In this document: positions 1-64,000 of the stretch, piece by piece | Position numbering within the stretch: the stretch's first letter is position 1 | How the letters are laid out: each line of letters starts with the position of its first letter | Origin: Massilia alkalitolerans DSM 17462 | GTDB lineage: Bacteria; Pseudomonadota; Gammaproteobacteria; Burkholderiales; Burkholderiaceae_D | DNA length: 64,000 nucleotides | Assembly (NCBI RefSeq): GCF_000427785.1 | Contig: NZ_ATYR01000003.1 | Coordinates: 287,589 to 351,588 of the forward strand | Reading direction: 5' to 3' | Made by a program: the position numbers and the translations under genes | Notes under the pieces: model-generated | What the model was told of the DNA's origin: nothing | Database searches by the model: none | What the model saw: only the letters and a program-made list of their open reading frames with translations

Positions 1-333
1 TCGCCCGCCGACGGCATCCAGCTCTCGATCACCGGCGGCGCTCCCGGCGAACGCGGCACGGTCAGCTTCTCCAAGGGCTTCGCCTTCGAACTGACCAACC
101 TGGCCGCCAGCTTCACCGGCAAGGACAGCCTGCTCAACAGCAAGACCGACGGCCTGAACGTCACGCTCAAGTCCGTCACCAGCGCGCGCGACCGCTTCGA
201 ATCGCGCCTGGAGACCATCGAAAAACGCTACCGGGCCCAGTTCACTGCGCTCGACGTGGCCCTGATGTCGATGCAATCGACCTCGGCTTACCTGACCCAG
301 CAGCTTGCGGCGCTCACCGCGAACGCAAGCTAA
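1..333 (+). CDS. fliD: FliD, flagellar filament cap (C-terminal 110 residues, partial)
   Basis: The frame is open from base 1 and stops with TAA at 331-333, so only the C-terminus is present. The end of the protein, with the segments NVTLKSVTSARDRFESRLE, RYRAQFTALDVALMSMQST and SAYLTQQLAAL, is typical of the coiled-coil D0 tail of FliD. FliD caps the growing filament and promotes flagellin folding outside the cell. The next gene, fliS, starts 22 bases downstream, the usual fliD-fliS-fliT order. The start lies left of the window. Confidence 0.9.
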   Translation, partial: SPADGIQLSITGGAPGERGTVSFSKGFAFELTNLAASFTGKDSLLNSKTDGLNVTLKSVTSARDRFESRLETIEKRYRAQFTALDVALMSMQSTSAYLTQQLAALTANAS

Positions 334-355
334 GCTCATCCACCTGGAGAACACG

Positions 356-817
356 ATGTTTGGAACCATGCAACGCGGCGTCGGCGCCTATGCGAAAGTC
401 GGTCTCGAGACCGGCGTCGCCGCCGCTTCCCCGCACAAACTGATCGTCATGCTGTACGACGGCGCAATGGTGTCGATCCTGAGCGGCATCAGCAACATGA
501 AGGCCGGGAACATCCCCGCCAAGGGCGCCGCCATCTCGAAGGCCATCAACATCATCGACAACGGCCTGCGCGCCGCTCTCGACAAGAAGGTCGGCGGCGA
601 GATCGCCCAGAACCTCGACGCCCTGTACGAATACATCAGCGCGCGCCTGCTCAAGGCCAACCTCAGCAACGACCCGGCGATCCTGGAAGAAGCGCATGCG
701 CTGCTGTCCGAACTGCGCGAAGCCTGGAACGCGATCGACCCGCAAGCCGCGGCCACCGGCGCGACGGCCCCTGCCGCCACGGCGCCGATGCGCGCCCCGA
801 CCCTGATGAGTGCCTGA
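356..817 (+). CDS. fliS: FliS, flagellin export chaperone
   Basis: A 153-residue protein close to the usual FliS length. The segments GAYAKVGLETGVAAASPHKL and LIVMLYDGAM match the FliS hallmark in which helix 1 leads into a LYDGA motif. FliS binds the C-terminal disordered tail of flagellin in the cytoplasm and delivers it to FlhA. I chose the ATG at 356 because GGAGA lies about 5 bases upstream and the Met-Phe start resembles family members; an in-frame codon at 305 would overlap fliD. fliT follows 5 bases after the stop. The C-terminal tail is Ala/Thr/Pro-rich and probably disordered. Confidence 0.93.
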   Translation: MFGTMQRGVGAYAKVGLETGVAAASPHKLIVMLYDGAMVSILSGISNMKAGNIPAKGAAISKAINIIDNGLRAALDKKVGGEIAQNLDALYEYISARLLKANLSNDPAILEEAHALLSELREAWNAIDPQAAATGATAPAATAPMRAPTLMSA

Positions 818-822
818 AGAAC

Positions 823-1152
823 ATGCCGCAGATGACCAGCGACGATATCGTCGATACCTATGAAACCATGGCGGTGATCACCGACCAGATGCTGCGCGCC
901 GCCAGCGACAGCGACTGGGATCGCCTGGCCGAGCTCGAACAGCAGTGCGCCCTGCACGTGCGCCAGCTGAAGGAAAGCGAGCCGCAGCCGCTGGCCGGTC
1001 CGCAGCGCGTCAAGAAGGTCGACGCGATCCGCCGCATGCTCGCCGCCGACCGCCAGATCCGCGACCTGACCACCCCGTGGATGGCGCGCCTGTCGGCCCT
1101 GATCAACAACACCTCGACCGAACGCCGCGTCGCACGCGCCTACGGCGTGTAA
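823..1152 (+). CDS. fliT: FliT, flagellar export chaperone
   Basis: A 109-residue, mostly helical protein, matching FliT in size and in position directly after fliS. Recognisable parts are the N-terminal helix around DIVDTYETMAVITDQML, the charged middle helix WDRLAELEQQC, and a C-terminal stretch with IRRMLAADRQIRDLTTPWM. FliT chaperones FliD before export and in enterics also restrains FlhDC; the regulatory role is not shown here. It sits 5 bases after fliS and 14 before the next gene, so it is co-transcribed. Sequence conservation in FliT is low, so the call leans partly on context. Confidence 0.85.
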   Translation: MPQMTSDDIVDTYETMAVITDQMLRAASDSDWDRLAELEQQCALHVRQLKESEPQPLAGPQRVKKVDAIRRMLAADRQIRDLTTPWMARLSALINNTSTERRVARAYGV

Positions 1153-1166
1153 GGCCGTAGAGCAGC

Positions 1167-2288
1167 ATGCTGCCGCGCGAGCTCGTCTCCGCCGTCCTGC
1201 CGGCCAGTCCGGCCAGGCCGGCCGAACACCTGAATGACCCGCGCCAGCAAGCCTTCCAGCGCGCCCTTGCCCCCCAGCTGGGCAAGGCGCTGCACGGCGA
1301 GGTCCTCGCCAGGCTGACCGACGGCAGTTTCGTCGTCAAGGTCGCCAACATCCCCGCCCGCATGCAGTTGCCCGCGGGCGCCCAGGTGGGCGCCGACGTG
1401 CCGCTCACGCTGGTGTCGGTGCACCCGCGCCCGACTTTCCAGGTCGGTCTCGGGTCCAATCCCGTGTTCAGCGAAGCCGGCCCGCCGCTGCCCCAGGGCG
1501 CCGACCCGGGCAAGGCGCCGCTCGCCATGCGCGAAGGGACCGCCGTCGGGCGCGCGGCCGCGCTACTGCAGGCCAGCGCCGCCGGCAGCGCCGCGCAGAC
1601 CTTGGGCGCGGAAGCCAACAACACGACCCTCAGCCAGGCCGGCAGGACCATCGGGGGCGTGCTCGCGGCCGCCCAGAAAGTGGAAACGCCGATGACTGCC
1701 GCCCTCGGCCGTGCGCCGATCGTGGCCGCGGCCGGCGCGGATGCCGCCAGCATCGCGGCCGGCCTGCAGCAGGCGCTCGGCAAAAGCGGCCTGTTCTACG
1801 AATCGCACGTGGCCGAATGGGCGCAGGGCGCGCGCGCCCTGGCCGAACTGAACGCCGAACCGCAGCAGCAGCTGGCGAAGGAAGGCGTGCGCCAGAACGC
1901 GCTCGATCCGGCCACCGCCCAGTTCATCAACCTGCAGCTGGCCACCCAGGAGCAGGCCCAGCTTGCCTGGCAGGGCAAGCTGTGGCCGGGCCAGCCGATG
2001 CAGCTGGAAGTGCAACGTGACAGCCGCGAAGGACAGGACGAGGCCGGCGAGGCCGAATCGCATTGGCACAGCCGCCTGCGCCTGCGCTTTCCCGAACTCG
2101 GCGAACTCGACGCCCGCCTGACGCTCAGCGGTGGCCGCGTGCAGGTGCAGTTCGAGGCCGGCAGCGAGCACACCGCCGCCCTGCTGCGCCGCCACTTGGG
2201 CAGCCTGGCCGGCGCCCTCGACGCCGTCGGCACCGCGCTGGCGGGCTTCGAGGTGCGCTCGGCACCCGTCGATACGGCCGATGACTGA
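1167..2288 (+). CDS. FliK-like protein with C-terminal hook-length-control domain
   Basis: A 373-residue protein with a low-complexity Ala/Gln-rich N-terminal two thirds and a conserved C-terminal domain (about 260-370) containing WHSRLRLRFPELGELDARL and VQVQFEAGSEHTAALLRRHL. This is the pattern of the Flg_hook domain of FliK. The canonical fliK sits at 14245-15513 after fliJ, so this is a second FliK-type protein. It is shorter and overlaps by 8 bases a gene for an isolated FlhB C-terminal-like domain. FliK contacts the FlhB C-terminal domain to switch export specificity, so the coupling is suggestive. A distinct role is inference. Confidence 0.7.
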   Translation: MLPRELVSAVLPASPARPAEHLNDPRQQAFQRALAPQLGKALHGEVLARLTDGSFVVKVANIPARMQLPAGAQVGADVPLTLVSVHPRPTFQVGLGSNPVFSEAGPPLPQGADPGKAPLAMREGTAVGRAAALLQASAAGSAAQTLGAEANNTTLSQAGRTIGGVLAAAQKVETPMTAALGRAPIVAAAGADAASIAAGLQQALGKSGLFYESHVAEWAQGARALAELNAEPQQQLAKEGVRQNALDPATAQFINLQLATQEQAQLAWQGKLWPGQPMQLEVQRDSREGQDEAGEAESHWHSRLRLRFPELGELDARLTLSGGRVQVQFEAGSEHTAALLRRHLGSLAGALDAVGTALAGFEVRSAPVDTADD

Positions 2289-2625
2289 CCCGAAGAAGGA
2301 GCAGGCCAGGCGCCAGAGCGCGGTCGCCCTCGCCTACGGCAGCGGCGACCCGGCGCCCAAGGTGGTGGCCAAGGGTCAGGGCCTGGTCGCCGAGCAGATC
2401 ATGCGCCGCGCCAGGGAAGCCGGCGTCTTCGTCCACGAATCGAAGGAACTGGTGCAGCTGCTCATGGGGGTGGACCTCGACCGCGAGATTCCGCCGGCGC
2501 TGTATCGCGCAATTGCGGAACTGTTGGCGTGGCTATATCATATTGAGTCGGCTCAGAAACACGGAGGGCCAACGCCCCACCTCAACCTGGACGACGCGCC
2601 AAGCGCTGGTACAAGCAATGAATAA
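2281..2625 (+). CDS. Stand-alone FlhB C-terminal-like export-switch protein (FhlX type)
   Basis: A 114-residue protein equivalent to the cytoplasmic C-terminal domain of FlhB with no membrane segments. The run PAPKVVAKGQGLVAEQI parallels GAPRVVAKGVDEVAAKI of the full FlhB at 53405-54595, and DREIPPALYRAIAELLAWLY parallels DEEIPEKLFSAVAEVLAYVY. The autocleavage motif NPTH is absent: the N-terminus reads RRQSAVALAYGSG where FlhB reads NPTHYAVALKYAD. It therefore resembles the fragment left after FlhB self-cleavage. It overlaps the FliK-like gene upstream by 8 bases and ycgR downstream by 8 bases, implying translational coupling. Stand-alone FlhB-like proteins are known to replace the cleaved FlhB fragment in some bacteria. 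Confidence 0.82.
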   Translation: MTDPKKEQARRQSAVALAYGSGDPAPKVVAKGQGLVAEQIMRRAREAGVFVHESKELVQLLMGVDLDREIPPALYRAIAELLAWLYHIESAQKHGGPTPHLNLDDAPSAGTSNE

Positions 2626-3367
2626 TCAGGAACTCGAGAATTGGCACGACTACGAGGTGGAGTCGCGCCGTGAAGTCGTACAACTGCTGCGCCAGATCGG
2701 CGAAAAGCACCAGCTGGTGCGCATGCTGGTCAAGGGCGAGGCCGACGTCTGCGTCACCACCGTACTCGACGTCGACGCCGACACCAACTCCCTGGTGCTC
2801 GACCGCTCGATCGAGCGCATGCAGAACGAGCGCATCGTCGAAGCCGGCAAGGTACGCTGCGAAACCACGCTCGACAAGATCCGCATCCTGTTCACGGCCG
2901 AGAACCTGCGCCCCACCCTGTTCGAGGGCGAGGCCGCCCTGCGCGCCGACATCCCGCCGAGCCTGATCCGCCTGCAGCGCCGCGAGTACTACCGGATGGA
3001 GACGCCGGTATCGAACCCGGTGCGGGCGATCCTCCCGCTGCCGCTGGAAGCCGGGGCCGGCACCGGCGTGTTCCCGCTGCACGACATCAGCTGCGGCGGC
3101 ATCGCCGTGCTCGACAACAAGCTGCAGCTCGACACGACCATCGGCGCCCGGCTGCCCAACTGCCGCATCGAGCTGCCCGAGATCGGCCCGGTGACGGTGA
3201 CGCTGGAAGTACGCAACTCGCTCGACCTGACCCTGCTGAACAACAAGACCAACCGCCGCATCGGCCTGCAGTTCGTCGACATCTCGCGCGGCGGCATGGC
3301 CGGCGTGCAGCGCTACATCACCAAGCTCGAACGCGAGCGCAACGCGCGCCTGGCCGGCCTGGCCTGA
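2618..3367 (+). CDS. ycgR: YcgR, c-di-GMP-binding flagellar brake protein
   Basis: A 249-residue protein with an N-terminal YcgR domain (about 15-110) and a C-terminal PilZ domain (about 118-240). Both parts of the PilZ binding site are visible: RREYYR at 121-126 gives RxxxR, and DISCGG at 156-161 gives DxSxGG. When loaded with c-di-GMP, YcgR acts at the rotor/stator interface to slow rotation. The ATG at 2618 overlaps the stop of the preceding gene by 8 bases (ATGAATAA). Two diguanylate cyclase genes follow directly, so the effector and possible sources of the ligand are side by side. Confidence 0.92.
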   Translation: MNNQELENWHDYEVESRREVVQLLRQIGEKHQLVRMLVKGEADVCVTTVLDVDADTNSLVLDRSIERMQNERIVEAGKVRCETTLDKIRILFTAENLRPTLFEGEAALRADIPPSLIRLQRREYYRMETPVSNPVRAILPLPLEAGAGTGVFPLHDISCGGIAVLDNKLQLDTTIGARLPNCRIELPEIGPVTVTLEVRNSLDLTLLNNKTNRRIGLQFVDISRGGMAGVQRYITKLERERNARLAGLA

Positions 3368-3451
3368 TTCGATTATTACCAATTAGCAATGTGAATAGTT
3401 GTTGAACAGTAGATAAGCTACACTGCGGTATCTTGTTATCCTGGTGACCAG

Positions 3452-5101
3452 ATGCCGACGCAAAGCCCAACCACCGACCTGTTCTACACCGCATTCGCCC
3501 ACTCGTCGGTGGGCATGGCAGTCGTCGGCCTCGACGGCCGCTGGATCGAGGTCAACCCGGCGCTGTGCCGGATCCTCGGTTATGACTGCGACGAGCTGCT
3601 GGCGCTCAGCATCCAGGATATCTCCCACCCGGATGACCTGCCCGCCGACCTGACCCTGCTCAACAGGCTGCTGGCCGGTGAAATCGACTCCTACAACCTG
3701 GAAAAGCGCTACCGCCATGCCGACGGCCGCCCCGTCTGCGGCCTGCTGACGGTCTCGCTCAGCCGCAACGCGGGCGGCGCCCCGGAATGCCTGATCGCCC
3801 AGCTGCTCGACGTCACCGAACAGAAGCAGGCGGTCGAAGAACGCGACGCCTTCTTCACGCTGTCGCCCGACCTGCTGGCGATCTCGGGCAAGGACGGCTA
3901 CCTGCGCCAGGTGAATCCGGCCTGGACCGACGCACTCGGTTGGACGCAGGACGAGCTGACCGCCCAGCCTTTCATCCATTTCGTCCATTCCGACGACCGC
4001 GACGCCTCGCTGCGCGAAGCCGACAAGATCTACCGCGGCGGGGTGGACACCGGCTTTCGCAACCGCTACCGCCATGCCTGCGGCGGCTACCGCTGGCTCG
4101 AATGGAATACGCGCGCGGTCGGCGCGGAGCTGCTGTATTGCTCGGTGCGCGACGTCACCAGCCAGATCGAGGACGAGGAGCGCCTGCGCAACCAGGAACA
4201 GAAGATCAGCCTGCTGATCGAGAACGCCAACGATGCCTTCCTCGGCATGAACGAACACGGCATCATCACCGAATGGAACAAGCAGGCCGAGGCCACCTTC
4301 GGCTGGAGCGCGCAGGAAGCGATCGGCAAGCCGATGGCTGAGCTGATCACGCCGGAGCGGATGCGCCAGCGCCACCACGACGGCATCCATGCCTTCCTGC
4401 GCAAGGGCATGACCGCGGCCTCGCGCAAGCGGGTCGAGGTCCCGGCGCTGCGCAAGGACGGCAGCGAGATCCTGGTCGAGATGACGGTGGGCGTGGTGCC
4501 TCTCAAGGGCGAACGCTACTTCACCGCCTTCATGCGCGACATGTCCGAACAGCGCCGCATGACCGAGGAACTGCACCACCGCGCCACCCACGACTTCCTG
4601 ACCGGCCTGCCGAACCGCTACGAATTCATGGGCCGCCTGCAGCACGCGATCGACGCGCTGGGGCGCGAACCGCGCCCGCTGGTGCTGCTGTTCATCGACC
4701 TGGACGGCTTCAAGGCGGTCAACGACCTGTGCGGCCACGAGGTGGGCGACGCGGTGCTGAGCGCCTTTGGCCGCCGTCTCACGGCATCGGTGCGGCGCAC
4801 CGACGGGGTGGCGCGCCTGGCGGGCGACGAGTTCGTGGTCCTGCTCGACCACCTGCACGATCCCTGCCACGACGCCGCCCAGGTGGTCGACAAGATCCTG
4901 CTCGCGGCCAGCCAGCCCTACCCCGAAGTGGCGGGCCGCACCGAGCCCGGCGCCACCATCGGGATGGCGCTGCACAATCCGGGCGACCGCGCCGACCGGC
5001 TGCTGTCGCGCGCCGACGCCGCCATGTACGTGGCGAAGAATGCGGGGAGGAACCGCGCCGCCTGCGAGGGCGACGGACAGTGGGTGCTGCGCGGGGATTG
5101 A
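3452..5101 (+). CDS. PAS-PAS-PAS-GGDEF diguanylate cyclase
   Basis: A 549-residue soluble protein with no predicted membrane segment. Three PAS domains lie at roughly 12-120, 135-235 and 250-365, followed by a GGDEF domain at about 375-540. The signature is AGDEF near residues 457-461, a variant still compatible with activity in known cyclases. An RxxD inhibitory site (RRTD) lies five residues before it, so product feedback is likely. The LFIDLDGFKAVND metal-binding segment is intact. The product would be c-di-GMP, controlled by a signal sensed in the PAS domains. It is a paralogue of the next gene, which lacks one PAS domain. Confidence 0.9.
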   Translation: MPTQSPTTDLFYTAFAHSSVGMAVVGLDGRWIEVNPALCRILGYDCDELLALSIQDISHPDDLPADLTLLNRLLAGEIDSYNLEKRYRHADGRPVCGLLTVSLSRNAGGAPECLIAQLLDVTEQKQAVEERDAFFTLSPDLLAISGKDGYLRQVNPAWTDALGWTQDELTAQPFIHFVHSDDRDASLREADKIYRGGVDTGFRNRYRHACGGYRWLEWNTRAVGAELLYCSVRDVTSQIEDEERLRNQEQKISLLIENANDAFLGMNEHGIITEWNKQAEATFGWSAQEAIGKPMAELITPERMRQRHHDGIHAFLRKGMTAASRKRVEVPALRKDGSEILVEMTVGVVPLKGERYFTAFMRDMSEQRRMTEELHHRATHDFLTGLPNRYEFMGRLQHAIDALGREPRPLVLLFIDLDGFKAVNDLCGHEVGDAVLSAFGRRLTASVRRTDGVARLAGDEFVVLLDHLHDPCHDAAQVVDKILLAASQPYPEVAGRTEPGATIGMALHNPGDRADRLLSRADAAMYVAKNAGRNRAACEGDGQWVLRGD

Positions 5102-5193
5102 AGGGCCAGCGCAGTATTTACATAATGCAATCTTTCTGGTAACCAAAAAATAATTCGGCTACACTGGCGTCACCTCACGATGTGCAAGCGCAA

Positions 5194-6474
5194 ATGCCGA
5201 GTTACGCCGTCCCCAGCCATTTTCTTGCGGCCTTCGCCAAGTCGGCCGTCGGCACGGCGCTGCTCGACCTGCAAGGCCGCTGGCTCGAGTTCAATGACGC
5301 GCTGTGCCGCATCCTCGGTTACCCGCGCGACGAGCTGCTGACCCTGGACTACCGTGACGTCACCCATCCCGCCGATCTCGATGCCGACCTGACGCAGCTG
5401 CAGCGGATGCTGGCCGGCGATCTCGACTCCTACTGCCTCGAGAAGCGTTACTGCCGCCCCGACGGCGCCGTGGTCTGGGGCTTGCTCACGGTGACGCTGA
5501 GCCGTGACGATGCCGGCCGCCCGGAGTGCCTGATCGCCCAGGTGATCGACATCACTGCCCAGAAGAAGGCCATCGAGGACCGCGATGCGCTGTTCGCCCT
5601 CGCCCCCGACCTGCTGTCGATCTCCAGCCACGACGGCTATATCATGCAGGTCAACCCCGCCTGGCATGAGCTGCTGGGTTGGGACGAAGCCGTGCTGATG
5701 TCGCGTCCCTTCGTCGATTTCCTCCATCCGGACGATCGGCCACGCACCCTGGAGAAAGCCGGCGAGCTGGCCAGCGGAGGCGCGGTGCTCGGCTTTCGCA
5801 ACCGCTACCTGCACGCTGACGGCAGCTGGCGCTGGATCGAATGGAGCACCAGTGTCGCTGGCGACGGGCGCATGTTCTGCTCGGGACGGGACGTCACCGA
5901 GCAGATCGAATCCGAGGAGAGGACGCGCCGCCTGTCCAGCGAGCTGCACCACCGCGCCACCCACGATTACCTTACCGGACTACCCAACCGCTATGAATTC
6001 ATGGGCCGCCTGCAACACGCGATCGACACGGCCGGGCGCGAGCCGCGTCCGCTGGTGCTGATGTTCATCGACCTGGACGGGTTCAAGGCGGTCAACGACA
6101 TCTGCGGCCATGAAACGGGCGATGCGGTGCTGATCGCCTTCGGCCGCCGCCTGCGCGAGGCGGTGCGGCAGGCCGATATCGTGGCACGGCTGGCGGGTGA
6201 CGAATTCGTGGTGCTGCTCGACCGCCTGCATGGGTCCTGGCCGGCGGCGATCGAGGCAGCGCAAGCGATCCTGCAGCTTGCCGGCCGGCCCTACCCGGAG
6301 ACGGGAGGGCGAACCCAGCCCGGTGCCACCATCGGGCTGGCGCTGCATCGCCCGGGAGAGAGTGCCGACCAGCTGCTCTCGCGCGCCGATGCGGCAATGT
6401 ACGCAGCCAAGAACGCCGGAAAGAACCGCGCAGCGTACGAGCGCGCGGGGCAGTGGGTGTTGCTCGGCGCCTGA
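5194..6474 (+). CDS. PAS-PAS-GGDEF diguanylate cyclase
   Basis: A 426-residue protein with two PAS domains (about 8-115 and 125-230) and a GGDEF domain (about 255-415). The signature is AGDEF at about 334-338, preceded by an RQAD inhibitory site. I chose the ATG at 5194 because its Met-Pro start aligns with the paralogue upstream; an in-frame GTG at 5182 would add four residues. The GGDEF halves of the two paralogues are nearly the same, for example LTGLPNRYEFMGRLQHAID in both, so this is a recent tandem duplication. The third PAS domain of the upstream copy has no counterpart here. Confidence 0.9.
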   Translation: MPSYAVPSHFLAAFAKSAVGTALLDLQGRWLEFNDALCRILGYPRDELLTLDYRDVTHPADLDADLTQLQRMLAGDLDSYCLEKRYCRPDGAVVWGLLTVTLSRDDAGRPECLIAQVIDITAQKKAIEDRDALFALAPDLLSISSHDGYIMQVNPAWHELLGWDEAVLMSRPFVDFLHPDDRPRTLEKAGELASGGAVLGFRNRYLHADGSWRWIEWSTSVAGDGRMFCSGRDVTEQIESEERTRRLSSELHHRATHDYLTGLPNRYEFMGRLQHAIDTAGREPRPLVLMFIDLDGFKAVNDICGHETGDAVLIAFGRRLREAVRQADIVARLAGDEFVVLLDRLHGSWPAAIEAAQAILQLAGRPYPETGGRTQPGATIGLALHRPGESADQLLSRADAAMYAAKNAGKNRAAYERAGQWVLLGA

Positions 6475-6570
6475 AAAAACCGGCCGCCTGTCACACCATG
6501 GGGCCCTGGCTCGTCCTGGATGCATGGAGGGCGCAACGGGCGCCTTCCCCATCCTGAAAGGACCGACACC

Positions 6571-7035
6571 ATGACGCTCGCTGCCCGCATCCCCCTATAC
6601 ACCCTGGCCCCCGCCAACCTCAAGGCGATGATCGCCCTGTCCCAGTCCACCAGGAACAGCTCGCTCGGCGCGCGCCTGGTGGAACTGGTGCAGCTGCGGA
6701 TCTCGCAGCTCAATGGCTGCGGGGTCTGCGTGGACATGCACTGGCGCGACCTGGTCAGGCAGGGACTCGATCCGCGCCACCTGAACGCGCTCGCCGCCTG
6801 GCGCGAGGCGCCCTTCTTCAGCGAACGCGAACGGGCGGCGCTGGCCTGGGCCGACGCCGTCAACGCCCTGCCCGGACGCGACGACACCGACAGCGCCTGG
6901 CCGGCGCTGCGCGAACATTTCAGCGATGTGCAGATTGCGGAACTGGCTTATACGATTGCCGCGATCCGCGGCTGGAACGCGATCAACCTGAGCCTGCATA
7001 GCCCGCTGCCGGAACATCCGGCGCCGGGCATGTGA
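6571..7035 (+). CDS. Carboxymuconolactone decarboxylase / AhpD-like protein
   Basis: A 154-residue all-helical protein of the CMD/AhpD-like family. The signature NGCGVCVDMHWRD places the redox pair at Cys50 and Cys53 with His57 four residues on, as in AhpD-type alkylhydroperoxidases. The C-terminal helix with FSDVQIAELAYTIAAIRGWN is also typical. Family members reduce peroxides or recycle peroxidase partners through the CxxC; the substrate here cannot be inferred. The ATG at 6571 follows AAAGGA by about 7 bases. It converges on the LuxR-type regulator, the two stops being one base apart. The nearby NsrR-like gene hints at a redox or nitrosative setting. Confidence 0.85.
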   Translation: MTLAARIPLYTLAPANLKAMIALSQSTRNSSLGARLVELVQLRISQLNGCGVCVDMHWRDLVRQGLDPRHLNALAAWREAPFFSERERAALAWADAVNALPGRDDTDSAWPALREHFSDVQIAELAYTIAAIRGWNAINLSLHSPLPEHPAPGM

Positions 7036-7036
7036 T

Positions 7037-7657
7037 TCAGGCCGCTGCGCCGGCGCTGCCGCCGGGGCGGATCAAGCCGCGCTGGGTCGCGACCACCACC
7101 GCATGGGTGCGCGCGGTGGCGTCCAGCTTGCTCATCACGCCCTTCACATGGGTCTTCACCGTGCCCACGCCGATGCCCAGCTTGCGCGCGATCGACTTGT
7201 TGCAGCAGCCCTGCGCCAGCAGCTGCAGCACGTCGGTCTCGCGCCCGGTCAGCGATTCGCGGGTGAGGCTGTCGGCGACGCTGCGCGTCATCGACTCGCT
7301 CAGGTAGCGCTGGCCGCGCGCCAGCTGCTCGACCGCGTGCGCCAGTTCGTCGGTGCCGCAGGACTGCAGCAGGTAGCCGGCCACGCCGGCATCCATCGCC
7401 AGGCGCACTTCCCACTCCTTGTCGAACTGGGTCACCACCAGCACGACCGGCGCCAGGCTGCCGGCGGGCGGCTTGCGCGCCAGGTTGATGCCGGTGTCGT
7501 AATCGGTCACCAGCACGCGCGCGACACGCTGCGCTTCGGGCTGGGCCAGGTGCGTGGTGACGCGCAGGCCGGGCCGGTCGACCAGGATGGCATGCAGCCC
7601 GACCGTCATGATCGGGTCGGCGTGCATGATATGGACGGCGGAAGAGATCGGTTGCAT
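7037..7657 (-). CDS. LuxR/NarL-family response regulator with degenerate receiver
   Basis: A 206-residue protein with an N-terminal receiver-like domain (about 6-118) and a C-terminal LuxR helix-turn-helix (about 140-200; LTGRETDVLQLLAQG and VGTVKTHVKGVMSKL). The probable phosphoacceptor is Asp52 in VLVTDYDTG. The conserved lysine after the fourth strand is replaced by Gln98 (GYLLQS), and one of the two acidic-pocket residues is Ala13. The domain may therefore not respond to phosphorylation normally. The ATG at 7657 has CCGGAG about 8 bases upstream; ATG 7663 is also possible. No histidine kinase gene lies nearby. Its targets are unknown. Confidence 0.85.
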   Translation of the reverse strand: MQPISSAVHIMHADPIMTVGLHAILVDRPGLRVTTHLAQPEAQRVARVLVTDYDTGINLARKPPAGSLAPVVLVVTQFDKEWEVRLAMDAGVAGYLLQSCGTDELAHAVEQLARGQRYLSESMTRSVADSLTRESLTGRETDVLQLLAQGCCNKSIARKLGIGVGTVKTHVKGVMSKLDATARTHAVVVATQRGLIRPGGSAGAAA

Positions 7658-7796
7658 GTGCATACTCCGGCAGAAGGCGGCAGACGACGGCGGCCTCGAG
7701 CGGCCAACAGCCGACATATTGAAACGACAAGAACGGTAAATCAAGTAATGGTTTGTAATGACTGGTCAATATGCATGCCATCCGCATAGTCACCTT

Positions 7797-7817
7797 ATGC
7801 ACGTTGGGAGGGTGCAT
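7797..7817. promoter_or_regulatory. Inverted repeat just upstream of the nsrR-like gene
   Basis: ATGCAC and GTGCAT form perfect 6-base arms separated by 9 bases, ending 18 bases before the start codon at 7836. The position fits an autoregulatory operator or a repressor site over the promoter, for which Rrf2-family regulators are known. The binding protein is inference. Confidence 0.35.
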
Positions 7818-7835
7818 GGGATATACTTCCCGGAT

Positions 7836-8297
7836 ATGCGCCTGACTTCCTTTACCGACTACACCTTGCGGACCCTGCTCCATCTCGGCAGCAATCCGGG
7901 GCGGCTCGTCACGATCCAGGAAATCGCGGACCTGCACAGCATCTCGAAGAACCACCTGATGAAGGTCGTGCACGAGCTGGGCCGCAACGGCGTCATCGAG
8001 ACTATCCGCGGCCGCAACGGCGGCTTCCGCCTGGCGCACAAGCCGGAAGACATCAACATCGGCGCGGTGGTGCGCCAGAGCGAGAGCGATTTCTACATGG
8101 CCGAATGCTTCGACCCGGGCGGCAACCCGTGCGGGCTCGTCAAGGCCTGTGCGCTCAAGGGCGTGCTCACCAACGCCACCTCGGCCTATCTCGCCGAACT
8201 GGACCGCCATACCCTGGCCTCGCTGCTGCCGGAACCGGCGCCGCGCGACGGCGCCATCCCGGTCACCTTCCACCGCAAGGAATCGCAGGCGGCCTGA
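7836..8297 (+). CDS. nsrR: NsrR-like Rrf2-family transcriptional regulator
   Basis: A 153-residue Rrf2-type winged-helix regulator. The N-terminus MRLTSFTDYTLRTLLHLG is characteristic of NsrR, and Cys91, Cys99 and Cys105 form the three-cysteine cluster (AECFDPGGNPC...KAC) that binds an Fe-S cluster. NsrR represses nitric-oxide defence genes and loses DNA binding when NO attacks the cluster. I chose the ATG at 7836, matching the family N-terminus; upstream in-frame starts would add an atypical extension. No hmp, norB or ytfE-like target is visible nearby, so it probably acts elsewhere. It is divergent from the LuxR-type gene. Confidence 0.88.
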   Translation: MRLTSFTDYTLRTLLHLGSNPGRLVTIQEIADLHSISKNHLMKVVHELGRNGVIETIRGRNGGFRLAHKPEDINIGAVVRQSESDFYMAECFDPGGNPCGLVKACALKGVLTNATSAYLAELDRHTLASLLPEPAPRDGAIPVTFHRKESQAA

Positions 8298-8357
8298 GCC
8301 TGTATTCATGTCCCTGCGACATGAATGAATCGGTGTATTCAGTAAATCTGCTCAGCA

Positions 8358-8384
8358 ATAAAAAAACCGGCCATGTGGCCGGTT
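8358..8384 (-). terminator. Rho-independent terminator after fliE
   Basis: A 9-base perfect stem, AACCGGCCA with TGGCCGGTT (8365-8384, loop TG), is followed on the minus strand by a run of T (8358-8366 read in reverse). It lies just downstream of the fliE stop. On the plus strand the stem is followed by GCGTTT, so it is weaker for nsrR. Confidence 0.85.
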
Positions 8385-8406
8385 GCGTTTGAGCGGATTA
8401 TCAGGC

Positions 8407-8775
8407 TTACACCTGCATGTTCATGATGTCGTGATAGGCTGACACCAGTTTGTTGCGTACTTGCACGGTTCCTTGGAAAGCGATGCTGGATTTCTGCATG
8501 GCGATCATCGTATCGGACAGGCTCACGGTATCATCCCCCATCGCAAAACGCTTGCCGAGTTCTTCCGCGTTCTTCTGGGTATTGCTGACCTGCTGGAGCG
8601 AGGTCTTCAGCGCATCGGCGAAGTCGAGCTTGGCAACGCCGCCCTGGGGCGCAACATTGCCCAGGCCGGCAGGCGCAACCGGGCCGGCCGCCGGCTTGGT
8701 CGCCGCGGCTTTCAGCTGTTCCATCATCGCCTGGATGCGGCTGCTGTCGATGCCGCCGATTCCGCCAATACTCAT
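8407..8775 (-). CDS. fliE: FliE, flagellar hook-basal body complex protein
   Basis: A 122-residue protein with the FliE C-terminal pattern: FADALKTSLQQVSNTQ, then VSLSDTMIAMQKSSIAFQ, and ending VQVRNKLVSAYHDIMNMQV. FliE forms the junction between the MS ring and the proximal rod. It has no signal peptide and is exported by the flagellar type III system. The N-terminal 45 residues are Gly/Ala/Pro-rich and variable. It diverges from fliF across 175 bases, a common arrangement, and is followed by a strong terminator, so it is a single-gene unit. Confidence 0.95.
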   Translation of the reverse strand: MSIGGIGGIDSSRIQAMMEQLKAAATKPAAGPVAPAGLGNVAPQGGVAKLDFADALKTSLQQVSNTQKNAEELGKRFAMGDDTVSLSDTMIAMQKSSIAFQGTVQVRNKLVSAYHDIMNMQV

Positions 8776-8950
8776 CGTTCGCTCCTGCTCGCCAAGGGAT
8801 TCAATTTGTTCAGGCTGTCAGATTACCAGCGCCCCAGCAAATTCCTCGCGTGAAGAAGCATGGATTTCCACCCCTATTTCAGGGTTTGAATGTTGCCCTG
8901 TGGCTTCATAATGCGGCCTAACCTCTCCATCCTGGACATATACCCACACC

Positions 8951-10642
8951 ATGGCAGCAGTTGCTGATGAACTGATCGACACCCCGGCGCCCGAGCAAGA
9001 GGCAAAACAGGGCTTTTTGCAGACCACCATGGGCAAGCGCGTCGCCATCGGCGGCGGGATCGCGCTGGTCAGCGCCATCATGATCGCGCTGTGGATGTGG
9101 AGCCAGGCGCCGGAATACCGCGTGCTGTTCTCGAACTACAGCGACCGCGACGGCGGCGCCATCACCGCCTCGCTCGACCAGATGGGGGTCAAGTACAAGT
9201 TCTCGGATGGCGGCAGCGCGATCCTGGTACCCGCCGAGCAGATCCACGACCTGCGCCTGAAGCTCGCCGCGCAAGGCCTGCCCAAGGGCGGCAACGTCGG
9301 CTTCGAACTGATGGAAAACCAGAAGCTGGGCGTGTCGCAGTTCCTGGAACAGGTGAACTACCAGCGCTCGCTGGAAGGCGAACTGGCGCGCTCGATCCAG
9401 TCGCTCGGCCCGGTCAGCGGCGCGCGCGTGCACCTGGCCATGCCGAAGCCCTCGGTCTTCGTGCGCGACCAGCAAAAGCCCACCGCGTCCGTGGTATTGA
9501 CCCTGCAGTCGGGCCGCGCGCTCGACCCGGGCCAGGTCAGCGCCATCGTCCACCTGGTCGCTTCGAGCGTGCCGGAACTCACCGTCGGTAACGTCACCGT
9601 GGTCGACCAGAACGGCAACCTGCTGTCGGACACCTCGAACAAGGGTCCCGGCCACAAGGGTCTGGACGCCACCCAGCTCAAGTACGTCGAGCAGGTCCAG
9701 CAGAACATCATCAAGCAGGTCGAGTCGATCATCGCACCACTGGTCGGCAAGGAAAACGTGCGCGCCGAAGCGACCGCCGAGATCGACTTCGCCCAGGTCG
9801 ATACCGCCGCCGAGATGTACAAGCCGAATTCGCCGCCGGAACCGCAGGCGATCCGCAGCCAGCAGACCTCCGAGTCGACCCAGCCGGGCGCCGGCGCTTC
9901 CGGCATCCCGGGCGCGCTGTCGAACCAGCCGCCGGGCGTGGCCACCGCGCCGATCGACGGCCAGCCGGTAGCCGGCGCGGCTCCGGCAGCCGGTGGACCG
10001 ACGCGCAAGGACGCGACCACCAACTACGAAGTCGACAAGACCATCCGCTACGAGCAGCGCCCGATGGGCGGCATCAAGCGCCTGACGGTGGGCGTGGTGG
10101 TGAACTACCGCCGCTCGGTCGACCCGAAGACCGGCAAGATCATCGTCAAGCCGCTGGCGGCCGCCGAAGTCGCCCAGATCAACGAGCTGGTGAAACAGGC
10201 GATGGGCTACTCGCAGCAGCGCGGCGACACCCTGAACGTGGCCAACGCCCCGTTCGACGGCGTCGACCGCCCGGACGACACGCCCCCCAGCCTCGACTGG
10301 TGGCGCGATCCGGCCAACCTGCCGCTGGCCAAGGAGATCGGCAAGTACCTGCTGCTGTTCGCGGTGCTGGCCTTCCTCTACTACCGGATCCTGCTACCGC
10401 TGATGCGCCCGGCGATCAAGAAGTTCGACGAGGTCACCGCCCTGCCGCCGGAACCGGAACCGGAAGAGGAAGAGATTCCCGAAGAAGAGCGCGAGCCCGA
10501 TCCGGAAGAGCTCGAGGAACAGGAAGTTGAACGCCGCGCCCAGGGCTACCGGGCGAACCTGCAGCTGGCGCAGGACCTGGCCCGCGAAGACCCGCGGATC
10601 GTTGCAAACGTAATCAAGGCATGGTTGGGATCAAATGAGTGA
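8951..10642 (+). CDS. fliF: FliF, flagellar MS-ring protein
   Basis: A 563-residue protein with the expected two membrane segments, about 31-50 (VAIGGGIALVSAIMIALWMW) and about 455-480 (GKYLLLFAVLAFLYYRILLP). The ring-building YscJ/FliF domain lies between about 55 and 220. The C-terminal cytoplasmic tail is highly acidic and ends with a helix (IVANVIKAWLG) that binds FliG. FliF builds the MS ring in the inner membrane, on which rotor and export gate assemble. It starts the fliFGHIJK operon; fliG overlaps its end by 8 bases. Confidence 0.97.
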   Translation: MAAVADELIDTPAPEQEAKQGFLQTTMGKRVAIGGGIALVSAIMIALWMWSQAPEYRVLFSNYSDRDGGAITASLDQMGVKYKFSDGGSAILVPAEQIHDLRLKLAAQGLPKGGNVGFELMENQKLGVSQFLEQVNYQRSLEGELARSIQSLGPVSGARVHLAMPKPSVFVRDQQKPTASVVLTLQSGRALDPGQVSAIVHLVASSVPELTVGNVTVVDQNGNLLSDTSNKGPGHKGLDATQLKYVEQVQQNIIKQVESIIAPLVGKENVRAEATAEIDFAQVDTAAEMYKPNSPPEPQAIRSQQTSESTQPGAGASGIPGALSNQPPGVATAPIDGQPVAGAAPAAGGPTRKDATTNYEVDKTIRYEQRPMGGIKRLTVGVVVNYRRSVDPKTGKIIVKPLAAAEVAQINELVKQAMGYSQQRGDTLNVANAPFDGVDRPDDTPPSLDWWRDPANLPLAKEIGKYLLLFAVLAFLYYRILLPLMRPAIKKFDEVTALPPEPEPEEEEIPEEEREPDPEELEEQEVERRAQGYRANLQLAQDLAREDPRIVANVIKAWLGSNE

Positions 10643-11639
10643 CAAGGACAAGGAAGGCGTACAGCAGGCAGCGATCCTGATGCTGGCCCTGGGCGAGGCG
10701 GAAGCGGCCGAAGTGATGAAGTTCCTCGGCCCCCGTGAAGTGCTGAAACTCGGCGCCGCGATGGCCCAGATGAAGTCGGTGCAGCACACCGAAGTGGTCA
10801 AGGTGCTGGAAGCCTTCGTGGAAGAGACCAACCTGCATTCGAACGTCGGCCTCGATTCGGACGAATACATCCGCCAGGTGCTGACCAAGGCGCTGGGCGA
10901 CGACAAGGCCGCCGTGCTGCTCAACCGCATCCTGGGCGGCAAGGACGCCTCGGGCATCGAAAGCCTGAAGTGGATGGACTCGCCTTCGGTCGCGGAACTG
11001 ATCCGCAACGAGCACCCGCAGATCATCGCCACCATCCTGGTGCACCTCGAGCGCGACCAGGCCTGCGAGATCCTGGCCCACTTCACCGAACGCCTGCGCA
11101 ACGACGTGGTGCTGCGCATCGCCACCCTGGACGGCGTGCAGCCTGCTGCTTTACGCGAACTGAACGACGTGCTGACCAAGCTCCTGTCGGGCAACGAGAA
11201 CATCAAGAAATCCTCGCTGGGCGGCGTGCGCACCGCGGCCGAGATCCTGAACTTCATGAGCGGCGAGCAGGAAGCGGCGGTCATGGACAACATCAAGAAC
11301 TACGACAACGACATGGCGCAGAAGATCATGGACGAGATGTTCGTGTTCGATAACATCATCGACATCGACGACCGCGGCATCCAGCTGCTGCTGCGCGAGG
11401 TGCAGTCCGAGATGCTGATCATCGCGCTGAAAGGCGCCTCGCAGGACCTGCGCGACAAGATTTTCAAGAACATGTCGCAGCGCGCGGGCGAGATGATGCG
11501 CGAAGACCTGGAATCGAAAGGTCCGGTGCGCCTGTCGGAAGTGGAAACCCAGCAGAAGCAGATCCTGCAGATCGTGCGCCGCCTGGCGGACGAAGGCCAG
11601 ATCGTGCTGGGCGGTAAAGGCGAGGATTCGTTCATCTGA
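10635..11639 (+). CDS. fliG: FliG, flagellar rotor switch protein
   Basis: A 334-residue protein with the three-domain FliG layout: the N-terminal FliF-binding domain (1-100), a middle domain with the EHPQ motif (IRNEHPQIIATIL) that contacts FliM, and a C-terminal torque domain with charged residues (MFVFDNIIDIDDRGIQLLLR). It transmits stator force to the MS ring. The start overlaps the end of fliF (ATGAGTGA), and the stop shares one base with the fliH start (TGATG). The length is normal and nothing key is missing. Confidence 0.97.
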   Translation: MSDKDKEGVQQAAILMLALGEAEAAEVMKFLGPREVLKLGAAMAQMKSVQHTEVVKVLEAFVEETNLHSNVGLDSDEYIRQVLTKALGDDKAAVLLNRILGGKDASGIESLKWMDSPSVAELIRNEHPQIIATILVHLERDQACEILAHFTERLRNDVVLRIATLDGVQPAALRELNDVLTKLLSGNENIKKSSLGGVRTAAEILNFMSGEQEAAVMDNIKNYDNDMAQKIMDEMFVFDNIIDIDDRGIQLLLREVQSEMLIIALKGASQDLRDKIFKNMSQRAGEMMREDLESKGPVRLSEVETQQKQILQIVRRLADEGQIVLGGKGEDSFI

Positions 11640-12355
11640 TGATCCCGAAGGAACAGCAAAGCGCCTACCAGCGCTGGGAAATGACCTCGTTCGGCGACGA
11701 GCGCCCGAGCACCCAGTCGCGCCGCGCCGCCATGGCCCCTCCTCCTGCGCCGGAACCGGTGGCTCAGCCGGTCGAGCTTGTCCCGCACGTGACGCTGCCG
11801 ACCATCGAAGAGATCGAAGCGATCCGCGAACAGGCGCGCGCCGAGGGCTATGCCGAAGGCCTGGAGGAAGGCCGCGCCGCCGGCCATGCCCAGGGTTACG
11901 CCGACGGCGCCAGGACCGGCCAGATCGAAGCGGAAGGCGAGCTGGAACAGCTGCGTTCGATCGCCGCGACCTTCAGCGAGGCCGTCATGCAGGCCGACGA
12001 GACCATCGCCCACGACGTGCTGGAACTGGCCCTGCGCCTGGCGCGCGGCATGGTGCGCACGGCCTTCGAGGTGCGTCCGGACCTGATCCTGCCGGTGGTG
12101 CAGGAAGCGATCGGCTACCTGCCGGTGCTGGCCCAGCCGGCCACCTTGAGCTTGAATCCGCTCGACGCCGAGATCGTGCGCGATGCCATGGGGCAGGAAC
12201 TGGTCAAGGGCGGCTGGCGCATCGTCGAAGACGCGGCGCTGGCGCGCGGCGGCTGCAAGGTGGATACGGCGAGCAACCAGATCGATGCACAGGCGCAGGC
12301 GCGCTGGGCGCGCTTGACCCATGCGCTCCAGTCAAATGTGGATTGGTTGTCATAA
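11639..12355 (+). CDS. fliH: FliH, negative regulator of the flagellar export ATPase
   Basis: A 238-residue protein. Residues about 60-110 contain Gly/Ala-spaced repeats typical of the FliH helix (EGYAEGLEEGRAAGHAQGYAD), followed by a C-terminal domain (LARGMVRTAFEVRPDLILPV) related to V-ATPase subunit E. FliH dimers bind FliI and carry it to FliN and the export gate. The N-terminus has the conserved aromatic segment YQRWEMTSFG. It starts at the fliG stop and abuts fliI directly, so translation is coupled. Confidence 0.93.
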   Translation: MIPKEQQSAYQRWEMTSFGDERPSTQSRRAAMAPPPAPEPVAQPVELVPHVTLPTIEEIEAIREQARAEGYAEGLEEGRAAGHAQGYADGARTGQIEAEGELEQLRSIAATFSEAVMQADETIAHDVLELALRLARGMVRTAFEVRPDLILPVVQEAIGYLPVLAQPATLSLNPLDAEIVRDAMGQELVKGGWRIVEDAALARGGCKVDTASNQIDAQAQARWARLTHALQSNVDWLS

Positions 12356-13756
12356 ATGACGACAACGACCGACCGCCACACCGCCCGCTGGAAGTCCTTC
12401 ATCAAGGACTGCGACTCCCTGGTCGGCCTCGCCGAACCGATGCAGGTCTCGGGACGCGTCACGCGCGTGGCCGGCCTGGTGATGGAATGCGTGGGCCTGA
12501 AGCTGGCTGTCGGCAGCGCCTGCACCATCCCGGTGGCCAACGGCTTGAGGATCGAGGCCGAAGTGGTCGGCTTCGAGGGCGAGCGCCTGTTCCTGATGCC
12601 GCAGAGCGACGTCGAGGGCGTGGTGCCGGGCTCGCGCGTGTTCCCGGTCGAATCGGCGCTGCCCAAGCCCGGCACCGTGCAGCACCCGCGCCGCCGCCCG
12701 AGCGACCGCGCGCGCCACCTGCCGGTCGGCATGCAGCTGCTCGGCCGCGTGGTGGACGGCGCCGGCCGCCCGCTCGACGGCAAGGGCCCGCTCGGCACCG
12801 ACGAAGTGGGGCCGCTGAACGCGCGTCCGATCAACCCGCTCGACCGCGCGCCGATCTCGGAAACCCTGGACGTGGGCGTGCGCGCCATCAACGCCATGCT
12901 GACGGTCGGCCGCGGCCAGCGTCTCGGCCTGTTCGCCGGCACCGGCGTCGGCAAGTCGGTCCTGCTGGGGATGATCGCGCGCTACACCACGGCCGACGTG
13001 ATCGTCGTCGGCCTGATCGGCGAACGCGGACGCGAAGTGAAGGAATTCATCGAGCAGATCCTGGGCCCGGAGGGCCGCGCCCGCTCGGCCGTGGTGGCCG
13101 CACCGGCCGACTCCCCGCCCCTGATGCGCCTGCAAGGCGCGGCCTATGCCACCGCGATCGCCGAACACTTCCGCGAGCAGGGCAAGAACGTCCTCCTGAT
13201 CATGGACTCGCTGACCCGCTACGCGATGGCCCAGCGCGAGATCGCCCTCGCCATCGGCGAGCCGCCGGCCACGAAGGGCTATCCGCCCTCGGTGTTCGCC
13301 AAGCTGCCGGTGCTGGTGGAACGCGCCGGCAACGGGGTCGAGGGCGGCGGCTCGATCACCGCCTTCTATACCGTGTTGTCCGAAGGCGATGATCAACAAG
13401 ACCCGATTGCCGACGCGGCGCGCGGCATCCTGGACGGCCACATCGTCCTGAACCGTCACCTGGCCGAAGCCGGCCACTATCCGGCGATCGACATCGAACA
13501 GTCGATCTCGCGGGCGATGCACTCGATTACCTCGCACGAGCACCAGCTGGCGGCGCGCAAGCTCAAGCAGCTGTACTCGCGCTACCAGCGCTCGCGCGAC
13601 CTGATCAGCGTGGGCGCCTACGCCGCCGGCAGCGACCCGGTGCTGGACCAGGCGATCGCCAAGCACGAGCAGATCGAACAGTTCCTGTGCCAGGAAATCC
13701 ACGACAACGCGGGCATGCTGGAAAGCTTGGGGCAATTAAGCTCTCTATTCCAATGA
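12356..13756 (+). CDS. fliI: FliI, flagellum-specific export ATPase
   Basis: A 466-residue F1-beta-like ATPase. The Walker A motif GTGVGKS lies at about 195-201. Further along are [15 protein letters not shown], the Walker B region [19 protein letters not shown], and the arginine-containing stretch [21 protein letters not shown]. FliI hydrolyses ATP at the base of the export apparatus to help unfold substrates and release chaperones. It follows the fliH stop with no gap. Length and motifs are complete. Confidence 0.97.
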
Positions 13757-13793
13757 TTGGAATTTGCCGGGCGGAACTATACTCTGACCCAAT

Positions 13794-14237
13794 ATGGCCA
13801 CTTCTTCCGCCCTCGAGACCCTGATCGACCTTGCGCAGCGCGATTCCGACGCGATCGCCAAGCGCCTGGGCGCCGCCCTCAAGGCGGTCGAGGAAGCCGA
13901 GCAGAAGCTGGTCATGCTGGATGGCTACCGCGACGAGTACGTGCGCAAGCTCGACGCGGCGCAGATGGCGGGCATCACGCCCTTCGCGTACCACAACTTC
14001 GTGGCCTTCATCGGCAAGCTGGACAACGCCATCACCGGCCAGCGCGAAGTGATCAAGCATGCGCAGTACAAGGCGGACGTGGAAAAGAAGGCATGGCAGG
14101 AAAGCGAGCGCAAGCGCCTGTCCTACCGCACCCTGAACGAGCGCGCAGCCGCCGAGGCATTGGCGATCGAGAACAAGCGCGACCAGAAACTGATGGACGA
14201 CCACGCAGCCCGTGGCGCCCGCTACAAACAACGCTAA
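13794..14237 (+). CDS. fliJ: FliJ, flagellar export chaperone
   Basis: A 147-residue helical coiled-coil protein with heptad-like patterns (RDSDAIAKRLGAALKAVEEA; EKKAWQESERKRLSYRTL), consistent with FliJ, which resembles the gamma stalk of F1-ATPase and links FliI to FlhA. Conservation is low, but size and position between fliI and fliK are diagnostic. It starts 37 bases after fliI. The C-terminal end is basic and ends RYKQR. Confidence 0.92.
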   Translation: MATSSALETLIDLAQRDSDAIAKRLGAALKAVEEAEQKLVMLDGYRDEYVRKLDAAQMAGITPFAYHNFVAFIGKLDNAITGQREVIKHAQYKADVEKKAWQESERKRLSYRTLNERAAAEALAIENKRDQKLMDDHAARGARYKQR

Positions 14238-14244
14238 TGTCCCC

Positions 14245-15513
14245 ATGACGATGCAGACGACCACCCTTCCGTTCCAGGTCTCCGGCGCCAGCGCGCTGGC
14301 CCAGCCGCAGCGCAACGCTGCGGCCGGCGTGCAGGCCCCCGAAGCCGAGCAGTTCAGCGCCACGCTGTCGCGCGCCATGGCCCCGACCATGGCCCCGACG
14401 CCGGCGCCGGCCGCCGCGCCCGCCAACAAGCCGGCGGCCCCCACCAGGCAGGCCGACAAGCCGGCAGCCCAGGGGGCGAAACCTGCAACACGCGAGCCGG
14501 CCAAGCAGAGCGAAGCATCCTCGGATGCGCCAGCGCCAGCGCAGGGGGCGGCCAGCGCCGAATCGGGCGACCCGGCCAAGGACGCGGCAGCCGCTGCCGA
14601 ATCCGCCAGCGCCGCCGCCGAAGCGGCCACCACGCCGGTGACCGACATGCTCGCCTTCATGGCCGCCCTGACCCAGGCCCCCGCGGCGGCGCCGGTCACG
14701 GCCGAAGCGGCAACGGCGGCCGGCGGCGCCGAGCTGCAGCTCGCCGCGCTCCAGTCCGCGTTCGCGAAACTCGAGACCGCGGACGGCGGCGTGGCAGCTG
14801 CGGATCCACTGGCCGCCGCCGACAGCGACGCGGCTGGCTTCTCGCTGGCAGCCGGCGTGCAGACCACGGCCCAGGAAAGTGCCGACCTGCGCGCGCAGGC
14901 GCAGGCGCTGGCGCCTCTGGATGCGGGCAAGGCCCAGCCGCAGCTGCGCGACGCCGCTGCCAGCACGGCGGCGAATCTCGAGGCGCCCCTGCCTACCGTC
15001 ACCCAGCTGCAGGCTCAGGCCGCCAAGCTCGAGAGCTTGCCGAACCCGGCCGCCATGCCGGGCGACCGCATCCCGGCACGCCTCGGCACCCAGGCCTGGG
15101 ACAACCAGGTCAGCCAGCGCATCGTCTACATGGTGGGCAAGGAACAGGCCGCGACCCTGACGCTGAACCCGCCGGACCTCGGCCCGGTGCAGGTGGTGCT
15201 CAACGTGACCAACGACGGGGCCAGCGTGGCCTTCTCGTCGAACCAGCAGGAAGTGCGGCAAGCCCTGGAAAACGCCCTCCCGCGCCTGCGCGAGATGATG
15301 GGCGAGAGCGGCATCGCGCTCGGTAACGCGACCGTCGATGCCGGCATGCCGGACGGACGCCAGGCGCAGCAGGATGGCGAGCGCCGCCATGGTGGCGCTG
15401 GTGGTCCTGGCAACGCGGGCGGGACGGTGGCGGTGGGCGATGACGCCGCTGCGCGGCCGGCTACCCGGACCGTGAGCCTGGGTGACAACGGGCTGGTGGA
15501 TACGTTTGCATAA
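14245..15513 (+). CDS. fliK: FliK, flagellar hook-length control protein
   Basis: A 422-residue protein. The N-terminal 280 residues are Ala/Pro-rich and low in complexity, serving as the ruler. The C-terminal Flg_hook domain contains WDNQVSQRIVYMVGKEQ, TLTLNPPDLGPVQVVLNV and QEVRQALENALPRLREMM. FliK measures hook length and then contacts FlhB to switch export to filament proteins. I chose the ATG at 14245, eight bases past the fliJ stop; earlier in-frame starts overlap fliJ. A family 1 palindromic repeat begins 9 bases after the stop. A second FliK-like protein lies at 1167-2288. Confidence 0.93.
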   Translation: MTMQTTTLPFQVSGASALAQPQRNAAAGVQAPEAEQFSATLSRAMAPTMAPTPAPAAAPANKPAAPTRQADKPAAQGAKPATREPAKQSEASSDAPAPAQGAASAESGDPAKDAAAAAESASAAAEAATTPVTDMLAFMAALTQAPAAAPVTAEAATAAGGAELQLAALQSAFAKLETADGGVAAADPLAAADSDAAGFSLAAGVQTTAQESADLRAQAQALAPLDAGKAQPQLRDAAASTAANLEAPLPTVTQLQAQAAKLESLPNPAAMPGDRIPARLGTQAWDNQVSQRIVYMVGKEQAATLTLNPPDLGPVQVVLNVTNDGASVAFSSNQQEVRQALENALPRLREMMGESGIALGNATVDAGMPDGRQAQQDGERRHGGAGGPGNAGGTVAVGDDAAARPATRTVSLGDNGLVDTFA

Positions 15514-15521
15514 TCTATAAC

Positions 15522-15630
15522 GTAGGGTGGACGGCTATGCCGTCCGCGCGGTGATAGTTAGCTAACGAAATAACGCACAGGCAGATCTTGCCTGGTTTGA
15601 ACGCGCGGTCGGCAGAGCCGACCACCCTAC
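15522..15630. repeat. Family 1 palindromic repeat, copy 1
   Basis: Two inverted half-units: GTAGGGTGGACGGCTATG... on the left and its inverted relative ending CCGACCACCCTAC on the right. Each half-unit holds its own hairpin (GGACGGC/GCCGTCC and GGTCGGC/GCCGACC), so stem bases differ but pairing is kept. Total 109 bases, between fliK and fliL. It resembles REPIN-type elements. Confidence 0.85.
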
Positions 15631-15696
15631 AAAACCGTCAAGACACAGGCGCAACAATCATCGGGATTACCGCCTCTTATTCCCTCTTTTCCGGGC

Positions 15697-15732
15697 TTGG
15701 CGGGTTGGGTTTCCCCGCGATAATGCCATAAT
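15697..15732 (+). promoter_or_regulatory. Possible sigma-70-type promoter(s) upstream of fliL
   Basis: TTGGCG (15697) with GATAAT (15719), and TTGGGT (15705) with CATAAT (15727), each have 16-base spacing, 38-74 bases before the fliL start. The gap after fliK contains a repeat, so a separate promoter for fliLMNOPQR is plausible. No experimental support. Confidence 0.35.
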
Positions 15733-15770
15733 GACGGAATCATTCTTTTAGGCAGTAAAGAGGCATCTCG

Positions 15771-16301
15771 ATGGCGCAAGCAAAACCAAAGGCCGATCCG
15801 AAGGCGGACGCAGCGGCAGCTCCGGCCGGCTCCAAGAAGAAGCTGATCGTGATCGCGGCGGCGGCCGTGCTGCTGCTCGGCGGCGGCGGTGGTGCAGCCT
15901 GGTACTTCATGCAGGGCGGCGACGGCGCGGCCGCGCACGAGAGCCCGAAGGAATCGAAGAAGAAGAAAAAGAAGGACGCCGGCATCAAGCCAGAGTACGT
16001 GCCGGTCGAGGCCTTCACGGTCAACCTGCAGCCGGAGAACGGCGAACAGTACCTGCAGGTGCAGTTCACCCTGCAGGTGGCGGGCACCGAACAGGCGACC
16101 CTGGTCAAGGACAACATGGCGATCGTGCGCAACCGCGTGCTGCTGCTCCTGTCGGGCAAGCGGGCATCGGAAATCAGCACGGTCCAGGGCAAGCAGCAGC
16201 TCGCCGCCGAAATCCAGGCGATCGTCCAGGAACCCTTCGACAAGGACGGCGACGAGCAGGACGTCACCGACGTATTGTTCACCTCCTTCATCATCCAGTA
16301 A
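15771..16301 (+). CDS. fliL: FliL, flagellar basal body-associated protein
   Basis: A 176-residue single-pass inner-membrane protein: a Lys/Ala-rich cytoplasmic N-terminus, a membrane segment at about 24-46 (LIVIAAAAVLLLGGGGGAAW), a lysine-rich linker, and a periplasmic domain with YVPVEAFTVNLQPENGEQYLQ and the ending DVTDVLFTSFIIQ typical of FliL. FliL forms rings around stators and supports torque at high load. It begins the fliLMNOPQR group; fliM follows 10 bases later. Confidence 0.95.
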   Translation: MAQAKPKADPKADAAAAPAGSKKKLIVIAAAAVLLLGGGGGAAWYFMQGGDGAAAHESPKESKKKKKKDAGIKPEYVPVEAFTVNLQPENGEQYLQVQFTLQVAGTEQATLVKDNMAIVRNRVLLLLSGKRASEISTVQGKQQLAAEIQAIVQEPFDKDGDEQDVTDVLFTSFIIQ

Positions 16302-16311
16302 CCGAAGCACC

Positions 16312-17292
16312 ATGGCCGATAATTTCCTCTCACAGGAAGAAGTCGATGCCCTCCTCAAGGGGGTCAACGGCGATCAGGACGACATTGCGGCGCCTGAAGA
16401 CACCTCGGGGGTACGCACCTATAACCTGGCGACGCAGGAGCGGATCGTCCGCGGCCGCATGCCGACGCTCGAGATCATCAACGAGCGTTTCGCCAGGTAT
16501 CTGCGGGTTGGCCTGTTCAACTTCCTGCGCCGCAGCGCCGAGGTATCGGTGGGCTCGGTGCGGGTCTCGAAGTACAGCGAGTTCATCCGCAACCTGGTGG
16601 TCCCCACCAACCTCAACCTGATCCACATGAAGCCGCTGCGCGGCACGGCGCTGATGGTGTTCGACCCGGGCCTCGTGTTCCTGCTGGTCGACAACCTGTT
16701 CGGCGGCGACGGCCGCTTCCACACCCGCGTGGAAGGCCGCGACTTCACCCAGACCGAGCAGCGCATCATCATGCGCATCCTCGACATCGTGTTCGAGGCC
16801 TATGCCAAGTCGTGGGAGCCGGTGTACCCGATCGAGTTCGAGTACATCCGCTCCGAGATGAACACGCAGTTCGCCAACATCGCGACCCCGAACGAGGTCG
16901 TGGTGTCCTGCACCTTCACCATCGAACTCGGTTCGGTGTCGGGCCAGATCCACTTCTGCATGCCCTACTCGATGATCGAGCCGATCCGCGACGCGCTGAC
17001 CTCGAGCATCCAGGGCGAAGCCCTGGAAGTCGACAAGCGCTGGGTGCGCCTGATGACCCAGCAGATCCAGGTCGCCGAAGTCGAGCTGGTGGCGGTGCTG
17101 GGCGAAGGGCGGGCGAACTTCGACGAGATCCTCAACATGAAGATCGGCGACATCATCCCGATCACGGTCCCGGAAACCCTGCAGGCAACCGTGGACGGCG
17201 TGCCGGTGATGGACTGCAGCTACGGCGTCTTCAACGGCCAGTACGCGCTGAAGGTCGAGAAACTGCTCGCCAACAGCGACAACTTCAAATAA
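16312..17292 (+). CDS. fliM: FliM, flagellar motor switch protein
   Basis: A 326-residue protein. The N-terminal LSQEEVDALLKGV is the CheY-P-binding motif. The middle domain includes the GG signature in DNLFGGDGRFHTR, and the C-terminal SpoA-like domain contains IPITVPETLQATVDGVPV. FliM forms the C-ring between FliG and FliN and reverses the motor when CheY-P binds. I start at 16312; the frame is open further upstream, but that would overlap fliL and lacks FliM sequence. fliN follows 50 bases later. Confidence 0.97.
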   Translation: MADNFLSQEEVDALLKGVNGDQDDIAAPEDTSGVRTYNLATQERIVRGRMPTLEIINERFARYLRVGLFNFLRRSAEVSVGSVRVSKYSEFIRNLVVPTNLNLIHMKPLRGTALMVFDPGLVFLLVDNLFGGDGRFHTRVEGRDFTQTEQRIIMRILDIVFEAYAKSWEPVYPIEFEYIRSEMNTQFANIATPNEVVVSCTFTIELGSVSGQIHFCMPYSMIEPIRDALTSSIQGEALEVDKRWVRLMTQQIQVAEVELVAVLGEGRANFDEILNMKIGDIIPITVPETLQATVDGVPVMDCSYGVFNGQYALKVEKLLANSDNFK

Positions 17293-17342
17293 CAGAATTA
17301 TCGTGCCGGCCCTGAAGGGCCGGCAAGCAACAGGAGAGCACC

Positions 17343-17777
17343 ATGTCTGATACCCAGGATGACCAGAGCGCACTCGACGACGATTGGGGCGCGGCGATTG
17401 CCGAGCAGGCCGCAGCCGAAGCGGCGGCGCTCGAACGCCAGCAACAGCAGCAGGCCACCGCTACCGCGGCCGTGTTCAAGGATTTCTCGAACAAGGGCAC
17501 GCGCAACGACACGCCGAACGACATCGACTTCATCCTCGACATCCCGGTCCAGCTGACCGTAGAACTCGGCCGCACCAAGATCGCGATCAAGAACCTGCTG
17601 CAACTGGCGCAAGGCTCCGTGGTCGAGCTCGACGGCCTGGCCGGCGAGCCGATGGACGTGCTGGTCAATGGTTGCCTGATCGCACAGGGCGAGGTCGTGG
17701 TCGTGAACGACAAGTTCGGTATCCGTCTGACTGATATCATTACGCCATCGGAACGGATCAGAAAACTGAATAAATGA
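17343..17777 (+). CDS. fliN: FliN, flagellar motor switch protein
   Basis: A 144-residue protein whose SpoA domain occupies the last 80 residues: ILDIPVQLTVELGRTKIAI, then GSVVELDGLAGEPMDVLVN and GEVVVVNDKFGIRLTDII. FliN forms the bottom of the C-ring and docks FliH. The N-terminal 50 residues are Ala/Gln-rich and variable. AGGAGA precedes the ATG at a good distance. The stop overlaps the possible fliO start (ATGA), which suggests coupling. Confidence 0.96.
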   Translation: MSDTQDDQSALDDDWGAAIAEQAAAEAAALERQQQQQATATAAVFKDFSNKGTRNDTPNDIDFILDIPVQLTVELGRTKIAIKNLLQLAQGSVVELDGLAGEPMDVLVNGCLIAQGEVVVVNDKFGIRLTDIITPSERIRKLNK

Positions 17778-18664
17778 CCTCTAGCAACGTCGCTCATCGT
17801 CGAAGCCTCGGTTTTATCGTAGGGTGGGCGGGTCTCCCGCCCACGCGGTCAAACCAGGCCAGATCTGCCCGTTCGCTTTTTCATCCGATAACTATCACCG
17901 CGTGGGCGGCGAAGCCGCCCACGCTACGGATCGCGGCAGCATTGATGTTTGCGCCCTTGGCAGCTTGTGCGGCACCGGTTGGCGCCGATCAGGCACCAGC
18001 TACCCAGCAACAACAAGCGGCGCCCTGGACCGAACCCGATGCTCCCGCAGCCACCGCACCGGTTCCGGTGCCGGCCACTGCATCGCAAGACACCCAGCCC
18101 CTGCCACGCGGCGCCACCACCACCGGCCGCCCGGCCACGCCGGCCCGTCCCGCCCCGTCCGGTCCAGTGTCGACGCCGGTGCAGTCGCCCGGCCCGGCGC
18201 CGGCAGACAGTGTCCCGGCCGCGGCGGCCGAACAGCCCGCTGCCCCGGCAGCCACCACGCCCGCCCCTGCCCAGCGCCCGCCTCAGGTCGTGATGCCAAC
18301 GCCAAGCGCACCGGCCACCGGCAGCCTGCTGCAGACCATCCTGGCCCTGATGCTGGTGCTCGGCCTGCTGCTCGGCCTGGCCTGGTTCATGAAACGCTTC
18401 GGTCCGCGCGTCATGGGCGCCAGCGCCAACGTGAAGCTGGTCGGCGCGCTCAACATCGGCGGGCGCGAGCGCATCATGGTGGTCGAGGTGGGCAACCAGT
18501 GGATCGTCGTCGGCGCGTCGCCGGGACGGGTCAATGCCCTGGCCACCATGCCGCGCCAGGAAGGCGCGCAGGCGGACGGCGCCACGCTGGCTCCGCATGG
18601 GGCGAGCGCCGGCAGCTTCGGCGACTGGCTCAAGAACACGATAGACAAACGTAATGCGAAATAA
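17774..18664 (+). CDS. fliO: FliO, flagellar export apparatus assembly protein; 5' end carries a repeat
   Basis: The C-terminal half is clearly FliO: a membrane segment ([20 protein letters not shown]) followed by [19 protein letters not shown] and [19 protein letters not shown]. FliO helps build the FliPQR gate. The start is uncertain. The ATG at 17774 overlaps the fliN stop as ATGA, but the first 57 codons then run straight through a 109-base family 1 repeat (17819-17927). The next in-frame ATG, at 17945, would give a 239-residue protein with a short hydrophobic N-terminus; its Shine-Dalgarno is weak. Residues between the two hydrophobic parts are Pro/Ala-rich. The stop overlaps fliP by 11 bases. 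Confidence 0.82.
17819..17927. repeat. Family 1 palindromic repeat, copy 2, within the fliO frame
   Basis: The left half-unit begins GTAGGGTGGGCGGGTCTC and the right half-unit ends GCCGCCCACGCTAC, in inverted orientation, 109 bases in total as in copy 1. The hairpin stems here are GGGCGG/CCGCCC, a compensating change relative to other copies. It lies between the fliN stop and the first hydrophobic segment of FliO and keeps the fliO frame open. Confidence 0.85.
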
Positions 18665-19403
18665 GAAATTCCTGCTCGGCGCCGGCATGCTCGGCCTGGC
18701 GCTGCTGCCGCTGGCCGTGCTGGCCCAGCCCGGCATCCCGGCCTTCACCACCAGCCCGGCCGCGGGCGGCGGCACGCAGTATTCGCTGCCGGTCCAGACC
18801 CTGATCCTGCTCACCGCGCTGACCTTCCTGCCGGCCGCGCTCCTGATGATGACGGCGTTCACCCGCATCATCATCGTGCTGTCGCTGCTGCGCCAGGCGC
18901 TCGGCACCCAGACCGCGCCGCCCAACCAGGTGATGGTCGGGCTGGCGCTGTTCCTGACCTTCTTCGTGATGGGCCCGACTTTCGATCGCGCCTACACCGA
19001 GGCCTACCTGCCGCTGCAGCAGAACCGGATCCAGATGAGCGAGGCCCTCGACCGGGGCGTGGTGCCGTTCAAGGAATTCATGATCAAGCAGACCCGCCAG
19101 TCCGACCTGGCGCTGTTCGTCAAGATCTCGCGCTCGCCCGCGCTGCAGGGTCCCGAGGACGTGCCGCTGCGGGTCCTGATCCCGGCCTTCGTCACCAGCG
19201 AACTGAAGACGGCCTTCCAGATCGGCTTCGCGATCTTCATCCCCTTCCTCATCATCGACATGGTGGTGGCCTCGGTGCTGATGGCGATGGGTATGATGAT
19301 GATGTCCCCTGCCGTGATCTCGCTGCCGTTCAAGCTGATGCTGTTCGTGCTGGTGGACGGCTGGCAGCTGCTGCTGGGTTCGCTGACCCAGAGTTTTTAC
19401 TAG
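18654..19403 (+). CDS. fliP: FliP, flagellar export gate protein
   Basis: A 249-residue polytopic membrane protein with an N-terminal signal sequence ([20 protein letters not shown]), as FliP is unusual in having. The family core follows: [40 protein letters not shown] and the C-terminal helices [20 protein letters not shown]. FliP is the main subunit of the FliP5Q4R1 gate in the MS ring. It overlaps fliO by 11 bases; fliQ starts 9 bases after its stop. Confidence 0.97.
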
Positions 19404-19412
19404 GAGGCGCGC

Positions 19413-19682
19413 ATGACTCCCGAATCCGTCATGACCATGGGCCGCACCGCGATGGAGATCACGCTGATGGTCTCCGCCCCGCTGCTGCTGGTGGCGCTGA
19501 TCATCGGCCTGATCATCTCGATCTTCCAGGCCGCCACCCAGATCAACGAAGCGACCCTGTCCTTCATCCCGAAACTGGTCGGCGTGTTCATCGCCCTGGT
19601 GCTGGCCGGACCCTGGATGCTGTCCGTCATGCTCGACTACATGCGCGGGGTCTTCACCGGCATTCCCGGCCTGATCGGGTAA
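19413..19682 (+). CDS. fliQ: FliQ, flagellar export gate protein
   Basis: An 89-residue protein with two membrane helices, about 17-37 (LMVSAPLLLVALIIGLIISI) and about 52-75. The segments MTMGRTAMEITLM and FQAATQINEATLSFIPKLVG are typical of FliQ. It forms part of the export gate with FliP and FliR. AGGAGG precedes the ATG at the expected spacing. Confidence 0.97.
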   Translation: MTPESVMTMGRTAMEITLMVSAPLLLVALIIGLIISIFQAATQINEATLSFIPKLVGVFIALVLAGPWMLSVMLDYMRGVFTGIPGLIG

Positions 19683-19698
19683 GCGGGAGAACGCGCGC

Positions 19699-20544
19699 GT
19701 GCTGAGCCTGACCACGGGCGAAATGAATGCCTGGATCGCGGGGCTGATATGGCCGCTCACGCGCATCCTCGGCCTGGTCGCCGCGGCGCCGGTGTTCGGC
19801 AATGCCGGCGTGCCGATGTCGATCAAGGTTGCGCTCGGCGTGCTGCTGGCCAGCGTGATCGCGCCCACCGTCCCGGAAATTCCCGCGGTCGACCCGGGCT
19901 CCTGGGCCGGCATCCTGATCCTGGTGAAGGAACTGCTGATCGGCGTGGCGATGGGCTTCGCGATGCGCATCGTGTTCGCCGCCATCGAATACGCCGGCGA
20001 GGTGGCCAGCATGACCATGGGCCTGGGCTTCGCGGTGTTCTTCGATCCGTCCTCCAGCGGCCGCTCGGCGGCAGTGGCCCAGTTCCTGGCGCTGGTGGCA
20101 ACCATGGCTTTCCTGGCCGTGAACGCCCACCTGGCGCTGCTGGCGGCGCTGGCCGAAAGCTTCCATGCGCTGCCGATCTCGAGCACCCCGTTCTCGGGCA
20201 ACGCGCCGCTGGAACTGGCGCGCTGGGGCGGCAAGATCTTCGCGACCGGACTGCAGCTGTCGCTGCCGATCGTGGCCGCCCTGCTGGTCACCAACGTGGC
20301 GCTCGGCATCCTGACGCGCGCCGCGCCGCAGCTGAACATCTTCGGTATCGGCTTTCCGGTGACCCTGGGCGTGGGCTTCCTGACCCTGAGCCTGGCCATG
20401 CCCTACCTCGGCATGCCGATCGTGAACCTGTTCAACGAGGGGATCGAGAAGGGGCGCGCGGTGCCGCGTGCGGGTGCGGTGCGCAATGCCGCGCCACCGC
20501 CGGCGCCGGCGGCCCCCAATCCGGTGCAGACGGCGCCCGGCTAG
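19699..20544 (+). CDS. fliR: FliR, flagellar export gate protein
   Basis: A 281-residue membrane protein with about six hydrophobic helices. Recognisable segments are WPLTRILGLVAAAPVFGNAG, VPMSIKVALGVLLASVIAPT and, near the C-terminus, APQLNIFGIGFPVTLGVGF. FliR completes the FliPQR gate. The start codon is GTG at 19699, with GGGAGA 8 bases upstream. The last 25 residues are Ala/Pro-rich. It closes the fliL-fliR operon. Confidence 0.95.
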   Translation: MLSLTTGEMNAWIAGLIWPLTRILGLVAAAPVFGNAGVPMSIKVALGVLLASVIAPTVPEIPAVDPGSWAGILILVKELLIGVAMGFAMRIVFAAIEYAGEVASMTMGLGFAVFFDPSSSGRSAAVAQFLALVATMAFLAVNAHLALLAALAESFHALPISSTPFSGNAPLELARWGGKIFATGLQLSLPIVAALLVTNVALGILTRAAPQLNIFGIGFPVTLGVGFLTLSLAMPYLGMPIVNLFNEGIEKGRAVPRAGAVRNAAPPPAPAAPNPVQTAPG

Positions 20545-20586
20545 TGGGGCGCGCCCGCGAAGGCGGTTTTCGGTTAGGGTAGCGGC

Positions 20587-20979
20587 ATGACGATGACCCG
20601 CCGACTGCTCGCGGCCAGCCTGCTGGCCGCCATCTCCCTGGGTGCGGCAGCCGCGCCCACCCCGCCCACCGTGCGCGCCGAGATCGACGCCCTGATGGCG
20701 AAGATGAGCGCGTCGAACTGCCAGTTCGAGCGCAACGGCAGCTGGCACAGCGCCCTTGAGGCGCGCAAGCACCTGCTGCGCAAACTGGACTACATCGAGA
20801 AGCGCCGCGAGACGCTTGCCAGCGCCGAGCAGTTCATCGACGTTGCCGCCTCCAAAAGCAGTTTTTCGGGCAAGCCCTACCGGGTCAAGTGCGGCAACGC
20901 GGAACCAGTTGCCAGCCAGGTCTGGCTGAACCGGGAGCTGAAGGCGCTGCGCGCCGCCGGCCAGAAGGCCAGGCCCTGA
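20587..20979 (+). CDS. YfeK-like periplasmic protein (DUF5329)
   Basis: A 130-residue exported protein. The first 22 residues form a signal peptide with a cleavage site around AAAAP. The mature part has SNCQFERNGSWHSALEARKH, DYIEKRRETLASAEQFID and KPYRVKCGNAEPV, the pattern of the E. coli YfeK family: one cysteine near the FERNG motif and a second near CGN, probably forming a disulfide. No function is established for the family. It lies 42 bases after fliR and may be read from the flagellar operon or its own promoter. Confidence 0.75.
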   Translation: MTMTRRLLAASLLAAISLGAAAAPTPPTVRAEIDALMAKMSASNCQFERNGSWHSALEARKHLLRKLDYIEKRRETLASAEQFIDVAASKSSFSGKPYRVKCGNAEPVASQVWLNRELKALRAAGQKARP

Positions 20980-21082
20980 GCGCGCTTGTGCCTGGACAAC
21001 GGCCCGTCGCGCCCTGCCCCGAAAATCATTTTCCGCAATCAAATAGTGCTAAGGTAACTACTTTCACTACGCGAGGGCGATC

Positions 21083-21691
21083 ATGTTCAAGAAACTGGCA
21101 GCGGAAGCACTGGGCATCAGCGATATCGGCGTCATCGTCGGGCCGGCCGACTACAACAAGGTCGACGCGGACGACTACCTGTTCAGCGAAGACGGCGAAC
21201 AGATCTTCTTCCTCATCAAGAGCAAGAAGGACGAGTACTGCTTCACCAACCTGGCCCTGATCCACGTGGACGGCGACTCGGCCGTGTCCTCGAAGCGCTC
21301 GATCAAGCGCTACGACTATGCCTCGCACCAGATCTCCGGCGTGAGCATCGAGACCGCGGGCACGCTGGACATGGACATCGAGCTCAAGTTCAGCCTGGAC
21401 AACACGGTGTTCTCGATCGACGTCAAGAAGACCCACATCGAACAGCTCAAGGACATCTACAAGGCCTTGATCACCATCGGCAAGCAGCAAAAGCGCGACG
21501 CGGTCAGCCGCGACAATGCGCTGCGCGCGCTGGACGCCACGGCCTCGGTGCACAAGCTGAATGTCGCTCCCGGCGAGAACGGTCTCGTCGGCCTGTACGG
21601 CGACCTGCTGGCGGCCCTGAACACCGCCATGTTCGACACCCACACCAAGCGCGATTTCAGCGACGTGTTCACCAAGTACATCCACAACTGA
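21083..21691 (+). CDS. YvbH-like PH-domain protein
   Basis: A 202-residue soluble protein. Residues about 1-125 look like a bacterial PH domain, with the opening MFKKLAAEALGISDIGVI, then KVDADDYLFSEDGEQIFFLI, YCFTNLALIHVDGDSAVSSK and KRSIKRYDYASHQIS. The C-terminal 70 residues form the helical extension found in Bacillus YvbH-type proteins. The function is not established. There is no signal peptide. It starts about 100 bases after the YfeK-like gene and is followed 2 bases later by a small membrane protein gene. Confidence 0.75.
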   Translation: MFKKLAAEALGISDIGVIVGPADYNKVDADDYLFSEDGEQIFFLIKSKKDEYCFTNLALIHVDGDSAVSSKRSIKRYDYASHQISGVSIETAGTLDMDIELKFSLDNTVFSIDVKKTHIEQLKDIYKALITIGKQQKRDAVSRDNALRALDATASVHKLNVAPGENGLVGLYGDLLAALNTAMFDTHTKRDFSDVFTKYIHN

Positions 21692-21693
21692 TT

Positions 21694-21978
21694 ATGCGCA
21701 GGCGGGGCAAGCTATTGCTGAGATCGGTCCTCAGCTACCTGGTGGCGAGCGTCGCCTGCCTGATCTACATCCAGTGGCCGCATCTCGCAGGCCACGTCCA
21801 CCTGCCGTTTTCGTCCTTCCCCAGCAGCCTCGTGCTGGCGCCCTTCTCGCCCTGGATGGCGGTGTGGATGCTCACTGTCCAGCCACTGGAAGCGGTGCTG
21901 GCGCTCGCCGTCTTCAGCGCCGTTTTCGCGCTGGTGTTTTCCGTGTCGGCCCGGCGGCGCGCGTCGGACAGGGAGTAG
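21694..21978 (+). CDS. Small membrane protein, unknown function
   Basis: A 94-residue protein with a basic N-terminus (MRRRGKLLLRS) and hydrophobic segments at about 10-28 and 60-83, ending in an Arg-rich tail, so probably an inner-membrane protein with both ends in the cytoplasm. I recognise no family. It starts 2 bases after the PH-domain gene, which supports it being real and co-translated. Confidence 0.5.
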   Translation: MRRRGKLLLRSVLSYLVASVACLIYIQWPHLAGHVHLPFSSFPSSLVLAPFSPWMAVWMLTVQPLEAVLALAVFSAVFALVFSVSARRRASDRE

Positions 21979-22030
21979 CAGCCGCCGTCAACGCCGCGGC
22001 GGCGGCGGCAGCACCTTGCGCAGAAAAATC

Positions 22031-22136
22031 GGGGTCAGGTCTGACATTCGGACACGAACTCAAGCATTATATTGCTCAGCCCGTGTCTCAATGTCAGACC
22101 TGCCCCCCCATAACAAGACCTGCCCCCCCATAACAA
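22031..22136. repeat. Inverted-repeat element with a tandem 20-base duplication
   Basis: GGGGTCAGGTCTGACATT (22031-22048) is mirrored by AATGTCAGACCTGCCCC (22090-22106), with inner complementary bases GACACG/CGTGTC. Two exact tandem copies of a 20-base unit starting GACCTGCCCCCC follow at 22097-22116 and 22117-22136. The GTCAGACCTG-type palindrome is known around REP-associated or IS-like elements in proteobacteria. No transposase is present. Confidence 0.7.
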
Positions 22137-22164
22137 AAAAGACCAGGCCGAAGCCTGGTCTTTT
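22135..22164 (-). terminator. Terminator after the TonB-dependent receptor
   Basis: GACCAGGC (22141-22148) pairs with GCCTGGTC (22153-22160) around the loop CGAA. T-runs flank it on both strands (six on the minus side, four on the plus side), so it may act in both directions. Confidence 0.85.
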
Positions 22165-22188
22165 GCAATCATCTAAACCTTCAGACGA

Positions 22189-24978
22189 TTAGTAGGTGTA
22201 GCTCGCAGCGATGCCGAAGCGGCGGAACTGCGGGGCCAGGTTATTCCAGCCACCGCGCCAGTTGATCGGCTGCTCGCGGGCGAACACGTTGTCGACGTAG
22301 GCGCTCAGGCGGACCTTCGGGATGCCGGTGTAGGCCAGCGAGTAGTTCCAGACGGTGTTGCTGCCAACGCGGCCGCAGGTGTCCATGTACTCGGCTGCAA
22401 CCTTCTGGGTTGCGCAGTAGGTCGGCTGAGCGATGCTGTTGGTGCTGTAGCTGCTGGCGAACGATGCGATGACGGCGTGGTCGAAGTCACCCTGCTTCAT
22501 GTAAGCCTTGGCAACGGCGGTCAGGCGCGAGCCGTAGTCGTAGGTACCGGTTTCGTTCGGACCATAGGCGTTGTCGGTCACGCTGAAGCTCTGCAGCTTC
22601 CAGACGTAGCTACCTTCGAGGAACAGGCGCACGGTCTGGCCCACCACGTTGAAGCGGCCCTTGGCGTCGAAGTCGAAGCCCTGGACGCGGGTGCGGCCGC
22701 TGTTGACGTACGGGTTGTACACCAGGCCCAGCTGGCCGACCGGGAAGCTCAGGTTCGTGCCCGGAGAATATTTCTTCGCCAGAGCGATGAAGTCGTTGTC
22801 GGACTTGCTGCTGTCGACGCGGACCAGCTGGCCGGCCGGCAGGCTGTCTTCGCCGCGCAGGATGTCGACCACCGAACGGCTGCCGATTTCGTTACGGCGC
22901 TCGATGAAGTAGTAGTCCAGGCCCGCGCTCCAGTTCTTGATCGGCTCCCACACCATGCCGGCGGTCAGCGAACGCGAGGTTTCCGGCTTCAGGTCCGGGT
23001 TCGACGCGACGAAGCTCGGCAGGCTGCCCGAGCATTCGGCGTTGCGGTAAGCATTGGCCTGTGCCTTGTCGGCGGCGGCGCTGGCCGGCACCAGGGCGTT
23101 CAGTGCGTTGGCGGTCGCGCAACGCTTCGGATCGTTGACGCTGGTGGCCACCGAGGAGCGGCCCAGGCCGTTACCCGATTCGACGATGTTCGGTGCACGG
23201 AAGCCGCCCGATGCGGTTGCGCGCAGCAGCAGGTTGTCGGCGACGGTGTACTTCAGGCCCAGCTTCGGCGATACGTGCGCGTCCTGGTTGTCGGTCTTGT
23301 CGAGGCGGGCTGCGGCTTCCAGCACCAGCTTCTTGGTCAGCGGCACGCGGGCTTCGGTGAACAGCGCGTACTGGTTGACGTCGTCGTCGACCTGCAGGCC
23401 GAACAGACCGATCAGCTGGCCACTCAGGACGTTGTCCGAGGACTTCATCATGTAGGCGTTGTTACGGATGTCGGTACCGAATGCCACGCTCAGCGGACCT
23501 GCCGGCAGCTGCATGACTTCCTTCGACACGGTGGCGTCGAAGAACTTCACGACTGCCTTGCCGTCGGTGGTACGAACCGGGAACATCGCGTTCAGCAGGG
23601 CCGGATCGTTCTGCTGGCCGAACTTGTACTTGTTGTTGACGATCGCGTCGACGTAGCCGGTGAGGCTGGCAGCGCGCGCCGCCTTGTTGGCGGTCGACTC
23701 GGAGCGGCCGATAGCCGACTTCCAGTCCCAGCCGGCGTAGTTGCCGTTCAGGGTCAGCATCACGCGCGACTGCTCGCTGTCGGTGGTGTTGAAGTTGAAG
23801 CCGTTACCGGTGTCCATCAGACGGGTACGGTATTCGACCGGATAGTTGTACGGGTTCTTCGGATGACCGACCGGCAGCTTCGGATAGGAGAACGGACCCA
23901 CCATCTTGCCACCGTACACGTCGTACCAGACGGAGGTGCCGGACGTCGGCTGCAGCGCTTGCGGCGCCAGGATGTAGTCGTTGGTCGCGTCGGCGTACAT
24001 GACTTCGAAGCTCGCGTCGATGTCATTGCCGATACGGAAGCTGGTGATGCTGGTAACCGCGGTACGCTTGTTATCGGTGGTCAGGCCGGTGAACGGCATG
24101 GTATCGAATTTGCACAGCTTGTCGACCGGATCGATGTCGCCGGCCGGGCAGCCAGGCGCTGCAACGTAGTTGCTCGCGCTGGTGTAGTAGTTACCGGTCG
24201 GCGAATACACGTTCTTCGCATCCCAGGTCGAACGGCCCGGGGTCAGGCGGTGCCATGCCGGATAGTGCCTGCGCAGGTCGCCGGTGGTGTAGCCGTCGCG
24301 CTTGTAGACTTCCGCGGTGATGTAGGTGTTGAAGCCGTTGGTGTCGATGTCGCCCCAGCCTGCGATGAACGACAGGTTGCGGTTGCGGTCATCGGCGAAG
24401 TGCTGCGATTCCTTGTAGCTGGTGCGGACACGGAAGCCGGTGAAATCCTTGCGCAGGACGAAGTTGATGACGCCTGCGATGGCGTCGGAACCGTAGATCG
24501 CCGATGCGCCGTCCTTGAAGATCTCGACGCGCTCGATCGCGTCGCTCGGGATCGCGTCGAGGTTGGTGAAGGCTTCCTGTGCATTGTCCGACAGGCCGTA
24601 CTGCGGCATGCGGCGGCCGTTGACCAGCACCAGGGTGGCAACCTTGCTCAGGCCGCGGCTGGAAGCCGAGGACGAACCGGTCGCGAAGCTGCCCGAGCTG
24701 GCGCTTGCCGAGTCGCTGCCGGCGTAGATCGACGCGGTGGTCTGCAGGATACCCAGGGCCGTCGTTTGGCCGGTTTTCTCGATGTCGTCGCGGTTCAGGA
24801 CCTGGATTGCGGCGGCGGCTTCGAGTTCGGTGCGCTTGATGCTCGAACCGGTCACTTCGACGCGCTGCATTTTTTGTGGCTCGATCGCCGGTGCTTCCTG
24901 TGCGCCGACGAATGCCGGGAAGGCCATGCTCAGAGCGACTGCAATCGCGCTCTTGTTAAAAGTACTCTTGTGCTTCAC
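22189..24978 (-). CDS. TonB-dependent outer-membrane receptor
   Basis: A 929-residue protein with a signal peptide (cleavage near FVGAQ), a plug domain (about 45-180; [52 protein letters not shown]) and a C-terminal beta-barrel ending in aromatic SYTY. The plug resembles receptors for oligosaccharides or peptides more than siderophores, but the ligand cannot be told from sequence. No TonB, ExbBD or sigma/anti-sigma gene is adjacent. It is a monocistronic unit between two terminators, separating the fli and flg blocks. Confidence 0.92.
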
Positions 24979-25317
24979 AACGACTCCTGGACAATAAATT
25001 TTTCTAGTAAATCCGCGTGCCTCGTAGCATTTTGTTCACTGCTACCTCAGCACGCGCATAAATACTCTTACATAACATTGCTTTGCCGCAAAGCCTCAGT
25101 GTGAGTTTTTGTTAGGAAATTTTGCCAAACATTACATTCGTCGCGTGAATGATACGTTTTGTTACTTCAAGACAATGAAATTGTTACAGAACGGTCAATA
25201 CAAGCATCGGCATTTGTCATAAACATATGTCATTTTCTTATAAAGGATCGGGAATAAAGCCAAATAATATTTGCATTTTCATCAAAAACGCAGAACTATT
25301 CGCCATGAGCAAGGCAT
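24979..25317. other. AT-rich intergenic region upstream of the receptor
   Basis: About 340 bases between the start of the TonB-dependent receptor and the flgL terminator. It is clearly richer in A and T than its surroundings and should hold the receptor's promoter. Several TTG.../TAT... combinations exist on the minus strand, but I could not pick one -35/-10 pair. No gene is seen. Confidence 0.6.
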
Positions 25318-25346
25318 AAAAAAAGCCGACTTGCGTCGGCTTTTTT
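25318..25346 (-). terminator. Rho-independent terminator after flgL
   Basis: AAAAGCCGAC (25321-25330), loop TTGC and GTCGGCTTTTTT (25335-25346) form a perfect stem flanked by A and T runs on either side. It lies just past the flgL stop and ends the flg operon; it may also act on the plus strand. Confidence 0.88.
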
Positions 25347-25360
25347 GTTCCTGATAAATC

Positions 25361-26581
25361 TTACAAGTAATTAAACAAGGACAGCCCCGACATCGTCTTG
25401 AACGACATCTGCGCCGCCTGCAGCGTGGTTTGCTGCATCGAGAAATCGGAAATCGCCTTGACCATGTCCAGGTCCTGCAGGTCGCCCAGGGTGGCCGCGT
25501 ACTGGACGTCGAGGTCGTCCCCGGCGCTGTCGAGGTAGTCGAGCTCCTTCATGTGGGCACCGACCGAGGCCTGCACGGTCAGCACGTTGTCGTGGGCCGA
25601 CTTGAGGTTGTCCAGCGCCGTATTCAGCCCGTTGGTCAGCGCCGCCTTGCCGGTCGAGCCGTCGCTTGGGGCGCGCAGCGCGGCGATCAGGTCGGTCACG
25701 GTGTTGAATACCGACTGCTTCTTGCTCGGCTCCACCGTGAACACGTCGGCATCGGCTGGCTCGCCCTTGATGTCGAAGCTCAGGCCGCCGAAGCTGATGG
25801 TCTTGCCCGGCTCGTAGTTCTGGTTGTCGTGACCCGGGACGGCGGCGCCGCTGGCGTCAACCACGGTATAGGTGGTGACGGCCGGGGTACCGGCCACCGT
25901 GAAGGTGAGCTTGTAACTGTTTCCCAGGTTGGCCTGCTGCCGGTCGACCACCGCCCCCGAGGAAATGATGGCGGCGCCCTTGTTGGCTTTATCGGCCTGG
26001 GTCTGGAAGACACCGTTGCCGGTCGGGTTGTTCTCGAACACGGCGCTACCGGAAGCCGACAGCGGGATCTTGCGCGAAGCGCCCACCTGCAGCTGGCGCT
26101 GGCCCTGGTCGCCCTGGTAGGCCGCGCCACCCGGGGTGCGGGTGAAGGGCTGGGTGGTCGCCATGTAGCCGGAGAACAGGTAGCCCCCTGCCCCGTCGGT
26201 CATGTTGGACACGCCCAGCAGGTCTTCCAGGCGGCCTTCGAGTTCGGTGGCGAGCGCCTCGCGGTCCTGCGGCTGCATGGCGCCGTTGCCGGCGTTGACG
26301 GTCAGCTGCTGGATGTCCTGCAGCAGGTCGCCGGCATTCTGCAGCGCGCCTTCGACCATCGCCAGCGAGGAACGCGCGCTGGCGCGGTTGGTGGCGAACT
26401 GGCTGTTCATCTCCTTCGACTGGCTCACTTCCAGGGCGCGCGCCGAGGCCACCGGATCGTCGGCCGGGGTCAGGATGCGGCGGTTGGTCGAGAGCTGGTT
26501 CTGGGTGCGCGCCAGGGCGCTCTGCAGCGTGTTGAGCTGCGAGGTGGCGTTGTTGTAGATCGACTGGGTGCTGATGCGCAT
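25361..26581 (-). CDS. flgL: FlgL, hook-filament junction protein
   Basis: A 406-residue protein with flagellin-like termini: RISTQSIYNNATSQLNTLQS, then LARTQNQLSTNRRILTPADD, and a C-terminal coiled coil ending AQMSFKTMSGLSLFNYL. FlgL is the second junction protein between hook and filament. The central part is longer than in enterics, giving a bigger exposed domain. It follows flgK by about 30 bases and is probably read from the flgK promoter. Confidence 0.95.
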   Translation of the reverse strand: MRISTQSIYNNATSQLNTLQSALARTQNQLSTNRRILTPADDPVASARALEVSQSKEMNSQFATNRASARSSLAMVEGALQNAGDLLQDIQQLTVNAGNGAMQPQDREALATELEGRLEDLLGVSNMTDGAGGYLFSGYMATTQPFTRTPGGAAYQGDQGQRQLQVGASRKIPLSASGSAVFENNPTGNGVFQTQADKANKGAAIISSGAVVDRQQANLGNSYKLTFTVAGTPAVTTYTVVDASGAAVPGHDNQNYEPGKTISFGGLSFDIKGEPADADVFTVEPSKKQSVFNTVTDLIAALRAPSDGSTGKAALTNGLNTALDNLKSAHDNVLTVQASVGAHMKELDYLDSAGDDLDVQYAATLGDLQDLDMVKAISDFSMQQTTLQAAQMSFKTMSGLSLFNYL

Positions 26582-26612
26582 GGGTGTCTCTCGTTACTCG
26601 TCTGGTTGCCTG

Positions 26613-28574
26613 TTAGCGGCCGATCGACAGCAGGGTGTCGAAGATGGTGCCGGCGATCTGCATGACCTTGCCCGCGGCCTGGTAGGCCTGCTGGTACTTG
26701 ATCAGGTTGGTGGCCTCTTCGTCCAGGTTCACGCCCGAGACGTCGGCGGCGCTGGCCTTGGCCTGGGTCAGCAGCGCCCCGGCGGCGGCGCCGTTGACCT
26801 GTACCTCACGGGTCTTGTTGCCCACCGTGCTGACCAGCTGCGCATAGGACGACTGGATCGTGGCGCTGCCGTCGTTGAAGATGTTCCTGGTCTGCAGGTC
26901 GCCCAGCAGGCCGATGTTGCGGGTGTCGCCCACGCCGTTGCCGTTGCCGGCGATGGTGAAGACGGCCCCGTCGCCGGGAGCGCCCGTCATCGTCACGCTG
27001 ATGCCGCCGAAGCTATAGGTGGCGCCGTCCACGAACTTGACGTCGGCCGACGGCGGCAGCTCCTTGCCGTCGCTCGTGACTACCTTGACGTCCACACCGG
27101 CCGGGAAGCCAGTGAGGATCGGGCTGCCGCCATTGCTGCGGAATTCCAGGGTCACCGGCAAAGGCGGCGGATTGTCCAGGAAGCGCTGATCGACCTTGCC
27201 CTCGCTGATCTTGCCGGTGCCGGTATTGCTCACCGGCGCACCGGTCACGATCGGCGCCGCCGCCGCGATGCCCGCCACATCCTTGACCTGGAGCGCGAAG
27301 TTGGCCGCGCCGGCGATGGTCGGACGTACCAGGAAACTGTCTCCCTTGGCCGCACTGCCGGTGCTGATCATGAAGTCGATGCCGTCGACGTTGACCGGGT
27401 CGCCGTCGGGAATGTAGTTTTTCAGGACGGGATGGTTGTCCGTCAGACGGGTGACGTCGAAACCGGTACCGTTGAACTCGACCTTGTAGTCGCTGTCGGC
27501 CAGCTTGGAAGGATTGGTCACGATTGCATCGACCTTGACCTCGCTGCTCGTCGCATTGTCGATGTGCTTGCCGACGACGGCACGCGCCACATTGAAGAAA
27601 TCCTGGCCCTTCTGGCCATTCTGGTCCAGACCCAGCCGGTGCTGGGCATTGAACTCGACCGCCAGGCCGATCGCGACCTTGCCAAGGGCGCTCTGGGCCG
27701 GATCGAGGGTCCGGGCGCGGAAATCGAGGGCGCCGCCGAGGGTGCCGCCGGACAGGGCGTTATCGGCCAGCACGGTCACCTTGCTGCCGGTGAGGTAGCC
27801 CACCTCGACGCGGGTCTGGTCGAAGGGCGACTTGGTGGCCGCCAGCTGGAAGGCGCGCGCACCCACCACCAGCGGCTGGCCGCTGCCGATCGAGACCGTC
27901 AGGCTGTTGTTATCGCCGGGCATGACGTTGGCCTTGACCTGGGTGTTCAGTTCCATCACCAGCTGGTCGCGCTTGTCGAGCAGGTCGTTCGGCGCGTGCT
28001 GCTGGGCGCTGGCGAAGCTGCCGATCTTGTCGTTCAGGTCGGCGATCTGCTGGGCATACGAGTTGATCAGGGTGACGCTGCTCTGGATGGTGCCGTTCAC
28101 GCCTTCGCGGATCTCGCCCAGGCGCGCGTCGAGGGCCTGGAAACGCGTCGCCAGGGTGTCGGCGCTCGACAGCATCGACTGGCGCGAGGGCACCGAGGCG
28201 CGGTTGGCGGCCATGTCCTGCACGCCCTTGAAGAAGCCCTGCAGCGAGGGCGACAGGCCGGCGGTCTGGTCGGCCAGCATGTTGTCGATCTGGCTGATCT
28301 GGCTGTAGTACGAATCCAGGCCGCTCTTGCTGGCCTGGGCATTGCGCACCTGCGAATTCAGGAATTCGTCGCTGTAGCGCTTGATCTGGGAAATCTGGGT
28401 GCCGGTGCCCTGGAAGCCCACGCCGGTATCGAGCATCGGCGCGGTGGCCTGCACCACCACCTGGCGGTTGTAGCCGGCCACGCCGGCATTGGTGATGTTG
28501 TGGCCGGTCGTGGACAGGCCTGCCTGTGCCGCGAACAGGCCGCTCTTGCCAATGCTGAGGAGGTTACCGGACAT
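26613..28574 (-). CDS. flgK: FlgK, hook-filament junction protein
   Basis: A 653-residue protein beginning with the rod/hook family N-terminus (NLLSIGKSGLFAAQAGLSTT followed by GHNITNAGVAGYNRQ) and ending with the FlgK tail VSGVNLDEEATNLIKYQQAY. It is the first protein after the hook and is exported after the specificity switch. It is about 100 residues longer than the E. coli protein, the extra length lying in the variable centre. A probable sigma-28 promoter lies upstream at 28602-28628, fitting late expression. Confidence 0.95.
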   Translation of the reverse strand: MSGNLLSIGKSGLFAAQAGLSTTGHNITNAGVAGYNRQVVVQATAPMLDTGVGFQGTGTQISQIKRYSDEFLNSQVRNAQASKSGLDSYYSQISQIDNMLADQTAGLSPSLQGFFKGVQDMAANRASVPSRQSMLSSADTLATRFQALDARLGEIREGVNGTIQSSVTLINSYAQQIADLNDKIGSFASAQQHAPNDLLDKRDQLVMELNTQVKANVMPGDNNSLTVSIGSGQPLVVGARAFQLAATKSPFDQTRVEVGYLTGSKVTVLADNALSGGTLGGALDFRARTLDPAQSALGKVAIGLAVEFNAQHRLGLDQNGQKGQDFFNVARAVVGKHIDNATSSEVKVDAIVTNPSKLADSDYKVEFNGTGFDVTRLTDNHPVLKNYIPDGDPVNVDGIDFMISTGSAAKGDSFLVRPTIAGAANFALQVKDVAGIAAAAPIVTGAPVSNTGTGKISEGKVDQRFLDNPPPLPVTLEFRSNGGSPILTGFPAGVDVKVVTSDGKELPPSADVKFVDGATYSFGGISVTMTGAPGDGAVFTIAGNGNGVGDTRNIGLLGDLQTRNIFNDGSATIQSSYAQLVSTVGNKTREVQVNGAAAGALLTQAKASAADVSGVNLDEEATNLIKYQQAYQAAGKVMQIAGTIFDTLLSIGR

Positions 28575-28601
28575 GTGCTTGTTCTTTCTTTGACTGATCT
28601 A

Positions 28602-28628
28602 ACTACGGCAGAATTCTCGAAAACTGTA
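28602..28628 (-). promoter_or_regulatory. Probable sigma-28 promoter of flgKL
   Basis: On the minus strand TACAGTTT, 11 bases, then GCCGTAGT, close to the FliA consensus TAAAGTTT-N11-GCCGATAA and in the same form as the flgM promoter. It lies 28 bases before the flgK start. The first three -35 bases are the edge of the family 1 repeat at 28626. Confidence 0.6.
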
Positions 28629-28748
28629 GGGTGGACGGTAAAACGGTCCAGTGGACTGTTTTACGCCGTCCGCGCGTTCAACTCACGGACGCGCTGTGGC
28701 AATGCTAGTTCCGGTCGAACGCGCGGTCGGCGAAGCCGACCACCCTAC
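28626..28748. repeat. Family 1 palindromic repeat, copy 3
   Basis: A 123-base copy between flgK and flgJ. It starts GTAGGGTGGACGGTAAAACG and ends GCCGACCACCCTAC. The left half-unit is enlarged by an extra AAAACGGTCCAGTGGACTGTTTT stretch that is itself palindromic. It fills almost the whole flgJ-flgK gap. Confidence 0.85.
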
Positions 28749-28753
28749 GAAAA

Positions 28754-29713
28754 TCACGCCAATGAATTCTTGATAACGCGGGTCAGCTTGGCCGCATACT
28801 GCGGGTCGGTGGCATAGCCGGCGCGCTGCAGGCCGTGGGCGAAGGCCGCGGCATCGCCGCCGCTGTTGAGTACCTTGTCATAGCGCGGATTCCTGGCCAG
28901 CATGTTGGCGTAGTCCTTGAACGAGTCGGCCGGCGTATCGTAGGCGCGGAAGCGCTCCACCTTCTGGCGCGCCACACCATTGACGTATTCGGTGGTCACG
29001 GCGGTGGCGACCTTGCCCTTCCAGCCCGGGCCAGCCTTGATGCCGAACAGGTTGTTGCTGCTGCTGCCGTCGGCGTTGCGGATCATGCGCTTGCCCCAGC
29101 CGCTTTCCAGCGCCGCCTGGCCGAGCATGAACTTGGCCGGCACGCCGGTGGCGCGCTCGGCCTCGGCCGCGTGGGCATGCAGCTTTTCCTGGAAATTGCG
29201 CACGTGCGCAGGCTGGACGCGGCCGCTGGCGGTGGTCAGGGGCAGCACCGGCGCGCCCGGCTGGGTGGCGCCGGTCTTGATCATCGTCGCCGCGTCCATG
29301 CCCGGACGCATGCTGCCATCCAGGGGCGCCATGGCCGATGCAGCCGCTGCCGCCTTGCCTGCGGCGACGCCGTCGGCGCCGATGGCCAGTGCCTGGGCGC
29401 CCATCTGGTTCGCGCTCAGCTGGCGGGTCAGCACGTCGGCCAGGCCCATGCCGCGCTTGGCCAGGTTCTGGCTCAGCTGCTGGTCCAGCATGCCCGTGAA
29501 CATCTTGCTCTGCTGGTTGTCCATGATCCCCTCTTGCGGGGTGGCCTCGCGCATGCTCTTCATCATCATGTTGATGAACATGGCTTCGAACTGGGTCGCC
29601 GCTTCCTTCAGCGCGGCGGGCGAGCCGTTCCTGGCGCCTTGCTTGAGTTCGCCCAGGCCCTTGGTGTCGAGGGCAAACTTGCTGGTCAGGTCGGTGGAGG
29701 GAGAGCCGATCAT
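28754..29713 (-). CDS. flgJ: FlgJ, rod-cap protein and peptidoglycan hydrolase
   Basis: A 319-residue two-domain protein. The N-terminal rod-binding domain (about 1-110) contains EAATQFEAMFINMMMKSMRE and MFTGMLDQQLSQNLAKRGMG. The C-terminal glucosaminidase domain (about 165-319) contains AQAALESGWGKRMI and NNLFGIKAGPGWKG, with the catalytic Glu in ALESGWG. FlgJ opens the peptidoglycan for the rod and caps rod growth. It lies 17 bases after flgI and is separated from flgK by a repeat. Confidence 0.96.
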   Translation of the reverse strand: MIGSPSTDLTSKFALDTKGLGELKQGARNGSPAALKEAATQFEAMFINMMMKSMREATPQEGIMDNQQSKMFTGMLDQQLSQNLAKRGMGLADVLTRQLSANQMGAQALAIGADGVAAGKAAAAASAMAPLDGSMRPGMDAATMIKTGATQPGAPVLPLTTASGRVQPAHVRNFQEKLHAHAAEAERATGVPAKFMLGQAALESGWGKRMIRNADGSSSNNLFGIKAGPGWKGKVATAVTTEYVNGVARQKVERFRAYDTPADSFKDYANMLARNPRYDKVLNSGGDAAAFAHGLQRAGYATDPQYAAKLTRVIKNSLA

Positions 29714-29729
29714 GGTATCCGGTGCCTAT

Positions 29730-30833
29730 TTAGATGATCTCGAGTTCGGCGCGCAGCGAACCGGCGGCCTTGAGTGCCTGCAGGATGGCCAGCAGGTCTT
29801 GCGGCGTGGTGCCGATCGAATTCATGGCTTTCACCACTTCGGCCAGCGAAGCGCCGCCCTTGATCATCAGCACGCGGCCCGGGTCTTTCTTGACGTCGAC
29901 CGAGGTGTTGCGGGTCACGGCGGTGCCGCCCAGCGAACCCGGGGCCGGCTGGCTGACGTTGGTCTCGGCGCCCACCGTCACGGTCAGGTTGCCGTGCGAG
30001 ATGGCGCAGCTTTCCAGCATCACGGCCTGGTTCATCACGACCGAACCGGTGCGGGCATTCATGATGACCTTTGCCGCGTCCCTGGCGCGCGCGACGTCGA
30101 TGCTTTCCAGCTGACCGATGAAGGCCACCCGCTGGTCGCTCGAGGAGGGCGTGCGCACGCGGATCACGCGGCCGTCCAGGGCGGTGGCGATGCCGGCGCC
30201 GAACTGGTCGTTGATGGCTTCGACCACGCGGGCGGCGGTCGAGAAATCGGTCTGGTTCAGTTCCAGGCGAATCTGGTTGTCCGCGCCGAGGTTCGAGGCG
30301 ACGGCGCGCTCGACGGTGGCGCCGCTGGACACCTTGCCAACGGAAAGGTGATTCACCTGCACCTGGGCGCCGCCGGCCTGGGCGCCGACGCCGCCGACCA
30401 GCACGTTGCCCTGGGCCATGGCATACACCTGGCCGTCGGCGCCGTGCAGCGGCGTCATGAGCAAGGTGCCGCCGCGCAGGCTCTTCGCATTGCCGATCGA
30501 GGACACGGTGATGTCGATGGTCTGGCCAGGCTGGGCGAAGGCCGGCAGCGAGGTGGTGACCATCACGGCCGCGACGTTCTTCAGCTGCAGCTGGGTGCCC
30601 GGCGGCAGGTTGACGCCCTTCTGCTGCAGCATCGCCTGGATCGACTGCACGGTGAACGGGGTTTGACTGGTCTGGTCGCCGGTGCCGTCCAGGCCCACGA
30701 CGATGCCGTAGCCCGACAGCTGGTTCTGGCGCACGCCGGCGATGCTGGCGAGGTCCTTGATGCGCTCGGCCTGGGCCAGGGGCGCCGCGCCCAGCAAGGC
30801 CGCGGCGAACAAAACGATGGAAGCGAATTTCAT
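29730..30833 (-). CDS. flgI: FlgI, flagellar P-ring protein
   Basis: A 367-residue periplasmic protein with a signal peptide (KFASIVLFAAALLGAAPLAQA, cleaved before ERIKD). The mature N-terminus ERIKDLASIAGVRQNQLSGY followed by GIVVGLDGTGD is diagnostic, and the end (IGTTPQDLLAILQALKAAG) is standard. FlgI forms the peptidoglycan ring around the rod. flgH lies 8 bases upstream. Confidence 0.97.
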   Translation of the reverse strand: MKFASIVLFAAALLGAAPLAQAERIKDLASIAGVRQNQLSGYGIVVGLDGTGDQTSQTPFTVQSIQAMLQQKGVNLPPGTQLQLKNVAAVMVTTSLPAFAQPGQTIDITVSSIGNAKSLRGGTLLMTPLHGADGQVYAMAQGNVLVGGVGAQAGGAQVQVNHLSVGKVSSGATVERAVASNLGADNQIRLELNQTDFSTAARVVEAINDQFGAGIATALDGRVIRVRTPSSSDQRVAFIGQLESIDVARARDAAKVIMNARTGSVVMNQAVMLESCAISHGNLTVTVGAETNVSQPAPGSLGGTAVTRNTSVDVKKDPGRVLMIKGGASLAEVVKAMNSIGTTPQDLLAILQALKAAGSLRAELEII

Positions 30834-30841
30834 GGCAAGCC

Positions 30842-31489
30842 TCAGAACGGCAGCATCGACTGGAAGAAGCGCGAGAACATATTGCTCAGCTCGGCTTTGT
30901 CGACGCGGCTGTTGGTACGGTATTCGACGCGTGCGTCGGCGATCACGGTCGACGCGACGATGTTGCCCGGCTGGATGGTGTCCGGCGCGACCATGCCCGA
31001 GAAGCGGATGTACTCGACGCCCTTGTTCATGGCCACCTGTTTCTCGCCGGCCACGATCAGGTTGCCGTTAGGGAGCACTTCGGTGACGGTCACGCCGAGG
31101 GTGCCGGTGAAGTTGTTCGACGCGCTCTGGGTGTCGGCATCCGCGAACTTGTTCGCGCCTTCCAGTCCCACGTTGGCGCCGATGCGCGCCTGCAGCGGAC
31201 CCGGCACCGCGAAGCTGGCGCTGCCCGTCTTGCTGCCGGTGCTGGCGCCCGACTTGCCGGCCGAGGTGCGCTCGCTGATGTTCACCGTCAGCAGGTCGCC
31301 GATGTGGCGCGCGCGGCGGTCTTCGAACATCGGGCGATAGCTGTTGGCGTTGTAAATGGCGCCGTCCGCGCTTGGGGCGGCCTGCACCAGCATCGGGCGC
31401 GCCGAGGTAGGGCCCTGGACGATGGTGCTCGGGGTGGTCGAGCACCCGGCGACGGCGACCAGCGCGGCCGCGGCGAAGAAGCGTTTCAT
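30842..31489 (-). CDS. flgH: FlgH, flagellar L-ring lipoprotein
   Basis: A 215-residue lipoprotein with the lipobox VAGC at about residues 13-16. Family segments are YRPMFEDRRARHIGDLLTVN, ISERTSAGKSGAST, GSLxxG-like NGNLIVAGEKQVAMNKG and VEYIRFSGMVAPDTI. FlgH builds the outer-membrane ring through which the rod passes. It lies between flgG and flgI with short spacers. Confidence 0.97.
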   Translation of the reverse strand: MKRFFAAAALVAVAGCSTTPSTIVQGPTSARPMLVQAAPSADGAIYNANSYRPMFEDRRARHIGDLLTVNISERTSAGKSGASTGSKTGSASFAVPGPLQARIGANVGLEGANKFADADTQSASNNFTGTLGVTVTEVLPNGNLIVAGEKQVAMNKGVEYIRFSGMVAPDTIQPGNIVASTVIADARVEYRTNSRVDKAELSNMFSRFFQSMLPF

Positions 31490-31501
31490 GCGTGTTCCTG
31501 A

Positions 31502-32284
31502 TTACAGCTGGGCCAGCTTTTGCAGCATCTGGTCGGAAGTGGTGATCGCCTTGCTGTTGATCTCGTAGGCGCGCTGGGTCTGGATCATGTTGACCATTTC
31601 CTCGACCACGTTCACGTTCGACGATTCGACGTAACCCTGCATGAGGACGCCAGAACCATTGGTGCCCGGCACGTTCAGGTTCGGGTTGCCCGACGCACCG
31701 GTCTCGACGTACAGGTTCTCGCCGCGCGATTCGAGCCCGGCCGGGTTGATGAAGGTGGCCAGCTGCAGCGAGCCGATCTGGGTCGGCGCCACGGTGCCCG
31801 GCAGCTTCACCGACACGGTGCCGTCGCGGCCCACCGTGATCGATTCGGCGTTGGCCGGGATCGTGATGGCGGGCTGGACCACGAAACCGCTGGAGGTGAC
31901 CAGCTGGCCGTTCTGGTCGGTCTGGAAGGAGCCGTCGCGGGTATACGCCTGGGTGCCGTCCGGCAGCAGGACCGGAAAGAAGCCCGAACCGTTGACCATG
32001 ACGTCCTTCGAATTGCCGGTCAGCTGGGGGTTACCCTGGGTGTGGATGCGCTCGGTGGCGACAGTGCGCACGCCGGTGCCGATCTGCAGGCCCGACGGCA
32101 GGTTGTTCTGCTGCGAGGACTGGGCGCCGGGCTGGCGGATGTTCTGGTACAGCAGGTCCTCGAACACCGCACGCGAGCGCTTGAAGCCGCTCGTGCTCAC
32201 GTTGGCGAGGTTGTTCGAGATGACGTCGAGGTTGGTTTGCTGCGCTTCGAGGCCGGTCTTGGCGATAAACAGCGAACGGATCAT
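31502..32284 (-). CDS. flgG: FlgG, flagellar distal rod protein
   Basis: A 260-residue rod protein: N-terminus [20 protein letters not shown] and [20 protein letters not shown]-terminus [20 protein letters not shown] and [14 protein letters not shown]. FlgG makes the distal rod. The length matches E. coli FlgG exactly. It lies 64 bases after flgF. Confidence 0.97.
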
Positions 32285-32348
32285 GGGATTCTCCTATTGG
32301 CGACGGACGAAGTCCGCCACGTACAGGAGAATTATGCTGGAGCAACTA

Positions 32349-33089
32349 TCAATTCAAAGCGAGGATCTGGGTGGCTTTCGCCGCGTTATTCTCGGCGTTC
32401 TTCAACAGGCTCATTTGGGTCTCGAAAGAACGTGCCAGGCTGATCATGCTCACCATCGAATCGACCGCGCTGACGTTGCTGCCCTCGAGGGCGCCGCCGG
32501 CCACGCGTACCGCCGGGTCAACTTGCGCCGTGCCGCCATCCTTCAGGCGGAACAGGCCGTCGTCGCCGCGCACCAGGTCCTGCGCCGCGGGATTCACCAG
32601 TTTCAGGCGCCCGAGGATGTTGGCGGCCGCCGGCTGGTCGGTGGTGGAGATGGTCGAGATGGTGCCGTCGCCGCCCACCGTGACGGTGACGTCCGGCGGG
32701 ATCGTGATCGGGCCGCCCTCGCCCGCGATGGTGGCGCCGCCCGCAGTGGTGAGCAGGCCGTTCTGGCTGGTCTGCAGGGAACCGTTGCGGGTATACGCCT
32801 CGGTGCCGTCCGGCATCTGCACCGCCAGCCAGCCCTCGCCCTTGACGGCGACGTCCAGCTCGCGCCCGGTAACCTGCAGCGCACCCGGGGTGAAGTCGGC
32901 CGCCGCGGTCGAATTGACCACGAAGGCGCGCGTCGGCAGTCCTTCGCTCTGCACCGGCACGGCGCGGAACACGTCCAGCTGGGCGCGGAAGCCCGTGGTG
33001 TTCACGTTGGCCAGGTTGTTCGAGGTCGTGGCCTGCTGTTCCAGGATGTGCTTGGCGCCGCTGGCGGCGGTGTAGATCAGGCGGTCCAT
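32349..33089 (-). CDS. flgF: FlgF, flagellar proximal rod protein
   Basis: A 246-residue rod protein with the pattern MDRLIYTAASGAKHILEQQA, NNLANVNTTGFRAQLDVFRA and a C-terminal VDSMVSMISLARSFETQMSL. FlgF belongs to the proximal rod. It is separated from flgE by 115 bases that hold family 1 repeat copy 4. Confidence 0.96.
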   Translation of the reverse strand: MDRLIYTAASGAKHILEQQATTSNNLANVNTTGFRAQLDVFRAVPVQSEGLPTRAFVVNSTAAADFTPGALQVTGRELDVAVKGEGWLAVQMPDGTEAYTRNGSLQTSQNGLLTTAGGATIAGEGGPITIPPDVTVTVGGDGTISTISTTDQPAAANILGRLKLVNPAAQDLVRGDDGLFRLKDGGTAQVDPAVRVAGGALEGSNVSAVDSMVSMISLARSFETQMSLLKNAENNAAKATQILALN

Positions 33090-33123
33090 GATATTTTTTC
33101 CATTTCCGGTGATTCGACGGTTG

Positions 33124-33193
33124 GTTGAACGCGCGGTCGGGAGACCCGACCACCCTACGTAGGGTGTTCGGCTTCGCCGAACGCGCGTTCAAC
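33124..33193. repeat. Family 1 palindromic repeat, copy 4 (inside-out arrangement)
   Basis: Two half-units meet at their GTAGGG ends: ...CCGACCACCCTAC directly joined to GTAGGGTGTTCGG..., with GTTGAACGCGCG outside on the left and CGCGCGTTCAAC on the right. Other copies have GTAGGG at the outer ends. One stem is GTTCGG/CCGAAC, a further compensating change. Located between flgE and flgF. Confidence 0.85.
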
Positions 33194-33204
33194 TCACGTA
33201 TGAA

Positions 33205-34749
33205 TTAACGCAAATTGACGAGGGTCTGCAACACCGAATCCTGCGTCTTGATGGTCTGCGCATTCGCCTGGTACACGCGCTGCGCGGTGATCATGTTGAC
33301 CAGTTCCGCGGTCAGGTCGACGTTCGAGCTCTCCACCGCCGACTGCTGCAGCACGCCCATCCCGCCGGTATTGGGCGTCCCGAGCAGCGGCACGCCCGAG
33401 CTGGCCGATTCCGCCCAGGCATTGTTGCCCAACGGTTCGAGGCCGTTCGGATTGGTAAAGTTCGCCAGGATCACCTGGCCGAGCGGCTTGGTCTGGCCGT
33501 TGCTGTACTGTCCCAGAATGACGCCATCGGCGCCGGTCGTGAAACGCTGCAGATTGCCCGCCGCATAGCCATCCTGGACCAGCCGCTTCTCGCTGGTCGC
33601 GGTGCCGTACTGGGTGGAGCCGTTGTAGTCGATGGTGATCGGCATGGTCAGCTCGGCGCCGGTCGGCGGAAACACGGGCAGTCCGCCCTTCGGCGTCAGC
33701 ACGCCGGCAACGCCGGAGGTCGCCTTGTTCAGGGTGCCATTGGAGTCGAAACGCAGGGTGTCGATCAGCTTGGCCGGCACCTTGATGGCATCGGCCATTG
33801 CCTTGTCGATCTCGGCGGGCGTCGCGCCCGGCACGGCGGCGGCGTTGGCCGCGGCCTTGCCGATGTCGGTCTGGTTCTCGGCGGTGGCGCCCCGGGTGCC
33901 GGCGGCTGCCACCACCATGGCCGAGGCGGCCGCTGCATAGGTTCCGAGCGCCCCCGCGATCGTCGCGGCGACTGGCGGAACCGCTTTCGTGGCAGCCTCC
34001 CAGGCGATACGGGCATCGTTCACGGCGGTGAACTCCGGCCCGCTCCCCTGCGCCGCGGCAGCTGCCTCCATGGCAGCCATCTCGACGCCGTCGACGGCGA
34101 CGTACACGTTCCAGGCGCCGGGTTCAGCGCCCTTGACGTAGAAGGTCGACAGCACGTGCGGATTGCCGAGGGTGTCATACACGCTCATCGGGCTCTGCTT
34201 GTTGTACGAGGTCGGATCGTTCGCATTGAAGGTCGAGGTGGTCGGCGGCAGGCTGCGCGAATCGAGGTTCATCTCGATCTTGACGGCCGTCGTCTTGACC
34301 GGCGCCAGGTCGGACGTGTCGATCCGCAGCGGGGTCGGCGCGCCGGCCACCAGCTGGCCGTTCTGGTTCAGGCCGTAGCCGGTCAGCTTGGCGCCCTGCG
34401 CATTGATCAGGAAGCCGTTCTTGTCCAGCGAGAACTGGCCATTGCGGCTGTACTGGACGATGCCCGAGGCTTCGGTACGGAAGAAGCCGGCGCCGTTGAT
34501 GGCGATGTCGAGCGGGTTGTTCGAGGCTTCGACGTTACCTTGCGTGAACTGCTGGGCGATGTTCGCTACCTTGACGCCGATACCGGCCGAGATGCCGCCG
34601 GCGCCGTTCAGCGAGTTCGCGTAGACGTCGGCGAACTGGGTGGTCGAGCCCTTGAAGCCGACCGTGCTGGCGTTGGCGATGTTGTTGCCGATGACGTCGA
34701 GGGATTTGGCTGCGCCGTTCAAGCCGCTCAGGCCTTGCTGGAAAGACAT
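33205..34749 (-). CDS. flgE: FlgE, flagellar hook protein, with Ala-rich insertion
   Basis: A 514-residue hook protein. The N-terminus (SFQQGLSGLNGAAKSLDVIG, then NNIANASTVGFKGSTTQFAD) and C-terminus (VDLTAELVNMITAQRVYQAN) are standard. Residues about 225-325 are an Ala-rich stretch (AAAAAQGSG, GTYAAAASAMVVAAAG, KAAANAAAVPGATPAEIDK) within the exposed D2 region, making the protein roughly 100 residues longer than common hooks. The insertion probably sits on the hook surface. It lies 39 bases after flgD. Confidence 0.95.
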   Translation of the reverse strand: MSFQQGLSGLNGAAKSLDVIGNNIANASTVGFKGSTTQFADVYANSLNGAGGISAGIGVKVANIAQQFTQGNVEASNNPLDIAINGAGFFRTEASGIVQYSRNGQFSLDKNGFLINAQGAKLTGYGLNQNGQLVAGAPTPLRIDTSDLAPVKTTAVKIEMNLDSRSLPPTTSTFNANDPTSYNKQSPMSVYDTLGNPHVLSTFYVKGAEPGAWNVYVAVDGVEMAAMEAAAAAQGSGPEFTAVNDARIAWEAATKAVPPVAATIAGALGTYAAAASAMVVAAAGTRGATAENQTDIGKAAANAAAVPGATPAEIDKAMADAIKVPAKLIDTLRFDSNGTLNKATSGVAGVLTPKGGLPVFPPTGAELTMPITIDYNGSTQYGTATSEKRLVQDGYAAGNLQRFTTGADGVILGQYSNGQTKPLGQVILANFTNPNGLEPLGNNAWAESASSGVPLLGTPNTGGMGVLQQSAVESSNVDLTAELVNMITAQRVYQANAQTIKTQDSVLQTLVNLR

Positions 34750-34788
34750 GGTGTACTCCTGAAGAATGAATGAAGTAAGCGGCTCGGC

Positions 34789-35499
34789 TTACAGTACTTG
34801 TTTGATATCGGCCATCGTGACGGCGCCCTTGACCGGCAGGTTCAGCTTGATGCCGTCCTTGCCGCCCGTGGTGACGCTGGCCACGCTGTCGAAGGACAGG
34901 GTGCGCGCATCCTTCAGTTCCTCGCCGCCGCGGGTGGCGACCACCTTGTAGGTATAGGTGCCGTCCGGCAGGGTCACCGGCTTGCCGTCTTCGCCCAGCT
35001 TGTCCGGGTCGGACACGCCGTCCCAGGCGATCGGCAGCACGCCGGCTTCCTGGGCGCCCAGCTCGATGGTGGCGACTTCCTTGCCGGTGGCATTGCTGGT
35101 GATGACCACCTGCACCTTGTCGGCTGCGCTGTCGAGTTCCACGCCCAGGATGGCCTTGCCCTCCTGCAGGCCGAGCTTGTAACCCTCGACCAGCACGCCG
35201 TGGCCGATCAGGTTGGTCGCCTGCATCGCTTCGGCCGACTGGTAGCTGCTCTTCAGCGATTCCAGGGTGGCGTTGAGCTTGTTGACGCCGGTGACGGTCG
35301 ACAGCTGCGCCAGCTGGCTGGTGACCTGCGCGTTGTCGAGCGGGTTCAGCGGGTCCTGGTTCTTCAGCTGGGTGACCAGCAGGGTCATGAACTTGTCGGT
35401 ATCGGCCTGGACGCTGTCGACTTCGGCCTTCTTGCCGTTCATGGTCGACATCAGGTCGGTGACGTTGGCGCCCGGGTTGGCGGTGTTAATCGTTGTCAT
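34789..35499 (-). CDS. flgD: FlgD, hook-cap assembly protein
   Basis: A 236-residue protein with the FlgD N-terminal signature DKFMTLLVTQLKNQDPLNPL and DNAQVTSQLAQLSTVTGVNK, then a C-terminal Ig/tudor-like region (LPIAWDGVSDPDKLGEDGKP). FlgD caps the hook during assembly and is later replaced by FlgK. The proline-rich linker seen in some family members is absent. Confidence 0.96.
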   Translation of the reverse strand: MTTINTANPGANVTDLMSTMNGKKAEVDSVQADTDKFMTLLVTQLKNQDPLNPLDNAQVTSQLAQLSTVTGVNKLNATLESLKSSYQSAEAMQATNLIGHGVLVEGYKLGLQEGKAILGVELDSAADKVQVVITSNATGKEVATIELGAQEAGVLPIAWDGVSDPDKLGEDGKPVTLPDGTYTYKVVATRGGEELKDARTLSFDSVASVTTGGKDGIKLNLPVKGAVTMADIKQVL

Positions 35500-35522
35500 G
35501 GGTGGTCACGGCTTATGGGTTC

Positions 35523-35924
35523 TTATTGACCGAGGGTCAGGGTCTTGAGCAGCATGGTCTTGGCCGCATTCATGGTCTCGACGTTGGTCTGGTAGGAGCG
35601 CGAGGCCGACAGCATATTGACCATCTCGTCCACCACGTTCACGTTGGGCATCGCCACATAGCCCTTCTCGTCGGCCAGCGGGTGCTTGGGGTCGTAGACC
35701 TGCTTGAGCGGCGACGGATCCTCGACCACTTCGCGCACGCGCACGCCGGTGGCGCCGGACTGCTGGGGCACGGCTTCGAACACGACCGCCTTGGCGCGGT
35801 AGGCTTCGCCGCTGGGGCTGGTGGCGCTGTCGGCATTGGCCAGGTTGGAGGCCGTGGTGTTCAGGCGCTGCGCCTGGGCACTCATGGCCGAACCGGAGAC
35901 GTTGAAGATATTGAAGAGCGACAT
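35523..35924 (-). CDS. flgC: FlgC, flagellar proximal rod protein
   Basis: A 133-residue rod protein with [40 protein letters not shown] and the C-terminal [20 protein letters not shown]. Length and motifs match FlgC, part of the proximal rod. It starts 16 bases after flgB. Confidence 0.97.
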
Positions 35925-35940
35925 AGTCTATTAAACCTTT

Positions 35941-36357
35941 TTACTGTCCCTGGATGGCCGCCAGCAGGCCCTTGATCTGGTGGTTGATCATCGTGATGCC
36001 CGCTTCGTAGCGCAGCGCGTTGTCGGCGAACTGGTTGCGTTCCACGTCCATGTCCACGGTATTGCCGTCCACGCTGCCCTGCACTTCGCCGCGGTACAGG
36101 ACCGGGGTGCCATTGGCCAGCACGTCGCCGGTCGCCGCGCCGCGCGCGAGGTGCTTGGGCGCGGTGGTGGCCAGCGGGCCGCCTGCGCCCTTGGAGGCAA
36201 GTGCATTCTGCAGCGCGTTCGAGAAATCGATGTCGCGCGCCTTGTAGTTCGGGGTGTCGGCGTTGGCGATGTTCGACGCCAGCAGTTCCTGGCGCTGGGC
36301 GCGCAGGGACAGGGCCGTTTCGTTGAAACTCAGGTACTGGTCGATCTTGCCGATCAT
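35941..36357 (-). CDS. flgB: FlgB, flagellar proximal rod protein
   Basis: A rod protein of 138 residues from the ATG at 36357 (MIGKIDQYLSFNETALSLRA, ELLASNIANADTPNYKARD). That ATG matches family N-termini, but GGAGG lies only one base before it. An in-frame GTG at 36390 would give 149 residues, so the start is uncertain. FlgB is the most membrane-proximal rod component. It is the first gene of the flgBCDEFGHIJ operon and diverges from flgA. Confidence 0.93.
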   Translation of the reverse strand: MIGKIDQYLSFNETALSLRAQRQELLASNIANADTPNYKARDIDFSNALQNALASKGAGGPLATTAPKHLARGAATGDVLANGTPVLYRGEVQGSVDGNTVDMDVERNQFADNALRYEAGITMINHQIKGLLAAIQGQ

Positions 36358-36521
36358 GCCGCCTCCGCTAGAGACTTGTTGGGACAGCACCGATGATACG
36401 TACGGGCAACACGTCCCAATCGATCGATAAAGATGGGCAAACCCCGGCTATTCAAAGTTTCGCCAGAGAACCCTACTGCCTAAAATGGCAGCATCTCCCA
36501 CCTGCATCTGCCGGATTGCCC

Positions 36522-37208
36522 ATGAAACGCACCATCGCCGCCGCCCTGCTCGTCCTGCTCGCCCCGCTCGCGAGCGCGCAAGGCCGCCAGAACCTCCCGG
36601 CCCTGCGCACGGTCGTGGAACAGTACCTGCAGAGCCAGAGCGCCGGCCTGCCGGGCCAGGTGACGATCAAGGTGGGACAAGTCGACCCGCGCACCAGCCT
36701 GGCAAGCTGCCCGGCGCCGGAAGCCTTCCAGCAGCCGGGCGCGCGGGCGTGGGGAAAAACAACGGTCGGGGTGCGCTGCACCGCCCCCTCGCCCTGGACG
36801 GTGTATATTCAGGCCACCGTGCAGGTGATGGCCGACTACGTTGCCGCCGCCGTGCCGCTGGCCCAGGGCCAGCCAGTCGACGCCAGCCAGCTCGTCATGA
36901 TGAAGGGCGACATCGCCTCCATGCCGAACGGCATCATCACCGACATGGCCCAGGCCATCGGCCGCACGCCCACCGCCTCCTTGCCGTCCGGCACGCCGCT
37001 GCGCCTCGACACCTTGCGGTCGCGCCCGGTGGTCCAGCAGGGCCAGGCAGTGCGCCTGGTGTCGAAAGGAACGAACTTCTCGGTATCGAGCGAAGCGAAG
37101 GCGATCAGCAACGCCGGCGAAGGCCAGGTGGCGCAGGCGCGCACCCAGTCGGGAACCGTGGTGAGCGGCACCGCGCGGGCGGGCGGGATCATCGAAGTGG
37201 CGATCTGA
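36522..37208 (+). CDS. flgA: FlgA, P-ring assembly chaperone
   Basis: A 228-residue periplasmic protein with a signal peptide (KRTIAAALLVLLAPLASA, cleaved before QGRQN). Two SAF-like portions follow: YVAAAVPLAQGQPVDASQLV in the middle and VRLVSKGTNFSVSSEAKAIS with GTARAGGIIEVAI at the end. FlgA escorts FlgI to form the P ring. I chose the ATG at 36522, preserving the signal peptide; upstream in-frame codons add an unlikely leader. flgM follows after 240 bases that hold a folded element and a sigma-28 promoter. Confidence 0.94.
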   Translation: MKRTIAAALLVLLAPLASAQGRQNLPALRTVVEQYLQSQSAGLPGQVTIKVGQVDPRTSLASCPAPEAFQQPGARAWGKTTVGVRCTAPSPWTVYIQATVQVMADYVAAAVPLAQGQPVDASQLVMMKGDIASMPNGIITDMAQAIGRTPTASLPSGTPLRLDTLRSRPVVQQGQAVRLVSKGTNFSVSSEAKAISNAGEGQVAQARTQSGTVVSGTARAGGIIEVAI

Positions 37209-37253
37209 AAACCACTTTGCATATTTTCATTGGACGGCCTTTTCTGCGCTATG

Positions 37254-37373
37254 GACGTCTCGAAAAACCGTCGCGAGCGGCAGCAATGGTGGTTGAGAAG
37301 CGCAGCTGTACGAGTAGTACAGCGAGCATCGCAGACCGCCAGTGCAACGCGCAGCAGGTTTTTCGAGATGGCC
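37254..37373. repeat. Long imperfect palindrome upstream of flgM
   Basis: TCTCGAAAAACC (37258-37269) is mirrored exactly by GGTTTTTCGAGA (37357-37368). A central hairpin GCTGTAC-GAGTA-GTACAGC (37305-37323) sits between them, and intermediate stretches pair partly. The whole could fold as one long hairpin. It ends at the base before the sigma-28 promoter and looks like a dispersed mobile or structured intergenic element. Confidence 0.6.
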
Positions 37374-37400
37374 TAAAGTTTGTGAAATCCTTGCCGTTAC
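37374..37400 (+). promoter_or_regulatory. Sigma-28 (FliA) promoter of flgMN
   Basis: TAAAGTTT at 37374-37381, an 11-base spacer, and GCCGTTAC at 37393-37400 match the sigma-28 consensus TAAAGTTT-N11-GCCGATAA, perfectly in the -35 and in 5 of 8 bases in the -10. It lies 49 bases upstream of the flgM start. FliA from 47858-48589 is the expected sigma factor. Confidence 0.85.
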
Positions 37401-37448
37401 AGGATGCAGATCCCGGAGTTTCCGCTCCGAACAGAGAAGGATGATGCT

Positions 37449-37766
37449 GTGAAAATCAACGATACCCTCAAGGGCAACCCAGGCCTTCAGCCCACCAACA
37501 CCAACGGCGCCGCGAACGCACGCGGCGCCGACAAGGCCGCCACGACCGCGACGACGACCCAGGTCGCGACCGACAGCGTGCGCCTGTCCTCGCAGGGCCA
37601 GGCCATGGCCAATGCCGTGGGCGGCAACAACCAGGTGTTCGACACCAAGAAAGTCGAGCGTATCAAGATGGCCATCGCCGATGGCCAGTTCCAGGTCAAC
37701 TCCGAGAAAGTCGCCGACGGCCTGCTCGACACCGTGCGCGACTTGCTCCATTCACGCAAGCGATAA
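37449..37766 (+). CDS. flgM: FlgM, anti-sigma-28 factor
   Basis: A 105-residue protein starting at GTG 37449 (Met-Lys-Ile-Asn-Asp-Thr), with AGAAGG upstream at good spacing. The N-terminal half is disordered and Ala/Thr/Asn-rich; the C-terminal half (VRLSSQGQAMANAV, FDTKKVERIKMAIADGQFQV, SEKVADGLLDTVRDLL) is the sigma-binding region. FlgM holds FliA until the hook is finished and FlgM is exported. The sigma-28 promoter upstream gives the usual feedback. An earlier ATG at 37404 is unlikely. Confidence 0.92.
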   Translation: MKINDTLKGNPGLQPTNTNGAANARGADKAATTATTTQVATDSVRLSSQGQAMANAVGGNNQVFDTKKVERIKMAIADGQFQVNSEKVADGLLDTVRDLLHSRKR

Positions 37767-37772
37767 TCCTTC

Positions 37773-38243
37773 ATGCCCACCAGCCCAATCTCGACCGTCC
37801 TTCAAGAACAGCAACACCTCGGCTCCCTGATCGAGCTGATGAAACAGGAACAGCAGCTGCTCGTCGCAGCTGACGCCGATGGGCTGGCGGAAACCACTCC
37901 CCGCAAGAATGCACTGCTGCAGGCGCTCGCCGATTTGTCGGCCCAGCGACACGCGGCGCTGCTTGCGGCCGGCTGCGAAGCTTCGGAAGCCGGCATGGAA
38001 CCCTGGCTGGCGGTGGGCGGCAACGACGAAGCGAGAACCCAGTGGGAAGCGCTGCTGGCGCTGGCCCGGGAAGCCAAGGAACTCAACCGCGTCAACGGCA
38101 TGCTGATCAACAAGCAGCTGGCGCACAACCAGGGCGTGCTCAATGCCCTGCGCATGCCGGCCGGCGCGGATGCGGGTGGCGTGTATGGCGCCAGCGGCCA
38201 GGCTGTGGGAAGCGGGCCGTCCAAGCGCTACGTGATCGGCTGA
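37773..38243 (+). CDS. flgN: FlgN, export chaperone for FlgK and FlgL
   Basis: A 156-residue helical protein with LQEQQHLGSLIELMKQEQQL, LVAADADGLAETTPRKNALL and LNRVNGMLINKQLAHNQGVL, the last being the conserved C-terminal NG.LI..... motif of FlgN. It chaperones FlgK and FlgL to the export gate. It begins 6 bases after the flgM stop and is followed by a terminator. Confidence 0.92.
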   Translation: MPTSPISTVLQEQQHLGSLIELMKQEQQLLVAADADGLAETTPRKNALLQALADLSAQRHAALLAAGCEASEAGMEPWLAVGGNDEARTQWEALLALAREAKELNRVNGMLINKQLAHNQGVLNALRMPAGADAGGVYGASGQAVGSGPSKRYVIG

Positions 38244-38261
38244 GCGCGGCATCGCCAAACC

Positions 38262-38295
38262 ACAATGGCCGCATGATGCGGCCATTGTCGTTTTT
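38262..38295 (+). terminator. Rho-independent terminator after flgN
   Basis: ACAATGGCCGCA (38262-38273), loop TGA and TGCGGCCATTGT (38277-38288) form a perfect 12-base stem followed by CGTTTTT. Confidence 0.88.
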
Positions 38296-38353
38296 GCCGG
38301 CTCCGGATGGGACGACGCTGCCCCGCACCCAGGCTTATTGGTGAATCGAGCGA

Positions 38354-38845
38354 TCATGCAACTTTGTTGGCAGCCAGATCCCAGCCGCCGACGGTCGAAC
38401 CGCCAATGCCGCCACCAATTTTCTGTTGCGTGTATTTCCATTTCACCTTCGAGAACTTCAGGCTGACATGCTCGCTCAGGATAGAGCCAGCTTCTATGCC
38501 TGGGGAAATCGCTCCGATAAGCACGTTTTCGAGTTCGATTTCGAAATACCGTACCGGAACACCGTTCCCATCGGCGCGCATGAATTCGAATTTCGCCTTC
38601 GGAATGGTTTTACCCATTGCGCAAGTCTGCATCAGGATTGGCGACGACAAATCCGCCATTTTGCTGAACGTCACCTCCTCCAGCTCGACCCGTTCTGCGG
38701 TATGTCCACCGGCCGTCGATGCAGTCGCGCTGCGCGGCTGGATGAGGCCCCAATTGACCGACGCGCATTCTATCCAGTCTTTATGCTTGTCGTCCTGCGA
38801 CTCGCCTTTGATTCCGTCGATTTGCAGGTATACATCGATTGCCAT
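38354..38845 (-). CDS. hcp: Hcp, type VI secretion tube protein (orphan)
   Basis: A 163-residue Hcp-family protein: AIDVYLQIDGIKGESQDDKH, ERVELEEVTFSKMADLSSP, FEFMRADGNGVPVRYFEIEL and HVSLKFSKVKWKYTQQ. Hcp hexamers form the inner tube of the type VI system and can carry effectors in their lumen. I chose the ATG at 38845, which has GGAGG four bases upstream. No other T6SS structural gene (vgrG, tssBC, clpV) is in the window, so this is an orphan copy. It diverges from a lysozyme gene that has the same GGAGGAATC leader. Codon use is less GC-rich than the flagellar genes. Confidence 0.92.
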   Translation of the reverse strand: MAIDVYLQIDGIKGESQDDKHKDWIECASVNWGLIQPRSATASTAGGHTAERVELEEVTFSKMADLSSPILMQTCAMGKTIPKAKFEFMRADGNGVPVRYFEIELENVLIGAISPGIEAGSILSEHVSLKFSKVKWKYTQQKIGGGIGGSTVGGWDLAANKVA

Positions 38846-38971
38846 GATTCCTCCAGTGATTGTTGAGGCAACCATACTCTCTCACCCAATGCAGAGCTCG
38901 CATGCGCGTGCTCAATAATCGGGTTCAGCGCAGTGCTAAGTTGACGGTCTCTCTCGACCGTGGAGGAATCG
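38846..38971. promoter_or_regulatory. Divergent promoter region between hcp and the lysozyme gene
   Basis: A 126-base gap that must carry promoters for both genes. The leaders are matched: GGAGGAATC precedes both start codons. A small hairpin ACGGTC-TCTCTC-GACCGT lies at 38944-38961 right before the lysozyme Shine-Dalgarno. No clear -35/-10 pair could be fixed. Confidence 0.4.
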
Positions 38972-39505
38972 ATGACCGACAAAATTCCGAATTCCGCTCG
39001 ACCCAATGCGGACAAGAGAATGTCGCCTGATCCGCGTGCGCGGATGCGTGCCACCGAAAAGGCGGTATATCGGTACTACAATGACATGGGGAAAAACAAA
39101 GGGAATTGCACGTGGGGCGTAGGCATCCTCGCGCACAAAGGTGTCTGCTCGCAGGAAGAGTTAGGGAGGAAAGTTTCGGCGCAAGTGGTCGACCAGGAAT
39201 TCGAGCGCCGGGTGAGCGAAGCGGAGCGATACGTCCACATCATGGTAAAGGTACCGGTCAACCAAGATCAGTTCGATGCGCTTGTCAGCCTTACTTATAA
39301 CGCGGGCGTAGGCGGCATGGAGGATACGTACAGCTTCGTTAACAAGGGGGACTTCGAAGGTGCTGCGGCAAATATTTCGAAAATGATCAAGGTTACTGTT
39401 ATCGAGAACGGCAAACAGAAACGGGTGATCGCAAGAGGACTGATCAAGAGGCGCGAGGAAGAAAGCGCACCGTTCCGGCTGAAAAAGCCGACTGCAAAAC
39501 AATAA
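38972..39505 (+). CDS. GH24 phage-type lysozyme, candidate T6SS effector
   Basis: A 177-residue protein with the GH24 layout: a Glu in ATEKAVYRYYND, an Asp nine residues later, and the Thr in GNCTWGVG give the usual E-D-T set of T4-type lysozymes. The later segments NQDQFDALVSLTYNAGVGG and ARGLIKRREEES are conserved in the family. It would cleave the glycan strands of peptidoglycan. There is no signal peptide, so it needs a route across the membrane, for example a T6SS. The ATG at 38972 has GGAGG five bases before it. It diverges from hcp and is followed 8 bases later by a secreted protein. Delivery by Hcp is inference. Confidence 0.8.
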   Translation: MTDKIPNSARPNADKRMSPDPRARMRATEKAVYRYYNDMGKNKGNCTWGVGILAHKGVCSQEELGRKVSAQVVDQEFERRVSEAERYVHIMVKVPVNQDQFDALVSLTYNAGVGGMEDTYSFVNKGDFEGAAANISKMIKVTVIENGKQKRVIARGLIKRREEESAPFRLKKPTAKQ

Positions 39506-39513
39506 GGAAATAT

Positions 39514-39978
39514 ATGATTTTTCCCTACCTTTCGTCTTCAAGGAAGTTTTTTAGGACGATGTTTGCCGTCGCTGCCATTGTGTTTGGGGCGTGCCTCGCA
39601 GTGACTGCCGATGCAGCTGATTCGACTCAGCGGACCGTTATTGGTCAATGGAAAATTACCGCTGCACTAGACTCTGCTGATATTACGTCGCTTGACGACC
39701 AAGAGGCGCGGAAACTGCTCGGTCGTACGCTAACAATAAACAGGAAGCACTTCAAGTTTGGCGAACGGACATGCACATCGCCTGATTTTGCAGCAGAGCT
39801 GGTGGATCCTGCTTTGTACCTGCGCGAGCATTATCGGGCAAGTGCTTCTCAGCTGGGCCTGCCAAATCCCGTCACGATCGTCCATCTGGAATGTACATCG
39901 GCATTTATCAAGGACCGGAATCGCCTGGTGATTTTTTGGAAAGGCTGGTTTTTTGAGGCAGTTCGAACAAGGCCGTAG
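39514..39978 (+). CDS. Exported protein, candidate immunity protein to the lysozyme
   Basis: A 154-residue protein. A basic start (SSSRKFFRT) is followed by a hydrophobic stretch (MFAVAAIVFGACLAVTADA) and a cleavage site before ADSTQ, so it should reach the periplasm, where a lysozyme would act. The mature part has IGQWKITAALDSADITSLDD, GRTLTINRKHFKFGERTC and a late Cys in VHLECTSAFIK, so one disulfide is possible. I recognise none of the MliC/PliC, PliI, PliG or Ivy inhibitor signatures. AAGGAAA precedes the ATG. Its position 8 bases after the lysozyme gene is the basis for the immunity idea. Confidence 0.6.
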   Translation: MIFPYLSSSRKFFRTMFAVAAIVFGACLAVTADAADSTQRTVIGQWKITAALDSADITSLDDQEARKLLGRTLTINRKHFKFGERTCTSPDFAAELVDPALYLREHYRASASQLGLPNPVTIVHLECTSAFIKDRNRLVIFWKGWFFEAVRTRP

Positions 39979-40171
39979 CCGTTTTATTTGTCCAGACCTT
40001 CTGGGTTTTGCGCTGGGCGGGCCTGGTCTACGTGTCGAGTCCCGTTTGTACTGGCACGCCCGGGTGTTCGGCAAGCGAGCCTGATACAGGCATCGACAAG
40101 GTGGTTCCAGCTTATCCGCAGTAGTGACCATGTGTGCATTTTCCCGGCCAGGCAAGCGCTAGACTGCCGGA

Positions 40172-40513
40172 ATGTCACCACAACGAAAACTTTGCGTCGC
40201 CAACGTCCTCATGATCGTCGGCATGGTGCCGCTCCTGCTTGGCCTCTGCTGGATCGCTGCCGTCATTGCCTTTGCCCGGCAGCACAAGGGACAGATGGGA
40301 GGATCCGACGCCTTCCTGATGATCGGCGTGCTCTTCCTCGCCTATGCATTCGCGCTGGTCGTCAGCGGCGGCAGCGCCTTGTGGTCCACCATCGTGGCAA
40401 GGCGGAACGCCGGACTACGCGCCCGCGCTTCCACGATCATCCGCAGCACCACCTGCCTCGTCCTGCTGGCACCGCTGCTCTGGTACGCCTGGATCACGCT
40501 GCGCTTCGCCTGA
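40172..40513 (+). CDS. Small membrane protein, unknown function
   Basis: A 113-residue protein with three likely membrane segments: about 10-33 (VLMIVGMVPLLLGLCWIAAV), 47-70 (DAFLMIGVLFLAYAFALVVS) and 90-110. The N-terminus is basic. No family is recognised. It is flanked by unrelated genes, with about 190 bases before it. Hydrophobic pattern and normal codon use support a real gene, but the role is unknown. Confidence 0.5.
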   Translation: MSPQRKLCVANVLMIVGMVPLLLGLCWIAAVIAFARQHKGQMGGSDAFLMIGVLFLAYAFALVVSGGSALWSTIVARRNAGLRARASTIIRSTTCLVLLAPLLWYAWITLRFA

Positions 40514-40518
40514 GGGCG

Positions 40519-41586
40519 TCAGTCGCCGCCCAGCGCGATCCGCGTCGGCGCATCGCGCTCCACCCGCAGCCGGTCGCCCGACTGGATCAGCTCCGTCACC
40601 TGGAGCGAGCTGCGGCGCTGCTCAGGGCCGTCGGTGCCGGTGCCCGCCCCGCCCTGCACCTTGCCGCGTCCCGGATGCGTGAAGTAGAACAGCCAGGCGC
40701 GGTCACCGACCACCACGACGTCGGCATGGCCGCCGATGACGCCGTCGTCGACGCCCTTGCCCGGCTGCTGCAGCAGGTTGTCCGGCTGGCGGGTCCAGTT
40801 GACGGCGTCCTTGGAACGGTACACGGCCAGGCCGCGCCACACGTCGGTGATCATCCACCACGCGCCGCGCCATTGGAACACCTTCGGCCCTTCTCCGGCC
40901 TGGTCGGCGACCACCTTCCCGCGTCCGGTCCAGTTCTCGAGGTCGGGGCTGTCGGCGTAGTAGATCGATTTGCCGTCGCGCTCGTTGTTGTACCACATGC
41001 GCCAGCCGCCGCCCGGCAGGCGGGTGACGGCGGCGTCGATGACGCGGTCCGAGGCCAGCGGGATGTTGCGCGCGTTGCGCCAGGTGCGCAGGTCGGTGCT
41101 GGTGAGCTGCACGATGTGGCGCGGGTGCTTCCAGTCGGTGAACACGCCCGGCACCACGGTCAGGAACATGCGGTAGCTGCCGTCGTCGGCGCGCACCACG
41201 TCCGGCGCCCAGTGCGTGGCTTCCGATCCGCCCAGCGCCGCCGGCAGCTCGATGTCGGCGGTGCCGACATAGCGCCAGCTGGCGCCCTCATCAACCGATT
41301 CGGCGATGCCGATTCTGGTGCCGTGCACCCACGACACGCCCGACAGGCCGGCCGCGTTGGCGCGGCGGTTGGTGTAGAACATCCACCAGGTGCCGCGCGC
41401 CGCATTGCGAATCACGACCGGGTCGGCGGCGCCGTCGAAGACGGGATCGCGGAACAGCGGCTTGGCGGCGATGCGGCCTTCCGGGGATGCAGGCGCGGCG
41501 GCCGGCGCGGCAGGGGCAGTCTGTGCGGCCGCGTGCGCGCCGGCGAAGATGGAGGCACAGACGAGGCAGCGCAGCAGGGTTTTCAT
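40519..41586 (-). CDS. Secreted GH43-like five-bladed propeller protein
   Basis: A 355-residue exported protein (signal peptide MKTLLRCLVCASIFAGAHA, from the ATG at 41586; a TTG at 41590-41592 lies just upstream). The mature protein has the repeating WWMFYTNRR, WAPDVVRADDGSYRMFLTV, WYNNERDGKSIYYADSPDLE and KVFQWRGAWWMITD patterns of glycosidase-family beta-propellers such as GH43. An aspartate near the N-terminus (DGAADPVVI) and a Glu in GEGPKVF are at plausible catalytic places. Its substrate is unknown; it may act on plant or bacterial glycans. Its neighbours offer no clue. Confidence 0.7.
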   Translation of the reverse strand: MKTLLRCLVCASIFAGAHAAAQTAPAAPAAAPASPEGRIAAKPLFRDPVFDGAADPVVIRNAARGTWWMFYTNRRANAAGLSGVSWVHGTRIGIAESVDEGASWRYVGTADIELPAALGGSEATHWAPDVVRADDGSYRMFLTVVPGVFTDWKHPRHIVQLTSTDLRTWRNARNIPLASDRVIDAAVTRLPGGGWRMWYNNERDGKSIYYADSPDLENWTGRGKVVADQAGEGPKVFQWRGAWWMITDVWRGLAVYRSKDAVNWTRQPDNLLQQPGKGVDDGVIGGHADVVVVGDRAWLFYFTHPGRGKVQGGAGTGTDGPEQRRSSLQVTELIQSGDRLRVERDAPTRIALGGD

Positions 41587-41736
41587 CGGCAATCGCGAAA
41601 GAGATGGTCAGCCCCCGAGTATCTGGAGCGAGGCTATCCCAGTCAATCCTGTCAGCGCGGATTCGGGAAAGAATCACAAACCTGAGCATATCGAGCGAAG
41701 CCGTCAGGCATGCATGCAAGTAGCCGCGCAAACAAA

Positions 41737-41772
41737 CTTGGGCACCGGCCTTCGCCGGTGCGACGGTCTTAC
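41737..41772. repeat. Family 2 palindromic repeat (single arm)
   Basis: GCACCGGC-CTTC-GCCGGTGC (41742-41761) is a perfect 8-base stem with a tetraloop, between conserved flanks CAAACTTGG and GACGGTCTTACG. The same flanks enclose a different but still paired stem at 51185-51212. Confidence 0.75.
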
Positions 41773-41799
41773 GGCCAACGGTAATAGTCCAGATTAGCT

Positions 41800-44373
41800 C
41801 TAGGCCGGCACCGCGCCCAGCATCGCCGCGATCGCCTGCGGCTCGACCGGCCTGCTGAAGCAGTAGCCCTGCATCTGGTCGCAGCCGCGCTCCTGCAGGA
41901 AGGCCAGCTGCTCATTGGTTTCGACGCCTTCCGCGATCACGTTCAGCTTCATCGAATGCGCCAGCGCGATCACGGCGTTGACGATGGCCGCGTCGTCGGC
42001 GTCCTGGGTCAGGTCCATCACGAAGGAACGGTCGATCTTCAGGCTGTGGATCGGAAAGCGCTTCAGGCTGGCCAGGCTCGAGTAGCCGGTGCCGAAGTCG
42101 TCGATGGCCAGCTGCACGCCCATCGCGGCCAGGCGGCCCATGGTCTCGGTGGCCGCGCCCGGATTCTCCATCAGCACGCTCTCGGTGATCTCGAGGGTCA
42201 GGAAGGCCGGGTCGCAATCCGTCTCCGCCAGCAGCGCGGCCACGCGCTGGGCCACGTCCTGGCCCAGGAACTGGCGCGCCGACAGGTTCACGCTGATGCG
42301 CACCGGGGGCAAGCCGGCGCGGCGCCAGGCCACCTGCTGGCGCATCGCGGTGGCCAGCACCCAGTCGCCGATCGGCACGATCAGGCCGGTCTCCTCGGCC
42401 AGCGGGATGAATTCGGCGGGCGAGACCATCGGCCCGCCCACCGGCTGCCAGCGCAGCAGCGCCTCGACGCCGGCGACCACGCCGCTGCCGATGTCCACCA
42501 CCGGCTGGTAGTGCAGCAGGAATTCCTCGCGCTGCAGGGCGCGCTGCAGCGCCCCTTCCATGCGCAGATGCTGGGCCGCCTGCTCGCCCATCTCGGCGGC
42601 GTAGAAGGAATGATGGTTGCCGCCCTTGCCCTTGGAGCCGTACATGGCACTGTCGGCGTTCTTCAGCAGGGTGGCGCTGTCTTCGCCGTCGCGCGGGTAC
42701 ATGGCGATGCCGATGCTCCCGGACGGGAAGACTTCCTGGCCGCACAGGAGCATGGGCTGGAACAGGTTGTCGAGCAGCTTGCGCGCCACCTTGGCCGCGT
42801 CTTCCCGGCCCGCCAGGTCGGGCAGCACCACCACGAATTCGTCGCCGCCCTGGCGCGCCACGGTGTCGCTCTCGCGCAGGCTGCTCGACAGGCGGCGTGC
42901 GATCTCGACGATCAGGGCGTCGCCGGCATCGTGGCCGAGGCTGTCGTTGACGTGCTTGAAGCGGTCCAGGTCGATGAACATCACCGCCACCTGGCGCCCC
43001 GCGCGGTGGGCGTGCATGATGGCCTGGCCCAGGCGGTCCTGCATCAGCACCCGGTTGGGCAGGCCGGTCAGGGCATCGTGGTTGGCCAGGCGTAGCAGGG
43101 CTTCCTCGGCCTGCTTCTGGCGCTGGATGTCCTTGATGACGCAGATGAAGCGCTGGTTGCCGTTGGCGTCGCGCATGCGCGAAACGGTGATGCTGACCCA
43201 GACCGGGGTGCCGTCGCGCCGGATCAGGCGCTTCTCGCGCTGGTAGTCGCTGATCTCGCCGGCCTTCAGGCGGTTGATCAGTGCCAGCTCGTCCGGCAGG
43301 TCTTCGTCGCAGGTCAGTTGCTGGAAGAAGCGCTGCAGCAGCTCGATCTCGGAATAGCCGAGGATGTGCGACATCTTGCTGTTGGTACGCAGCACGCGGC
43401 CGTCGCTGCCCAGCAGCGCGATGCCGACCGCGGCCTGGTTGAAGGTGAGGCGGAAGAACTCCTCGCTCTCCTGCAGGCGCAGCCTGGCCTTGCGACGGAA
43501 GGTGATGTCCTGGCCGATCAGGAGCAGCATGTAGCTGCCGTCCTTGCGCGCGCGGCGGATGTTGAAGTCGACGTAGCGCACGCCGTCGGCGCGGCCGTCG
43601 AGCGTGACCAGCACCTGGTCGTGGCCCGCGCCGGAGGCCAGCGCCTCGGCGGCGCGGTCGGCCAGTTCGCGGCAGGGAATCAGCTCTTCGAGCGCGGGTT
43701 TCTGCTCCAGCAGCAGGCTGTCCGGCACGCCCAGCAGTTCGGCCATGGTGCGGTTCATCGAGCGCACCCGTAGTTCGGCGTCCACCACCACCAGGCCCGC
43801 CGGCATGCCGTCGATGACCTGTTCCAGGTAGTTCTGGTTCTGCAGGATGCTGCGCTGGCTGGCATGGGTATAGGTGTCGAGCGCCAGGCCCATGTCGAAG
43901 CAGACGATCTTCAGCACCGCTTCCATGGCGGCGCTGTAACGTTCCGGCTGCCCGCGCAGGCGGCGCCACAGCAGGCCGGACAGCTCCGACAGGTACTTGC
44001 GGTAGGCCCCGATGTACCACTTCGGATCGAGCCCGATCCGCTGGTGGGTGGCGCCCACGCGCAGGCGCTCGCGCATGTAGTCCTCGCCATACTCGCCGGC
44101 CGTCAGGCTGCTGAAGTAGGCGGCCTGCACGTGCCGCAGGCGCGCCTCGGCGCCGTCGCCCAGCATGCCGCGCAGCTTCGGGAAGGACATCAGGTGCGCG
44201 TAGAAGCGGTCCGAGAACGCGTCGCGATGGGACTCGAGCAGCGCGTGCACGTCGCGCAGGGCCTCGAGGTCGGGCTCGTCCAGTTCCAGGTAAGCCTTGC
44301 GCGCCGCGACTTCCTCGCAGTCGAGCCCGATCTCGCGGGCGAGCTCGTCAACCAGGTCATGCAGGGCGTTCAT
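41800..44373 (-). CDS. Globin-coupled PAS-PAS-GGDEF-EAL c-di-GMP enzyme
   Basis: An 857-residue protein with an N-terminal globin-sensor domain (about 1-170), two PAS domains (about 185-300 and 305-420), GGDEF (about 430-590) and EAL (about 600-850). His110 in GATHQRIGLDPKWY fits the proximal haem ligand. GGDEF is intact (RQGGDEFVVV, near residue 508). EAL is intact with EALLRW, VNLSARQF, DDFGTGYSSL, KIDRSFV and AEGVET, so both synthesis and hydrolysis of c-di-GMP are possible. Haem binding suggests oxygen or NO sensing. It is a single gene facing away from the M35 protease. Confidence 0.92.
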   Translation of the reverse strand: MNALHDLVDELAREIGLDCEEVAARKAYLELDEPDLEALRDVHALLESHRDAFSDRFYAHLMSFPKLRGMLGDGAEARLRHVQAAYFSSLTAGEYGEDYMRERLRVGATHQRIGLDPKWYIGAYRKYLSELSGLLWRRLRGQPERYSAAMEAVLKIVCFDMGLALDTYTHASQRSILQNQNYLEQVIDGMPAGLVVVDAELRVRSMNRTMAELLGVPDSLLLEQKPALEELIPCRELADRAAEALASGAGHDQVLVTLDGRADGVRYVDFNIRRARKDGSYMLLLIGQDITFRRKARLRLQESEEFFRLTFNQAAVGIALLGSDGRVLRTNSKMSHILGYSEIELLQRFFQQLTCDEDLPDELALINRLKAGEISDYQREKRLIRRDGTPVWVSITVSRMRDANGNQRFICVIKDIQRQKQAEEALLRLANHDALTGLPNRVLMQDRLGQAIMHAHRAGRQVAVMFIDLDRFKHVNDSLGHDAGDALIVEIARRLSSSLRESDTVARQGGDEFVVVLPDLAGREDAAKVARKLLDNLFQPMLLCGQEVFPSGSIGIAMYPRDGEDSATLLKNADSAMYGSKGKGGNHHSFYAAEMGEQAAQHLRMEGALQRALQREEFLLHYQPVVDIGSGVVAGVEALLRWQPVGGPMVSPAEFIPLAEETGLIVPIGDWVLATAMRQQVAWRRAGLPPVRISVNLSARQFLGQDVAQRVAALLAETDCDPAFLTLEITESVLMENPGAATETMGRLAAMGVQLAIDDFGTGYSSLASLKRFPIHSLKIDRSFVMDLTQDADDAAIVNAVIALAHSMKLNVIAEGVETNEQLAFLQERGCDQMQGYCFSRPVEPQAIAAMLGAVPA

Positions 44374-44598
44374 GGCTTAAAAAGGGGAAAATATTTACGG
44401 GTGGATAGCTTGATTGCATCATAGCAATGGGCCTGTCCTGAATCGAGCAAATAATCACAGATATTCACATCTGTTGTTAATAGGCCATACTCAAAGTGTG
44501 GTTTTGTTGCTCACGGTAAATATACGCTTGGGATTGCTCAAGATGCGGTCGCGCCAGCGGCGCACAGTAGGTTCCACCCCATCTGCAAGGAGCCCGCC

Positions 44599-45660
44599 AT
44601 GCGCTACTCAACCCTGCCGCGCCCGCTGCTGTCTTTGACGCTGGCCCTGTCCGCCCTGCCCGCGCTGGCGCAGGACGTCAACGTCAGCGTCCAGCCCGTG
44701 CGCGAAAAATTCGCCCGCAGCGACGAAGTACTGGTGCGCGTCACCCTGCAGAACAACAGCGCCACGCCGCAGTTCGTGCTCAAGTGGCACACCCCGGTGG
44801 CGGGCGTGCAGGCGCCGCTGTTCGAGGTGCTGCGCGACGGCCAGCCTGTGCGCTACCTCGGCATCAAGGCCAAGCGCCCGGCCCCCGGCCCGGACGACTA
44901 CCTGCGGCTGGAACCCGGCGCCACGCTCGCCAGCACGGTCGAGCTGTCGGCGCTGTACGAGATGAGCGTCACCGGCCCCTACCAGCTGCGCTACCGCACC
45001 GCCTCGAGCGGCCTGTTCGCCGCCTCCGGCATGCGCCCGGTGCCCGGTGCGCTGGCGTCCAGCCAGGTCGGGATCTGGATCGACGGGCGCCTGCCGCGCG
45101 GGGCCAGGGCGCCGGCCAGGCAGGCCGTCGCCGGCGCCGCCGGACTGGAGTTCAGCAAGTGCTCGAACGCCCAGCAGGAGCAGCTGGCGGCGGCCGTGGA
45201 CGCGGGCAAGGCAATGACGGTCGACGCCTACAATTACCTGGCGGCCGGCGCCGGCGGCGCGCAGTACGGCGCCCGCTACGGCACCTGGTTCGGCGCCCTC
45301 GATGCCGGCCGCGCCGCCACCGTGAACACCAATTTCACGGCGATCCGCGACGCCTTCGAGACCAAGCCCCTGAAAATCGACTGCGGCTGCAACGAAAACT
45401 ATTTCGCCTACGTGTACCCGGCCCAGCCCTACGCGATCTATGTCTGCAAGGCGTTCTGGACCGCGCCCCTGACCGGCACCGACTCGCGCGGCGGCACCCT
45501 GCTGCACGAGCTGAGCCACTTCGACGTGGTCGCCGCCACCGACGACCACGTGTACGGCCAGCAAGGTGCAGCCGAGCTGGCCAGGACCAATCCGGCGCAT
45601 GCGGTCAACAACGCCGATTCGCACGAATACTTTGGCGAGAACACGCCAGCGCAGAACTGA
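44599..45660 (+). CDS. Secreted M35-family metalloendopeptidase
   Basis: A 353-residue exported protein with a signal peptide (ending PALAQD). An N-terminal domain (about 25-150) has beta-rich segments such as EVLVRVTLQNNSATPQFVLK and TGPYQLRYRT. The C-terminal catalytic domain has the zinc motif HELSH at about 302-306 and a downstream Asp (ATDDHVYG), the aspzincin pattern of deuterolysin and peptidyl-Lys metalloendopeptidases. Four cysteines in the CGCNENYF / YVCKAF region may form disulfides. The N-terminal domain resembles the separate protein at 45826-46314. Confidence 0.88.
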   Translation: MRYSTLPRPLLSLTLALSALPALAQDVNVSVQPVREKFARSDEVLVRVTLQNNSATPQFVLKWHTPVAGVQAPLFEVLRDGQPVRYLGIKAKRPAPGPDDYLRLEPGATLASTVELSALYEMSVTGPYQLRYRTASSGLFAASGMRPVPGALASSQVGIWIDGRLPRGARAPARQAVAGAAGLEFSKCSNAQQEQLAAAVDAGKAMTVDAYNYLAAGAGGAQYGARYGTWFGALDAGRAATVNTNFTAIRDAFETKPLKIDCGCNENYFAYVYPAQPYAIYVCKAFWTAPLTGTDSRGGTLLHELSHFDVVAATDDHVYGQQGAAELARTNPAHAVNNADSHEYFGENTPAQN

Positions 45661-45681
45661 AGGCGTGACCCGTGGTTCTTT

Positions 45682-45791
45682 GTAGGGTGGACGGGTCTCC
45701 CGTCCGCGCGTTCAACTCCCGCGTGAAAGGATTCGGCGTCGACTGTTCCCGCACTGTCTGAACGCGCGGACGGCGAAGCCGTCCACCCTAC
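45682..45791. repeat. Family 1 palindromic repeat, copy 5
   Basis: A 110-base copy beginning GTAGGGTGGACGGGTCTCCC and ending GAAGCCGTCCACCCTAC, lying between the stops of two convergent genes. The two half-units are inverted as in copies 1-3. Confidence 0.85.
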
Positions 45792-45797
45792 GAGAGC

Positions 45798-45826
45798 GAA
45801 ACGGGCCGGCATTGCCGGCCCGTTTT
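45798..45826 (+). terminator. Terminator between convergent genes
   Basis: AACGGGCCGGC (45800-45810), loop ATT and GCCGGCCCGTT (45814-45824) form an 11-base stem followed by a short T run on the plus strand. It probably serves both the protease gene and its convergent neighbour. Confidence 0.75.
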
Positions 45827-46314
45827 CATTGGCTGAAGCTGAACTTCACCGGCGCCGCGGGACTCTGGCGCACGGCGTCGAGCTGCGTGAGATCGGCCAG
45901 CCACGGCCCCTCGTAGCGGATCTCGTAGCCCTGCTTCGCTTTCCTGAAAGCGTAGGACGGCGTGATGTCGATGGTGTTCATGTGCATGCTGTGCGGCGCC
46001 ACCTCCTGCCAGTCGCTGGCCGTGAGTGCGCCGCGCTTGACCATCCTGCCGGTGTAGTCGACCGGCTTGCCCTTGGCGTCGCCCAGCTCGAAGCGGCGGC
46101 CGGTGATCTCGTCGCCGGCAGCGATTTCGCGCGGGATGTAGATCGCAGTGTCGCCGCGGTTCTCGACCAGCAGGCGCACCCGTACCGTGCCGCCGCCGGT
46201 TTCGACCTCGAGCTGGTGGCGCACCTGGGCCTCCTGCTCCTGCGCACCGCCGGCTGCGCTCACCAGGCCTCCGAGGACCAGCAGGGCCGGCGGCAAAAAG
46301 CGTTTACCATGCAT
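45826..46314 (-). CDS. Exported protein resembling the M35 protease N-terminal domain
   Basis: A 162-residue protein from the ATG at 46314, with AAGGAG upstream; a signal peptide (FLPPALLVLGGLVSAAGGA) directs it to the periplasm or outside. The mature part matches the N-terminal domain of the neighbouring protease in order: TVRVRLLVENRGDTAIYIP against LVRVTLQNNSATPQFVLKW, KPVDYTGRMVKRG against QPVRYLGIKAKRP, and GYEIRYEGPW against PYQLRYRT. It lacks the catalytic domain. A role as inhibitor, foldase or decoy of the protease is conjecture. Confidence 0.6.
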   Translation of the reverse strand: MHGKRFLPPALLVLGGLVSAAGGAQEQEAQVRHQLEVETGGGTVRVRLLVENRGDTAIYIPREIAAGDEITGRRFELGDAKGKPVDYTGRMVKRGALTASDWQEVAPHSMHMNTIDITPSYAFRKAKQGYEIRYEGPWLADLTQLDAVRQSPAAPVKFSFSQ

Positions 46315-46375
46315 TGCTTCTCCTTGAAATATTATTTCAAAAGAACCGCAGAAACGAACTTTTATTTCACGCCTA

Positions 46376-47125
46376 CTATACACCCGCCGGCAGCGGTTCC
46401 GGCACCGACGCCAAGATCATCACCGCCACGCGCCGGTTGCGCGCCTGGTTGGCCGGCGTGTCGTTCGGCGCCACCGGGCGCGTCGCGCCATGGCCGATGG
46501 CCGACAGGCGCAGGTCCTGCACGCCGCTCTCGATGAACAGGCGCACCACGCTGGCCGCGCGCACCGCCGACAGTTCCCAGTTGGAGGCGTAGCGCTCATT
46601 GGTGATCGGCAGGTTGTCGGTATGGCCCTCGACCTCGATGCGCTGCGGCGCATCCTTGAGCAGGCCCGCCACCGCGCCCAGCACCTCGCGCGCCTCCTGC
46701 TGCAGGGTCGCTTCGCCCTGGGCGAACAGCACGCTGGCATTGAGTTCGATGCCGATGCCGCGCGCGTTCTGCGTCACCCGCACCTGGCCCGATTTCACCA
46801 GCGGCATCAGGGTGGCGGTGAGGTCCTTCGCGAGGATTTCCATGCGCTCGCGCTCGCGCCGCGCGGCTTCCTGGCGCTTGCGGTTGACGATGTGCGACAG
46901 CGGCAGCACCGGCTCGACGCTGGTGTGCGCCTGCGGCGCGACGCTGCGCCCGCCGAAGGCATCGCCCAGGGCTTCGGACAGCACCGCGTATTTCCCCTCG
47001 TTGACGATCGAGATCGCGTACATCACGACGAAGAAGGCGAACAGCAGCGTGATGAAATCGGCGTAGGAGATCAGCCAGCGCTCGTGGTTTTCCTGGGCTC
47101 CGTCGTCGTAGCGTTTGCGCGCCAT
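46376..47125 (-). CDS. motD: MotD, flagellar stator protein (MotB-like)
   Basis: A 249-residue protein with one membrane segment (about 17-38; WLISYADFITLLFAFFVVMY) carrying the proton-binding Asp in the YADFITLL motif, and a C-terminal OmpA-like peptidoglycan domain (EGHTDNLPITNERYASNWEL, RLSAIGHGATRPV, NRRVAVMIL). With MotC it forms a stator unit that drives rotation. The gene lies 7 bases after motC and ends the flh-fliA-mot group. The pairing with fliA is typical of the MotC/MotD branch. Confidence 0.92.
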   Translation of the reverse strand: MARKRYDDGAQENHERWLISYADFITLLFAFFVVMYAISIVNEGKYAVLSEALGDAFGGRSVAPQAHTSVEPVLPLSHIVNRKRQEAARRERERMEILAKDLTATLMPLVKSGQVRVTQNARGIGIELNASVLFAQGEATLQQEAREVLGAVAGLLKDAPQRIEVEGHTDNLPITNERYASNWELSAVRAASVVRLFIESGVQDLRLSAIGHGATRPVAPNDTPANQARNRRVAVMILASVPEPLPAGV

Positions 47126-47132
47126 GATGTCG

Positions 47133-47876
47133 TCAGTGACGCGTGAGCAGGCTTGCCACCCGTTCCTCGACCACGCGGGTGTGGTCGCCGGTGGCGAGGT
47201 CGTGGAAGACTTCGGCGAGGATCTCGTACTGGGCCACCTTGTCGCTGACGATAGCCTTTAATTTATTCCCGACCGGGTAAAAGAACAGGTTGGCCAGCCC
47301 CACGCCGTACACGGTGGAGACGAAGGCCACCGCGATGCCGGACCCCAGGCGCGCCGGATCCGACAGGTTTTCCATCACGTGGATCAGGCCCAGCACCGCG
47401 CCCAGGATGCCGATGGTGGGCGCATAGCCGGCCGCCGATTCCCAGATGCGCGCCGCCTGGCGCTGCGAGAATTCGTAGGCGTTGATCTCGTTCTCGAGCA
47501 GGCTGCGGATCTTCTCCGGCTGGATGCCGTCGACCACCAGGCGCAGTCCCTTCTGGATGAATTTGTCCTTGCTGTCCATGTACTGCTCGAGCGAGAGCAG
47601 GCCGTCGCGCCGCGCGGAGAGGCTCCACAGCGCGATCTCGCGCGAGAGCAGCTCACGGTTCGATTTAGGCGGGAAAAACACCCAGCGCAGCATGCGCAGG
47701 CCCAGCATGAAGCTGCGCCGCTCGCTCTGCAGCAGGGTGGCGCCGAAGGTGCCGATCACCACGATGGCGAAGGCGGACGGATGGATCAGCGACGCGAATT
47801 TGCCGCCGTCCAGCGTATGGCCGATAAAGATGCCCGCGATCGCGAGCACCAGGCCGGCTACGCTGGCCCAGTCCAC
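47133..47876 (-). CDS. motC: MotC, flagellar stator protein (MotA-like)
   Basis: A 247-residue membrane protein of the MotA family, with four hydrophobic segments and the conserved periplasmic and cytoplasmic parts (GTFGATLLQSERRSFMLGLR, SAAGYAPTIGILGAVLGLIH, GSGIAVAFVSTVYGVGLANL). It conducts protons with MotD. The start is GTG at 47876, with GGGAG five bases upstream, and lies 19 bases inside fliA, so translation is coupled. Confidence 0.92.
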   Translation of the reverse strand: MDWASVAGLVLAIAGIFIGHTLDGGKFASLIHPSAFAIVVIGTFGATLLQSERRSFMLGLRMLRWVFFPPKSNRELLSREIALWSLSARRDGLLSLEQYMDSKDKFIQKGLRLVVDGIQPEKIRSLLENEINAYEFSQRQAARIWESAAGYAPTIGILGAVLGLIHVMENLSDPARLGSGIAVAFVSTVYGVGLANLFFYPVGNKLKAIVSDKVAQYEILAEVFHDLATGDHTRVVEERVASLLTRH

Positions 47877-48589
47877 AATTGCTCCCGCAGCGCCGCGCGC
47901 AGGCGCGACACGGCCTGGGTGTGCAGCTGCGACACCCGCGACTCGCTCACGCCCATGACGGCGCCGATTTCCTTCAAGTTGAGTTCTTCCTCGTAGTAGA
48001 GGCCCATCAGCATTTTCTCGCGCGGCGGCAGATTGTCGATGGCGTCGATCACGGCCTGGCGGAAGCCGGTATCGAGCAGGCTGCGCAGCGGGTCGCTGTC
48101 GTCCACCGCATAGCGGTCGAGGAAGCCGTCACTGCCTTCTTCAGTGTCGTGGAAGTCTTCGTAGTAGAGCAGCTGGTGGCCGCCGCCGTCGCCCAGCATC
48201 TCCTGGTAGTCGCTCAGGGACATCTTGAGCGACTTGGCGATCTCGGATTCGCTGGCCGGACGGCCCAGGCGCTGCTGCAGCGCCTCCATCGCGGCCTCCA
48301 CCTTGCGCATGTTCTGGCGCGTGGAACGCGGCATCCAGTCGCTGTTGCGCAGCTCGTCCAGCATGGCGCCGCGAATGCGCAGCACCGCGTAGGTCTCGAA
48401 CTGGGCGCCGTGGTTGTCTTCGTAACGGTTGATCGCGTCGAGCAGGCCCATCATGCCGGCCTGTACCAGGTCATCGACTTCCACCGAAGGCGGCAGCTTG
48501 GCCTTCATGTGGTGGGCAAGACGCTTCACCAACGGCATGTGCTCCGTCAGCAAATGGTTCTTGTCCGCTTTCCCTTTGACCGTGTACAT
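47858..48589 (-). CDS. fliA: FliA, flagellar sigma-28 factor
   Basis: A 243-residue sigma factor: region 2 has LVKRLAHHMKAKLPPSVEVD and DLVQAGMMGLLDAINRYED with GAMLDELRNSDWMPRSTRQN; region 4 has LPPREKMLMGLYYEEELNLK and EIGAVMGVSESRVSQLHTQA. FliA transcribes late flagellar genes, and its expected promoters are visible before flgM and flgK in this window. FlgM (37449-37766) is its antagonist. Confidence 0.97.
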   Translation of the reverse strand: MYTVKGKADKNHLLTEHMPLVKRLAHHMKAKLPPSVEVDDLVQAGMMGLLDAINRYEDNHGAQFETYAVLRIRGAMLDELRNSDWMPRSTRQNMRKVEAAMEALQQRLGRPASESEIAKSLKMSLSDYQEMLGDGGGHQLLYYEDFHDTEEGSDGFLDRYAVDDSDPLRSLLDTGFRQAVIDAIDNLPPREKMLMGLYYEEELNLKEIGAVMGVSESRVSQLHTQAVSRLRAALREQLWTGPA

Positions 48590-48623
48590 GCGTTCTGCTT
48601 TTCTCTTCCGCTATCTTTGTTCT

Positions 48624-49421
48624 TCATCCCCTGCCCATGCCAGGCATCGCGTGCAACGCGAACTTGCCTGCCAGGCGACGGAAGGCGACCGAGGCCCCCG
48701 CCAGCGGGAAGGCATCGACCACCGCCCGGCCCAGGCGCGCGGCCCGGTGCAGGTACTCGTCGGCCGGCACCGAACCCATCGAGCGCAGGTTGACCGCCAG
48801 GTAGCGTGTTGCCGCAGCTGACATATTATCGTATACCACCTTGGCCTCCGCCTCTGTCGCGCCGGTCACCAGGATGCCGAAGGGACGGCGGCCCAGCTGC
48901 TGCGCCAGGCGCTTGATCAGCGCATAGGCATTCGTGATCGACGCGGCGCTGGCAGAGACCTGCACCACGATCTCGGAGCTCGCCATCAGCGGCAGCGGGA
49001 ATTCACCATCCGGTCCCAGTTCGCCGTCGACCATCACGATGCCGGCCTGCCCCACCAGCACGTCGAAGGTCTTGGCCAGGCGGCGCGCGTCGTTGCTGCC
49101 GAGCGGACGGCCAAGCGACGCCACCGAAAAGCCCTGCGGCACCGCGTGCAGCACCTGGTTCAGGCCATACTCCTGGCGCGCCACGGCGGCCAGGTTGGCG
49201 GCCCGGTTCAGGCCCAGGCGGCGCGCCACGCCGTAGTCGCGTTCGCAGGCGTCGACGATCAGGACCTCATTCCCCAGCTGGGCCAGCGAAGCGCCCAGGT
49301 TGACCAGCATGGCGCCCTTGTCGTCGTCTAGCGTGGCGGACAGAAAAGTGACGATGCGCGGGCGCGGGCCCTGCAGCATCCGGCGCAGGCCTTCCGCCTG
49401 GTCGAAGTCGAAACTAGCCAA
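48624..49421 (-). CDS. flhG: FlhG/FleN-like protein lacking the P-loop
   Basis: A 265-residue MinD/ParA-like protein placed right after flhF, as expected for FlhG, which limits flagellar number. The usual N-terminal DQAEGLRRML motif is present. But where FlhG has the deviant Walker A KGGVGKT, this protein reads TFLSATLDDDKGAMLVNLGA, so the signature lysines are gone. The later conserved region (VLIVDACERDYGVARRLGL) survives in part. I suggest a TTG start at 49421, 8 bases inside flhF with GAGG upstream; an ATG at 49460 would give 278 residues. Nucleotide binding is doubtful. Confidence 0.8.
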   Translation of the reverse strand: MASFDFDQAEGLRRMLQGPRPRIVTFLSATLDDDKGAMLVNLGASLAQLGNEVLIVDACERDYGVARRLGLNRAANLAAVARQEYGLNQVLHAVPQGFSVASLGRPLGSNDARRLAKTFDVLVGQAGIVMVDGELGPDGEFPLPLMASSEIVVQVSASAASITNAYALIKRLAQQLGRRPFGILVTGATEAEAKVVYDNMSAAATRYLAVNLRSMGSVPADEYLHRAARLGRAVVDAFPLAGASVAFRRLAGKFALHAMPGMGRG

Positions 49422-50874
49422 GGTGCACCTCGCGCAGCGAACGGTCCGCATTTTGTCCAACCGCTGCCGCGGCCATCATCAAAGGCAGGTCGGCATCGCC
49501 GAACTGGGCGGAAGCATTACGGTTGTTGCGGAAGGCGCGGTCGATCAGCATGGCGCGGTCGGCCAGGTGCAGGTCTTCCGGCACGCGCTGGCCGTTCGAG
49601 ATGTAGTGCAGGTTGAGCTTCTGCCGGATCACGACGTCGAGCACGTTGCCGATCGAGGCGGCTTCGTCCAGCTTGGTCATGATGCAGCCGGCCAGGCCCG
49701 AGCCCTGGTAGGCACGCACCACTTCGTTCAGGGTCTCGTTCGTCGAGGTCGCGTTCAGGCACAGCAGGCGCTTCACGTCGGCGCCGGAGTCGGAGAGCAT
49801 GGCCACCTGCTCGGTGACCATCTGGTCGCGCTGCGACATGCCGATGGTGTCGATCAGGACGGTGTGCTTGTTCTTGAGTTCTTTCAGGGCGATGCGCAGG
49901 TCGGCCTCGTCCTTCACCGAATGCACCATCACGCCGAGGATCTTGCCGTAGATGCGCAGCTGCTCGTGGCCGCCGATACGGTAAGCGTCGGTGGTGATCA
50001 GGGCCAGCTTGTCCGGGCCGTGGCGCATCACGCAACGCGCCGCTAATTTTGCGGTGGTGGTGGTCTTGCCGACGCCGGTCGGGCCGACCAGGGCAAACAC
50101 GCCGCCGCGGTTCAGGAGATCGTCTTCGTTGGCGATGGTGGTGAGATTACGGGCCAGGACGGTCTTGATCCAGCGCAGCGCGTCGGCCGCGTCTTTGGTC
50201 GCCGGCATCTTGTCGATCAGGTAGCGCGCCAGGGTGGCCGAGAAGCCGGCGGCCAGCATCTCGCGCAGCACGGCGGCCTTCTGCGGCTCGCGCTGTTGCG
50301 TCGCGTTCCAGGACAGTTCGGCCAACTGGGTTTCCATCAGGCCGCGCATGGCGCGGATCTCGTTCATCATGCCGCTCATTTCAAGAGCGGCCGATTCCTT
50401 GGCCTGGGCGATGGCGGCGCTCATCATCTGGGTCATGGCAGCCATGTCGATGCCCGGCTCCGGGGCCGGGGCGCGGCGGTTGACGTAGGTCGGCGGGATG
50501 TCCGGTTCGATGGCGGCAGCCGGAGCTGCGCGGCGCTCGACGTAGGGTTGGCCGGCGAACGGGTCCAGCTTCGGCGCGGCGGCGCGTGGCGCCGGCTGGC
50601 GCGGTTCCGGTGCGGCGGGCGCGAAGGCGGCCGGGGCGCGGCTGAAGACCGGTTCGGGGTCGAAATCGTTGTCGAAGGCCTGGAAGCTAGGCGCCTGCGG
50701 TTCTTCGATGGCCGGGGAAGCCAGTGCGGCGACGTCGTCGTTGTCGAGCGCGAGGATCTCGACCACGCCGTCGACCGGGCGGTTGGAAAGGATGACCGCG
50801 TCAGGGCCGAGCGCCTCGCGCACCTTGCGCAAGGCGTCACGGGAAGTAGCCGCTGTAAATTTCTTCACGTTCAT
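49414..50874 (-). CDS. flhF: FlhF, flagellar placement GTPase
   Basis: A 486-residue SRP-family GTPase. The N-terminus MNVKKFTAATSRDALRKVRE is standard, the middle 130 residues are Pro/Ala-rich and variable, and the NG domain has GPTGVGKTTTTAKLAA (about 262), DTIGMSQRD and TKLDEAASIGNVLD. FlhF marks the cell pole for flagellar assembly. I chose the ATG at 50874, with GGAGAG upstream. Confidence 0.95.
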   Translation of the reverse strand: MNVKKFTAATSRDALRKVREALGPDAVILSNRPVDGVVEILALDNDDVAALASPAIEEPQAPSFQAFDNDFDPEPVFSRAPAAFAPAAPEPRQPAPRAAAPKLDPFAGQPYVERRAAPAAAIEPDIPPTYVNRRAPAPEPGIDMAAMTQMMSAAIAQAKESAALEMSGMMNEIRAMRGLMETQLAELSWNATQQREPQKAAVLREMLAAGFSATLARYLIDKMPATKDAADALRWIKTVLARNLTTIANEDDLLNRGGVFALVGPTGVGKTTTTAKLAARCVMRHGPDKLALITTDAYRIGGHEQLRIYGKILGVMVHSVKDEADLRIALKELKNKHTVLIDTIGMSQRDQMVTEQVAMLSDSGADVKRLLCLNATSTNETLNEVVRAYQGSGLAGCIMTKLDEAASIGNVLDVVIRQKLNLHYISNGQRVPEDLHLADRAMLIDRAFRNNRNASAQFGDADLPLMMAAAAVGQNADRSLREVHLG

Positions 50875-51116
50875 CGTTTCTCTCCGCACTTCATTCAGCT
50901 GTACTGTTCTAGGTTTCCCAGGCGCAATTGCCCGTCCATAGGCAACATTATTGGCGATGCCGTGAGGAAACCATCGGGGGAAAAGGGAGGGGAAAAGCGC
51001 TTATTTCAAAAGGCGAAGGTTTGGCGCAGAGATTCGTCGGGCGACAAATGATGCCAAGGATAGCTACGCGGCGCTGCCAACGTCGCTCAATTTGCTTCAT
51101 GCACACCGATAACCAG
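50875..51116. other. flhF upstream region
   Basis: With the repeat at 51117-51212 this fills the 410-base gap between flhA and flhF. It should contain the flhF promoter. A sigma-54-like arrangement on the minus strand (TGG, ten bases, GC, with TTGC) covers 50924-50938, about 50 bases before the flhF start. The match outside GG and TTGC is poor. No gene is seen. Confidence 0.35.
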
Positions 51117-51212
51117 CGTCGTCCCGGCGAAGGCCGGGATCCAATTTCTCATCCGAGGTCAGGCTAACAACTATTCAAGCAAACTTGGATTCCCGCCTTC
51201 GCGGGAATGACG
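51117..51212. repeat. Family 2 palindromic repeat (two inverted arms)
   Basis: The left arm (51117-51144; CCCGGC-GAAG-GCCGGG) and right arm (51185-51212; ATTCCCGC-CTTC-GCGGGAAT) are inverted copies, both flanked by TTGG and GACG when read in one orientation. The right arm matches the copy at 41737-41772 in flanks while its stem bases differ but still pair. Confidence 0.75.
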
Positions 51213-51284
51213 GTCTTACGAGCAAGTGAACGAAATAGCGATAGTGACCTGATTTGCTGGATCATCGGACCGGCCCGCTCCTCC

Positions 51285-53405
51285 TTACATCGGCACGCCC
51301 ACCAGGCTGGTCACCCGGATCGTCTTAGTCTCCGGAATCTCGTTATGCGACAGCACTTTCAGCTGTGGCACCGCACGCCGCAGGAAGCGCGACAGCAGCA
51401 CGCGCAGCGGGGCCGGCACCAGCAGCACCGGGCTCAGGCCCATCTGCTCCTGCTGGGCGGCGGCGTTGGCCGCCTGCTGGGCGATGGTGTCGGCCAGGCC
51501 GGGCTCGATGCCGGTGCCGTCACCGCCCGCCCCCATCGCCTGCATCAGCAGGCGCTCGAGGCGATTGTCCAGGGTCATCACAGATAGTTCATTCGTGCCA
51601 GGGAACAGCTGCTGCACGATGGCCCGCCCCAGCGCCACCCGCACCATCGCGGTCAGCTCGTTCGGATCCTGGGTCTGCCCCGCGTACTCCGACAGGCACT
51701 CGATGATGGTGCGCATGTCACGGATGTGCACGCCTTCCACCAGCAGGTTCTGCAGCACTTTCTGCAGGGTCGACAGCGACACCACCTTCGGCACCAGGTC
51801 CTCGACCAGCTTGGGCGCCCCCTTGGCCAGGTGATCGAGCAGATCCTGGACTTCCATGCGGCCCAGCAGTTCCGAGGCGTGGGTCGTGATCAGGTGGTTC
51901 AGGTGAGTCGCCACCACGGTGCCGGCGTCGACCACGGTATAGCCCAGGCTCTGCGCCTCGTCGCGCAGGCTGGCGTCGATCCAGGTGGCCGGCAGGCCGA
52001 AGGCCGGATCGGTGGTGACCAGGCCCGGCAGCGTGCCGCTGGCCATGCCCGGGTTGATCGCCAGGAACTGGCCGTTGATCGCTTCGCCGGTGCCCACTTC
52101 CACACCCTTGAGCGTGATGCGGTAGGCCGAGGGTTTCAGTTCGAGGTTGTCGCGGATATGCACCGGCGGCGCCAGGAAGCCGACTTCCTGGGCGAACTTC
52201 TTGCGGATGCCCTTGATGCGCTTGAGCAGTTCGCCGCCCTGGCTCTTGTCGACCAGGGGAATCAGGCGGTAGCCCACTTCCAGGCCGAGGGTGTCGACCG
52301 CCATGACGTCCTGCCAGGTCGCCTCTTCCGATTCGGCAGGGGTGGCGGCCGCGCCGCCGCCCGCAGCCGTTGCCGCCGCTTCCGCGGCGGCCGCTTCCTT
52401 GGCCGGCGCCTCCTTCTTGCGCTTGGCGATCAGGTAACCGCCGCCGCACAGTGCGCTGCCCAGCAGCAGGAACACCAGGTTCGGCATGCCCGGGATCACG
52501 CCCAGCGCGAAGATGATGGCGCCGGTGATGTACAGGGCTTCCGGACGGGCGAACAGCTGGTTGGTCACCTGGCTGCTGATGTCGTCCTCGTTGGCCACGC
52601 GCGAGACGACCATACCGGCCGCGATCGAGATGATCAGCGAAGGAATCTGGGCCACCAGCCCGTCACCGATGGCCAGCAGGGTGTACACCTCGGCGGCCTC
52701 GCCGAAACTCAGGTCGTGCTGCACCACGCCGATGATCAGGCCACCGATGACGTTGATCAGGGTGATCATGATGCCGGCCACGGCGTCGCCCTTCACGTAC
52801 TTGGACGCACCGTCCATCGCGCCATAGAACTCGGCTTCCTGCGCCACTTCGTTGCGGCGCTTGCGGGCTTCTGCTTCGCCGATCAGGCCGGCGTTCAGGT
52901 CGGCGTCGATCGCCATCTGCTTGCCCGGCATCGCATCCAGGGCGAAGCGCGCGCCCACTTCGGCGATACGGCCAGCGCCCTTGGTGACGACCGTGAAGTT
53001 AATGATCGTCAGGATGATGAAGACGACGATACCGACCGTGAAATTGCCGCCGATGAGGAAGTGGCCGAAGGCCTCGACCACCTTGCCCGCGGCCGCGCCA
53101 CCGGTATGGCCTTCGGTCAGGACAATACGGGTCGAGGCGACGTTGAGCGCCAGGCGCAGCATCGTCGAAATCAGGAGGATGGCCGGGAAGGCCATGAAGT
53201 CGAGCGGCTTGACCGTGTACAGCGCGGTCAAGAGCACGATGACGGACAGGGCGATGTTAAAGCTGAAGAACACGTCCAGCACGAAGGCCGGCAGCGGCAG
53301 GATCATCATCGCCAGCAGGATGACGATGAAGATCGGGGCGGCGAGCGCGCTGGCGCCGCGCGACGCGAGCCCGTTCGTCCATGCCGGCAGTTTGACGCTG
53401 TTCAT
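51285..53405 (-). CDS. flhA: FlhA, flagellar export gate protein
   Basis: A 706-residue protein with eight hydrophobic helices in the first 330 residues and a large cytoplasmic domain. Recognisable parts: MILPLPAFVLDVFFSFNIAL, RIAEVGARFALDAMPGKQMA with IDADLNAGLI (FHIPEP region), and HIRDMRTIIECLSEYAG in the C-terminal domain. FlhA is the export-gate protein that receives chaperone-substrate complexes. Its ATG overlaps the flhB stop by one base (TAATG). Confidence 0.97.
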   Translation of the reverse strand: MNSVKLPAWTNGLASRGASALAAPIFIVILLAMMILPLPAFVLDVFFSFNIALSVIVLLTALYTVKPLDFMAFPAILLISTMLRLALNVASTRIVLTEGHTGGAAAGKVVEAFGHFLIGGNFTVGIVVFIILTIINFTVVTKGAGRIAEVGARFALDAMPGKQMAIDADLNAGLIGEAEARKRRNEVAQEAEFYGAMDGASKYVKGDAVAGIMITLINVIGGLIIGVVQHDLSFGEAAEVYTLLAIGDGLVAQIPSLIISIAAGMVVSRVANEDDISSQVTNQLFARPEALYITGAIIFALGVIPGMPNLVFLLLGSALCGGGYLIAKRKKEAPAKEAAAAEAAATAAGGGAAATPAESEEATWQDVMAVDTLGLEVGYRLIPLVDKSQGGELLKRIKGIRKKFAQEVGFLAPPVHIRDNLELKPSAYRITLKGVEVGTGEAINGQFLAINPGMASGTLPGLVTTDPAFGLPATWIDASLRDEAQSLGYTVVDAGTVVATHLNHLITTHASELLGRMEVQDLLDHLAKGAPKLVEDLVPKVVSLSTLQKVLQNLLVEGVHIRDMRTIIECLSEYAGQTQDPNELTAMVRVALGRAIVQQLFPGTNELSVMTLDNRLERLLMQAMGAGGDGTGIEPGLADTIAQQAANAAAQQEQMGLSPVLLVPAPLRVLLSRFLRRAVPQLKVLSHNEIPETKTIRVTSLVGVPM

Positions 53406-54595
53406 TAGTGCAATGCTCCGTTATTCGGGTCCGTATTTGCTGCCCCCGGTCCCTTGTAGGCCGGGTCGTTCGGGTCCATCTCTGCCGGCACCGCCAGCCT
53501 GGTCGGACGATCCGGGTAGATGCCCTCGCCCTTCTTGTAGGCGCGCAGCTGGTAGACGTAGGCGAGGACTTCCGCCACGGCCGAGAACAGCTTTTCCGGG
53601 ATTTCTTCGTCGATGTCGGTGTGCTTGTAGAGCGCACGGGCCAGGGCCGGGGCTTCCAGCATCGTCACCTTGTGCTCGGCGCCGAGTTCGCGGATCTTGG
53701 CCGCCACCTCGTCGACACCCTTGGCCACCACCCGCGGCGCGCCCTTCTGGCCGTCGGCGTACTTCAGCGCCACCGCGTAGTGGGTCGGGTTGGTGACGAT
53801 CACATCCGCAGTGGGCACATTCTGCATCATGCGGCCGCGCGCCATTTCGCGCTGCATCTGGCGAATCTTCCCCTTAATCTGCGGATTGCCGTCCGACTCC
53901 TTCGACTCCTGGATCATTTCCTGGCGCGTCATCTTCATCTTGTCGTGGTAGTGCCACAGCTGCCAGGGACCGTCAATGGCGGCGATCACGCCCAGCGCGC
54001 CGGTGATGAACAGGAAGGCCTTGGCCACCAGTTCGCCCACGTGGGCGCTGCCGGCGCCCAGCGGCTCGACCGCCAGGCCGATCAGCGCATCCTTCTGGCT
54101 CATGATGACCACCCAGGCCACGGCGCCGACCACCAGGGTCTTGGCGACGGCCTTCAGCAGTTCGATCAGGGCATTGGTGGAGAACATGTTGCCAATGCCC
54201 TTGATCGGGTCCAGCTTCATGAAGTTGGGCACGAAGGCCTTGGAAGAGAAATTCCAGCCGCCGATCAGGAGCGGCGAGGCCAGGGCCACGAGCATGATCA
54301 GGCCGGCGAGCGGCAGACAGGCGATGATCACGGCCACAAGGTCGGCGGTGATGCGTTCGATCAGGACGTTGGGGTTGAAGACCTGGTCGCGGCTGAGCGA
54401 GAGGCCGGACTGCATGGCCTGCTCCAGCTTGCCGATCAGCGAGCCGCCCGTCATCCACAGGCCGGCGCCGGCGGTCATCAGGACGGTGAACGTGGCGATT
54501 TCGCGCGAGCGGGGGACGTCGCCTTCTTCGCGGGCTTTCTCCAGTCTTCTGGGTGACGCTGGTTCTGTCTTTTCTGCGTCGCTGTCGTCCGCCAT
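53405..54595 (-). CDS. flhB: FlhB, flagellar export switch protein
   Basis: A 396-residue protein with four N-terminal membrane helices and a C-terminal cytoplasmic domain. The autocleavage motif NPTH (DVIVTNPTHYAVALKYAD) is intact. FlhB switches export from hook to filament substrates after cleavage and contact with FliK. The N-terminus (DSDAEKTEPASPRRLEKARE) is typical. It heads the flhB-flhA pair. A separate partial FlhB-like protein is at 2281-2625. Confidence 0.97.
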   Translation of the reverse strand: MADDSDAEKTEPASPRRLEKAREEGDVPRSREIATFTVLMTAGAGLWMTGGSLIGKLEQAMQSGLSLSRDQVFNPNVLIERITADLVAVIIACLPLAGLIMLVALASPLLIGGWNFSSKAFVPNFMKLDPIKGIGNMFSTNALIELLKAVAKTLVVGAVAWVVIMSQKDALIGLAVEPLGAGSAHVGELVAKAFLFITGALGVIAAIDGPWQLWHYHDKMKMTRQEMIQESKESDGNPQIKGKIRQMQREMARGRMMQNVPTADVIVTNPTHYAVALKYADGQKGAPRVVAKGVDEVAAKIRELGAEHKVTMLEAPALARALYKHTDIDEEIPEKLFSAVAEVLAYVYQLRAYKKGEGIYPDRPTRLAVPAEMDPNDPAYKGPGAANTDPNNGALH

Positions 54596-54731
54596 CTACT
54601 CTTCCCGTCTCTCTGCACTACTACCAAAGCAGCATTGTCCCAGATATTGCTGCATGGCTATACTTTGAATAAGGGAAGAAATCGCCCGCATTCCTCGCGT
54701 AAAGACGCGCAGGACACTTTTGGGATGTGTG

Positions 54732-54748
54732 CCATGCGTGACGCATGG
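54732..54748. promoter_or_regulatory. Palindromic operator-like site upstream of flhB
   Basis: CCATGCG-TGA-CGCATGG is a perfect 7-base inverted repeat with a 3-base centre, located 137 bases from the flhB start and about 65 bases before the opposing promoter. Its geometry suits a dimeric regulator. The regulator is unknown. Confidence 0.4.
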
Positions 54749-54813
54749 ACATGTTGCAAAAGGTGCGATACGGTGGCTACATTGTCGAAATATGGCGCCT
54801 ACTCGCGTCTTTT

Positions 54814-54844
54814 TTGATAAGGGGAAATGTTTTAGTAATATAAT
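54814..54844 (+). promoter_or_regulatory. Probable sigma-70 promoter for the Thr/Ala-rich protein
   Basis: TTGATA at 54814 and TATAAT at 54839, 19 bases apart (or TAATAT at 54836 with 16), in an AT-rich stretch 57 bases before the start codon. The -10 is an exact match to consensus. Confidence 0.55.
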
Positions 54845-54900
54845 GTGCTTGCAATTGATGCACTTGCACCTCTGTAATTTGAACAAATCAAGGACCCAAC

Positions 54901-55221
54901 ATGAAAAAGCTTCTCGTTGCTAGCGCTATCCTGAGCCTGCTGTCGACCCCAGTGCTCGCTCAGAGCACCACCACCACCCCGGCGACCAGCACCACCGGCG
55001 CAACCGGCACCACCGCAACCGGCACCGCAACCGGCACCACCGCTGCCGGCACCGGCGCTGCTGCTGGCACCGCCAGCACCGGCGGCCTGCTGGGCGGCAC
55101 CGCCCTGGCTGGCCTGTCGACCACCACCCTGGTCGCCATCGGCGCAGCTGTTGCTGCTGTCGGCGTTGCTGCTTCGGACAGCGACTCGAGCACCAACCAC
55201 TCGGCAACGACTCACCACTAA
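54901..55221 (+). CDS. Small exported Thr/Ala/Gly-rich protein
   Basis: A 106-residue protein with a signal peptide (KKLLVASAILSLLSTPVLA, cleaved before QSTTTT). The mature N-terminal part is a low-complexity Thr/Ala/Gly stretch built from TGTTATGTATG-like repeats, followed by a hydrophobic segment (LSTTTLVAIGAAVAAVGVAA) and a Ser/Asp/His tail (SDSDSSTNHS). It could be an inner- or outer-membrane anchored small protein. No function is recognised. It is preceded by a promoter with a perfect -10 and followed by a terminator, so it is a strong single-gene unit. Confidence 0.75.
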   Translation: MKKLLVASAILSLLSTPVLAQSTTTTPATSTTGATGTTATGTATGTTAAGTGAAAGTASTGGLLGGTALAGLSTTTLVAIGAAVAAVGVAASDSDSSTNHSATTHH

Positions 55222-55258
55222 TCGTTCTGAAAGAGTGCCTTCGGCGCTCTGCCAACGA

Positions 55259-55288
55259 AAAAAACGGCCGCATCTGCGGCCGTTTTCA
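55259..55288. terminator. Bidirectional terminator between the Thr/Ala-rich gene and rmlC
   Basis: AAAACGGCCGCA (55261-55272), loop TC and TGCGGCCGTTTT (55275-55286) make a perfect 12-base stem with A/T ends on both sides. Both flanking genes converge on it. A smaller hairpin, AGAGTGCC/GGCGCTCT, lies at 55231-55250. Confidence 0.85.
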
Positions 55289-55306
55289 TATTGAGGCATT
55301 GATCAT

Positions 55307-55858
55307 TCAATCGAACAAGTCAGCCTCTTTGAAAGAGCGGCCCGCCGCATCCTTTGCCGCCAGTTGGGGAGCAAAATCGATCGGCCAATCGACAGCCACA
55401 GTCGGATCGTTCCACAGCAGGCTGCGCTCGTGCTCTGGGTACCAATAATCCGTTGTCTTGTAGAGGAACTCCGCTGACTCGCTCAACACGACGAACCCAT
55501 GCGCAAAGCCTGGCGGAATCCACAGTTGGCAATGGTTATCTGCACTAAGGATTTTCCCTACCCATTGTCCGAAAGTCGGTGAGGATTTCCGCAAGTCGAC
55601 CGCGACGTCGAAGACCTCACCTTGCACTACACGCACCAGCTTGCCCTGAGCATGTTGGATCTGATAGTGCAAGCCGCGCAAGACACCTCTCGCGGACTTG
55701 CTGTGGTTGTCTTGTACAAAGTCAACCTCCAAACCCGTGAGCTTTCGGAAGTCTTGCGCATTAAAGCTCTCAAAGAAGAAGCCTCGCGCGTCCCCAAACA
55801 CTTTCGGGGTTAACACCAGCACGTCGGAGATGGCGGTTGGGGTAACGGTATAAGGCAT
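55307..55858 (-). CDS. rmlC: RmlC, dTDP-4-dehydrorhamnose 3,5-epimerase
   Basis: A 183-residue cupin enzyme: FFFESFNAQDFRKLTG, FVQDNHSKSARGVLRGLHYQ with the catalytic His, VRVVQGEVFDVAVDLRKSSP, and WIPPGFAHGFVVLSE. It converts dTDP-4-keto-6-deoxyglucose to the rhamnose epimer, step three of dTDP-L-rhamnose synthesis. It follows rmlA by 6 bases, last in the rmlBDAC operon. Confidence 0.96.
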   Translation of the reverse strand: MPYTVTPTAISDVLVLTPKVFGDARGFFFESFNAQDFRKLTGLEVDFVQDNHSKSARGVLRGLHYQIQHAQGKLVRVVQGEVFDVAVDLRKSSPTFGQWVGKILSADNHCQLWIPPGFAHGFVVLSESAEFLYKTTDYWYPEHERSLLWNDPTVAVDWPIDFAPQLAAKDAAGRSFKEADLFD

Positions 55859-55864
55859 ATCGAA

Positions 55865-56743
55865 TTACTTCAGGAGATTCAACAGGTAACGGCCATAGCC
55901 GTTCTTGGACAAGGGCGAAGCCAGCTTCTGCAGGTCAGCAGCGCTGATCCAGCCTTGACGGAATGAGATTTCTTCTGGGCAAGCCACTTGCAGGCCCTGT
56001 CGCTTTTGCAACGTTGCAATGAAACTCGCTGCTTCCAGCAGGCTGTCGTGGGTGCCGGTATCCAACCAGGCGAAGCCCCTGCCCATGATTTCCACATCCA
56101 GCGCTCCCCGCTCGAGGTAGCACTGGTTCACATCGGTGATCTCCAACTCACCGCGTGCAGATGGCTTGATGTCGGCAGCGACGTTACACACGTTGTTATC
56201 GTAGAAATACAACCCGGTTACCGCATAGTTCGACTTCGGTACGTTCGGCTTTTCCTCGATACTGATGGCCCGCTGCTCGGCATCAAACTCGACCACGCCA
56301 TAGCGTTCCGGATCATGAACGTGATAGGCAAAGACCGTGGCCCCATCGGTACGCTCGTTAGCGCTGTGCAGCTGCTTGACGAGGTCATGCCCGTAAAAAA
56401 TATTATCGCCCAGAACCAAAGCACTTGGATCGTTGCCGATGAAGTCTCGGCCAATGATGAATGCCTGCGCCAGGCCATCAGGCGAAGGCTGCACTGCATA
56501 CTGAATATTCATGCCCCACTGGCTGCCGTCGCCGAGCAGTTCCGCAAAGCGCGGGGTATCGTGCGGTGTGCTGATGACTAGGACGTCGCGAATACCGCTC
56601 AGCATCAAGGTACTGAGAGGGTAGTAAATCATTGGCTTGTCATACACGGGCATCAGCTGTTTACTGACAGCCTGGGTCACCGGATAAAGCCGTGTTCCGG
56701 AGCCTCCAGCGAGGATGACTCCCTTGCGTTTGGAATTGGACAT
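55865..56743 (-). CDS. rmlA: RmlA, glucose-1-phosphate thymidylyltransferase
   Basis: A 292-residue nucleotidyltransferase: [40 protein letters not shown], and [19 protein letters not shown]. It makes dTDP-glucose from glucose-1-phosphate and dTTP. It lies 9 bases after rmlD. Confidence 0.97.
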
Positions 56744-56752
56744 TATTATCTT

Positions 56753-57640
56753 TTAAAAAATTTGCTGTAAGACGTGGCGGACGCTTTCCTGCCATGGCGG
56801 GAGGCGCAGGCCAAAGGTCGTGCGGAAGCGGCTGGTATCGAGCCTGGAATTGGCCGGCCGCTTGGCGAGAGTCGGATACTGCGCGGTCGTGAGCGGCATC
56901 ACTGTCTCCGGCCTTGCCTTGAGCTCCTTGCCCGCGGCCAAGGCTTCACCGACCACAAAGCGTGCATAGTCACACCAGCTGGTTTCGCCCGATGCGGCAA
57001 CGTGGTAGGTGCCGTATGGGAAGTCATCCGCGCCTTCGCGCTGGTATTGCCGTACCAGGTGGGCTGTCAGGTCAGCCAGCACGGCTGCCGAGGTCGGCGC
57101 GCCGAACTGGTCCGCCACGACGTTCAGCTGCTCGCGTTCGGCAGCGAGGCGCAGCATGGTTTTTGCAAAATTGCCCCCGTGCGCCCCCACCACCCAACTG
57201 GTGCGCATGATCAGGTGGCGCGCATTGGCCCTGGCCAATGCCATCTCCCCCGCGTACTTGGTGCTGCCGTAGACGCTTTGCGGGTCGGGCTGGTCGTCTT
57301 CCGAATAGCTGCCATCCTTGCTGCCGTTGAACACATAGTCCGTAGAAAAGTGTATGACCAGTGCGCCAAGGCGCGCGGCCTCTTCGCCAATAACGCCGGG
57401 TGCCCGGGAGTTTACGGCGAATGCCGTGGCTCCATCGGCCTCGGCTTTGTCCACTGCGGTGTAGGCGGCCGGATTGACAATGACGTCCGGTGCGACACGC
57501 CGCACCAGTTCACGGATTGCCTCGACGTCAGCTAGGTTGCAGTCTGTATGGTTGACGGCAACGACTTCGCCCAATGGCGCCAGCGCACGTTGTAACTCGA
57601 AGCCGACCTGACCATTCCTGCCTGTTACGAGGATTTTCAA
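56753..57640 (-). CDS. rmlD: RmlD, dTDP-4-dehydrorhamnose reductase
   Basis: A 295-residue SDR-type reductase with the N-terminal ILVTGRNGQVGFELQRAL, the catalytic YGSTKYAGE (Tyr-xxx-Lys), and DVIVNPAAYTAVDKAE. It reduces the epimerised intermediate to dTDP-L-rhamnose. It starts one base after the rmlB stop. Confidence 0.97.
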   Translation of the reverse strand: MKILVTGRNGQVGFELQRALAPLGEVVAVNHTDCNLADVEAIRELVRRVAPDVIVNPAAYTAVDKAEADGATAFAVNSRAPGVIGEEAARLGALVIHFSTDYVFNGSKDGSYSEDDQPDPQSVYGSTKYAGEMALARANARHLIMRTSWVVGAHGGNFAKTMLRLAAEREQLNVVADQFGAPTSAAVLADLTAHLVRQYQREGADDFPYGTYHVAASGETSWCDYARFVVGEALAAGKELKARPETVMPLTTAQYPTLAKRPANSRLDTSRFRTTFGLRLPPWQESVRHVLQQIF

Positions 57641-57641
57641 C

Positions 57642-58700
57642 TTATGCTCCGTACTGCTTGCCGACCCACTCGCGGTAGGCGCCGCTAGTCACATTACCTG
57701 CCCACTCTTGATTGTCGAGATACCAGCGCACGGTCTTGCGGATGCCAGTTTCAAAGGTTTCTGCCGGTTTCCATCCAAGTTCACGTTCAAGCTTGGTGGC
57801 ATCGATCGCGTAGCGGCGGTCATGGCCGGGACGGTCCGTCACGAAGGTGATCTGGGTCTTGTACGACGCGCCGTCGGCGCGCGGGCTAAGTTCATCAAGA
57901 ATATCGCACAAGGTGCCAACGACTTCGAGATTAGCCTTTTCGTTCCAGCCGCCCACGTTGTAGACCTCGCCAAGCTTGCCCGCTTCGAGCACCCGGCGGA
58001 TGGCAGAGCAGTGGTCTTTGACGTACAGCCAGTCACGGATCTGCTGTCCGTCGCCATAGATCGGCAACGGTTTGCCGCCCAGCGCATTCTGGATGCACAG
58101 CGGAATCAGCTTTTCCGGGAAATGATACGGGCCGTAGTTATTTGAACAGTTCGTCGTCAGCACCGGCAAGCCATAGGTATGGTGATAGGCACGCACCAGG
58201 TGATCGCTAGCCGCCTTACTCGCCGAATACGGGCTGTTGGGCTCGTAGCGGTTGGTTTCGCTGAACGCGGGATCGTCCTTGCCGAGCGAGCCATAAACCT
58301 CATCGGTTGACACGTGCAGGAACCGGAATGCCGCCTTTTCCTGCTCAGGCAGGCTGCCCCAGTATTCGCGCACCGCTTCCAGCAGGTGGAAGGTGCCGAC
58401 GATATTCGTCTGGATGAAGTCTTCCGGGCCGTGGATGCTTCGGTCGACATGACTTTCAGCGGCGAAGTTCACGACCGCGCGCGGCCGATGCTCCTTCAGC
58501 AGTTGCCGAAGCAGGCCGACGTCGCCGATATCGCCCTGGACAAAGATATGGTTCGGATTGTCGCGCAGGCTGGCCAGGTTCTCCAGGTTGCCTGCATAGG
58601 TCAACTTGTCGAGGTTGACGACTGCTTCGTCGGAAACCGTGAACCAGTCGAGCACGAAATTACTGCCGATAAACCCGGCACCGCCGGTCGTTAAGATCAT
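57642..58700 (-). CDS. rmlB: RmlB, dTDP-glucose 4,6-dehydratase
   Basis: A 352-residue NAD-dependent dehydratase: [39 protein letters not shown], the catalytic [11 protein letters not shown], and [16 protein letters not shown] chose the ATG at 58700, with GGAG nine bases upstream and the standard 352-residue length; a TTG at 58715 is the only earlier option. It is the first gene of the rml operon. Confidence 0.97.
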
Positions 58701-58882
58701 ATGAGAATACTCCAAATAGCTGCGAAAGCGTCTCGGTAAGCGGCCTTGTTCGTCCGATATCGAACACGCTGGTATACGGAAAACACGACAATTGTAAATA
58801 ACTGCGCACTTCCAGACTGAAAATCTTTACGATGGGGTAAGCGATTTTCGGTGGTAACGTCGGGAATATGCATCAATAGACG

Positions 58883-61735
58883 TCAATAGCTGCCGCTCCA
58901 TGCCACACTGAGCGACTTCGGTCCTGGACTGACAGCGAAGTGCGAACGCGGGTTGTCGCGCTGCGCCTGCCATAGCCAGCTGCCCACGGCATAGCCGATC
59001 ACGCCACCGGCAACCACGTCCGACACCCAGTGTTGGCGCCCGGCGCTACGACCAAGCGAGCTCGCGGCGGCAAGGCCGTACAGCCATGGCGCATCATATT
59101 CCTGGGCGAACGGCGTTACGGCAGCAAATGCCACTGCGCTGTGGTTTGATGGGAAAGACGAATCCGAGCGTTTCGACGCCCTGCTCCACCGCCCCTGCTC
59201 TTCTTGCGGACGCGCACGGCCGACCAGGCGCTTAGTCGCCATGGACAGTGCGGCGCTGCCGACGACAGACTCCAGAGAGATAATGCCGATATTCTGCATC
59301 CGTGCATCGCCGAACGCCACCGCACCGGCGGCCGCGCCAACCAATACTGCAGGCATTGCCTTTCCGGCCTTATCCCAGGCTTCCGTGACGCGCGAACCGG
59401 CATGCTTCTTCATGAAGCGGTCGACGGGCTTGTCCAGCAAGGCGCTGCCCAGGATCGCTCCGCCGGCAAGCATCGTCCCATTGGCCCATTGCGGCAGCGT
59501 CGGGGTAGCTGATGCCGCCTGTTCGAGGCGCCAGCGGAAGGCCGGCCATGGGCTCGCCATTGCACGTACTGGCGGATTCACCGCAGCGAGGCCCTGTTCG
59601 TCGCGGCGCTCGGCGAAGTTGCCCAGGCCATCATAGGTCGTCAGGTCGCGGCGCGGCTGCTCCATGATGTCGTACAGGTCGCCCGGACTGGCCACCATCT
59701 GGCCGACGTCGCGCGTCCAGGGCGCAATCGCCATGCCCGCTGTTGCCTGGGAATCCATCGGCAACATGATGTTCAGCGGCACCGACAGGAACACGCCTTT
59801 ATCGTTGTACGGATTGGCAGGCGAGCCGGGATTGGTGATGTCCTTGCCATTTGTCCTAGTGTACCAGACGCCGATTTCGGTACCCGACTGGAAACGGCGT
59901 TTGAACTCCACCCGCACGCCGTCGTCCTTGGCGAGGAAGCGCCCCGCCCGCGCGGTCGCGGTAACGTCATACGGGAGCCTGTAATGCAGGGAGCCCAGGG
60001 CTGTCACGGTACTGTAGTCACGCTTGTCGAACCAGCCCTTGAAGCCACGCTGCTGCAAGGCGTCCACACTCAGGTCCACGGCCCAGCGGCTATCTTTCGG
60101 CAAGTAGAGGATCTGGCCACCGACGCCGCGATACATCTCTTCATAGAAACCGGCAGACGCGCGCACGTATACGCGCTCATCGAGCGTCATGTATTTATTG
60201 ACCAGCAGTCGATTGAGCTTGAAGCGCCCACCCCGCTTGTACTCGGCAATGTCGGTGCGGACGTGGGGCAGCAAGCTGTTCGACGGCTGGGTGACACCCG
60301 AAACGTTTTCGAGGATGTTCAGCCTGAATGCACTGTTCAGGTAGGTGCCTTCCGCCAGGCGCTTGTCATAATTGGCAGCCGCGGCGACTTCGTAACGCAA
60401 GGCGCCGCTCGGATCGTTGAAGAAGAAGCCGATCTTCGGCACGACCTTGAAACGGTTCGCCTCACGGTCTTCCGAAACCACCTGGACCATGTTGCCGTCA
60501 TGTCCCACTTGTACAGCCAAGCCATTGCCTTCCTCCATGACTGCGGCCAGCAAGCCGTCCTGGTCGCCACCGGGCCTGTCAGCCGGAGTCGAATAACGCA
60601 CCACCACGCTCTGCAGGAAGGATTCGCGGCCTGTAAGCCCGGTCAGATAGTCGGTCAGGCGCGGCAGGTCGATGAACTCGTAGGTAGCGATCGGTTGCTC
60701 GAGCTTGGTGTACGTCACATGGATCGAGCGCGTGCCCTCCGGCGCGAACGCCAGCGCAGTACGTGCGGCACGGCCTACCGCGCGGCCCATATTCGAGATC
60801 CGGTTATTGGTCAGCGTGAGTTTGAGGCTTGCTCCATCGAGTTCGACGCGGACGTTCTTGAAATCCTGCTTGGCCAGGGCTTGTGCCAGTCCGGCGCCAT
60901 GGACGCCGCTTTGCCGCCACTGATCGAGCGAAACACGGGCCGGCGCGGTTTTCGGGTTGAACGGCGCCGGCTCGTACAGCTTCGGGATGAATTCGCGTTC
61001 GGAGAACGGGATGCTGATGTAAGCGTTGGCGCTGAAGTGGTCGCGATGCCGCGCGACTTGGGCGCCTAGCCAACCCCATCGATATTCCACCCCTACGGCA
61101 GGACCTTTTTTTCGTGTCGCCGCGCCCGTCGCCTCGGCCCGGAAGTCGCTCGTGTAGTCGTTCGCATCATACTCGGCCACCAGTGCCCACCCCGGCGCGG
61201 ACAGGGGCGCCCAGCGCGCGCCGGCGAAGACGCCGCTCGGGCGGGTTCCGCCGAAACCGATGGTAGCTTCGATATTCCGGGCAGCGCCAAACGTCTTGGA
61301 GGCCGCGAAATATTTTCCTTTGAAGAGCTGGGTACCCAATAAATCGGTTGCGCCAATCGAGAGCGCTGGCAACCATGACGACTCTTGCCAAAGATTGAGC
61401 TTCGCGTCGACTACCTTGTCTTTATAACGGCCATATTTCTTGCCATATTCTGGATCTGCATTTGCGAACGCCGGAACACCTGTCACAGATACATAGCGTC
61501 CGGTCACCTGAAGAAACGGCAGGACTGTAGCCGTAACCCATGTACCACCATAAGGACTATCATAACCGTAGCCCGCAGTAATTGTCCCGTCGCGCTCAAC
61601 CCAGGCACTCGGCATATTGACATAACCCGACTGCCCCATTACCGAGGGAGTCGCTCCCCATGCATTCACCGCGCCCAGCACGAGCGAACTGCATAAAGAG
61701 AGTTTGAAAGAGCGTTTAAAAGCAATGTCGAGCAT
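58883..61735 (-). CDS. YjbH-like outer-membrane protein fused to a PAP2 phosphatase
   Basis: A 950-residue protein from the ATG at 61735, with a signal peptide (FKRSFKLSLCSSLVLGAVNA). Residues about 25-690 fit the YjbH/GfcD family (QSGYVNMPSAWVERDGTITA, GYGYDSPYGGTWVTATVLPF) of exopolysaccharide-linked beta-rich proteins. Residues about 770-940 form a PAP2 domain with all three motifs: KRLVGRARP (about 835), SFPSNHSAVAFA (about 862) and GRSAGRQHWVSD (about 900). PAP2 enzymes remove phosphate from lipid carriers such as undecaprenyl pyrophosphate. The fusion ties that to a surface-polysaccharide protein. The start is not certain; an upstream ATG at 61795 exists. Confidence 0.82.
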   Translation of the reverse strand: MLDIAFKRSFKLSLCSSLVLGAVNAWGATPSVMGQSGYVNMPSAWVERDGTITAGYGYDSPYGGTWVTATVLPFLQVTGRYVSVTGVPAFANADPEYGKKYGRYKDKVVDAKLNLWQESSWLPALSIGATDLLGTQLFKGKYFAASKTFGAARNIEATIGFGGTRPSGVFAGARWAPLSAPGWALVAEYDANDYTSDFRAEATGAATRKKGPAVGVEYRWGWLGAQVARHRDHFSANAYISIPFSEREFIPKLYEPAPFNPKTAPARVSLDQWRQSGVHGAGLAQALAKQDFKNVRVELDGASLKLTLTNNRISNMGRAVGRAARTALAFAPEGTRSIHVTYTKLEQPIATYEFIDLPRLTDYLTGLTGRESFLQSVVVRYSTPADRPGGDQDGLLAAVMEEGNGLAVQVGHDGNMVQVVSEDREANRFKVVPKIGFFFNDPSGALRYEVAAAANYDKRLAEGTYLNSAFRLNILENVSGVTQPSNSLLPHVRTDIAEYKRGGRFKLNRLLVNKYMTLDERVYVRASAGFYEEMYRGVGGQILYLPKDSRWAVDLSVDALQQRGFKGWFDKRDYSTVTALGSLHYRLPYDVTATARAGRFLAKDDGVRVEFKRRFQSGTEIGVWYTRTNGKDITNPGSPANPYNDKGVFLSVPLNIMLPMDSQATAGMAIAPWTRDVGQMVASPGDLYDIMEQPRRDLTTYDGLGNFAERRDEQGLAAVNPPVRAMASPWPAFRWRLEQAASATPTLPQWANGTMLAGGAILGSALLDKPVDRFMKKHAGSRVTEAWDKAGKAMPAVLVGAAAGAVAFGDARMQNIGIISLESVVGSAALSMATKRLVGRARPQEEQGRWSRASKRSDSSFPSNHSAVAFAAVTPFAQEYDAPWLYGLAAASSLGRSAGRQHWVSDVVAGGVIGYAVGSWLWQAQRDNPRSHFAVSPGPKSLSVAWSGSY

Positions 61736-62393
61736 TAGGGGATCCGGCAAAATGCATCGTTCCCCATCCGAGAAATGGACAGGCAGCAGATGCAAACGGA
61801 AGAGTTTATCAGGTCAACCCTTGGTAGCCAACAACTCTTGTCAGCGACCTGAGGGAAGCAGCACCCTACTGGACAGGCATCGATGCCGCCAACAGTGAAG
61901 TTTGGATGCGCGCAAGCACTATTTCATTCTAATCCAACAACATCGCGATCCTGATGTGATGCGTTGACGCAACACTCTCTTAGGATTTTTCCTACTAAAT
62001 TACTTGCATTAAAGTCTACTTTTCATGCGCTGTGCATTAATTGACATGTAACATTTCGCTCGTGCCGGTAGAGTTGCACAGCAGCGTATGCCAGGCGAAT
62101 CAACGCTGAACGAGAGGGCGTCTGGGACGAAAATGTCGCCCCCTCGTTAGGGGGAATTTTCCTACAGTGACGTGTATTTTTCCGCGTCAATAAAGTATCA
62201 TTGAGCGGATGCAACGTTACGCCGTTCAATATATGAACCGGCCCACGCGACCGTTACAAACGGTGAGAATCGCGCCTCCCCCAAGGAATACTCCGGATCT
62301 CAACGAAAGAGTGATAAGAGCCCTCTTCGTCCGGGGAAATATTTCTCGGAACTTCGACGACGTCCCGGATACGAAATCCAATTTGCTTCAAAC
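61736..62393. other. Intergenic leader region between the YjbH-PAP2 gene and the NDP-sugar dehydratase
   Basis: About 660 bases without a convincing gene; promoters for both divergent genes should lie here. TTGACA occurs at 62041 but has no matching -10. GCCGGTAG at 62064-62071 differs by one base from the ops element GGCGGTAG of polysaccharide operons. A hairpin CCCCCT-CGTT-AGGGGG (62139-62154), then AATTTT, looks like an attenuator. ACCGTT-ACA-AACGGT lies at 62250-62264. A 62-codon frame at 62209-62397 overlaps the next start as ATGA and could be a leader peptide. Confidence 0.4.
62139..62162 (+). terminator. Attenuator-like hairpin upstream of the dehydratase gene
   Basis: CCCCCT (62139-62144), loop CGTT and AGGGGG (62149-62154) pair fully and are followed by AATTTTCC. 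The hairpin lies about 240 bases before the start codon. Its stem is short and the T-run has four T, so strength is uncertain. Confidence 0.4.
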
Positions 62394-64000
62394 ATGAAAA
62401 ACAGATTTTTAGAGCTACCCCGTCGCCAAAAGCAAATCGTCGCAGCCGCTGCCGACCTTGTTTTCGTTCCACTTATCTTTTTGGTGGCTTTGGCACTGCA
62501 TTTTAATACGCTTCAATCACCGGAAGTAGTCAATTATTTTTGGTTGATTCTGGCTGCTCCATTTGTCTCGATTCCGATTTATGCTCGTATCGGTTTATAC
62601 CGGGCGATTATCAGGTATATCGATCACCAGATTGTGATGACGGTCGTCAAAGGCGCCATGATCACGGTATTGGTTCTGGTTGGGCTCGCCGGCTTTGTTC
62701 TGGAAAATAACTTCTCTGCCACGCCGTTCCTGATTTTTGCCGCGAACCTCGTTCTATATCTGCTGGTAAGCCGTTTCACGGCCCGCGGATTTTTCGTGGG
62801 TGATCGTCGTGCCAACCAGCGCGTTAATGTCGTAATTTACGGCGCAGGCAACGCGGGCGTGGCACTGGCAAACGCCCTGCTTCCTGGGCGGGAATACTTG
62901 CCGGTGGCATTTATCGACGACAATCCACAATTGCACCGAGCAACGATCGCCGGTATCAAGGTACATTCCCCCAAGCGTATCGAAGAGCTTGTTCAGCAAC
63001 ATGAGGTAGGCGCGGTGCTGCTGGCGATGCCCTCACTGACCAGCGCGGAACAGAAGCGCATCATTGACGGCCTTACTCCTCTGAAGGTCAAGATCAAGGT
63101 CACCCCGCCGATGAAGAACCTGGTCAAAGGCATGTCGCGTGTCGAAGACGTGCGCCAGATCGAAATCGAAGACCTTCTCAGCCGCGACCCGGTGGCGCCG
63201 AACAACGCCCTGTTGTCGGTGTGCATCACCGGCAAGAGCGTGGCCGTGAGCGGCGCAGGAGGATCGATCGGTTCCGAACTGTGCCGCCAGATCGTCAAGC
63301 TCGCACCGCGCAGGCTGGTGATGATCGAGCTGACTGAGTACGCCCTCTATGCCATCGACCAGGAACTGCGTTCCGTGTGCGCCGCGAACGGCTATGACAT
63401 CGAGCTTGTTCCCTTCATGGGCTCCGTATTGGATTACAAGAAGTCTTGCGAGATTTTCCGTCAATTCGAGATCGACACCGTCTACCACGCTGCCGCCTAC
63501 AAGCACGTACCACTGGTTGAACAGAATCCTGTCGAAGGCATCCGCAACAACGTTTTCGGCACGCTCAACTTTGCCCGTGCTGCCGTCGAGGCCAAGGTCA
63601 AGTACTTCGTCCTTGTTTCGACCGACAAGGCTGTTCGTCCTACCAACGTGATGGGTTCGACCAAACGCCTTGCCGAGCTCATCCTGCAGGCATTCTCCCG
63701 CCAGCACAGCAGCACACGCTTCTGCATGGTTCGATTCGGAAACGTCCTCGGTTCTTCGGGTTCCGTTGTGCCCTTGTTCCGCCGGCAGATCGCAGCGGGC
63801 GGACCTGTCACGCTCACCCATCCGGAGATCACGCGCTATTTCATGACGATCCCGGAAGCGGCCCAACTCGTCATCCAGGCTGGTTCGATGGGCAAGGGTG
63901 GTGATGTGTTCGTGCTCGATATGGGTGAGCCGGTGAAGATCGCGGACCTGGCCAAAAAGATGATTTACCTGAGCGGCAACGAAGTACGCTCGGCTTCCTC
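62394..64000 (+). CDS. NDP-sugar 4,6-dehydratase of the WbpM/CapD/PglF family (partial)
   Basis: The frame is open from the ATG at 62394 to the window end (535 codons). The N-terminus has four hydrophobic helices (for example DLVFVPLIFLVALALHF), then a first nucleotide-binding domain (VVIYGAGNAGVALANALL), then the catalytic SDR domain with VAVSGAGGSIGSELCRQIV, YHAAAYKHVPLVEQNP, LVSTDKAVRPTNVMGSTKR and RFGNVLGSSGSVVPLFRRQI. Membrane-bound members act as UDP-GlcNAc 4,6-dehydratases for surface polysaccharides. It probably begins the exopolysaccharide cluster to the right. Confidence 0.95.
   Translation, partial: MKNRFLELPRRQKQIVAAAADLVFVPLIFLVALALHFNTLQSPEVVNYFWLILAAPFVSIPIYARIGLYRAIIRYIDHQIVMTVVKGAMITVLVLVGLAGFVLENNFSATPFLIFAANLVLYLLVSRFTARGFFVGDRRANQRVNVVIYGAGNAGVALANALLPGREYLPVAFIDDNPQLHRATIAGIKVHSPKRIEELVQQHEVGAVLLAMPSLTSAEQKRIIDGLTPLKVKIKVTPPMKNLVKGMSRVEDVRQIEIEDLLSRDPVAPNNALLSVCITGKSVAVSGAGGSIGSELCRQIVKLAPRRLVMIELTEYALYAIDQELRSVCAANGYDIELVPFMGSVLDYKKSCEIFRQFEIDTVYHAAAYKHVPLVEQNPVEGIRNNVFGTLNFARAAVEAKVKYFVLVSTDKAVRPTNVMGSTKRLAELILQAFSRQHSSTRFCMVRFGNVLGSSGSVVPLFRRQIAAGGPVTLTHPEITRYFMTIPEAAQLVIQAGSMGKGGDVFVLDMGEPVKIADLAKKMIYLSGNEVRSAS

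Follow-up and report, generated by a model that had tools for sequence, protein, structure and literature searches.

REPs are GTAG-footed imperfect palindromes of some 20-40 bp with a high copy number and an extragenic position, and an inverted pair of REPs forms a REPIN, whose mobilisation is attributed to a RAYT (TnpA-REP) transposase acting in trans. Most REPINs are intergenic and adjoin stop codons, where they are non-coding. The TAG of a REP is often the stop codon of the adjoining gene (PMC3733652), and excision of REPINs has been reported in P. fluorescens SBW25 (PMC3116915). Intragenic examples are also known. GTAG/CGTC REPs have been described within ORFs, in frame and in some cases N-terminal, and most of the N-terminal ones, in several other species, were judged unlikely to be coding, since initiation may take place beyond them (Di Nocera et al., 2013; PMC3733652). 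Neither 'flagell' nor 'Burkholderi' occurs in the main text of that paper. Translation has been observed in a handful of E. coli REP elements by PIRT-Seq (PMC12350097), and the Rickettsia palindromic elements (RPEs; Ogata et al., 2000, 2002) are described as accepted in frame into proteins (PMC10969869; PMC3733652).

Here we describe a REPIN-like element in the 5' end of the flagellar gene fliO, in a 64-kb stretch of the Massilia alkalitolerans genome (the window). It resembles the REPIN/RAYT systems in its GTAG foot, inverted REPs, high copy number, mostly intergenic positions near stop codons and in the presence of a REP-flanked Y1 gene, and differs from them in that the fliO copy lies wholly inside a core gene and in that this one junction has been struck in several lineages. 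Whereas the N-terminal cases of Di Nocera et al. (2013) are mostly thought to be non-coding, 58 junctions support coding here. REP sequence is translated in the PIRT-Seq cases as it would be in fliO, although the passages on REP translation in that report mention neither a signal peptide nor recurrent insertion (PMC12350097). RPEs occur in unrelated proteins, as far as the sources above describe them, whereas here a REPIN with RAYT features is found repeatedly in one probably cleaved segment, and the analogy is a functional one only. Searches of an open-access library found no report of a REP inside fliO, or of REPs, recurrent or otherwise, in a signal peptide. Intragenic REPs as such are already known; what is new is their recurrent insertion in one probable signal peptide with the frame kept. 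To the published doubt about the translation of N-terminal REPs the locus adds a case with strong comparative evidence.

The fliN/fliO locus and its repeat family

The features of the locus are as follows, with positions in the window.

15522-15630, no strand assigned: second two-REP copy, non-coding, directly past the fliK stop (15513)
17343-17777, + strand: fliN, whose TGA stop (17775-17777) overlaps the fliO start; Pfam FliMN_C, 1.5e-24
17774-18664, + strand: fliO, 296 aa, start ATG 17774 within the ATGA overlap (17774-17777)
17774-17818, + strand: fliO codons 1-15, ahead of the repeat; MTSSNVAHR is common to the repeat-free nearest relative (L063)
17819-17927, + strand: REPIN-like element of 109 nt, two inverted GTAG-footed REPs, encoding fliO residues 16-52
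17819-17848, + strand: left REP, foot GTAGGGT, 9-bp hairpin
17897-17927, - strand: right REP, inverted, foot GTAGCGT, 10-11-bp hairpin
17930-17971, + strand: hydrophobic core and A-C-A, fliO residues 53-66, part of a probable signal peptide by hydropathy
17945-17947, + strand: ATG, alternative fliO start of the initial annotation; CTG in the nearest relative

Along the locus the Pfam matches come in the order FliN_C, FliO (residues 204-290) and FliP, and the fliO product also has an NCBIfam FliO_TIGR match above the cut-off. The FliO domain is far downstream of the repeat, beyond an Ala/Pro-rich linker. The two arms of the element (17818-17849 and 17897-17928) are 32 nt each, 84% complementary and 47 nt apart, and each has its own perfect hairpin of 9-11 bp. 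In the fliO frame the repeat runs from the start of codon 16, which the foot opens, into codon 52, where its last base is, and 37 codons are wholly or partly repeat. The 109-base family repeat inside the fliO 5' end, and the roughly 36 repeat-encoded residues, that were claimed in the initial annotation are thus borne out, the element measuring 109 nt from foot to foot. The right REP contributes the codons CTA-CGG (Leu-Arg) immediately ahead of the hydrophobic core. GTAG-footed imperfect palindromes, an inverted pair and a high copy number are all found; the extragenic position is not, as the element sits within fliO. It begins 41 nt past the fliN stop, where the usual REP distance is 0-20 nt. 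Judged by its sequence, its family and its frame, the fliO insert is an ordinary REPIN-like element.

The family is large. A 117-nt query gave at least 71 matches at E <= 0.001 in the same genome (40 of 159 candidates scored), and the REP core pattern matched 49+60 times, which gives at least 109 REP cores, whereas the reversed pattern, used as a control, gave 0+0. A chance repeat as the origin of the fliO element was rejected on the absence of matches to this reversed pattern, and a sequencing or assembly oddity of one genome on the finding of inserts at the same place in other assemblies. There are four further GTAG-footed REP sites in the window (15522-15630, 28626-28748, 33131-33186 and 45682-45791). 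Elsewhere in the genome (L061), a Y1_Tnp gene (7.9e-9) is flanked by two inverted REPs (1305-1332 and 1957-1984 of that locus) whose make-up is the same as that of the fliO element, which is the RAYT layout. The 39 distinct REP sites of this genome that were examined were drawn from the matches to the 117-nt query and are a part of the total: 26 of them have, no more than 20 nt away, the stop codon of a called ORF that reads in their direction, and two fall within called ORFs, one being fliO and the other having no Pfam match.

Start codon, reading frame and leader of fliO

A search for the FliO C-domain in 62 congeneric genomes (the window's own included) matched 60 and left two without a FliO match. 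The fliN/fliO junction was readable in 58 of the 60, L014 and L076 being left out as fliN was not found in their stretches. ATGA is present at the fliN stop in all 58 junctions (own included), among them the overlap at 17774 named in the initial annotation, and in 37 of 39 added fliO loci outside this set. The FliO domain is in the ATGA frame at 56 of the 58 junctions. At the other two (L068 and L082), which are REP-free, it is shifted in the linker, the signal peptide being read in one frame and the FliO domain in another; this could be a frameshift, a sequencing error or a pseudogene.

Comparison with repeat-free relatives, which the initial annotation had named as a check, is provided most directly by the nearest relative (L063), a repeat-free sister on the tree with 90% identity in the FliO C-domain. 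The residues on both sides of its empty site are those of the window's fliO (MTSSNVAHR and RIAAAL): the window's gene reads MTSSNVAHR, then six residues and the repeat, and then the shared downstream residues. A second set of filled and empty sites is formed by L078 (filled) and L020 and L079 (empty).

Two readings had been offered in the initial annotation, that the repeat was accepted into the N-terminus of FliO, or that it rewired initiation and displaced the start to ATG 17945. The former is supported and the latter is not. If initiation had been rewired, fliO would start at ATG 17945 or at the TTG that precedes it (17942), and the repeat would be a 5' untranslated spacer. Both codons exist, and the weak Shine-Dalgarno that had been noted for ATG 17945 is indeed not convincing by eye. 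Moreover, the N-terminal REPs of several other species are mostly judged to be probably non-coding, as described above, and at least one in-frame GTG, TTG or ATG is present between ATGA and the core in nine of the 12 species with a two-REP insert, so that a start inside the repeat might be used in those nine. However, TTG-ATG at 17942-17947 is CTG-CTG in the nearest relative, and ATG 17945 is therefore not a conserved start. Starting at 17942/17945 would leave only 11 residues, without a positive n-region. There is no in-frame ATG, GTG or TTG between 17774 and the hydrophobic core in the window's fliO, and none between ATGA and the core in the two-REP species L005 and L069 either. ATGA is kept throughout the 58 junctions, and all 12 two-REP inserts are open in frame against 29% of the 138 frames of the 23 other two-REP copies of the window's genome, a frame-keeping length being a further condition. 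We therefore rejected the downstream start for the window's fliO and consider rewired initiation very unlikely. Acceptance of the repeat into the FliO N-terminus, read from ATG 17774, is supported by the conserved ATGA, the match of the flanking residues to the repeat-free relative and the frame of the inserts.

The ATGA frame is kept by all 15 inserts (12 two-REP and three partial). Openness of the 138 frames varies with phase: 26% are open in the fliO phase, 0% in the phase that reads TAG and 61% in the third. The left foot has the same phase in 12 of 13 inserts (12 two-REP inserts, of which two have a GTGG foot, plus L021; L025 is the exception). CTA is read at the right foot of each of the 12 two-REP inserts (with the outer foot of L025 counted) and is followed by Arg in 11, which places Leu-Arg at the n/h boundary. 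Part of this shared phase may come from common descent. Across five insert-bearing pairs pN/pS is 0.47-1.02 before the core and 0.23-0.46 in the FliO domain, with the two values close in two of the five pairs (0.57/0.46 and 0.47/0.39). Weaker amino-acid constraint before the core together with a kept frame is expected if the frame matters and the sequence hardly does.

Ahead of the hydrophobic core, which has a mean hydropathy of 2.17, the window's FliO has seven K/R and no D/E, and by eye A-C-A ends the hydrophobic stretch directly after the repeat. A Sec signal peptide has a positive n-region, a hydrophobic core and an A-x-A site. We take A-C-A to be a putative small-x-Ala cleavage site, and LAAC in the leader would also fit a lipobox. 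L063 has T-C-A in place of A-C-A, and the Cys is another residue in L006, L010, L012, L013, L067 and L078, with the small-x-Ala site kept by eye. Hydropathy, charge and this motif suggest that the FliO leader is probably a cleaved signal peptide, in which the repeat would form an extended n-region, as the hydrophobic stretch ending in A-C-A follows it directly. Mostly 4-21 residues precede the core in repeat-free congeners. One clade of seven and L068 have 27-37 residues there with no recognised REP, which shows that long n-regions occur without REPs too. Extended signal-peptide regions are known from autotransporters, where an ordinary hydrophobic core is likewise preceded by an n-region of exceptional length; in fliO, by contrast, the n-region comes from a mobile repeat. 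Both the signal-peptide-like n-region and the inserts at the same place in other species had been missed in the initial annotation.

Recurrence of the inserts and possible explanations

Two-REP inserts are present at 12 of the 58 fliN/fliO junctions (L001, L003, L004, L005, L007, L012, L013, L024, L025, L067, L069 and L078; the left arm is degenerate in L013) and partial inserts at three (L002, L009 and L021). They were sorted by eye, and all 15 are among the 56 loci on the tree. Identical FliO proteins are found in Massilia agri (L003), Telluria aromaticivorans (L004), M. phyllostachyos (L067), M. timonae (L078), M. solisilvae (L025) and M. horti (L021). The tree was built from fliN, fliP and the C-domain part of fliO; the leader was omitted, and L068 and L082 were excluded. 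It requires 10 changes for any insert or nine for two-REP inserts only, of which eight and seven, respectively, are forced by well-supported branches. Shuffled labels require 13.4 and 11.1 changes on average, and values as low were reached in 8 of 500 and 30 of 500 shuffles. On these sequences the junction has seen several gains or losses of an insert, gain and loss being indistinguishable on the tree.

The types of REP inserted also differ. The type in L024 has 91 copies in its genome G014 (the two fliO arms included), two in the sister G002 and none in G000 (the window's genome), G013, G007, G001, G020 or G010. A GTTGGC type has 94 copies in G020 and 62 in G010, both of which have fliO inserts of this type, and none in G000. 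For both insert types tested, the matching REP is thus numerous in the genome that carries the insert and has no copy in that of the window. The match is not exclusive: G018 and G065 are likewise rich in the L024 type, and G003 in the GTTGGC type, and all three lack a fliO insert. Of 80 named FliO loci, 74 had fliN and 39 of these came in addition to the 58 junctions (Janthinobacterium, Duganella, Pseudoduganella, Rugamonas, other Massilia and unplaced Oxalobacteraceae). L218 has one loose hairpin match and L234 one foot word at 206, and no GTAG-footed REP pair was found near the fliO start in any of the 39.

The fli cluster was surveyed in 57 stretches (56 congeners and the window) with a GTAG-foot hairpin detector, by which some inserts were missed. 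GTAG-footed REPs were detected at fliK/fliL, two genes with a genuine gap between them in the window, in 12 of 57 stretches, at fliN/fliO in 10 of 57, at fliH/fliI in 5 of 54 and at fliQ/fliR in 2 of 55, and outside these junctions past fliR in eight stretches and before fliF in five. None was detected at fliF/G (27 stretches), fliG/H (54), fliI/J (56), fliJ/K (35), fliL/M (54), fliM/N (57), fliO/P (44) or fliP/Q (57), and the matched parts of the fli genes were likewise free of them in the 57 stretches. At fliM/fliN, 50 nt of non-coding sequence separate the two genes in the window. In L005 the fliO repeat begins up to 74 nt past the fliN stop, a looser placement than is usual. The fliN/fliO junction folds more strongly than its shuffles (z -2.9, 0/200).

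We consider it very probable that a REPIN landed past the fliN stop, was translated as the n-region of FliO and was then discarded. The REPIN, presumably mobilised by a RAYT, would insert downstream of the fliN stop as it does past other stop codons. The fliO start lies within the fliN stop (ATGA), so that the address of the REPIN is at the same time that of the first codons of fliO; the overlap of the genes, and a tolerant leader, would make it coding. Inserts would persist only if the frame is left open. With translation from ATG 17774, through putative termination-reinitiation coupling, the insert would then lengthen the n-region of the FliO signal peptide, and signal peptidase would probably remove it with the rest of the signal, leaving mature FliO without repeat residues. 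Since those residues would be absent from the mature protein, inserts could be tolerated and turn over, probably without a phenotype. A cleaved signal peptide would be a good place for a repeat for the same reason, that the encoded residues would be discarded. This suggests a rule, by which a non-coding mobile repeat turns coding at its usual post-stop address when an overlap makes it the start of the next protein. The close filled and empty sites could be used to study effects on flagellar gene expression.

The recurrence could instead reflect a single ancient insertion early in the genus, which was lost in most lineages and whose REPs were overwritten by gene conversion with each genome's own type. 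This would account for the position of the right foot just before the core, in one phase, in all 12 two-REP inserts, and for the CTACG- or TACG-like stretch found there in the repeat-free L094, L020 and L079. The spacers of the fliO copies in L001, L004 and L005 are also alike (72-79%, compared with at best 72-74% between L001 and other copies of its own genome), and given these identities one shared ancestral insertion within the window's subclade is possible. For the genus as a whole a single insertion is doubtful, if far from negligible. The sisters L024 and L025 (branches 0.017 and 0.018) carry different REPINs with different left flanks, the L025 insert keeping a fragment that resembles the L024 type; none of the 11 genomes in the window's subclade has the GTTGGC or the L024 type; and the 39 added fliO loci are without a GTAG-footed REP pair. 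A further explanation is that the hairpins are kept for expression, either to stabilise the fliN message or to lower fliO, the encoded residues being a tolerated by-product. REPs between the genes of an operon can set expression in this way, and FliN is needed in many copies and FliO in few. The detection of REPs at fliN/fliO almost as frequently as at fliK/fliL, with none at fliM/fliN, and the strong folding of the junction, are consistent with such a role, which we nevertheless regard as unlikely. Insert presence follows the genome-wide number of REPs (p = 1.3e-4 for 12 two-REP against 41 without an insert; p = 1.1e-3 with partial inserts, 15 against 41; kinship ignored in both), as expected from a mere supply of repeats, and 41 of the 56 congeners on the tree have no insert. 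Quite unlikely, in our view, is a combination in which the junction would be a preferred site for the domestication of REPINs as n-regions, with hairpins that tune FliN:FliO output, the insert serving as regulatory RNA and cleavable targeting peptide.

Other REP arrangements

Several other REPs were observed alongside the fliO element. A single REP in the window's genome, one of the 39 sites examined, reaches across the start that was called for a QueF gene (L104:1495-2385); the true start is probably downstream of the REP, and the gene may be a second N-terminal REP case. At 33131-33186 in the window, two back-to-back REPs adjoin directly at their feet, whereas the other two-REP units found in the window have a spacer. 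At fliH/fliI of L117, L119 and L132 the TAG of the REP's GTAG foot is the stop codon of fliH, and the last FliH residues differ from those of repeat-free relatives.

In long-tip REPs a palindrome of about 27 nt (GT-N6-GYCCASTGGRC-N6-AC) takes the place of the short hairpin loop. They are found at 28626-28748 in the window, in fliO of L004, and in L041, L098, L106, L109, L113 and L116. The outer arms differ among copies, with some recurring, yet are mostly complementary. Eight long-tip REPs occur in the stretches examined, compared with 0-1 for control centres, and a strict pattern matches 14 of 62 congeneric genomes, compared with 0 for the reversed pattern. One of them is at fliH/fliI of the nearest relative, where fliH and fliI, which abut in the window, are split by about 1.5 kb. 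Beside the long-tip REP, this stretch contains an ORF of 359 aa (L113:2579-3658) that may encode an IS110-type transposase.
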